Origin: a virus
Reading direction: 5' to 3' (one strand)
IMG/VR virus record: IMGVR_UViG_3300020056_000134
Location: 1-27,175 of that record
Length of the DNA: 27,175 bases
In this document: positions 1-27,175 of the stretch, piece by piece
Layout: every line of letters starts with the position of its first letter
Numbering within the stretch: the stretch's first letter is position 1
Notes under the pieces: generated by a model
Databases searched by the model: none
The model's input: the letters and a program-made list of their open reading frames with translations, nothing else
Told to the model about the DNA's origin: nothing
Translations under genes and position numbers: made by a program

Positions 1-1
1 G

Positions 2-145
2 ATTGATGGTGAAAGAATCGCAACAGAAGAGTGGGTTATTGAAATGTTTGGTGGAGATACCTTGCCCCCAAACCCAGGCGGCGGCGGTGGGGATGCAAAC
101 CCACAAGATGGAAATATGATTGTTGGGCTAAACGCCTTTATTTAA
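2..145 (+). CDS. C-terminal end of an unidentified protein (partial, 5' truncated)
   Basis: This open frame enters from the left edge and ends at TAA 143-145, leaving 47 visible residues. The tail contains a short charged stretch (DGERIATEEWVIEMFGG), then a proline/glycine linker with a run of five glycines, then a hydrophobic ending NMIVGLNAFI. A flexible glycine linker and a short hydrophobic end would suit a virion structural protein, but nothing identifies the family. The stop overlaps the stop of the convergent downstream gene by a few bases, so the two genes meet tail to tail with no room for a terminator. Frame assignment is supported by the lack of stops and by the tight fit to the next gene. 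Confidence 0.6.
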   Translation: MDGERIATEEWVIEMFGGDTLPPNPGGGGGDANPQDGNMIVGLNAFI

Positions 146-693
146 GAACTGCCAGAACTACCAAGAAACGCACCAGTATTGGCAATCTTGTTTACAAAGC
201 CCTGAATAAGAATTCTTTGTTGAGCAATAGGATCAGGCATGGTCAAATTTCCAGAAGTGTCTGTGGTTACAATGGAAAGGCATGGCTTGATTGTTCCGTC
301 AGTCTTTAGGACAAGTCCAGCGACCATTAGGTTCATTCCAGAAACTCTTGAGCGAGGTACGGTTAGAGTCCAGATGTTTCCAGGATTTGTGTCGGAAGTA
401 AAATTGCCGTATGTTACACCATTGCCACCAGTATCAGCAGCAACATCATCTGGAATACCGCCCCATCTAAGGTTGATAGCGGTATCGGCATTGTCCTGGT
501 TTACTCCCCAAACCCATAGTTCGTGGTAAACATCATTGTCATCATCTTCTGGTTCTTTTGCCACTTCATTAATCATAACGTCTGTGTATGTGTTTGGGTC
601 TAGTACCTCAGGTTTTAGTGCCCTAAACCCTGTTCCAAAGGTGTTAAAACTGAAGTTTCTTCTATCGTACACCTGCTTGTTTACGCTTGACAT
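142..693 (-). CDS. Small protein of unknown function, the only reverse-strand gene
   Basis: A 183-residue protein with no signal peptide and no membrane segment. The sequence alternates short hydrophobic stretches with Gly, Asn, Thr and Asp turns (for example WVWGVNQDNADTAINLRWGG and WTLTVPRSRVSGMNL), which suggests a mostly beta fold. The C-terminus is a soft Gly/Ser tail. I do not recognise the family. A small virion decoration or accessory structural protein is possible, but so is a cargo gene, since it is the only gene opposing its neighbours. The ATG at 693 sits 6 nt from a strong extended -10 box on the same strand, so it is probably read from a leaderless mRNA. The + strand frame at 239-529 is its shadow. 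Confidence 0.75.
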   Translation of the reverse strand: MSSVNKQVYDRRNFSFNTFGTGFRALKPEVLDPNTYTDVMINEVAKEPEDDDNDVYHELWVWGVNQDNADTAINLRWGGIPDDVAADTGGNGVTYGNFTSDTNPGNIWTLTVPRSRVSGMNLMVAGLVLKTDGTIKPCLSIVTTDTSGNLTMPDPIAQQRILIQGFVNKIANTGAFLGSSGSS

Positions 694-699
694 GATTTA

Positions 700-708
700 A
701 TTATATCA
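700..708 (-). promoter_or_regulatory. Extended -10 promoter for the reverse-strand gene
   Basis: Read on the - strand this is TGATATAAT, a perfect -10 hexamer with the extended TG motif. Six nucleotides (TAAATC) separate it from the ATG at 693, so the expected transcription start falls on or next to the start codon. No convincing -35 hexamer lies 16-18 bp upstream. Confidence 0.7.
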
Positions 709-726
709 TACTTTTATTGGCAATTG

Positions 727-735
727 TGGTATAAT
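727..735 (+). promoter_or_regulatory. Extended -10 promoter for the giant repeat protein
   Basis: TGGTATAAT, with six nucleotides (CTTAGT) before the ATG at 742. It is divergent from the promoter at 700-708, with 18 bp between the two boxes. There is no Shine-Dalgarno sequence, which fits a leaderless mRNA. The box also argues against the upstream in-frame TTG at 724, which would place the -10 inside the coding sequence. Confidence 0.7.
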
Positions 736-741
736 CTTAGT

Positions 742-3700
742 ATGCTCAACAAATTCAAACCTAGATACAAAACCAATAAAAAGATTACGGATTGGGAGCC
801 AACACCAGATTCTAAGTCTAGGACAATGGATAGGGATAAGGGTAAGTCAGGACAAGGGGGTAATTTTTGGATCAAGGCATATACGGATGTATCAAGCGAA
901 GGTGGCAGCCCAATGGGCGAGATTGGATCTAAACCAGTTGATATTGTTACTAATGAATATGGAGATACAACGTTCCACCTTTTCCGTCAGTTTAAGATGG
1001 ATTTATCTAGACAGCCAGATACACAAGCAGATTTTGAAGAAGATGAAAATGGTGTCAAATATACACAGTTCTCCAATATATCAGGTGACTTTTGTATAAC
1101 ACAAGTTAAATCTGATGGTACAAAGGGATGGGAAAAAATATATGGACTTCCTACCAATATGGATGGTGGGTATATGGAAATATCCAATGATGGATCTACC
1201 CCAGGAACATGGAGTAGCCTTTTTACATGGAAAAAGCCTGAGGTTTTTCCAGTCAGCATGTACTGGACAGAAAAAAACCAGGCAAACAGTCTTGTTTATG
1301 CAAATGGGCATATTTATTTATGTGCGGTATTAGACAGCACAGTTAGATATGACGAAGATGCAGACGATTTTAGGCCTGACTCCGAAAAAGTGGACCCACC
1401 CCTTCAAACAGTCTATCCAGATGAGTTTTTCATAGGTGTCTACGTTATAAAAATTAATGCCGATACGGGCGAGGTAGTTGACGACAACTATACTCACATT
1501 AGTATGGATATGCTTTCCCCTTCTGGCTACTACTCTAACGGTCTAAGACCTACCCCATATTCCGAAAATATGCCCATCTTTGCTTATGATAAATACCAAA
1601 ATAAAATTGTTGTTATTGTTAAACTTCAGTTAAGGGATAATTCAGGACCGTCAGGCGCAGATCAATACAGTAGGAGTAATTGGGGCGATGGTGTTTTTGA
1701 GATAGATCCTGATACTATGACCACAACAAGGTCTCAGTATTTGAATTGTCAGGCTCATCATTACGTTCTGGGTGCCCAGTCCAAAAACGTGGTTGCATTT
1801 TCTCCAACGCACAATTATGTTGTTGCTAGAACATCTGAAGCGGTCCATGCTACACGAATTGAGGGAACCAACCCACCCGACTATGTAAGAATGAAAAATG
1901 ATACGGCTATTTTTAAATTTGACAAAGACTGGAATCTGGTGGATAGAAAGCAATATGGATATCCAGACCTAGATGATCAAGGAAACTATTTTGAACCAGT
2001 AGATGGTTTTGGTAGTAACATGACGCAAGGACAAAGTAATAATCTACAAATTTTTAATCTATTTTATAGTGAGTCAAAGGACAAACTTTATTCCAGAAGC
2101 AGGGCTGGAGATGGGGGAGGAAGCAGGCAACTCAACCCATCGAAGCATGGGTATACATGGCTAGAGAACGTCGCTGGAGATTTAAATTATACATTTGAGA
2201 ATATATTTAGAATTACTGAAATTGAACCATCAGACCTTAGCGTTTCTTCTGTAAAATGGCCTCAATGGGAAGGTCCACAAGCAGATAATCAATATCCTGT
2301 CTTGAAGAATAGCAGCAGATGGAGTTCGTTCATTGGTAATACTTTTGATAGGTATAACGCCGCCGACGCGATTAGTCCAGATGGAAAGTATCTTTACTGC
2401 GCCATAGTTTCTGGTGCTCCAAATTCAAAGGAGCAACACAGAGATAACATTTTATTTTCAAATAATCAAAAACACTATTCCTATGCTCCATTTACATTAG
2501 GGACGGCTGATACCGCAAACGACCATGATCCCGAGGGCATGGCTATTGATATTATAAGATTTAATACTGAGACGGGTGAGTATGATAGGTCTTGGAGTGT
2601 AACTGGAGTTTCCCATATAGGAACGTGGCCCGGTTTTTGGAACAATATGATTTTTCCCCAACAAATTGTAACCACAGATTTGGGTTTCACTTTTAACATG
2701 TCTTCATCTGGAAATAACCCGCAGGACGGGATTTATTACGATAGATCTGGTTTAATTGGATTCACAAATGTAGATAATCCAGAAATCGAAGTATCCGCAG
2801 CGTATGTAGAAAAAAACAGAGATGAAATTGATCGTCGTGATATTGTGGGAGCGATGGTGTCTGAAAATGGTTACAATGTTTCAACATATACGGAGCCTGC
2901 TGGATGGATGAGTACAACTGAAAAATTTATGTGGGATGAGCCCGTATGGTATTGGAATGGAGACCCACCGCGATTCAATGACGCAGAGTGGAATGAGGGA
3001 ATCCTGTTTTATACATACTACTCTAGTCGCCAAACCTTAGCCGAAAAAGAAGCATATTTCAATGACCATGTACACATTAATCATAAAATGTCTGATTTTG
3101 TTGGGGAGTCTCATCAGGCGTATGATCAAGATAATTTTATTGACACAGTAGTTGAGGTAATTTTAGTTGGTAGTGAGTATGTAGTTCGAAGAACTTATCC
3201 CAAACCATTCTACAGAGGAAATAGTGGGGAAATGGTTAGCGGAGGCAACGGAGGTCTTCATGACCAAACTGCATTTATAAAGCCATATATGCCATTTACC
3301 GAAGGATTTCGTAGGATTGACCCTTCTAGTCCATACTCTAATAGTGCGCTTTTACCACCATTGCCAGAAACAGACCATCACGTTTTTTATTCGTCTAATA
3401 ACTCCCTAACGTGGGACGACCTGCCAACCCAAACTCCTGACAATGGAACTCTTGAGTTAGTTGACACAACTTTTTCAAGTTATCTGGAAGAAACGGTGTA
3501 CGGAGGCCCACTCTGGACACCAGAGTTTGGCTCTGGAGCAATAAATTTCTATAGATACAAGGCAATTTTTGATTGGGAAGATTCCGAAACGGGATCTACT
3601 GCGGAAATTCATTCAGTAGAAAGATTTGGCCTTAATAGTGTAACTGGAAAAAGAAACCAAATCAAAGAGGGTGCCTATGCTTTCACAAGTTTAAAACCGC

Positions 3701-6700
3701 TTGCCGGAAACCTTATGCATTATCATGGGCAGGATTTTATTTTACAAGGTGAAGAACACAAGTGGGATTTTTGTGGTCCAGCATTTCGCACATTAGACAC
3801 ATCCAACTTAACAAGTATGAAGGGTATGTTTATGGAGGTAAGACACGCAATGCCTGTAAGCGGACCCACCCTCTCCCTTTGGGATACTTCCAACGTTACA
3901 GACATGAGTTATGCATTTTATAATACTACCATTTATACAACCATAGAATTACTATGGGACACATCAAGCGTTACAGACATGAGTTATATGTTTGGTAGTT
4001 TTGTGGCATTGGATGCGCGAACATGGGATTTTAGCAATGTTCAAAACATGACTAGTTTTGCCTTAAATGCATCTGTGATACTTTTATCGGATACTCTTCC
4101 AACGGTGACCCTTGAATGGAGGGCAGATGCCGATGACCCCCAGGGCTATGAGGGAACATTTGAATGTAGAGAAATAGTAAACTACCTTGATAGGTGCTGG
4201 CCTGGACTTGTTAATTATACTATTTTAGGATTTGAAGATTGTGTAAACTGGATGCCTGGAAACTACACCGTTATGGTTGCCAACAGGGAGATAACCGATA
4301 GTGACTTGCCAATGTACGGTAGTGCTGGCGTACCTTCCGACACCCAACTTGAGTTGATTAACCAATATGAAACTTCAACAAGGGCTACACGATATGTTTA
4401 CAAGGCAACCTTCCCCTGGAACAATGCCACTAATTCAGTTTCCCTAGACTGGCTGGAAGATGTATTACAGTTTGGTGGAAACAGGTTTGAGGATGGTCGC
4501 GTTGCATTCTTAAACTCTCCTGCGGAATCGTTTACAGGATTTAGTAACCCAAGGTTTAGCGTGAGCAATCTAACCGACTTCACTTATATGTTCCGATACT
4601 GTAGAAACTTTAATCAAGATTTAACAAACTGGGACACCTCTAATGCTACCCAAATGGAACAGATGTTTGGCTTCTGTGATGTATTTAATGGTGATGTAAC
4701 AAACTTTGATGTATCTAATGTTACAAACATTAGCGGAATGTTCCGTGATTGTATTGCATTCAATCAAGACATTTCTGCGTGGAATACTATGAATGTTGTG
4801 AGTGCAGATCAAACCTTTAGTGGCGCATCATCATTTAACCAAGACCTGTCTGAGTGGTGTGTAAGCCTACTTGCGTCGGAGCCTGCTGACTTTGCCACAG
4901 GGACCGCATCCTGGACGTTGGGCCAGCCAGTTTGGGGTACCTGCCCACGAAACGAAAACGGTTCAGCAGGAGACGCATGGTACCATATCTTTGTTGCTAA
5001 TGGTAATGATATTAATCTACCAGTAGAAACTGACGAGGGGGTCAACATTTGTTTTGTTGACGATGTTCAAAAAGATTACGCTACTGAGGTCAAAGGCCAA
5101 ATCTTTAATGGTTCAACAATCAAGGCACAATTTGATTGGGACAACTCAAATAGAAATGTTCGCATGGACTGGGTAAATGAAATTGTTCAAGTTGGACGCA
5201 ACTCAGAAACAGGTTCTCTCAATCAGGTCAAAAATGGTAACAGAGCATTTTCCTATCTTTCTGTTGTTTCAAGCGATGCAATCAAAAACCTAGACACATC
5301 AAATCTAACCGACATGACTTATATGTTCAATACGGCAACCACCTTTAATACAGATATTAGTGGTTGGGATACCTCTAGTGTTACAGACATGATAGGCATG
5401 TTTTACTCTTGTTATAGATTCAACCAACCTATTGGCTCATGGGACGTAAGTAATTTAGCGCAGGCGGGAAGTATGTTCTACGCTTGTAGTGATTTCAATG
5501 GAGACATTTCAGGCTGGGATACATCTTCCATGACGGACATGTATAGAATGTTTGGTGCTACAAACACCTTTAATAGGGATATTTCGGGATGGGATATCTC
5601 TAATGTTACAAACATGAGTTATCTTTTCAATAATGCATCCAATTTTAACCAGGATTTGAGCCCATGGGCCGTGTGCCTTATTGAGTCAGAACCATTTAGA
5701 TTTGATGATGGTGCAAGTTCGTGGACATTGCCCAGGCCAATGTGGGGAGTTTGTGGCGAACCTGAAATAATAGTTGTTAGCAACACCCCAAGTCTAGATT
5801 GGAGCATGTTGCCAACTAATGATGCAGACAATGGTACTCTTGCGTTGATTAGTGATAATGGAGATGGAACTTACACATATAACGCAGAAATGCTGTATGA
5901 CAACTCTACTACACAAAAGAGTCTGACTTGGTTAGTAGACGTTACTCAATTTCCTTATGAACAATTTGTTGCGTCTTATGCCTTTAATGGGAGCCCCGCT
6001 ACCTCAATAACAGCACTTGATAGCCAATATATTGCAGGAGAAAATATTTCATACATGTTTGCTAACATGCCAAACTTCAATCAGGATATTTCAGGATGGG
6101 ATGTGGCTCAAACGACAAATATGGAAGGAATGTTTAATCAGTCAACTTCATTTAATCAAAATCTTAGTTCATGGTGCGTATCTGGAATAGCATCAGAGCC
6201 CACGCTATTTAGCGATGGTACGACCTCTTGGACAGAGCCAAAGCCAATTTGGGGTACTTGTGGGGGAGCGTATGAAGTGTCCAGAGTTCGTGAAGAGGAT
6301 GACTTGGTTGGACCAAATGATCAATATGCATCAACATCAGATGCGGAATCAAATGGGTGGACAATCCAGGGTGCTGCCGGTGACGACAGCACAAGTCCAA
6401 TGGATGTGCCAGCAAGTGTTGAAGGCGTTTCGTTCTTTGGAAAAATCATGCCAGCAAGTGTTAACAATGGCACAAACGGAAACATAACCTGGGTTGGTGG
6501 ATCAAGTGGTGGGCGTAGCGGAAACTTTGTAAATGACAGTTCAAGCAAAGAGTTTTGGTTGTCTCATTGGAACCAAGATAGTGCAGTCGTAAGGCAGATG
6601 CACAAGGCTGTTGGTGACGATTGGGTTGTTCGTACCGAATACAAGACTTCCTATTCTGGCAGTTATGGTATCAGCATTGAAACCACCTTTAGATCAAATG

Positions 6701-6858
6701 GTGGAATAAAGGTTGTTTACGGAACCGTCATCAGCGGCTCTATCGACATTGGCGAAACCAAGCAAGGAATTGCTTCGATGGGCGAGGCTATAGTCTCTGG
6801 ATTTGGAGACGCTGCCAACTCATTGGGTGACTTTGTTTGGGAATATGTTGTCCCATAA
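742..6858 (+). CDS. Giant putative adhesin / tail-associated protein with propeller-like and DUF285 (BspA-type) repeats
   Basis: A 2038-residue protein with no obvious signal peptide. Residues about 1-730 hold repeated strand-turn units such as VIKINADTGEVV (235), FEIDPDTMT (319), FKFDKDWNLV (391), SPDGKYLYCAI (545) and IRFNTETGEYD (604), which look like beta-propeller blades. From about residue 878 come four modules, at 878-1173, 1175-1402, 1412-1673 and 1674-1842. Each has a linker domain followed by DUF285/BspA-type repeats of the form FNQDISGWDTSSVTDMxxMF. Modules B-D close with a W..C.....SEP...W....P.WG.C signature. Residues 1843-2038 form a Gly/Ser/Asn-rich end domain. DUF285 repeats are known mainly from bacterial surface proteins. 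On a phage virion they suggest a receptor-binding or side-fibre role, but this is inference. The start at 742 follows the promoter at 727-735. Confidence 0.8.
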   Translation: MLNKFKPRYKTNKKITDWEPTPDSKSRTMDRDKGKSGQGGNFWIKAYTDVSSEGGSPMGEIGSKPVDIVTNEYGDTTFHLFRQFKMDLSRQPDTQADFEEDENGVKYTQFSNISGDFCITQVKSDGTKGWEKIYGLPTNMDGGYMEISNDGSTPGTWSSLFTWKKPEVFPVSMYWTEKNQANSLVYANGHIYLCAVLDSTVRYDEDADDFRPDSEKVDPPLQTVYPDEFFIGVYVIKINADTGEVVDDNYTHISMDMLSPSGYYSNGLRPTPYSENMPIFAYDKYQNKIVVIVKLQLRDNSGPSGADQYSRSNWGDGVFEIDPDTMTTTRSQYLNCQAHHYVLGAQSKNVVAFSPTHNYVVARTSEAVHATRIEGTNPPDYVRMKNDTAIFKFDKDWNLVDRKQYGYPDLDDQGNYFEPVDGFGSNMTQGQSNNLQIFNLFYSESKDKLYSRSRAGDGGGSRQLNPSKHGYTWLENVAGDLNYTFENIFRITEIEPSDLSVSSVKWPQWEGPQADNQYPVLKNSSRWSSFIGNTFDRYNAADAISPDGKYLYCAIVSGAPNSKEQHRDNILFSNNQKHYSYAPFTLGTADTANDHDPEGMAIDIIRFNTETGEYDRSWSVTGVSHIGTWPGFWNNMIFPQQIVTTDLGFTFNMSSSGNNPQDGIYYDRSGLIGFTNVDNPEIEVSAAYVEKNRDEIDRRDIVGAMVSENGYNVSTYTEPAGWMSTTEKFMWDEPVWYWNGDPPRFNDAEWNEGILFYTYYSSRQTLAEKEAYFNDHVHINHKMSDFVGESHQAYDQDNFIDTVVEVILVGSEYVVRRTYPKPFYRGNSGEMVSGGNGGLHDQTAFIKPYMPFTEGFRRIDPSSPYSNSALLPPLPETDHHVFYSSNNSLTWDDLPTQTPDNGTLELVDTTFSSYLEETVYGGPLWTPEFGSGAINFYRYKAIFDWEDSETGSTAEIHSVERFGLNSVTGKRNQIKEGAYAFTSLKPLAGNLMHYHGQDFILQGEEHKWDFCGPAFRTLDTSNLTSMKGMFMEVRHAMPVSGPTLSLWDTSNVTDMSYAFYNTTIYTTIELLWDTSSVTDMSYMFGSFVALDARTWDFSNVQNMTSFALNASVILLSDTLPTVTLEWRADADDPQGYEGTFECREIVNYLDRCWPGLVNYTILGFEDCVNWMPGNYTVMVANREITDSDLPMYGSAGVPSDTQLELINQYETSTRATRYVYKATFPWNNATNSVSLDWLEDVLQFGGNRFEDGRVAFLNSPAESFTGFSNPRFSVSNLTDFTYMFRYCRNFNQDLTNWDTSNATQMEQMFGFCDVFNGDVTNFDVSNVTNISGMFRDCIAFNQDISAWNTMNVVSADQTFSGASSFNQDLSEWCVSLLASEPADFATGTASWTLGQPVWGTCPRNENGSAGDAWYHIFVANGNDINLPVETDEGVNICFVDDVQKDYATEVKGQIFNGSTIKAQFDWDNSNRNVRMDWVNEIVQVGRNSETGSLNQVKNGNRAFSYLSVVSSDAIKNLDTSNLTDMTYMFNTATTFNTDISGWDTSSVTDMIGMFYSCYRFNQPIGSWDVSNLAQAGSMFYACSDFNGDISGWDTSSMTDMYRMFGATNTFNRDISGWDISNVTNMSYLFNNASNFNQDLSPWAVCLIESEPFRFDDGASSWTLPRPMWGVCGEPEIIVVSNTPSLDWSMLPTNDADNGTLALISDNGDGTYTYNAEMLYDNSTTQKSLTWLVDVTQFPYEQFVASYAFNGSPATSITALDSQYIAGENISYMFANMPNFNQDISGWDVAQTTNMEGMFNQSTSFNQNLSSWCVSGIASEPTLFSDGTTSWTEPKPIWGTCGGAYEVSRVREEDDLVGPNDQYASTSDAESNGWTIQGAAGDDSTSPMDVPASVEGVSFFGKIMPASVNNGTNGNITWVGGSSGGRSGNFVNDSSSKEFWLSHWNQDSAVVRQMHKAVGDDWVVRTEYKTSYSGSYGISIETTFRSNGGIKVVYGTVISGSIDIGETKQGIASMGEAIVSGFGDAANSLGDFVWEYVVP
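3373..6267 (+). repeat. Four tandem modules of linker domain plus DUF285-type repeats
   Basis: Modules span 3373-4260, 4264-4947, about 4975-5760 and 5761-6267. Each begins with a degenerate linker (LPT..PDNGTL.L type in modules 1 and 4, then a hydrophobic W/L..V..FG stretch). It continues into units of roughly 25 codons carrying W.TSNVT.M..MF. Module 1 is the most diverged and lacks the SEP...WG.C ending. Module 3 has the most regular units, and module 4 is the shortest. The copies are diverged at DNA level, so the duplications are not recent. Confidence 0.75.
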
Positions 6859-6899
6859 GAAAAGATATACAATCGTTACACAAAACATATTGACATGAG

Positions 6900-6928
6900 T
6901 TGATATATTAAAAAAGGTCTGATACAAT
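6900..6928 (+). promoter_or_regulatory. Promoter of the ribonucleotide reductase gene
   Basis: TTGATA (6900-6905), a 17-bp spacer, then TACAAT (6923-6928), which is preceded by TG to give the extended form TGATACAAT. It is the best -35/-10 pair in the window. It implies a leader of about 30 nt that contains the AAAGGAG ribosome binding site at 6951-6957, 8 nt before the ATG. An imperfect inverted repeat, AAAGGTC (6913-6919) and GATCTTT (6930-6936), brackets the -10 box. Confidence 0.7.
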
Positions 6929-6965
6929 TGATCTTTACCACTAAAATTTCAAAGGAGTTTTTTCT

Positions 6966-8930
6966 ATGTCATTAACAGACGACCAGGGTTTTATTAAAGA
7001 TCCCTACCGCAATTTCATCCACATCTCAAGATATGCCAGGTGGCTAGAAGCGGAGGGTAGACGAGAAACCTGGGCCGAAACTGTAGATAGATATATGACA
7101 TTCATGAAAGACTATCTTGTAACAAACTACAACTACCAAAGCAATGACAAAGTGTTTGCCAAGGTTCACAATGCTATTTTAAATCATGACGTAATGCCCA
7201 GCATGAGGGCTATCATGACCGCAGGGGCGGCTTTAGATAGAGACCACATCGCAGCATACAACTGTTCTTTTATCGCTGTAGACAGCCTCAGAGCGTTTGA
7301 CGAGGCCATGTATGTATTGATGAATGGAACAGGTGTTGGATTCTCTGTAGAGCAAAAGTATATTGACAATCTTCCAGTCATTGCTGATGACTTTTACCCA
7401 ACAGATACAACCATCGTTGTTGCAGATTCAAAGTTGGGATGGGCCAAAGCATTTAAGGAATTGATTGGTCTTCTAGTTACAGGACAGATTCCTAAGTGGG
7501 ACACTTCTCAGGTTAGGCCAGCAGGGGCAAGACTAATGACCTTTGGCGGTAGAGCGTCAGGGCCAGAGCCACTAGAAGATCTATTTAGATTCACCGTAGA
7601 GACTTTTGAGATTGCCAAGGGTCGCAGACTAAAGCCAATTGAGGCCCATGATTTAATGTGTAAGGTAGGCGAGGTCGTAGTTGTTGGCGGTGTTCGCCGT
7701 TCTGCATTGATTTCTCTATCTAATTTAGATGACTTTGAAATGGCTAAGGCCAAGTCAGGATCATGGTGGGAAACTGATGGACAGAGGGCACTTGCAAATA
7801 ACTCTGCTGTATATAACAATAAGCCTAATACTGCCCAGTTCCTAAGAGAGTGGAGAAACCTTTACGAGTCAAAGTCTGGCGAGCGCGGCATCTACAACCT
7901 AGACTCAGTTCGCAGACACATTGATACCTTTGATCGTCGTGACTCCTCTAAGGTTGCAGGAACCAACCCATGTGGCGAGATTCTTTTGCGTGCAAACGAA
8001 TTTTGTAATTTGACTGAGGTGGTTATTTCTGCTGACGACACAGAGGAAACTCTAAGAGAGAAGGTCAAGGTCGCATCCATTCTTGGAACGTGGCAGTCAA
8101 CACTAACTAACTTTAAATACATTCGTAAGTCATGGAGAGACAACTGCGAAGAAGAGAGATTGCTAGGGGTATCCCTAACAGGAATCTATGGCAACCCATT
8201 GACAATGGCAGGATCAGGATTGCCAGAATTTCTTTCATCATTGAGAGAGTTGGCAGTTTCCTCCAACAAGAAAGAGGCAGACAAGTTGGGAATTGAGCCT
8301 TCCGTTGCAGTTACAACTGTCAAGCCCTCAGGAACCGTATCACAATTAACGGGCGTGTCTAGCGGTATCCACCCCTGGTATTCAGAATATTACATCAGAA
8401 CAGTTCGTGCAGACAACAAAGATCCTATGACTCAGTTCCTAAAGGACTTTGGTGTTCCTAACGAGCCAGATGTTATGAAGCCAGACGCTACCACAGTATT
8501 CTCATTCCCCATTGCAGCACCAAAGAGGGCTGTTGTGACCAAAGATATTTCTGCTATTGATCACCTTGAGTTGTGGAAGACATACAGGGAGAACTGGACA
8601 GAGCATAACCCCTCAGTAACTATCAACGTTCAAGAAGATGAGTGGCTTGACGTTGGCGCATGGGTATACAGAAACTTTGACAAAATTGGTGGAGTTTCTT
8701 TCCTACCAGCCGTAGAGCATAGTTACAAGCAGGCACCATATCAGGAAATCACGAAGGAAGAGTACGAGGCCGCTGTCAAGGCTATGCCCAACAGAATCCC
8801 CTGGGAATCACTTCCCCTATACGAGACAGAGGACGGAACCAAGGGCTCTCAGGAACTTGCCTGCGTCGCAGGAGCAGAATCTTGCGATGTTGTAGATTTG
8901 ACTGAAAACGTGGCTGAGCGTTTGGTATAA
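6966..8930 (+). CDS. nrdJ: Adenosylcobalamin-dependent (class II) ribonucleoside-triphosphate reductase, monomeric type
   Basis: Reduces ribonucleotides to deoxyribonucleotides, supplying DNA precursors for phage replication. The 654 residues resemble the Lactobacillus leichmannii enzyme family, whose catalytic residues are C119, N406-C408-E410, C419 and a C-terminal C731/C736 pair. The counterparts here are C100 (AYNCSF), N334-P-C336-G-E338, C347 (EFCNLT, with the same 11-residue spacing) and C633/C640. The substrate-loop motifs GTGVGFSVE (121-129) and VKPSGTVSQ (452-460) are present. The protein is about 85 residues shorter than the 739-residue L. leichmannii enzyme. Six residues separate the terminal cysteines instead of four. 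The gene has its own promoter and ribosome binding site and lies between structural genes. Its stop codon lies inside the next gene's -10 box. Host B12 would be required. Confidence 0.92.
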   Translation: MSLTDDQGFIKDPYRNFIHISRYARWLEAEGRRETWAETVDRYMTFMKDYLVTNYNYQSNDKVFAKVHNAILNHDVMPSMRAIMTAGAALDRDHIAAYNCSFIAVDSLRAFDEAMYVLMNGTGVGFSVEQKYIDNLPVIADDFYPTDTTIVVADSKLGWAKAFKELIGLLVTGQIPKWDTSQVRPAGARLMTFGGRASGPEPLEDLFRFTVETFEIAKGRRLKPIEAHDLMCKVGEVVVVGGVRRSALISLSNLDDFEMAKAKSGSWWETDGQRALANNSAVYNNKPNTAQFLREWRNLYESKSGERGIYNLDSVRRHIDTFDRRDSSKVAGTNPCGEILLRANEFCNLTEVVISADDTEETLREKVKVASILGTWQSTLTNFKYIRKSWRDNCEEERLLGVSLTGIYGNPLTMAGSGLPEFLSSLRELAVSSNKKEADKLGIEPSVAVTTVKPSGTVSQLTGVSSGIHPWYSEYYIRTVRADNKDPMTQFLKDFGVPNEPDVMKPDATTVFSFPIAAPKRAVVTKDISAIDHLELWKTYRENWTEHNPSVTINVQEDEWLDVGAWVYRNFDKIGGVSFLPAVEHSYKQAPYQEITKEEYEAAVKAMPNRIPWESLPLYETEDGTKGSQELACVAGAESCDVVDLTENVAERLV

Positions 8931-8931
8931 T
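8923..8931 (+). promoter_or_regulatory. Extended -10 promoter for the LamG-like protein, overlapping a stop codon
   Basis: TGGTATAAT, with TATAAT at 8926-8931. Six nucleotides (GTAAGT) separate it from the ATG at 8938. The TAA stop of the reductase gene (8928-8930) is embedded in the hexamer. There is no Shine-Dalgarno sequence before 8938, so a leaderless mRNA is implied. Confidence 0.7.
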
Positions 8932-8937
8932 GTAAGT

Positions 8938-11900
8938 ATGGCTTCAACTAATCTGTACGCTTCTAGGGTATATAAGGAACATCCCATTGTTTCTTGGCCC
9001 CTTGACGATGAGATTTACTTCTCAGATCTAGTTGGCGATGATTACAGGGAAGAAACTAATTGGCAGGGAGTCAACTGTTCTTCCACCACGTTAATAGAGT
9101 TTCCAGAGGCACCATTCCCAGACTCTCCAGTCGTATCCTGGAGTGGTACGGGGCCAGACGTTTCTATCTACACAGTACCTCCCGTACTTCTGAATTCATC
9201 AACATTAAATGAAGGGATGGGGTCTTACTCTAGTAACATCTACCTATTTTCGCAGGGGGCGGTCGATCAAATAGAATTTGGCGTACAAAACTCTGAGGCA
9301 GATGATCAGTTTTATTTGGTAGAGGAACCACCAAATAGATCTTGGATTAGACTTGGTGGGGACTTTGATATAGTTGACAGTCCAACAAATGAGGTGACTT
9401 TTGTAGTTAGAGTAACGTTTGCTGATGACTCTACTGATCTTGATTTTATTGTCAATGGATTTTCTGTAGGACAATGGTCTGAGATTAAGAGCGATGTTTC
9501 TCTAGGTGTTGTACCAGAATTAATCCCTGAAGAAATTTTGGGGCCAGATGTTTATGGTTATCCAACTGTTCCTTACGGAGTTTACGACGGACTAGGTTAT
9601 TTTATTTATGATGACAACAGATTCCTTGCCAGGAATGTGGGAGTCCCAATGGTCTATGGATCTGATAACGTTACAAGGTTAGCACCATCACCTTCTGGGC
9701 TACCATCGTTAGTTGTACCTTCTGACGGTATGCTAACAGAGTCAGGAAAATACAACACATATACTATGGAGTATTGGCTAAGAATTGATCCAAACTCAGA
9801 AGAGTCACAAAGAATTTGGGGTCCAGTAGACAGCGACTACGGCCTTTATGTTAACGAGTCCTCGCTAATCCTTCTTATTGGAGACAAGTTCGTTTCTCAT
9901 TTTATCGGTATCTGGTACAGACCAATTCTTGTTCACGTTACCGTAAGGCCAGACGGCGCAGATCTTTTTGTCAACGAGATCCTGGTAGGCTCAATGTCCT
10001 ACAATTTAGACGATCTATATTTGCCAGAGAGCGATTGGCATGGATGGTATTGTTATGAAGACCAGAAGGTACACGAGATTGATTGCATCTCTTATGCACC
10101 ATACAAGTTGTCACCAGAAGCAATCAAGAGAAGGTTTGTTTGGGGCCAAGGCGTTCCTTCTTTGGATAGGTTTAATAAATTCTTTGATGGTAACACAGCA
10201 ACAATTGACTATCCATATGCAGAATATACAACAGACAAGATTTATCCAGACGTAGACAAATGGAGTAGCGGAGCATTCCAGAATGTTAACGTAACCGACA
10301 ATCATCTTGAAACACCACAGTATGATTTGCCCACAATGTTTAGGAGCAGCACGCCATTCACGGAACTAGAAACTAAATACTTTTATGAAGATAACCAAAC
10401 AATCAACAACAACCCAGACTACTATGGGAACGCACCACTATACTTTAAGTTTAAGCCAAGTGCCAGGTGGAATGAGGAATACTATGCCTCCTTTGCATTT
10501 GACCTAATCAACGAGCCTACCAAAGGAGTGTATGGTGTATTTGAGGTAGACGATAACAACTTCTATGACGGGGAAGTTCAGACCTTGATGAAGATATTCA
10601 ATTCTTCTCAAAACAAGAGTGTTGATATCAAACTATCTGGAGATCAGGTTCTATACACCTTTATTGATAATACTGGAGAAAAACTTTTCCATTCAGAGCA
10701 AATTCAGGCAGGGCAAATGTTTAGCGTTGGTCTGAACATTCCTCAGGCAACTAGGTTCCTTGGCCTGTCTTTTATTAAGATGTTCTTTAACCCTGAGGCA
10801 CTAAAAGTTTATGTGGGCGGCACAGGACAGAATACCTTTGCTGGCAAGGTATATTGCTTTGGGCTAATGAATGAGTTGTCCATGGAAAAACTAGACGAGA
10901 CTGTATGGAATCAGTACGGCGTTCTAGACATAGCCACAGACGTATATGAAACAAACTTTTCCTATAGTGTTTTTGCCAACTCGCTAGTTGATAGATACTT
11001 TCTTGATATAGGAGTCTACTCCTCATGGCGAGACTACTACCCATTATCTTACTTTGCAAGTTATACAGAGGACGAAAATGGCACAGTAAGGTACGATATG
11101 GACTTTATTCAGTTCAATATTGGTAGTACATACATTGCAAGGGACTTGACAAGAAATGTCAACTATGACTTTTCTCAGTCTGACGTTAGAACCTTTATTA
11201 CATTCCAGCAGGCGGTGCTAAATCCAAACAAGAGGCTAAGGGACTACGAGGACTTTGTAACTATTAGTGGGCCAGTCTTAGATGCTACAGAATATGCTAA
11301 ACCAATTGAGACTGCCTTTGAGATTGTTGACAATACCGTAATCTTCCCGCCCACAGGATGGTCAATTGATTCGCTAAACATGAGCGTTAATATTGAGATT
11401 GATGTTCGCGGTATCTACAAGAAGCCAGTTAAACTAAGAAGAATGCACCTATCTTCTAAGACCCTGCCCAAGAATGGCTTTGATAAAATCGGAACAAGGT
11501 ATTCACAGACGTTGAACCCATATTCAAGAATCGGGGAGTACTACAGTTATTCTACAAAGAACCCCTATATGATGTACAAAGATTCTACTCCCTACCTATA
11601 CTTGACAGAGTACTCTGGCATTGAGTCCGTAGGTGGCATTGTCTCAGACTATGATCGTGGAATCAGTATGCCATTCAATCAGTCTAATCAAGAAAGGTTT
11701 ACCATTCAGTCTTTGCAGTTATGGATTAACTACAAGGAAGAGGCTGCACCACAAGAAAAGAAGAAGTTGTTTGAGTTAGACTGGAAAGAAGGCAACCTTT
11801 TCTTTAACATTGAGTCAGATGCCAGCGGTCAAAGAGCAATGATTACAGTAGAAGATCCTCAACGTAAATACAATACATCAGTTATTGAGTTTTATCAGGA

Positions 11901-12357
11901 TGGTGAAAGAGTAATCAATCCTAAATTAGAGTTAAATAAGTGGACCGTTGTCGGTGTTTATTTCAATAAGCCATTAGAAAACAACTACTACACAGGATCT
12001 CTCAACCTATTGCAGGGTGCGGTGTTTAATAATATATCTATTTACAAAATGACTTTTGAGCAAGAAGCAAAGACTTACTACAAAAGGTTGTGGTTGGACG
12101 TTAGAAGAAGGGAAACCCCATACTTTGATTGGCAGTACTGGAAGGGATTTGACCCAGGGCCATATCGTACATGGGACGAGGTAAAGAGAAGCGGTGTTGA
12201 CAGGAAGTATGGTGTCCAACCCAACGATATCTTTGCTACATATATTGGTACAAATATTGACGTTATTGGTGATGACGAGGGAATAACGATAGAAAACTCT
12301 GGATTAACAAGTTATACTGGTATTGAGTGGTACGATTACTTCAAGAGATCTGTATAG
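8938..12357 (+). CDS. Large virion-associated protein with LamG / concanavalin-like beta-sandwich segments
   Basis: A 1139-residue protein. At least two, possibly three, stretches look like LamG-type jelly rolls. Residues about 270-400 carry YTMEYWLRID and a later VHVTVRPDGADLFVN. Residues about 495-650 carry FKFKPSARW and LKVYVGG. Residues about 915-1040 carry FTIQSLQLWINYK, a NKWTVVGVYF strand and NNISIYKM. LamG-like domains commonly bind glycans or other proteins, and phages use them in fibres and decoration proteins. The role as fibre, decoration or tail-side protein is inferred from size, fold and position before the head genes. Arginine is mostly AGA/AGG, unlike the capsid gene. Translation probably starts leaderless from the promoter at 8923-8931. 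Confidence 0.7.
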   Translation: MASTNLYASRVYKEHPIVSWPLDDEIYFSDLVGDDYREETNWQGVNCSSTTLIEFPEAPFPDSPVVSWSGTGPDVSIYTVPPVLLNSSTLNEGMGSYSSNIYLFSQGAVDQIEFGVQNSEADDQFYLVEEPPNRSWIRLGGDFDIVDSPTNEVTFVVRVTFADDSTDLDFIVNGFSVGQWSEIKSDVSLGVVPELIPEEILGPDVYGYPTVPYGVYDGLGYFIYDDNRFLARNVGVPMVYGSDNVTRLAPSPSGLPSLVVPSDGMLTESGKYNTYTMEYWLRIDPNSEESQRIWGPVDSDYGLYVNESSLILLIGDKFVSHFIGIWYRPILVHVTVRPDGADLFVNEILVGSMSYNLDDLYLPESDWHGWYCYEDQKVHEIDCISYAPYKLSPEAIKRRFVWGQGVPSLDRFNKFFDGNTATIDYPYAEYTTDKIYPDVDKWSSGAFQNVNVTDNHLETPQYDLPTMFRSSTPFTELETKYFYEDNQTINNNPDYYGNAPLYFKFKPSARWNEEYYASFAFDLINEPTKGVYGVFEVDDNNFYDGEVQTLMKIFNSSQNKSVDIKLSGDQVLYTFIDNTGEKLFHSEQIQAGQMFSVGLNIPQATRFLGLSFIKMFFNPEALKVYVGGTGQNTFAGKVYCFGLMNELSMEKLDETVWNQYGVLDIATDVYETNFSYSVFANSLVDRYFLDIGVYSSWRDYYPLSYFASYTEDENGTVRYDMDFIQFNIGSTYIARDLTRNVNYDFSQSDVRTFITFQQAVLNPNKRLRDYEDFVTISGPVLDATEYAKPIETAFEIVDNTVIFPPTGWSIDSLNMSVNIEIDVRGIYKKPVKLRRMHLSSKTLPKNGFDKIGTRYSQTLNPYSRIGEYYSYSTKNPYMMYKDSTPYLYLTEYSGIESVGGIVSDYDRGISMPFNQSNQERFTIQSLQLWINYKEEAAPQEKKKLFELDWKEGNLFFNIESDASGQRAMITVEDPQRKYNTSVIEFYQDGERVINPKLELNKWTVVGVYFNKPLENNYYTGSLNLLQGAVFNNISIYKMTFEQEAKTYYKRLWLDVRRRETPYFDWQYWKGFDPGPYRTWDEVKRSGVDRKYGVQPNDIFATYIGTNIDVIGDDEGITIENSGLTSYTGIEWYDYFKRSV

Positions 12358-12359
12358 TA

Positions 12360-12368
12360 TGGTACAAT
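12360..12368 (+). promoter_or_regulatory. Extended -10 promoter upstream of the head module
   Basis: TGGTACAAT, with TACAAT at 12363-12368 and seven nucleotides (AGGAACC) before the ATG at 12376. It follows the TAG of the previous gene by two bases. The AGGA in the gap is too close to the predicted transcript start to act as a normal ribosome binding site. Confidence 0.6.
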
Positions 12369-12375
12369 AGGAACC

Positions 12376-12747
12376 ATGAGTAATACAAGAAAAGCGCAAA
12401 TTGGTAAGTCAAAGGCCACATGGATGCCAAAGATGTACGACTGGGGTCTCTACTTTTGGAGACTACCTGACGGACACCTGTTCCATGATGGTGAGGGCAA
12501 CATGCTAAACATCCCAGCAATGAAGGGAGACCTTGGTGCAATTGCTCAGATTAGAGATGCTGCCAAGGCACACGGTCAGCCAGAGGGAGAAGCATGGTTC
12601 TACCCTGGCATCAAGAGGACTACAGACGAGGAATATGCTGAACAGATGGACAGGATGAAGCAGGGAGAACTGCCAAACCTTGACGACCTAGGTGCAGTAT
12701 ACGACGCACAACAAGGAATGAAGAGACATGGACAAGCAGATGGATAA
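12376..12747 (+). CDS. Conserved-looking small protein of unknown function, coupled to the portal gene
   Basis: A 123-residue soluble protein, basic at the N-terminus (RKAQIGKSKATW) and acidic toward the end. The central part has an aromatic block, DWGLYFWRLPDGHLF, followed by DGEGNMLNIPAMKGD and an alpha-helical stretch containing AHGQPEGEAWFYPG. This looks like a compact folded domain, but I cannot name the family. Its last 20 bases overlap the portal gene in another frame, so translation of the two is probably coupled. In this position a small head-assembly or packaging helper is possible. It does not resemble a terminase small subunit closely enough for me to call it one, since no helix-turn-helix is evident. 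Confidence 0.75.
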   Translation: MSNTRKAQIGKSKATWMPKMYDWGLYFWRLPDGHLFHDGEGNMLNIPAMKGDLGAIAQIRDAAKAHGQPEGEAWFYPGIKRTTDEEYAEQMDRMKQGELPNLDDLGAVYDAQQGMKRHGQADG

Positions 12748-14377
12748 TATCTTTAATGTAAAGCATGACGATTTTGACACTAATGACTATACTTTTGCGG
12801 AAGCAGATCCATTCAACAAGTCATGGGACGAACTAAGAGAGTTTGTTGGGTTAGACAAGAACTTTAAGAGAAAGACAACAAGGCAAGAGAATAAGGAAAA
12901 TAAGTCAGAAAAGGCTAAGTCTGTTCCTTTAGATAGATACGGAAGGCTTGCAGGACAGTACTCTGTAACTTCTGGCGCACGATCAAGCGGTCGTGAGGAT
13001 GTAGAGACCAAGCAAATCAATCCAGGCGAGGTATACAGAAATGGATATGGCTTGTTTGATGTTATTACTCCACCATACAACCTATATGAACTTGCCAACT
13101 TTTACGATTCAAACTTTGCCAATCACGCTGCTGTTGACGCAAAAGTAGCAAATACCGTTGGCCTTGGGTATGAGTTTAGACCAACGGATCAGGTAATATT
13201 GCGTATGTCAATGGTAGAGGAGGAAGAAAAGAAGGACAAGGCAAAGAAGAAGGTAGACAGAGTTAAGGCAGAGATGCAGTTGTGGCTGGAGTCAATGAAT
13301 GATGACGACAGTTTCTCTACCACGATGGAAAAGGTCATGGTTGACCTAGAGTCTACTGGAAATGGTTATCTAGAGATTGGTCGCACTACAACAGGAGAAA
13401 TCGGTTACGTTGGGCATATTCCATCAACAACTATGAGAGTGCGCCGTCATCGTGACGGGTATTGCCAGATTATTCAAAACAGAGTGGTATATTTTAGGAA
13501 CTATGGTGCGACCAATCCTAACCCCATTACAGAAGATCCCCGACCAAACGAGGTAATTCATTTTAAGTCTTATTCACCACTAAACACATTTTATGGAGTA
13601 CCAGACATTATTGCTGCATTCTTGTCACTACAGGGAGACCAACTTGCAGATCAGTACAACATTGATTACTTTAAGAACAAGGCAACACCACGATACATTG
13701 TTTTAGTCAAGGGCGCAAAGTTGAGCGCAGAGGCAGAAGATAGATTGTTCAGATTCCTACAGACTGGCCTAAAGGGGCAGAACCACAGGACTCTTTATGT
13801 TCCACTTCCTGCTGACTCAGACGGAAACAAGGTAGAGTTTGAGTTAAAGCCAGTTGAGAATCAGGTACAGGAAGCATCATTTGACAAGTATCATCAGAGA
13901 AATCGTGACGATATTCTTATGGCACATCAGGTTCCACTATCAAAGTTGGGCGGTGTAGATACAGGTGGCCTCGCCGCTGCGTTGGCACAAGATCGTACAT
14001 TCAAAGAGCAGGTAACTCGCCCAGCACAGAGAGAGATCGAAAAGTTTGTTAATAAAATTATTAAAGAAAAGACAGATATTGTCAAACTATCATTCAAGGA
14101 ACTCACTCTAACAGACGAACAAGCACAGTCTCAGATCCTAGAGCGTTACGTTAAGACACAGGTAATGACTCCAAACGAGGCTCGCGTAGTCCTGGATCTT
14201 CCCGCCAGGGACGGTGGAAACGATCCCTTCCAACTTTCACCTCAGCGTCAAGCGGAGGCTCGTAATGAACTAATGGATGATGACGAAAGAGCATCAGAAA
14301 GGAACGCAAACGAGTCTGATAGCCCTACCACAGTAGAGGGTCGCAACCCAAAAGGTGAAGGAAATCGTTCACAGTAA
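12728..14377 (+). CDS. Portal protein
   Basis: Forms the dodecameric ring at the capsid vertex through which DNA is packaged and to which the tail attaches. The protein has 549 residues. An N-terminal extension of about 105 charged residues precedes a portal core starting near FDVITPPYNLYELANFY (110). The family hallmarks follow: a clip/stem-type segment HFKSYSPLNTFYGVPDII (278-295), then YFKNKATPRYIVLVKG, then a helical C-terminal region with DDILMAHQVPLSKLGG and TPNEARVVLDLP. This matches PBSX/HK97-type phage portals. The C-terminal 40 residues are polar and probably disordered. The ATG at 12728 is preceded by AAGGA at 12713-12717. The in-frame ATG at 12740 is an alternative start. Confidence 0.9.
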   Translation: MDKQMDNIFNVKHDDFDTNDYTFAEADPFNKSWDELREFVGLDKNFKRKTTRQENKENKSEKAKSVPLDRYGRLAGQYSVTSGARSSGREDVETKQINPGEVYRNGYGLFDVITPPYNLYELANFYDSNFANHAAVDAKVANTVGLGYEFRPTDQVILRMSMVEEEEKKDKAKKKVDRVKAEMQLWLESMNDDDSFSTTMEKVMVDLESTGNGYLEIGRTTTGEIGYVGHIPSTTMRVRRHRDGYCQIIQNRVVYFRNYGATNPNPITEDPRPNEVIHFKSYSPLNTFYGVPDIIAAFLSLQGDQLADQYNIDYFKNKATPRYIVLVKGAKLSAEAEDRLFRFLQTGLKGQNHRTLYVPLPADSDGNKVEFELKPVENQVQEASFDKYHQRNRDDILMAHQVPLSKLGGVDTGGLAAALAQDRTFKEQVTRPAQREIEKFVNKIIKEKTDIVKLSFKELTLTDEQAQSQILERYVKTQVMTPNEARVVLDLPARDGGNDPFQLSPQRQAEARNELMDDDERASERNANESDSPTTVEGRNPKGEGNRSQ

Positions 14378-14397
14378 CAATTTGATAAAAATTGCTG

Positions 14398-14403
14398 TAT
14401 AAT
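14398..14403 (+). promoter_or_regulatory. Probable -10 box before the protease/scaffold gene
   Basis: TATAAT, without the TG extension, ends 10 nt before the ATG at 14414. AGGA at 14404-14407 is a possible ribosome binding site if the transcript starts early enough. The inverted repeat CAATTT (14378-14383) and AAATTG (14389-14394) lies just upstream. Confidence 0.45.
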
Positions 14404-14413
14404 AGGATATGTT

Positions 14414-15697
14414 ATGGATATAAACAAGGCAACTTGGTCTATGGACAAAAGCAACATGCGTATGTCAATGCCCATCTCAAAGGTGGACGTTGAGAAAAGA
14501 ACCGTGTCTGGTTTTGCTACCCTAGATAATATCGACAAGCAGGGTGACATTGTTCCTGCTGACGCAAGTCTAAAAGCATTTGAAAGATTTCGCGGTAACA
14601 TCCGTGAAATGCACCAGCCCATTGCCGCTGGCAAATTAGTATCCTTTAGAGAAGAGAAGTACTACGATGCAGAAACAGCAAAGGAGTACAGCGGAATTTT
14701 TGTTTCTGCTTACATCTCTAAGGGAGCGCAAGATACATGGGAGAAAGTTCTTGACGGCACCCTGACTGGTTTTTCCATTGGTGGAGAAATCAATAAGTCA
14801 GAGGATGCATACGACGATAACGTTGGAGAAACAATTAGAGTCATTAAAGATTACGACTTGATCGAACTATCAATTGTTGACAATCCAGCAAATCAATACG
14901 CAAACGTTTTCAGTATTGAGAAAGGCCAAGCATCAGGCTTGGCTGTCGATACACAGATTGAAAGCATTTACTATTGTGCTGATGACAACTTGGTTCAGTT
15001 AAGTCAAGACTCAAACATTTCTTGCCCCAAGTGTGACAGCGGCATGGAAAGTATCGGGTTCGTTGAAAGCAACGATGTAGATAAGGCTGATGTAATTAAA
15101 TCAATTCTTTCTACTGTAAAAAGTGAAAAGGAGGTAAGCAAGATGGAAGAAAACACAACAGAAACTGTCGAAAAGTCCGACGAGGCTGAGGCCCCAGTTG
15201 CTGAGGTCGAAAAGGCTGAAGAGTCTCCCGCTGCTGAGGTAGAAGAAACTGCCAAGGCTGAGGAAGAGGCTGAGGTCGAAAAGGCTGAGGAAGAGGAAGA
15301 GGCAGTAGAGAAGGCTGAAGATGCAGAGGAAGCACCTTCACAAGAAGCCGATGTTGAAAAAGCAGATACTTCTGCTGATGAAGTTATTTCAGAAATTGCC
15401 GAAACTACCAAGGCATCTATGGAAGAAATGACAAAGACCGTATCCATTCTCGCTGACACCGTTAAGGCTCTCAACTCAAAGGTAGAAGAACTTAACAAGC
15501 AGGTCACGGGTGTTAGATCAGAAATGGCAGAGGACAAATCAGAGTTTGGAAAGCGCGTTACTGCTGTAGAAAAAGAAACCGCTTTTCGTAAGTCTGGCGA
15601 TCTTGGTCAGGTCGTCCAGGAGCCTATCAAGGTAGAAAAGGCTCGCGCACAATCACTATGGGGCGGTCGTTTCCTCACTACCGACCTATTTAACTAA
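14414..15697 (+). CDS. Prohead serine protease (XkdF / S78-like) fused to an acidic scaffold domain
   Basis: A 427-residue protein. Residues about 18-170 form the protease domain. VSGFATLDNIDKQGDIV (31-47) is a family hallmark, H67 (REMHQP) and S121 (LTGFSIGG) are the likely catalytic pair by analogy with HK97 protease H65/S114, and ELSIVDNPAN (151-160) is typical. A linker follows with C188, C204 and C207, resembling a partial zinc knuckle. Residues 244-340 are acidic and repetitive (EVEKAEE units). Residues about 325-390 form a predicted coiled coil, and the protein ends in SLWGGRFLTTDLFN. The layout is a protease followed by a scaffold, as in lambda C/Nu3. A strong internal ribosome binding site likely makes the scaffold on its own as well. 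The protease would remove scaffold during capsid maturation. Confidence 0.87.
   Translation: MDINKATWSMDKSNMRMSMPISKVDVEKRTVSGFATLDNIDKQGDIVPADASLKAFERFRGNIREMHQPIAAGKLVSFREEKYYDAETAKEYSGIFVSAYISKGAQDTWEKVLDGTLTGFSIGGEINKSEDAYDDNVGETIRVIKDYDLIELSIVDNPANQYANVFSIEKGQASGLAVDTQIESIYYCADDNLVQLSQDSNISCPKCDSGMESIGFVESNDVDKADVIKSILSTVKSEKEVSKMEENTTETVEKSDEAEAPVAEVEKAEESPAAEVEETAKAEEEAEVEKAEEEEEAVEKAEDAEEAPSQEADVEKADTSADEVISEIAETTKASMEEMTKTVSILADTVKALNSKVEELNKQVTGVRSEMAEDKSEFGKRVTAVEKETAFRKSGDLGQVVQEPIKVEKARAQSLWGGRFLTTDLFN
15128..15135 (+). promoter_or_regulatory. Internal ribosome binding site for a separate scaffold protein
   Basis: AAGGAGGT, a near-perfect Shine-Dalgarno sequence, stands 7 nt before an in-frame ATG at 15143, inside the protease/scaffold gene. 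It is as strong as the site before the capsid gene and far better than expected by chance at this spacing. It marks the point where acidic scaffold sequence begins. Confidence 0.75.
15143..15697 (+). CDS. Nested scaffold protein (in-frame internal start)
   Basis: This is the C-terminal 184 residues of the protease/scaffold gene, predicted to be made separately from ATG 15143 (Met244 of the long form) using the Shine-Dalgarno at 15128-15135. It opens with MEENTTETVEKSDEAEAP, continues through Glu/Lys/Ala repeats and then a heptad-like helix (ETTKASMEEMTKTVSILADTV). It closes with a short hydrophobic end, SLWGGRFLTTDLFN, which could contact capsid subunits. High acidity, helices and the absence of a catalytic domain fit an assembly scaffold. 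The arrangement parallels lambda Nu3 inside gene C. Separate expression is inferred from the ribosome binding site and is not shown directly. Confidence 0.68.
   Translation: MEENTTETVEKSDEAEAPVAEVEKAEESPAAEVEETAKAEEEAEVEKAEEEEEAVEKAEDAEEAPSQEADVEKADTSADEVISEIAETTKASMEEMTKTVSILADTVKALNSKVEELNKQVTGVRSEMAEDKSEFGKRVTAVEKETAFRKSGDLGQVVQEPIKVEKARAQSLWGGRFLTTDLFN
15200..15288 (+). repeat. Direct repeat in the acidic scaffold region
   Basis: The 20-base unit GCTGAGGTCGAAAAGGCTGA occurs exactly at 15200-15219 and 15269-15288, encoding AEVEKAE both times. Shorter variants of GAGGCTGAGG/GAAGCTGAA surround it. The region is a low-complexity Glu/Ala/Lys tract that could change length by slippage or recombination. 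Confidence 0.85.
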
Positions 15698-15724
15698 AGA
15701 AAGAGACAGGAGGTGAATTATACA

Positions 15725-16951
15725 ATGTCAGAAGAGCAGATTGTAGAAAAGAATCAGCCAAGTGACGGCGGGATTGGAGATCCAAACCCAGGTCACTACC
15801 AGGCTCAAGGTGCAATTGGTAACATCCATCCACCAAACGACGTTCAGACCCCACCAGGGTCAGTTGTTCCCGATGGGAGTTACGATGGTACTGTAGATCC
15901 CGCTTATGGCTCCTACGGGGACGGTTCCCCATGGGGCGATATGGGTGTACTCCCTAATACTGCCGTCATGGGCACGAACGATCTTAACGTTAGTGTTAAC
16001 CCAAGCGGCGTTCCAGGAGGCGGTATCCTAAACCCTGAGCAGGCTCAGCGTTTCATTGATTATGTTTGGGATGCTACCGTTCTCGCACAGGACGGTCGTC
16101 GCGTTACCATGCGTGCAAACACAATGGAAATTGAGAAGGTTAATGTTGGTGAGCGTGTTATCCGCGCTGCTTCACAGGGTATCGGTGATTACCTAAACGC
16201 TGGTGCAGCATTCACCAAGGTTGAACTAACCACCAAGAAGATCCGTTTGGATTGGGAGGTTACAACTGAGGCATTGGAGGACAACATTGAAGGAGGTGCT
16301 TTTGAGGACCACCTTGTTCGTCTAATGACCAACGCATTTGCTAATGACCTAGAGGATCTAGCCATTAACGGTGAAGGAGAGGGCTCATCCGATCCCTTCC
16401 TATCCATCATGGAGGGCTTCGTTCCCCAGGTCAAGAACAGCGGTGAGGCACACGAGGCAGTAGTTTCTGTTAGCAATAACGAGTGGATTCCAGAGGTAAT
16501 GCAGGAGATCATCTATGCAATGCCACGACGCTACCGTGCTATCAAGAACAACCTTCGCTTCTATGCCGGAACTGATGCATTCGCAGGTATCGTTGCACAT
16601 AACGGCACACTCGCTGACGCAATTGCAGAGGCATTCTATCCAAGAGTTCGTGGTACTGAGCGTAACACAAACCGTTACCTAGATGGTGTGGATCAGACCT
16701 TCGGGCCTTCCGCAACAACCCGCGTTCTTGGTGTAGACGTTCTAGAGGTTCCTTACTACCCAGAGGGTTATGTTGACCTAACATTCCCCTCCAACCGTAT
16801 TTGGGGCTTCCAGCGCGATATCACGGTCAACCGTGAGTACGTTGCCAAGAAGGACACAATTGAGTACACAGTCTACGTTCGTTTCGGGATTGCCTGGGAA
16901 GAACTTGACGCTGTTGCTTACGCTGATGCATCTGGTGGGGCTACCTCATAA
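15725..16951 (+). CDS. Major capsid protein (HK97 fold)
   Basis: A 408-residue shell subunit. The start at 15725 is set by AGGAGGTGA at 15708-15716, 8 nt upstream. The in-frame GTG at 15713 lies inside that site and is rejected. Residues 1-80 are Gly/Pro/Asp-rich and low in helix (for example GYSDG-like and PPND stretches). HK97-fold sequence follows, with a P-domain region LTTKKIRLDWEVTTEALED, a long-helix region FEDHLVRLMTNAFANDLEDLAINGEG, and C-terminal strands IWGFQRDITVNREYVAKKDTIEYTVYVRFGIAWEELDAVAY in continuous order. Only one of about 20 arginine codons is AGA; the rest are CGN, which marks a highly expressed gene. A hairpin terminator follows 20 bases after the stop. Confidence 0.9.
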   Translation: MSEEQIVEKNQPSDGGIGDPNPGHYQAQGAIGNIHPPNDVQTPPGSVVPDGSYDGTVDPAYGSYGDGSPWGDMGVLPNTAVMGTNDLNVSVNPSGVPGGGILNPEQAQRFIDYVWDATVLAQDGRRVTMRANTMEIEKVNVGERVIRAASQGIGDYLNAGAAFTKVELTTKKIRLDWEVTTEALEDNIEGGAFEDHLVRLMTNAFANDLEDLAINGEGEGSSDPFLSIMEGFVPQVKNSGEAHEAVVSVSNNEWIPEVMQEIIYAMPRRYRAIKNNLRFYAGTDAFAGIVAHNGTLADAIAEAFYPRVRGTERNTNRYLDGVDQTFGPSATTRVLGVDVLEVPYYPEGYVDLTFPSNRIWGFQRDITVNREYVAKKDTIEYTVYVRFGIAWEELDAVAYADASGGATS

Positions 16952-16970
16952 GATCATCACACGCATTAGT

Positions 16971-17006
16971 GGGGACGGGAAATATCTCGTCCCCATTAGT
17001 GTTTTT
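16971..17006 (+). terminator. Intrinsic terminator after the capsid gene
   Basis: GGGGACGGGA (16971-16980) pairs with TCTCGTCCCC (16985-16994) to give a 10-bp stem with one G-T pair and an AATA loop. A T run (17002-17006) follows after ATTAGTG. The gap before the T run makes it imperfect, so partial read-through is likely. Confidence 0.65.
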
Positions 17007-17018
17007 ATGGGTAATATC

Positions 17019-17027
17019 TGATATAAT
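17019..17027 (+). promoter_or_regulatory. Extended -10 promoter for the connector/tail genes
   Basis: TGATATAAT with six nucleotides (AGAACT) before the ATG at 17034. It starts 12 bases after the T run of the preceding terminator, so it restarts transcription for the connector cluster. Confidence 0.68.
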
Positions 17028-17033
17028 AGAACT

Positions 17034-17540
17034 ATGACGAAAGGAAGTAATATGAAAGATCTTAACAAGATGACTGTCAAAGAATTGCGTGAATATGCTG
17101 ACGAAAAGGGCATCAGCCTAAAGGGTGTTCGTGCAAAGGCAGAGGTTCTAGACCGTATTCTTACAGAGGACAAGCCCTCTAAGACTGAGGCTAACGAAAA
17201 TCTTATTACTAATGAGGTAACAGGATATGGACAGCCAGACGGACCATCTCAAAAGCCAGGTAGTTTAAACCTAAGCGAAACTGAGCAGATTGGTTCCCCA
17301 GGAGCAGATCGTGTCTACGCAAACAAGAAAGAGGCCTTGGCTACTGCAAAGACTTCTGAGAATGTTAGCAAGGACAACAAGGTTGCTCTATGGTCAGAAA
17401 AGAACCTACGTTGGAATTTAGTTGGATATTTAAACAGAGGGTTTTCTTTTGTTTCTAAGGAGGATGCCGATAAGTGGCTAAGTCTAAGAGGCGTGCGTGA
17501 AGCAAGCCCAGAAGAGATTAAGGCTCACTACGGCGCATAA
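17034..17540 (+). CDS. SAP / Rho N-terminal-like domain protein following the capsid gene
   Basis: A 168-residue protein. Residues about 9-44 (LNKMTVKELREYADEKGISL, then KGVRAKAEVLDRI) form a SAP/HeH-type helix-extended-loop-helix, a small fold often used to bind nucleic acid. The middle (45-100) is polar and probably disordered. The C-terminal 65 residues form a second small domain with NKVALWSEKNLRWNLVGYL and ending EEIKAHYGA. Proteins with such N-terminal domains are common directly after the capsid gene in phages, where they are usually annotated as head-associated proteins of unclear role. Two in-frame starts are plausible: 17034, leaderless, or 17052, which has the Shine-Dalgarno AAAGGAAG at 17040-17047. 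Confidence 0.78.
   Translation: MTKGSNMKDLNKMTVKELREYADEKGISLKGVRAKAEVLDRILTEDKPSKTEANENLITNEVTGYGQPDGPSQKPGSLNLSETEQIGSPGADRVYANKKEALATAKTSENVSKDNKVALWSEKNLRWNLVGYLNRGFSFVSKEDADKWLSLRGVREASPEEIKAHYGA
17040..17047 (+). promoter_or_regulatory. Shine-Dalgarno favouring an alternative start at 17052
   Basis: AAAGGAAG lies 4 nt before ATG 17052 and inside codons 3-5 of the longer frame beginning at 17034. It may let ribosomes initiate at residue 7 even though the mRNA start lies at or near the first ATG. Confidence 0.5.
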
Positions 17541-17542
17541 AA

Positions 17543-18538
17543 ATGAATCTTTTGCGTAAGCCCCCATTCCCGTTAACGGTAGGCTATGACGGGCTTGACC
17601 CAGACACTCCTTATGCTGTGGTTGTGTACAATACTCACGCAGAAGCAATCTTTATGCAAGAGGTGGTTTCAGATGCAGAGGGTAGCATCGTTGTAGAACT
17701 ATCAGAGCATTTCAGTAAATACGACGGTGCCTACTCTCTGCATGTTTACGAGGTAACAGAAGATCCAACAATCAATGACGCAGTAATCATTGACACTCTA
17801 TACATCTATAGACCATACTTTGGCGCAGATGAGGATATGACACATGCAGAACTTCTTGCTCGTCACATCATTGACTCAATTACTGGTGGATTCTACTACA
17901 CTATTCAATTACAAGAAACCACAGGAATGGGCGCAGACTTCCTACCAGTCCACGGTAGACTATGTAAAGTAAATTACTTATACGAGAACAACGTACTAAT
18001 CTATGATAGGTTTGATACAGAGTCAAATCAGGATATCTACATTCCTTCACCTGACCATACCGCTATCACAAAGTACGTTGACAAAGGAGACTACCCACCA
18101 CAGGGCAGCCCACCATCTCCAATTACGAGGTATGACAGAAAGCAGTCAAAGCCAGTAAAGACTTACGTCGCTAAGTCAGACTCTGTTCCCCACTATGGAA
18201 TGTACTACACATACTCTCCAGTATCAAACTACAAGGATATGTCAGAGTACGACACAATCGGATTCTTCCCACAGGATTGGGACTATGTTGTAGTAGGAGA
18301 GTTTGGCTGGACAGTAGTTCCCAATGACATTAGGCACGCTACAGAGATCTTGATTGATGATATTATTTGTAACAGATTTAATCATGGTCAGAGATACATT
18401 TCAGAGTATCAGACAGATCAGTTTAGGGTGAAGTATAATTCTCAGTTGCTTGTCACAGGAACAGGCAACGTTCAGGTGGACAGAATTCTAGCAGGATACA
18501 CTAATTCTGGAACACTTGGAAGGGCTAAGGTTCTATAA
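17543..18538 (+). CDS. Head-tail connector / adaptor with an extra N-terminal beta domain
   Basis: A 331-residue protein. The last 90 residues, with DYVVVGEFGWTVVPNDIRHA followed by TEILIDDIICNRFNHGQRYI, resemble the helical core of gp6-type head-tail adaptors that bind the portal ring. Residues 1-95 (PFPLTVGYDGLDPDTPYAVV onwards, with AYSLHVYEV) read as a separate Ig-like beta sandwich. Residues about 100-240 are a beta-rich linker with a proline-rich loop (DYPPQGSPPSPI). Adaptors of this class are usually much shorter, so the N-terminal domain looks like an addition. The gene starts 2 bases after the previous stop and overlaps the next start by one base (TAATG), indicating translational coupling. 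The assignment rests on the C-terminal region and on position. Confidence 0.7.
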   Translation: MNLLRKPPFPLTVGYDGLDPDTPYAVVVYNTHAEAIFMQEVVSDAEGSIVVELSEHFSKYDGAYSLHVYEVTEDPTINDAVIIDTLYIYRPYFGADEDMTHAELLARHIIDSITGGFYYTIQLQETTGMGADFLPVHGRLCKVNYLYENNVLIYDRFDTESNQDIYIPSPDHTAITKYVDKGDYPPQGSPPSPITRYDRKQSKPVKTYVAKSDSVPHYGMYYTYSPVSNYKDMSEYDTIGFFPQDWDYVVVGEFGWTVVPNDIRHATEILIDDIICNRFNHGQRYISEYQTDQFRVKYNSQLLVTGTGNVQVDRILAGYTNSGTLGRAKVL

Positions 18539-19077
18539 TGGCATACTGCCCACCCCAACTAATCAAGCCTATTTGTGACCCAGGTGGTGGTCAAAATCCT
18601 GGGGGAGGAGAGTGCATTGGCGGTGGACCATCCTGGAAGTTCCCCATGTACTGTGATATCTGGGCAGCAACGTATGAGCAGGACGACTATGGCATGGAGG
18701 TTCACGACTGGAACTACGACAGAATGTCTGTGTGCTACTTTAATAACATGGGGGCAGTCCAAGAGAACTCAATCAAAGAAGGGCAGTTGTGGGAGTACGA
18801 GGACCATTTAATTGGTCGCACCCCTAACGATATACGATACAATACGTTAGGCCTTCTACAGCCCATTACAAGCCTTCTAATCACCAACATACGCAATGGC
18901 TTGACTGGCGAACCATACTTTACTGAGAGCGCAGGGGAAAGAGAGGGGTACCCAACCCTGTTTGATATCCTCGCCACAGAACCATACATCAACCCCTGGA
19001 ATGAAGTAGAATACTGGAAAATCTATCTAGGCAGATCAGATAAGCAGGCTTACGCAGATGATTTCGCTTACGTTTAA
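18538..19077 (+). CDS. Putative neck protein (head closure/connector), function not recognised
   Basis: A 179-residue protein. The N-terminus is unusual: cysteines at 4, 13, 27 and 39 set among glycine runs (CDPGGGQNPGGGECIGGG). The rest is a soluble mixed fold rich in Tyr, Trp and Asp, with VHDWNYDRMSVCYFNNMG and a hydrophobic segment LLQPITSLLITNIRNGL that is too polar at its edges to be a clear membrane helix. Position between the adaptor and the tail terminator suggests a stopper or other head-completion protein; this rests on synteny only. The start overlaps the previous stop (TAATG), and the end overlaps the next gene by 20 bases. Confidence 0.65.
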   Translation: MAYCPPQLIKPICDPGGGQNPGGGECIGGGPSWKFPMYCDIWAATYEQDDYGMEVHDWNYDRMSVCYFNNMGAVQENSIKEGQLWEYEDHLIGRTPNDIRYNTLGLLQPITSLLITNIRNGLTGEPYFTESAGEREGYPTLFDILATEPYINPWNEVEYWKIYLGRSDKQAYADDFAYV

Positions 19078-19732
19078 TTATAAGAAAACAATTAAGGATT
19101 TGTTTAATACCGCAGAATATGGTATGGGATTTCTTGACGGAATCGAAATGAATAAGTTAGAGTTTAATACGGTCCTTGCAGAATACACAGAGCAAGCCCT
19201 GGGAAGGTATGTTGATGCAGCAGCCAGAGGAAACCCAGACTCTTTACACCACGTTTACGAGTGGGGGCAGGTAGGATACAAGAAGGGCAGGCTATATCAA
19301 CTACAATCAAAGGCAACTACTAGAACAATTACAATTAGTGGAGAGTTTCTTCAATCTAAGGTTCCTGCACCAGGGGCAAACGTTCCATTTAGAAACAAGG
19401 CGTACATCATGGAGAATCAAATCACAGTAGTTATTGAGCCAGATCAGGCAGAAGTTCTTGCATTTGAGGTAGATGGTCAAACTGTCTTTACTCCAAATCA
19501 GATCGTTATTGAGCATCCTGGCGGCGAGGCAGTAGAAAATGCCTTTGGGGAAAAGGTTTATGAGTTTTTTAGTGTATACTATACATCAAGAGTAATTCCA
19601 AATCTCTACAAGAAATTGGGTGTTCCAAAGGAATACGCAAAATACTACAGACAGGGAGTGAGGTCAGGCAGAATAGTTGGAGTCAAGGCAGGAAAAGAAT
19701 ACTATTCACCAGGCTTAGATAAGATCGTATGA
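19058..19732 (+). CDS. Putative head-tail joining / tail-completion protein
   Basis: A 224-residue protein. Residues 1-55 are helical, with TIKDLFNTAEYGMGFLDGIEMN followed by EYTEQALGRYVDAAARG. A beta region follows (ATTRTITISGEFLQSKVPAPG and NQITVVIEPDQAEVLAFEVDG in order), and the C-terminus is basic (YKKLGVPKEYAKYYRQG and VRSGRIVGVKAGKEYY). An N-terminal helix with HHVYEWGQVG is reminiscent of HK97 gp10-type joining proteins, where such a motif is common, but I am not certain. The ATG lies inside the previous gene, and the stop overlaps the next start (ATGA), so the gene is one link of a coupled chain from 17034 to 20277. There is no clear Shine-Dalgarno sequence. Confidence 0.65.
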   Translation: MISLTFNYKKTIKDLFNTAEYGMGFLDGIEMNKLEFNTVLAEYTEQALGRYVDAAARGNPDSLHHVYEWGQVGYKKGRLYQLQSKATTRTITISGEFLQSKVPAPGANVPFRNKAYIMENQITVVIEPDQAEVLAFEVDGQTVFTPNQIVIEHPGGEAVENAFGEKVYEFFSVYYTSRVIPNLYKKLGVPKEYAKYYRQGVRSGRIVGVKAGKEYYSPGLDKIV

Positions 19733-20277
19733 CACTTACATTAACAAACATGCCAGTTCCGTCGGTAGCCGTCAATCACTACCTATGGGATACCATGAAG
19801 AAGATGGACCCCAACCTTACTAAGACGGCAAACTACGGACCAAAGACCATCCCCATCTTCCCCTTGGCAGACACAGCATCTGGCAAGAAGTCATGGGAAA
19901 ACAAAAGTTATATTGTTTATGATAGATTGTTGACTAAGAACAGGAACGTATTCTACCCAGTAAAGTGTGAAGAGATTAAGTATTATCTAAAGGCAAACGA
20001 AAGAGATATGCTTACATGGAGTACAGCCCTACAACTTGTCCTTGACAGAATGGACGACTCAGGCAAGGATATCAACGATTGGATTAGAAATAACGGAGGG
20101 GACGAGAGATTTCCTATTTACTTCCACCACTCAAGAGTCTATCAATTGACCGCAGGAACGGCTACAGAGGGCGAGAATCTAAGAGATTTCTCTACAAGGC
20201 CATTCTATATTGCAGAGTTTTTGATTGCCATAGACTTCCATTATACGGTCACCATGGAAGATTTTTTCATAAATTAG
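19729..20277 (+). CDS. Putative tail terminator protein
   Basis: A 182-residue protein just before the tail tube gene, the normal place for the protein that caps the growing tail and joins it to the head. It starts with an alpha helix after a short beta stretch (VNHYLWDTMKKMDPNLTK) and continues through IPIFPLADTASGKKSWENKS and a long helix (NERDMLTWSTALQLVLDRMD). It ends in strands (RPFYIAEFLIAIDFHYTVTM). This alpha/beta plan and length suit gpU/tail-terminator proteins. The evidence is fold impression and gene order, without a diagnostic motif. Its ATG overlaps the previous stop. A TATAAT box for the tube gene begins two bases after its TAG stop. Confidence 0.68.
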   Translation: MTLTLTNMPVPSVAVNHYLWDTMKKMDPNLTKTANYGPKTIPIFPLADTASGKKSWENKSYIVYDRLLTKNRNVFYPVKCEEIKYYLKANERDMLTWSTALQLVLDRMDDSGKDINDWIRNNGGDERFPIYFHHSRVYQLTAGTATEGENLRDFSTRPFYIAEFLIAIDFHYTVTMEDFFIN

Positions 20278-20279
20278 AG

Positions 20280-20285
20280 TATAAT
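20280..20285 (+). promoter_or_regulatory. Probable -10 box of the tail tube gene
   Basis: TATAAT without a TG extension, followed by a leader of about 54 nt to ATG 20346. The leader contains a weak hairpin (TAGTGT gaaaa ATACTA) and ends in GAGGTG at 20332-20337, 8 nt before the start. No -35 hexamer is obvious. Confidence 0.5.
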
Positions 20286-20345
20286 AGTAATTGAGGAAAC
20301 GTCCCGTAGTGTGAAAAATACTATGGAAAAAGAGGTGAAGAAGTT

Positions 20346-21035
20346 ATGGCATATATTCGCGGAGATGCTAAGCAAATCATTGTTGGTGCAGCCGCAATGT
20401 TCGTCTATGAAGAGGGCCAGATTGAGTTTGATGAAGAGTCCGGTGAGGCAATCGCTGGTCAGGTACCCGATTTTGAAGAGGGCGTTCGTTATGTAGAGAC
20501 TCTATCTGACGATCCCCTATGGCGCAACGTTGGTTACACCATGAATGGTTTCGAACTAGTTTTCCAGCCAGACTTCGGTGAAGTCCAGGTTGACCAGTTG
20601 CTAGACGCTGCTAAGTTGTACAAGCAGGGTATGCAGGTCAATCTCAACACTGCTTTCGCTGAGGCTACGCTAGAGAACCTACTAGTTGCAATTGCTGCTC
20701 CAGATTCAGACCTACACGATCCAGGTTACGCAGATAACCCAATGGTTGAAGGTCCAAATCCCAAGTGGCTTGATCTCTCATCTGGTAAACTCGGTGAGTG
20801 TCCAGTTGAGCGTTCCCTAATTGCAGTTGGTCCTGGTACAGGTGACTGTGATCCAGACGAGTACATTGAGCGTATCTACATCGCTTACCGCGCTCTTTCA
20901 ATTGACTCAGTTACAGTCTCAGCAAAGCGCGACGAGCCTTCTATGTTTGAAGTCTCCTTCCGTTTGCTACCTGCATCAACAGGTTCTTACGGACGCATTG
21001 TTGACAGACCAGTTGAAGTTGTTGTTTCAGCATAA
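20346..21035 (+). CDS. Major tail (tube) protein
   Basis: A 229-residue subunit expected to stack as hexameric rings around the tape measure. Evidence comes from position between the tail terminator and the frameshifted chaperones, and from a beta-rich sequence with the start MAYIRGDAKQIIVGAAAMFVY, a middle NVGYTMNGFELVFQPDFGEV, and a final SVTVSAKRDEPSMFEVSFRL. Tube proteins of siphoviruses have this length and beta-sandwich character. Nine of ten arginine codons are CGT/CGC, as in the capsid gene, which supports high expression. It has its own leader with the Shine-Dalgarno GAGGTG and is followed by a hairpin terminator. The overlapping frame at 20311-20496 is a shadow. Confidence 0.83.
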   Translation: MAYIRGDAKQIIVGAAAMFVYEEGQIEFDEESGEAIAGQVPDFEEGVRYVETLSDDPLWRNVGYTMNGFELVFQPDFGEVQVDQLLDAAKLYKQGMQVNLNTAFAEATLENLLVAIAAPDSDLHDPGYADNPMVEGPNPKWLDLSSGKLGECPVERSLIAVGPGTGDCDPDEYIERIYIAYRALSIDSVTVSAKRDEPSMFEVSFRLLPASTGSYGRIVDRPVEVVVSA

Positions 21036-21061
21036 AGTCAAAACATAATTTAATAACTGTC

Positions 21062-21095
21062 GCCTCGCTGCCAATAGGGCAGCGGGGCTTCAGTC
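21062..21095 (+). terminator. Intrinsic terminator after the tail tube gene
   Basis: GCCTCGCTGCC (21062-21072) pairs with GGCAGCGGGGC (21078-21088), an 11-bp GC-rich stem with one T-G pair and a 5-nt loop. It is followed by TTCAGTCTTT. The stem is strong but the T tract is short, so it may attenuate transcription without stopping it completely. Confidence 0.65.
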
Positions 21096-21099
21096 TTTA

Positions 21100-21108
21100 T
21101 GGTACAAT
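21100..21108 (+). promoter_or_regulatory. Extended -10 promoter for the tail chaperone genes
   Basis: TGGTACAAT, directly after the terminator hairpin. Unlike most others in this window it is followed by a real leader of about 22 nt carrying the Shine-Dalgarno AAAGGAA (21124-21130), 6 nt before ATG 21137. Confidence 0.62.
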
Positions 21109-21136
21109 ATTCCTATTCGATTGAAAGGAATACGAT

Positions 21137-21481
21137 ATGGCTACAACAGTTTATGAGACCTCAAGCATTGAGATGCTGGACGGAACCAAGGTTTCCATGC
21201 GTCCACTCAAGATTTCGCTACTACGCGAGTTCATGGATGCATTTGAAAAGATTGGTAATGAAGAGACCGCAGCCAGCAACGATGCCTCTATGGACGTTTT
21301 GCTTAATTGTGTCCAGATCGCCATGAAGCAGTACGACCCTAAGTATGCTGATGACAGAGAACTGCTAGAGGATAACATTGACCTCCCAGGAGTTTACCGC
21401 GTTATTGAGGCAGCATCTGGTATTAAGATGGACGCTGAGGGAAACGTGGAAGTGGCGACGGGACTTCTTGGTCAGATATAG
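21137..21481 (+). CDS. Tail assembly chaperone, short form (G)
   Basis: A 114-residue protein between the tail tube and tape measure genes. This is where siphoviruses encode the lambda G-like chaperone that coats the tape measure and recruits tube subunits. It is mostly helical and acidic (SLLREFMDAFEKIGNEETAA, then LLNCVQIAMKQYDPKYADD) and ends EGNVEVATGLLGQI. The slippery heptamer GGGAAAC near its end (21439-21445) lets a fraction of ribosomes make the longer GT form. Start supported by the AAAGGAA ribosome binding site and the promoter at 21100-21108. Arginines are mainly CGT/CGC. Confidence 0.85.
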   Translation: MATTVYETSSIEMLDGTKVSMRPLKISLLREFMDAFEKIGNEETAASNDASMDVLLNCVQIAMKQYDPKYADDRELLEDNIDLPGVYRVIEAASGIKMDAEGNVEVATGLLGQI

Positions 21482-21849
21482 ACCTTGTTACGCTAGAGTC
21501 AGAGGCTATGCTTCTAGGAATCTGGAAAAGTTATAGTGAACTAGAAGATAGTCTTTGCCTAGCAGAACTAACTGAAATAGTAAATTCTGCTCGCCACAAA
21601 GATTACGATAATCGTAAGTTCTTTGCCGCTATTAAGGGTATTGATCTTGATAAGGAAAGCGGTGGCATGGGAGATCGTGGGCAAAAAGAGTGGGAAGATA
21701 TGAAGACCAGAGTCTTTAGTCGTGGTAAAGCGACAGACTCTAAAGACGTTATGTCTTTGCAGGGACAGGCTGCCGTTGAGGCTGGTATTGGCATTGGTCA
21801 AGGCATTGATTTCACAGATGGGACAAAGGCGACAAATCCCTTTGGATAA
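21137..21849 (+). CDS. Tail assembly chaperone, long form (GT) made by -1 frameshifting
   Basis: The expected product has 237 residues: 103 from the G frame, up to the AAC codon at 21443-21445, then 134 from the -1 frame, where base 21445 is read again as the first base of CGT. The -1 frame is closed by TGA at 21436-21438 and opens exactly at the heptamer. After the shift it reads RGSGDGTSWSDIDLVTLES, then LLGIWKSYSELEDSLC and AARHKDY-like helices, and ends GTKATNPFG at TAA 21847-21849. The Trp-containing start of the T part and the overall charge suit a tape-measure-binding domain. This is the same strategy as lambda G-T. The open T frame also has an ATG at 21508, which I consider unused. 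Confidence 0.85.
21439..21445 (+). other. Programmed -1 ribosomal frameshift site GGGAAAC
   Basis: In the G frame it is read G GGA AAC, the canonical X XXY YYZ pattern; slipping back gives GGG AAA. Lambda uses the near-identical GGGAAAG. A possible stimulatory hairpin follows: GAAGT (21449-21453) pairing with ACTTC (21463-21467). The G stop lies 34 bases downstream. Confidence 0.85.
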
Positions 21850-21858
21850 TGGTATAAT
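21850..21858 (+). promoter_or_regulatory. Extended -10 promoter for the tape measure gene
   Basis: TGGTATAAT directly abuts the TAA of the T frame (21847-21849). Six nucleotides (AGTGTA) separate it from the ATG at 21865, and there is no Shine-Dalgarno sequence. This repeats the geometry of the promoters before 742 and 8938. Confidence 0.7.
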
Positions 21859-21864
21859 AGTGTA

Positions 21865-24800
21865 ATGGCGGCAGTAGAATCTAATCTAATTGTTAATGCG
21901 ACGACCGCAGGTGCGAGATCAGAACTCAAAAGACTGCAAGCGCAGATCAAAGCATTAAATGCTCAATTGGCTTCTGGTACTGCCGTACAGCAAGCACAAA
22001 TGACGCAGTATGCAAAAAATGCTGCGATGATGGCAAGTAGCCTTGGAGGCTTTTCAACTTCTGTTGTAAATACAACCACTCAAGTAGATCAGTTTACAAA
22101 GGCATTAGAATCAAATAAACTTGGCATGAGCCAACTTAGAAGAGGTATTCTTTCTCAGATACCAGTCATCAATAGGTTTGCAGGGCTACAAAGAGAAAAT
22201 GCCCAACTTACTGAGGTAGCGACTGACAGAGTAAAGAAGATGAATGCCCAATACATGTTGATGGGCAAGTCTGCTACAGGTGCTGCACAGGCAATCCAAT
22301 TAGTACCAACGCAACTGAATAAGCACGCTGCCGCCGCTGCTGTTGCTGCTCAGAAGCAAATGCTGCTAAATAGGATGATTGATGCAGGCGCAGTTAAGAT
22401 GATTAACTGGGGTAAGAATACACAATGGGCGGGTCGCCAGTTGATGGTAGGATTTACCGTACCTCTGGTTGCCTTTGGTGCAGCCGCCGCTATAGCATTC
22501 AAAGAGATTGACCAATCCGCAATTGCATTCAAGAGAGTCTATGGCGACCTGTCCACAACAACTGCTGAGATGGAGAAGAACCTAAAGGCAGTTAAGGATT
22601 TGGGTCAGGAATACACAAAGTATGGCCTAAACGTAGCAAAGACCATTGACCTTGCCGCAGACGTTGCTGCGACGGGTGCCACAGGAGAATCACTAATGGC
22701 TGCCACAGAGCAGACAATGAGGCTTGCAACATTGGGTCTAATGGAGTATCAGGAAGCGTTGGGTGCTGTTATCTCAATGCAGACCGCCTTTGGCGTTAGC
22801 AACAAAGACTTGGCAGCAACCATTGACTTCCTAAACGTTACAGAGAACGAAACAATCTTGACCATGCAAGACATGGCAGCCGCTATTCCTCGTGTTGCTC
22901 CTGTTATTAGAGGCTTGGGCGGTGACATTCAGGACTTGGCAGTATTCATGACCGCTATGCGAGAGGGTGGTGTTACCGCAGAGCAGGGCGCAAACGCATT
23001 GAAGTCTGGTCTTGGTCGTTTGATTAACCCAACCAAGGCCGCTAAAGAAACGCTCATGGACTTTGGTATCAGCGTGGAGAAGATTGTAGAAAGAAACAAG
23101 GGCGACCTAATGGGTCTAATTCAAGAGTTCGGTGCTGCACTAGCAACACTAGATGACTTTGAGCAGCAGCAGGCATTGGAAAAGGTCTTTGGTAAGTATC
23201 AGTATGCAAGACTAGGTGCATTGTTCAGAAACATGGCAAACGATGCAAGTCAGGCAAACAGAACCATTGAACTTACAACAATGTCTGTAGAAGAATTAGC
23301 ACAGATCTCAGATCGAGAACTTAGCAAGATTGAAGAAGCCACAAGCACCAAACTACTTAAGGCCTGGGAGTCCCTAAAGGTTGCAATCGCACCTGTCGGT
23401 GAGCAGTTTATGAAACTACTTATTCCAATTCTCAACTTTGCAACCAAGGTAGCAGACTGGTTTAACGAATTGTCACCACAAGTTAAGGACTTTGTAACTG
23501 CAATTACCGTAGGACTAGGTATTATTGCCCCTGCATTGCTAATGGTTGTCGGTCTGTTTGGCAACTTGGTTGGTAACCTAATCAAGGGATTCCAAGGATT
23601 TAGGAAATTGGCTGCCATGCTTAAAGGCAATGCCTCCGCATTTAATTATGTATCAAGTGCTGAGATTCAGGCTAAGGCTGCAACAGACGCATTAAATAAT
23701 TCTAGTCAGGCATTGAATAGCACATTTGCTTTACAAAAGGCAGAAGTAGATGCCCTTAACATAGCATACAGAAATCTTGCAGGATCTCTTAACGCCGTCG
23801 CAGGAGCAGCAAATAGAGTCAAGATGCCTAGGGGCGGCGCACCAGGCACAACGCCATTGCGATATGCCAAGGGTGGATTTGTCCCAGGTTCTGGAAACAA
23901 AGACACAGTTCCAGCATTGCTCACACCAGGAGAGTCTGTTGTAACAAAGAGTGCTACAGCAAAGTACGGCCCCATTATTTCTGCAATGAACTCTGGCGGT
24001 CTGCCAGGTTTTGCTGAAGGTGTAACTAGCGTAACAAAGGGCGGCACAGGAAGAGTAAGCCAAAGCGGTATGGTTTTTGCACACGGTACACCTACCGTTA
24101 ACCTAAGCAAAGACACTATGACAAAACTTCAAAAGCAAAAGCCAGGTAACAAGGCAATTCAAGGTGCAACCAGAATGCAGGGCCTGAGCAACTTTGGATT
24201 CATGACTCCAAGAAGTTTCAACGAAGGCAAGATGAGTGGACCAGAAGCGGCTAAACTATTTAGTGATCCTAAGATTGTAGATAGAACAATGCTGCCAATG
24301 TACAAGGCTATTGCTTCTAGTATGAATACTAGCGTTGATAAAGCAATGAAAGATCCTGCGGTTCAAAAAGATGTTAGAGGCATGGCAACCAGAATGGCGA
24401 CTGGGTTAGCACAAACTACAGGGAAGATGACCAAGGAAGCCTTTGACAGAAACTTTTACAAGATAGCAGACCAGGCTGCAAGAAGCGGAACTATGAGCCA
24501 AGCAAACAGAGCAGCCATTCTGGGTTCACAAAACACTACAACCGTTGCAGCGTATGGACCAGGCATCAGGGCCAAGGGTGAAAGAGTTGGCCTAAGCAGA
24601 TCCATGCAGAAAGGACTTTTTGGTTCCGAAGGTGGTGCATCATATAAGGGATGGGCATCAAAGACGCTAAAGAGGCTGTTCCCTGAATTCAAGAAGGGTG
24701 GGGTAGAAGCAGGAAAGGCGTTCAAGGGTGGAATGCAAACACAACTACAAGATCCTTATCCAGCAAGTCGCAAACGTAGCAGCCCCCATGTGCTAGCATC

Positions 24801-27175
24801 CAAGGATGGTACAGACGACGGAAAGAGTTACGCTACCAAGTTCGTGGCTGCCACAAAGCAGAGCATCATGTCTCAGACTCCTATCAAGTTGAAGAAGCCA
24901 CTAGTTGCCGCTGCCCCTGCATCTGCAAGAGAAAGATATTATCAACAGCAGTCTGACAGCAGAAGGGCGGCATACAACGATAGAAGAATGCGCGAAGCGG
25001 GTATGACTCAGACTCAGCGCGAAAGAACAATGCGTAGGCTTGAGGAGTCAAAGGCAAGAGCAGCAAAGAATGTTGGAGTTTCAGCAGCAGACAAGCAAGT
25101 ACAACAGGCAGGTCAGAACCTCGCTAAAACTATCAATCAGTCAAACGGATCAATGCGTAATGCCCTTACTAGATTTAGAACTGTCATTACTGATGGAACA
25201 ACAAGCGTCCAGGCTGCCATGAAGAATGCAGCAGCCAGATTGAACGCCCCCATGGCGAGTGGAAAAACGCCAATGCAGTCTATGGGAACGGCAGCAAACG
25301 CATCAATCATGGGCCTAATGGGCCTAAGCATGGCGGCATCCTTTGCTGGTGGTGAACTAGGTGAAATGGCAATGAAGGTCATGCCCGTAACAATGGGCTT
25401 GATGGGATTGCAAATGGCAATGGGCGCACTTAAGTCACCCCTTGGAATACTTATCATTGCAGCCACAGCAGTTGCGGCAGGATTCTGGTACATCAACAAG
25501 GAAAGCAAGAAGTTGGGGGAAGCCGCAGATTCAATGGCTGGTGCGCTAACTAGCAACGCTAAGCAAATTGAGTCATTGTCAGAGTTCTATCAGACAAGAG
25601 ACATTGTTTCAAGCAAGAACGCTCTACCAGAAGAGCGCGAGGCAGAAGCATCAAAGGGTATGGAATACCTAGCAACTGAGGCTGGTAAGGCAATGACAGA
25701 GGGCATGACCACAGCCATGGAACAGGTCGGTCAGTCTGCTGCTACAGAGCAGTTTGCAGCGAATCTTGCAGACATGATGTTGCGAGGGGTAATCAATCAA
25801 GATCAAGCCATTGGCCTTGCAGATGCCCTAGAAAAGCAGTTGGGGGTAAAGAACCTATCTGCACAGATTCAAGGACAACTAACTGAACTTGTTGGACCAA
25901 ACGGTATAGATATTCTTAGCAGGCCGCTAGATGTTGCTGTAAACATTCAAGAGTCAAACTCAAACTTCCAGGGACAACTTGCAACTAACCTACAAGAATA
26001 CAACAGTTTGCTAACAGACACTTATAATAATGCCCAGGTCGCTCAGGACAAGTTCTGGAATGGTCAAGAAGATGGATGGAACGGATTCTTTGATTTTGTG
26101 GGAAGCGGCTGGAAGGGTGTAATTGGAGGTGTTGCACAGCAGAACAACTGGTTTGGTAAGCAAGCAGGAAAAGTTATGGGTGTCATTGATGACGATTGGA
26201 AGAATGCCACTCAAGCCGCAGAAAACTACGGTGCAGCAATTGGAGGAACGGTAGCGGCGGGATATAAGGCAGCAGAGGCCGCACTAGTTAGATACAACGA
26301 CCTACAAGAGAAAGCAAACAAGGAAGAAGATCCAGCAAAGAAGCGTGCAATGAATAGGCTTCTAGAAGACCAGGCAGAGATTCTTGAGGAGATTAATGTC
26401 AAGGCAAATGAAACTAGAAGAGCAGCAGAATGGCAAGCCTCAACATCTGGTCAACGCGCAAAGGTAGCAGAAGCAAACCTAAGAGCAATTGAAAACATGT
26501 ATGCTCAATCAGAAATGGCACCCTTTGTTGATGCACTTTTGGGAAGAGGAGAAAACCTGGATGCAAAAGCAAAGTTTATGCTAGAGGTTGATATCGCCTC
26601 AGGAATTATTAGTCCATATGCCATGGAGCAAATGTTCCAGGCAATTGGTGATGACTCTAAGGCACAGGCAACGCTTGATCTAACCATTCAGGCAGAGGGT
26701 GCAGTAGAAGTAAATCAATTATTAAACTCTGTTCTTGCAATTGATGACAAGGATCTACAGAAGCAGATTGTTGTAACATACAGAAACTACAGCCAGGAAA
26801 CACAAGCGGCTATCCTTAAGGGCCTAGAGACAATTGCAGGACTACCAGATAATATTAATAAGGCTATTGATATTGAGACTTCTGATCCCAAGCAGATTGC
26901 TGAGATTGGCGAAAAGATGGAAGAGTTCGACAAACTTCCTGAGAAACTTACAAAGAAAAGGCTTGCTGAATATCTTGAAACAAACTTTAGTGCTGTTGCA
27001 ATTGATATGAAATGGTTCTTGGGCCTACCAGCCGTAACAAGAAGATCATTTATTGCTCAATACTCTTCTTCATTTGACTCATCAGGTAATCTTACTGATG
27101 CAGGTAGGCAGGGAACGCTAAACGCACTTGGCGACACTTCCTCATACAGAGGCAGCATGGGTGATTTGCGCGAAG
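21865..27175 (+). CDS. Tail tape measure protein (3' end beyond the window)
   Basis: The frame is open from ATG 21865 to the right edge, giving at least 1770 residues. It sets tail length and is later released toward the host membrane. The N-terminal 150 residues are helical (RSELKRLQAQIKALNAQLA). A hydrophobic segment at 193-212 leads into a TP901-type tape-measure core (about 213-440), recognisable from FKEIDQSAIAFKRVYGDLST, DLAADVAATGATGESL and FMTAMREGGVTAEQGANALK in order. Further hydrophobic segments lie at about 546-573 and 1143-1213. Residues about 668-695 carry the tape-measure motif GGFVPGSGNKDTVPALLTPG. Residues about 700-1130 are basic and Gly/Ser/Thr/Met-rich, and the rest is mainly helical. 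Arginine is mostly AGA/AGG. Confidence 0.93.
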   Translation, partial: MAAVESNLIVNATTAGARSELKRLQAQIKALNAQLASGTAVQQAQMTQYAKNAAMMASSLGGFSTSVVNTTTQVDQFTKALESNKLGMSQLRRGILSQIPVINRFAGLQRENAQLTEVATDRVKKMNAQYMLMGKSATGAAQAIQLVPTQLNKHAAAAAVAAQKQMLLNRMIDAGAVKMINWGKNTQWAGRQLMVGFTVPLVAFGAAAAIAFKEIDQSAIAFKRVYGDLSTTTAEMEKNLKAVKDLGQEYTKYGLNVAKTIDLAADVAATGATGESLMAATEQTMRLATLGLMEYQEALGAVISMQTAFGVSNKDLAATIDFLNVTENETILTMQDMAAAIPRVAPVIRGLGGDIQDLAVFMTAMREGGVTAEQGANALKSGLGRLINPTKAAKETLMDFGISVEKIVERNKGDLMGLIQEFGAALATLDDFEQQQALEKVFGKYQYARLGALFRNMANDASQANRTIELTTMSVEELAQISDRELSKIEEATSTKLLKAWESLKVAIAPVGEQFMKLLIPILNFATKVADWFNELSPQVKDFVTAITVGLGIIAPALLMVVGLFGNLVGNLIKGFQGFRKLAAMLKGNASAFNYVSSAEIQAKAATDALNNSSQALNSTFALQKAEVDALNIAYRNLAGSLNAVAGAANRVKMPRGGAPGTTPLRYAKGGFVPGSGNKDTVPALLTPGESVVTKSATAKYGPIISAMNSGGLPGFAEGVTSVTKGGTGRVSQSGMVFAHGTPTVNLSKDTMTKLQKQKPGNKAIQGATRMQGLSNFGFMTPRSFNEGKMSGPEAAKLFSDPKIVDRTMLPMYKAIASSMNTSVDKAMKDPAVQKDVRGMATRMATGLAQTTGKMTKEAFDRNFYKIADQAARSGTMSQANRAAILGSQNTTTVAAYGPGIRAKGERVGLSRSMQKGLFGSEGGASYKGWASKTLKRLFPEFKKGGVEAGKAFKGGMQTQLQDPYPASRKRSSPHVLASKDGTDDGKSYATKFVAATKQSIMSQTPIKLKKPLVAAAPASARERYYQQQSDSRRAAYNDRRMREAGMTQTQRERTMRRLEESKARAAKNVGVSAADKQVQQAGQNLAKTINQSNGSMRNALTRFRTVITDGTTSVQAAMKNAAARLNAPMASGKTPMQSMGTAANASIMGLMGLSMAASFAGGELGEMAMKVMPVTMGLMGLQMAMGALKSPLGILIIAATAVAAGFWYINKESKKLGEAADSMAGALTSNAKQIESLSEFYQTRDIVSSKNALPEEREAEASKGMEYLATEAGKAMTEGMTTAMEQVGQSAATEQFAANLADMMLRGVINQDQAIGLADALEKQLGVKNLSAQIQGQLTELVGPNGIDILSRPLDVAVNIQESNSNFQGQLATNLQEYNSLLTDTYNNAQVAQDKFWNGQEDGWNGFFDFVGSGWKGVIGGVAQQNNWFGKQAGKVMGVIDDDWKNATQAAENYGAAIGGTVAAGYKAAEAALVRYNDLQEKANKEEDPAKKRAMNRLLEDQAEILEEINVKANETRRAAEWQASTSGQRAKVAEANLRAIENMYAQSEMAPFVDALLGRGENLDAKAKFMLEVDIASGIISPYAMEQMFQAIGDDSKAQATLDLTIQAEGAVEVNQLLNSVLAIDDKDLQKQIVVTYRNYSQETQAAILKGLETIAGLPDNINKAIDIETSDPKQIAEIGEKMEEFDKLPEKLTKKRLAEYLETNFSAVAIDMKWFLGLPAVTRRSFIAQYSSSFDSSGNLTDAGRQGTLNALGDTSSYRGSMGDLRE

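Follow-up and report, generated by a model that had tools for sequence, protein, structure and literature searches.

A prohead protease gene of the S78 family with a conserved internal translation start for a predicted scaffold protein

The window analysed here, the whole stretch of 27,175 nucleotides from the genome of an actinobacterial-type phage (IMG/VR record IMGVR_UViG_3300020056_000134, positions 1 to 27,175), carries a head gene that very probably has two translation starts: a weak one for a prohead protease fused to a scaffold, and an internal one, with a near-perfect Shine-Dalgarno (SD) sequence of its own, for the separate scaffold. An earlier note on this DNA had proposed that one reading frame gives two products, of 427 and 184 amino acids; conservation of the internal SD and start codon in relatives agrees with that proposal, and points to production of the 184-residue protein.

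Two starts in one reading frame

The features that define the two starts and the gene downstream are as follows.

14414..15697, + strand: full-length open reading frame, prohead protease fused to scaffold, 427 aa, 47.0 kDa (match to phrog_9427)
15127..15135, + strand: internal SD of the nested product, AAAGGAGGT, conserved in 100/100 intact set-1 relatives
15143..15697, + strand: nested in-frame gene, predicted scaffold, 184 aa from Met244, 20.1 kDa, pI 4.3 (conserved start, composition, model)
15725..16951, + strand: major capsid protein (MCP), 408 aa from ATG 15725, with the strongest SD in the window, AGGAGGTGA

The nested gene occupies the 3' part of the protease gene in the same reading frame, and both end at a common stop codon. 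The motif AAGGAGGT at 15128-15135, followed after a 7-nt gap (AAGCAAG) by an in-frame ATG at 15143, lies exactly at the coordinates first reported for it. The combination AAGGAGGT-N4-9-ATG occurs once in the window, versus 0.09 occurrences expected from shuffles. Pairing of the internal SD with the 16S rRNA tail has a predicted RNA duplex energy of -13.6 kcal/mol, a strength attained by two of the 867 ATG or GTG codons on the + strand of the window; the internal site ranks second, behind the MCP start (-16.2 kcal/mol). The full-length start, by comparison, has a weak SD of its own (TAGGA, -4.0 kcal/mol). The same order holds in relatives, where mean SD energies over clusters are -13.0 kcal/mol for the internal start, -15.4 for the MCP, -2.8 for the full-length start and -3.5 for other in-frame ATGs; the internal start exceeds the full-length start in SD strength in 55/55 comparisons, and the latter is weak in nearly all relatives. 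Because the full-length start is weak and the internal start strong, few protease-bearing molecules and an excess of free scaffold are predicted.

The window sequence taken alone is only suggestive of an internal start; with the amino acids KEV..M held fixed, shuffling of synonymous codons produces an equally good site in about 18% of trials. The site stands beyond chance because it is conserved across relatives. Accessibility of the ribosome-binding site (mean unpaired) is 0.53 at internal starts versus 0.45 elsewhere, with 0.38 in the window, which is not clearly better and adds little to the case for the internal start.

An internal promoter was also considered as the source of the short product and rejected for the window: a consensus scan found matches no more numerous than in shuffles, with the + strand free of any close to 15143. 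The promoter look-alikes TTGATA and TACAAT are present in some freshwater relatives, TACAAT not being conserved.

Conservation of the internal start in relatives

Relatives were gathered from GenBank phages (Streptomyces and Rhodococcus), IMG/VR contigs and GTDB genomes. Set 1 consists of 100 intact homologues in 58 clusters at 85% identity, drawn from phages of Streptomyces and Rhodococcus as well as phage contigs of freshwater origin; one locus (L051), with a stop within the protease domain, was left out of it. The earlier note had named conservation of the SD at synonymous positions as a check on internal initiation. Practically all relatives have both SD and start, which are kept at synonymous as well as non-synonymous positions and in two registers. 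At the same junction, all 100 intact set-1 genes carry a strong SD followed by a start codon in frame; the start codon is ATG in 83 and GTG in 17, and the distance from SD to start is 5-11 nt throughout. Relative to the reading frame, the SD reads AAG GAG GNN in 80 loci and GGA GGT (or GGA GTA) in the other 20. Since the SD is read in two frames, it is the nucleotides that are conserved, not the amino acids.

Codon usage within the SD gives the same picture in the 50 freshwater clusters. The first codon is AAG in 46, GAG in three and CAG in one; the second is GAG in all 50, against 33% of glutamate codons in the rest of these genes; the third begins with G in every cluster and encodes V, E, D, A or G. 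By Fitch parsimony counts on a tree built without the SD columns, the Lys and Glu columns of the SD have undergone no synonymous change, compared with means of about 11-17 per conserved column over most of the protease domain. Judged from these alignments, the SD codons are under nucleotide-level selection for the SD itself. Constraint on the amino acids alone might yield an SD-like string, and in many single freshwater genes synonymous shuffles do recreate the site in about 5-40% of trials; as an account of the whole family, however, it is exceedingly improbable, for the residues vary by clade (KEV, KEE, KEA, KED, KEG, EGG, KGG) while the nucleotides stay, synonymous changes are absent from the SD codons against about 15 per conserved codon in the protease domain, and for the Streptomyces phages that begin with GTG this shuffle succeeds in only 0-0.7% of trials.

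Two further readings grant the SD a role other than initiation. Internal SDs promote frameshifting in some genes, dnaX and prfB being examples, and the SD could by analogy be the stimulator of a programmed frameshift; the other + strand frames hold no open reading frame of at least 60 aa over 15143-15697, however, and the conserved feature is the spacing to an in-frame start codon, so that frameshifting was rejected as having next to no probability. The second reading takes the SD-like sequence as a translational pause between domains that aids folding of the protease, the scaffold existing only as a fusion domain, as in gpO of phage P2. The site does lie at a domain boundary in the structural model, where pause sites are sometimes proposed, and a one-gene protease-scaffold has been reported for P2 (PMC8508860). 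Pausing has no need of a start codon, however, and one is retained at the proper distance past the SD in every set-1 gene, exchanges of ATG for GTG (M to V) included; furthermore, the SD is as strong as that of a highly expressed gene start, whereas the fusion's own start is weak. We therefore regard pausing as an improbable explanation and initiation at the internal start as the preferred one. Two starts, of unequal predicted strength and with selection acting on the internal SD and start codon, are what the comparison of these genes indicates.

Variation at the site is limited. Two further sets show the same. The L106-like clade has AAGGAGGT, a spacing of 6 nt and ATG in most loci; in a subclade (L170-L178, L180) the SD reads GGGGGT, a synonymous variant that pairs less strongly but still pairs. 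In a third set of 63 loci, which overlaps the second set in part, GGRGG and ATG are kept in 62. One locus (L209, gene from 587) keeps the SD and has AGG in place of ATG. Another (L195, near 3861) has a stop ahead of the ATG, near the contig end; the site is intact in L185 and L206, which encode an identical protease part, and the stop is probably a sequence error. A natural gene split in L195 was considered and rejected, given three changes near the contig end and those two intact loci. The relatives are not phylogenetically independent, and the counts are of clusters rather than of events; least affected by kinship are the difference in register, the parsimony counts and the distant Rhodococcus and L106-like clades.

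Protease, scaffold and RNA elements

Within the full-length product and its coding sequence the following parts can be distinguished.

14444..14884, + strand: protease domain, residues 11-157, herpesvirus-protease-like fold, Peptidase S78 (Pfam PF04586, T4 gp21 fold)
14975..15034, + strand: zinc-ribbon-like segment with invariant Cys188, Cys204 and Cys207 (invariant columns of alignment A1)
15143..15370, + strand: acidic, disordered, repeat-rich scaffold region with VEK[AS] motifs (pLDDT about 30, repeats, motif count)
15371..15592, + strand: single long helix, residues 320-393 (74 residues), predicted coiled coil (model)
15578..15673, + strand: conserved C-terminal tail, TA..KSGD(L/V)G ... 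WGG.F (alignments A1 and A2)
15597..15615, + strand: conserved RNA hairpin at the scaffold 3' end, 7 pairs, covarying (pair counts, alignment A4)

The whole protein matches phrog_9427 (head maturation protease; E 1e-122). Residues 105-166 match Pfam Peptidase_S78 (PF04586) with 30.6 bits, above the gathering cut-off of 21 bits (E 4.5e-7), and Peptidase_S78_2/XkdF (PF14550) is just missed, at 21.9 bits versus a cut-off of 24 bits. The description of the enzyme as XkdF-type rather than ClpP-like is thus not borne out for XkdF, whereas its contrast with the ClpP/S49-like lambda C holds. In an AlphaFold2 model of the full-length protein (mean pLDDT 62; 70-88 in the protease domain), the protease resembles T4 gp21 (5jbl) with Z 11.9 and rmsd 3.1 over 131 residues, the next match having Z 4.1; a Foldseek search with the model gave no match with E < 0.001. 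No S49/ClpP-like protease domain was found, the sole protease matches in Pfam being S78 and S78_2 and the fold match being T4 gp21. His67 and Ser121 are invariant in alignments A1 and A2. The zinc-ribbon-like segment, situated between protease and scaffold and present only in the full-length product, keeps its three cysteines in all ten A1 relatives, Rhodococcus phages included.

The placement of the internal start at the boundary between protease and scaffold, also made in the earlier note, coincides with the AlphaFold2 model, in which the last protease helix (224-240) ends, residues 241-318 are disordered and Met244 lies at the boundary. The nested part has a pI of about 4.2-4.3 across relatives. 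Counted with a looser motif, VEK-A/S occurrences number 1.41 per 100 aa in the scaffold part against 0.42 in the protease part, roughly a threefold difference in density, and six VEK-A/S motifs are present in the scaffold, within 15143-15370 and 15632-15643 of the window. Similar (V/I)EK-A/N motifs are seen near MCP N-termini. The sequences suggest that VEK-A/S is a cleavage motif of the protease, which the likeness at the MCP N-termini fits. The C-terminal tail, disordered in the model yet conserved in the alignments, would be the capsid-binding end of both products.

The assignment of the nested product as scaffold draws on its position, composition and predicted helix. In annotated relatives the gene order is portal, sometimes a small protein, protease/scaffold and MCP; no scaffold gene is annotated in them, and no other candidate lies between protease and MCP. 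Their MCPs have about 331 aa, whereas more distant S78 proteases, of HK97/T5-like phages, are stand-alone proteins of about 203-229 aa beside MCPs of 404-470 aa, and HK97 and T5 carry the scaffold as an N-terminal domain of the MCP (PMC10275583). The shorter MCPs therefore imply that this lineage needs a scaffold from elsewhere, and the simplest reading is that it resides on the protease and is given a separate start. Among the relatives, the Polewnik one (594-aa open reading frame) was left outside the comparison. A short protein might instead be made for another purpose, for instance to decorate the capsid, to serve inside the head or to regulate the protease, and direct homology to a known scaffold is indeed absent, a search of PDB sequences having returned generic coiled coils only, viral spike proteins included. 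Such a role appears improbable for a product that is acidic and helical and is encoded directly before the MCP gene, with no other candidate between, in a lineage whose MCPs are shorter than those next to related stand-alone S78 proteases of the HK97/T5 type. The window MCP, with 408 aa versus about 331 in Streptomyces phages, has a variable N-terminal extension rich in Gly, Pro and Asn (15725-16010), the length of which varies among freshwater relatives.

With the nested product as scaffold, the two starts can be joined in a model of head assembly. Ribosomes beginning at 14414, on a weak SD, would make few copies of the 427-residue protein, comprising the S78, T4 gp21-like protease, the zinc-ribbon-like segment and the scaffold; ribosomes beginning independently at ATG 15143, on the near-perfect SD, would make many copies of the 184-residue scaffold alone. 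The conserved tail probably binds the capsid protein, since both proteins share this C-terminus, and through it the minority of protease-bearing molecules would be drawn into a core of mostly free scaffold. Scaffold exit would follow cleavage by the protease once assembly is complete, with the recurring VEK-A/S motifs as possible cut sites.

Synonymous changes are likewise few at the gene's 3' end. The 15597-15615 hairpin, of the type GCGATCT..AGATCGT, is shared by the window and almost every freshwater relative, and three of its pairs show compensatory changes among those relatives; 99.2% of cells are paired, neither the paired percentage nor the covariation score is reached in any of 500 shuffles, and structures slid along the alignment as a control pair at 49% or less. 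Single Streptomyces phage sequences have similar stems with a shifted register, and a possible extra stem, TATGGGGCGG...CCGACCTAT, lies at the gene's far 3' end (15657-15689 in the window) and is conserved in freshwater relatives. Most freshwater relatives (L042, L036, L054 and others; alignment A3) have a two-tier hairpin with a nearly invariant block, TTCTTAGTTGATAGTGCNAAAGGCATTA, some 20-60 nt before the internal ATG; it is missing from the window and its subclade. It ends a few nucleotides before the internal SD and is paired in 100% of cells in 37 freshwater relatives, with one-sided changes only, such that shuffles do not separate pairing from sequence conservation. Neither hairpin matches a family in Rfam. 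The embedded covarying hairpin suggests further control of head-protein ratios, and conserved hairpins and nested start might jointly regulate the ratio of protease to scaffold to capsid protein, a tentative proposal in which the part given to the hairpins is a guess. If it is true, the head operon would have RNA control elements of its own, absent from Rfam, in addition to the internal start.

Elsewhere in the window, a strong terminator-like hairpin of 18 pairs followed by T residues is located just past the MCP gene (16963-17002). The 2044-aa product of an open reading frame at 724-6858 is probably a tail or receptor-binding protein; it abounds in repeats of the form NMSxMFxxCxxFNQDLSxWDTSNVTDM, which look DUF285/BspA-like by eye. 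A ribonucleotide-reductase-like frame of 654 aa (by eye) lies at 6966-8930 among structural genes.

Comparison with known head assembly systems

The nested gene supplies a predicted scaffold where one was missing across a sizeable group of actinobacterial phages, the Stanwilliamsviridae among them; 127 Streptomyces phage records match the protease. In the annotated loci examined, the gene is labelled solely as a capsid maturation protease and the nested product is unannotated, and a search of the openly available literature found no description of a nested start in these phages.

T4 gp21 is the closest solved fold to the protease domain; T4 has a separate protease gene, and its scaffold genes are elsewhere. 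HK97 and T5 also place an S78 protease beside the portal and major capsid genes, but theirs is a stand-alone protease and the scaffold, the delta domain, is within the MCP (PMC10275583), whereas here it is the protease that carries a C-terminal helix. A delta domain does not appear in the present MCPs, which have about 331 aa in relatives and, in the window, a Gly/Pro-rich variable extension at the N-terminus.

The Mu I protease is of a different family from the present S78 protease. The Mu I/Z arrangement, together with a putative SD in the Mu-like phage PaMx73, has been proposed by reasoning similar to ours, in an account (PMC4378225) whose passages on the subject contain no conservation analysis of comparable depth. 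In operation, Mu I/Z works like the nested arrangement described here.

The lambda C protein is a ClpP/S49-like serine protease, unlike the present Peptidase S78 with its T4 gp21-like fold, and the zinc-ribbon-like segment and acidic VEKA-rich region are further differences. Lambda C/Nu3 and the present gene share their layout: between the portal and major capsid genes, the 3' part of the protease gene doubles as an in-frame scaffold gene, here a predicted one, that has a start of its own and yields the same C-terminus (PMC8508860). The parallel with C/Nu3 first drawn from the window alone is apt as regards arrangement, namely in-frame nesting, a common stop and a separate conserved ribosome-binding site. 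On the evidence of the aligned genes, a C/Nu3-like arrangement is present family-wide on a protease of the S78/herpesvirus type, with the short protein as its predicted product.

Herpesvirus UL26/UL26.5 has a scaffold nested in frame at the C-terminal end of a protease, with a common capsid-binding tail, and the UL26.5 short product comes from a separate transcript. Its protease is of the same broad fold class as the present one, whereas the phage system is predicted to use an internal ribosome-binding site on one mRNA. UL26/UL26.5 is the nearest conceptual parallel, and because the nested arrangement is found on an S78 protease, a bacterial counterpart of UL26/UL26.5 is testable in cultivable Streptomyces phages.
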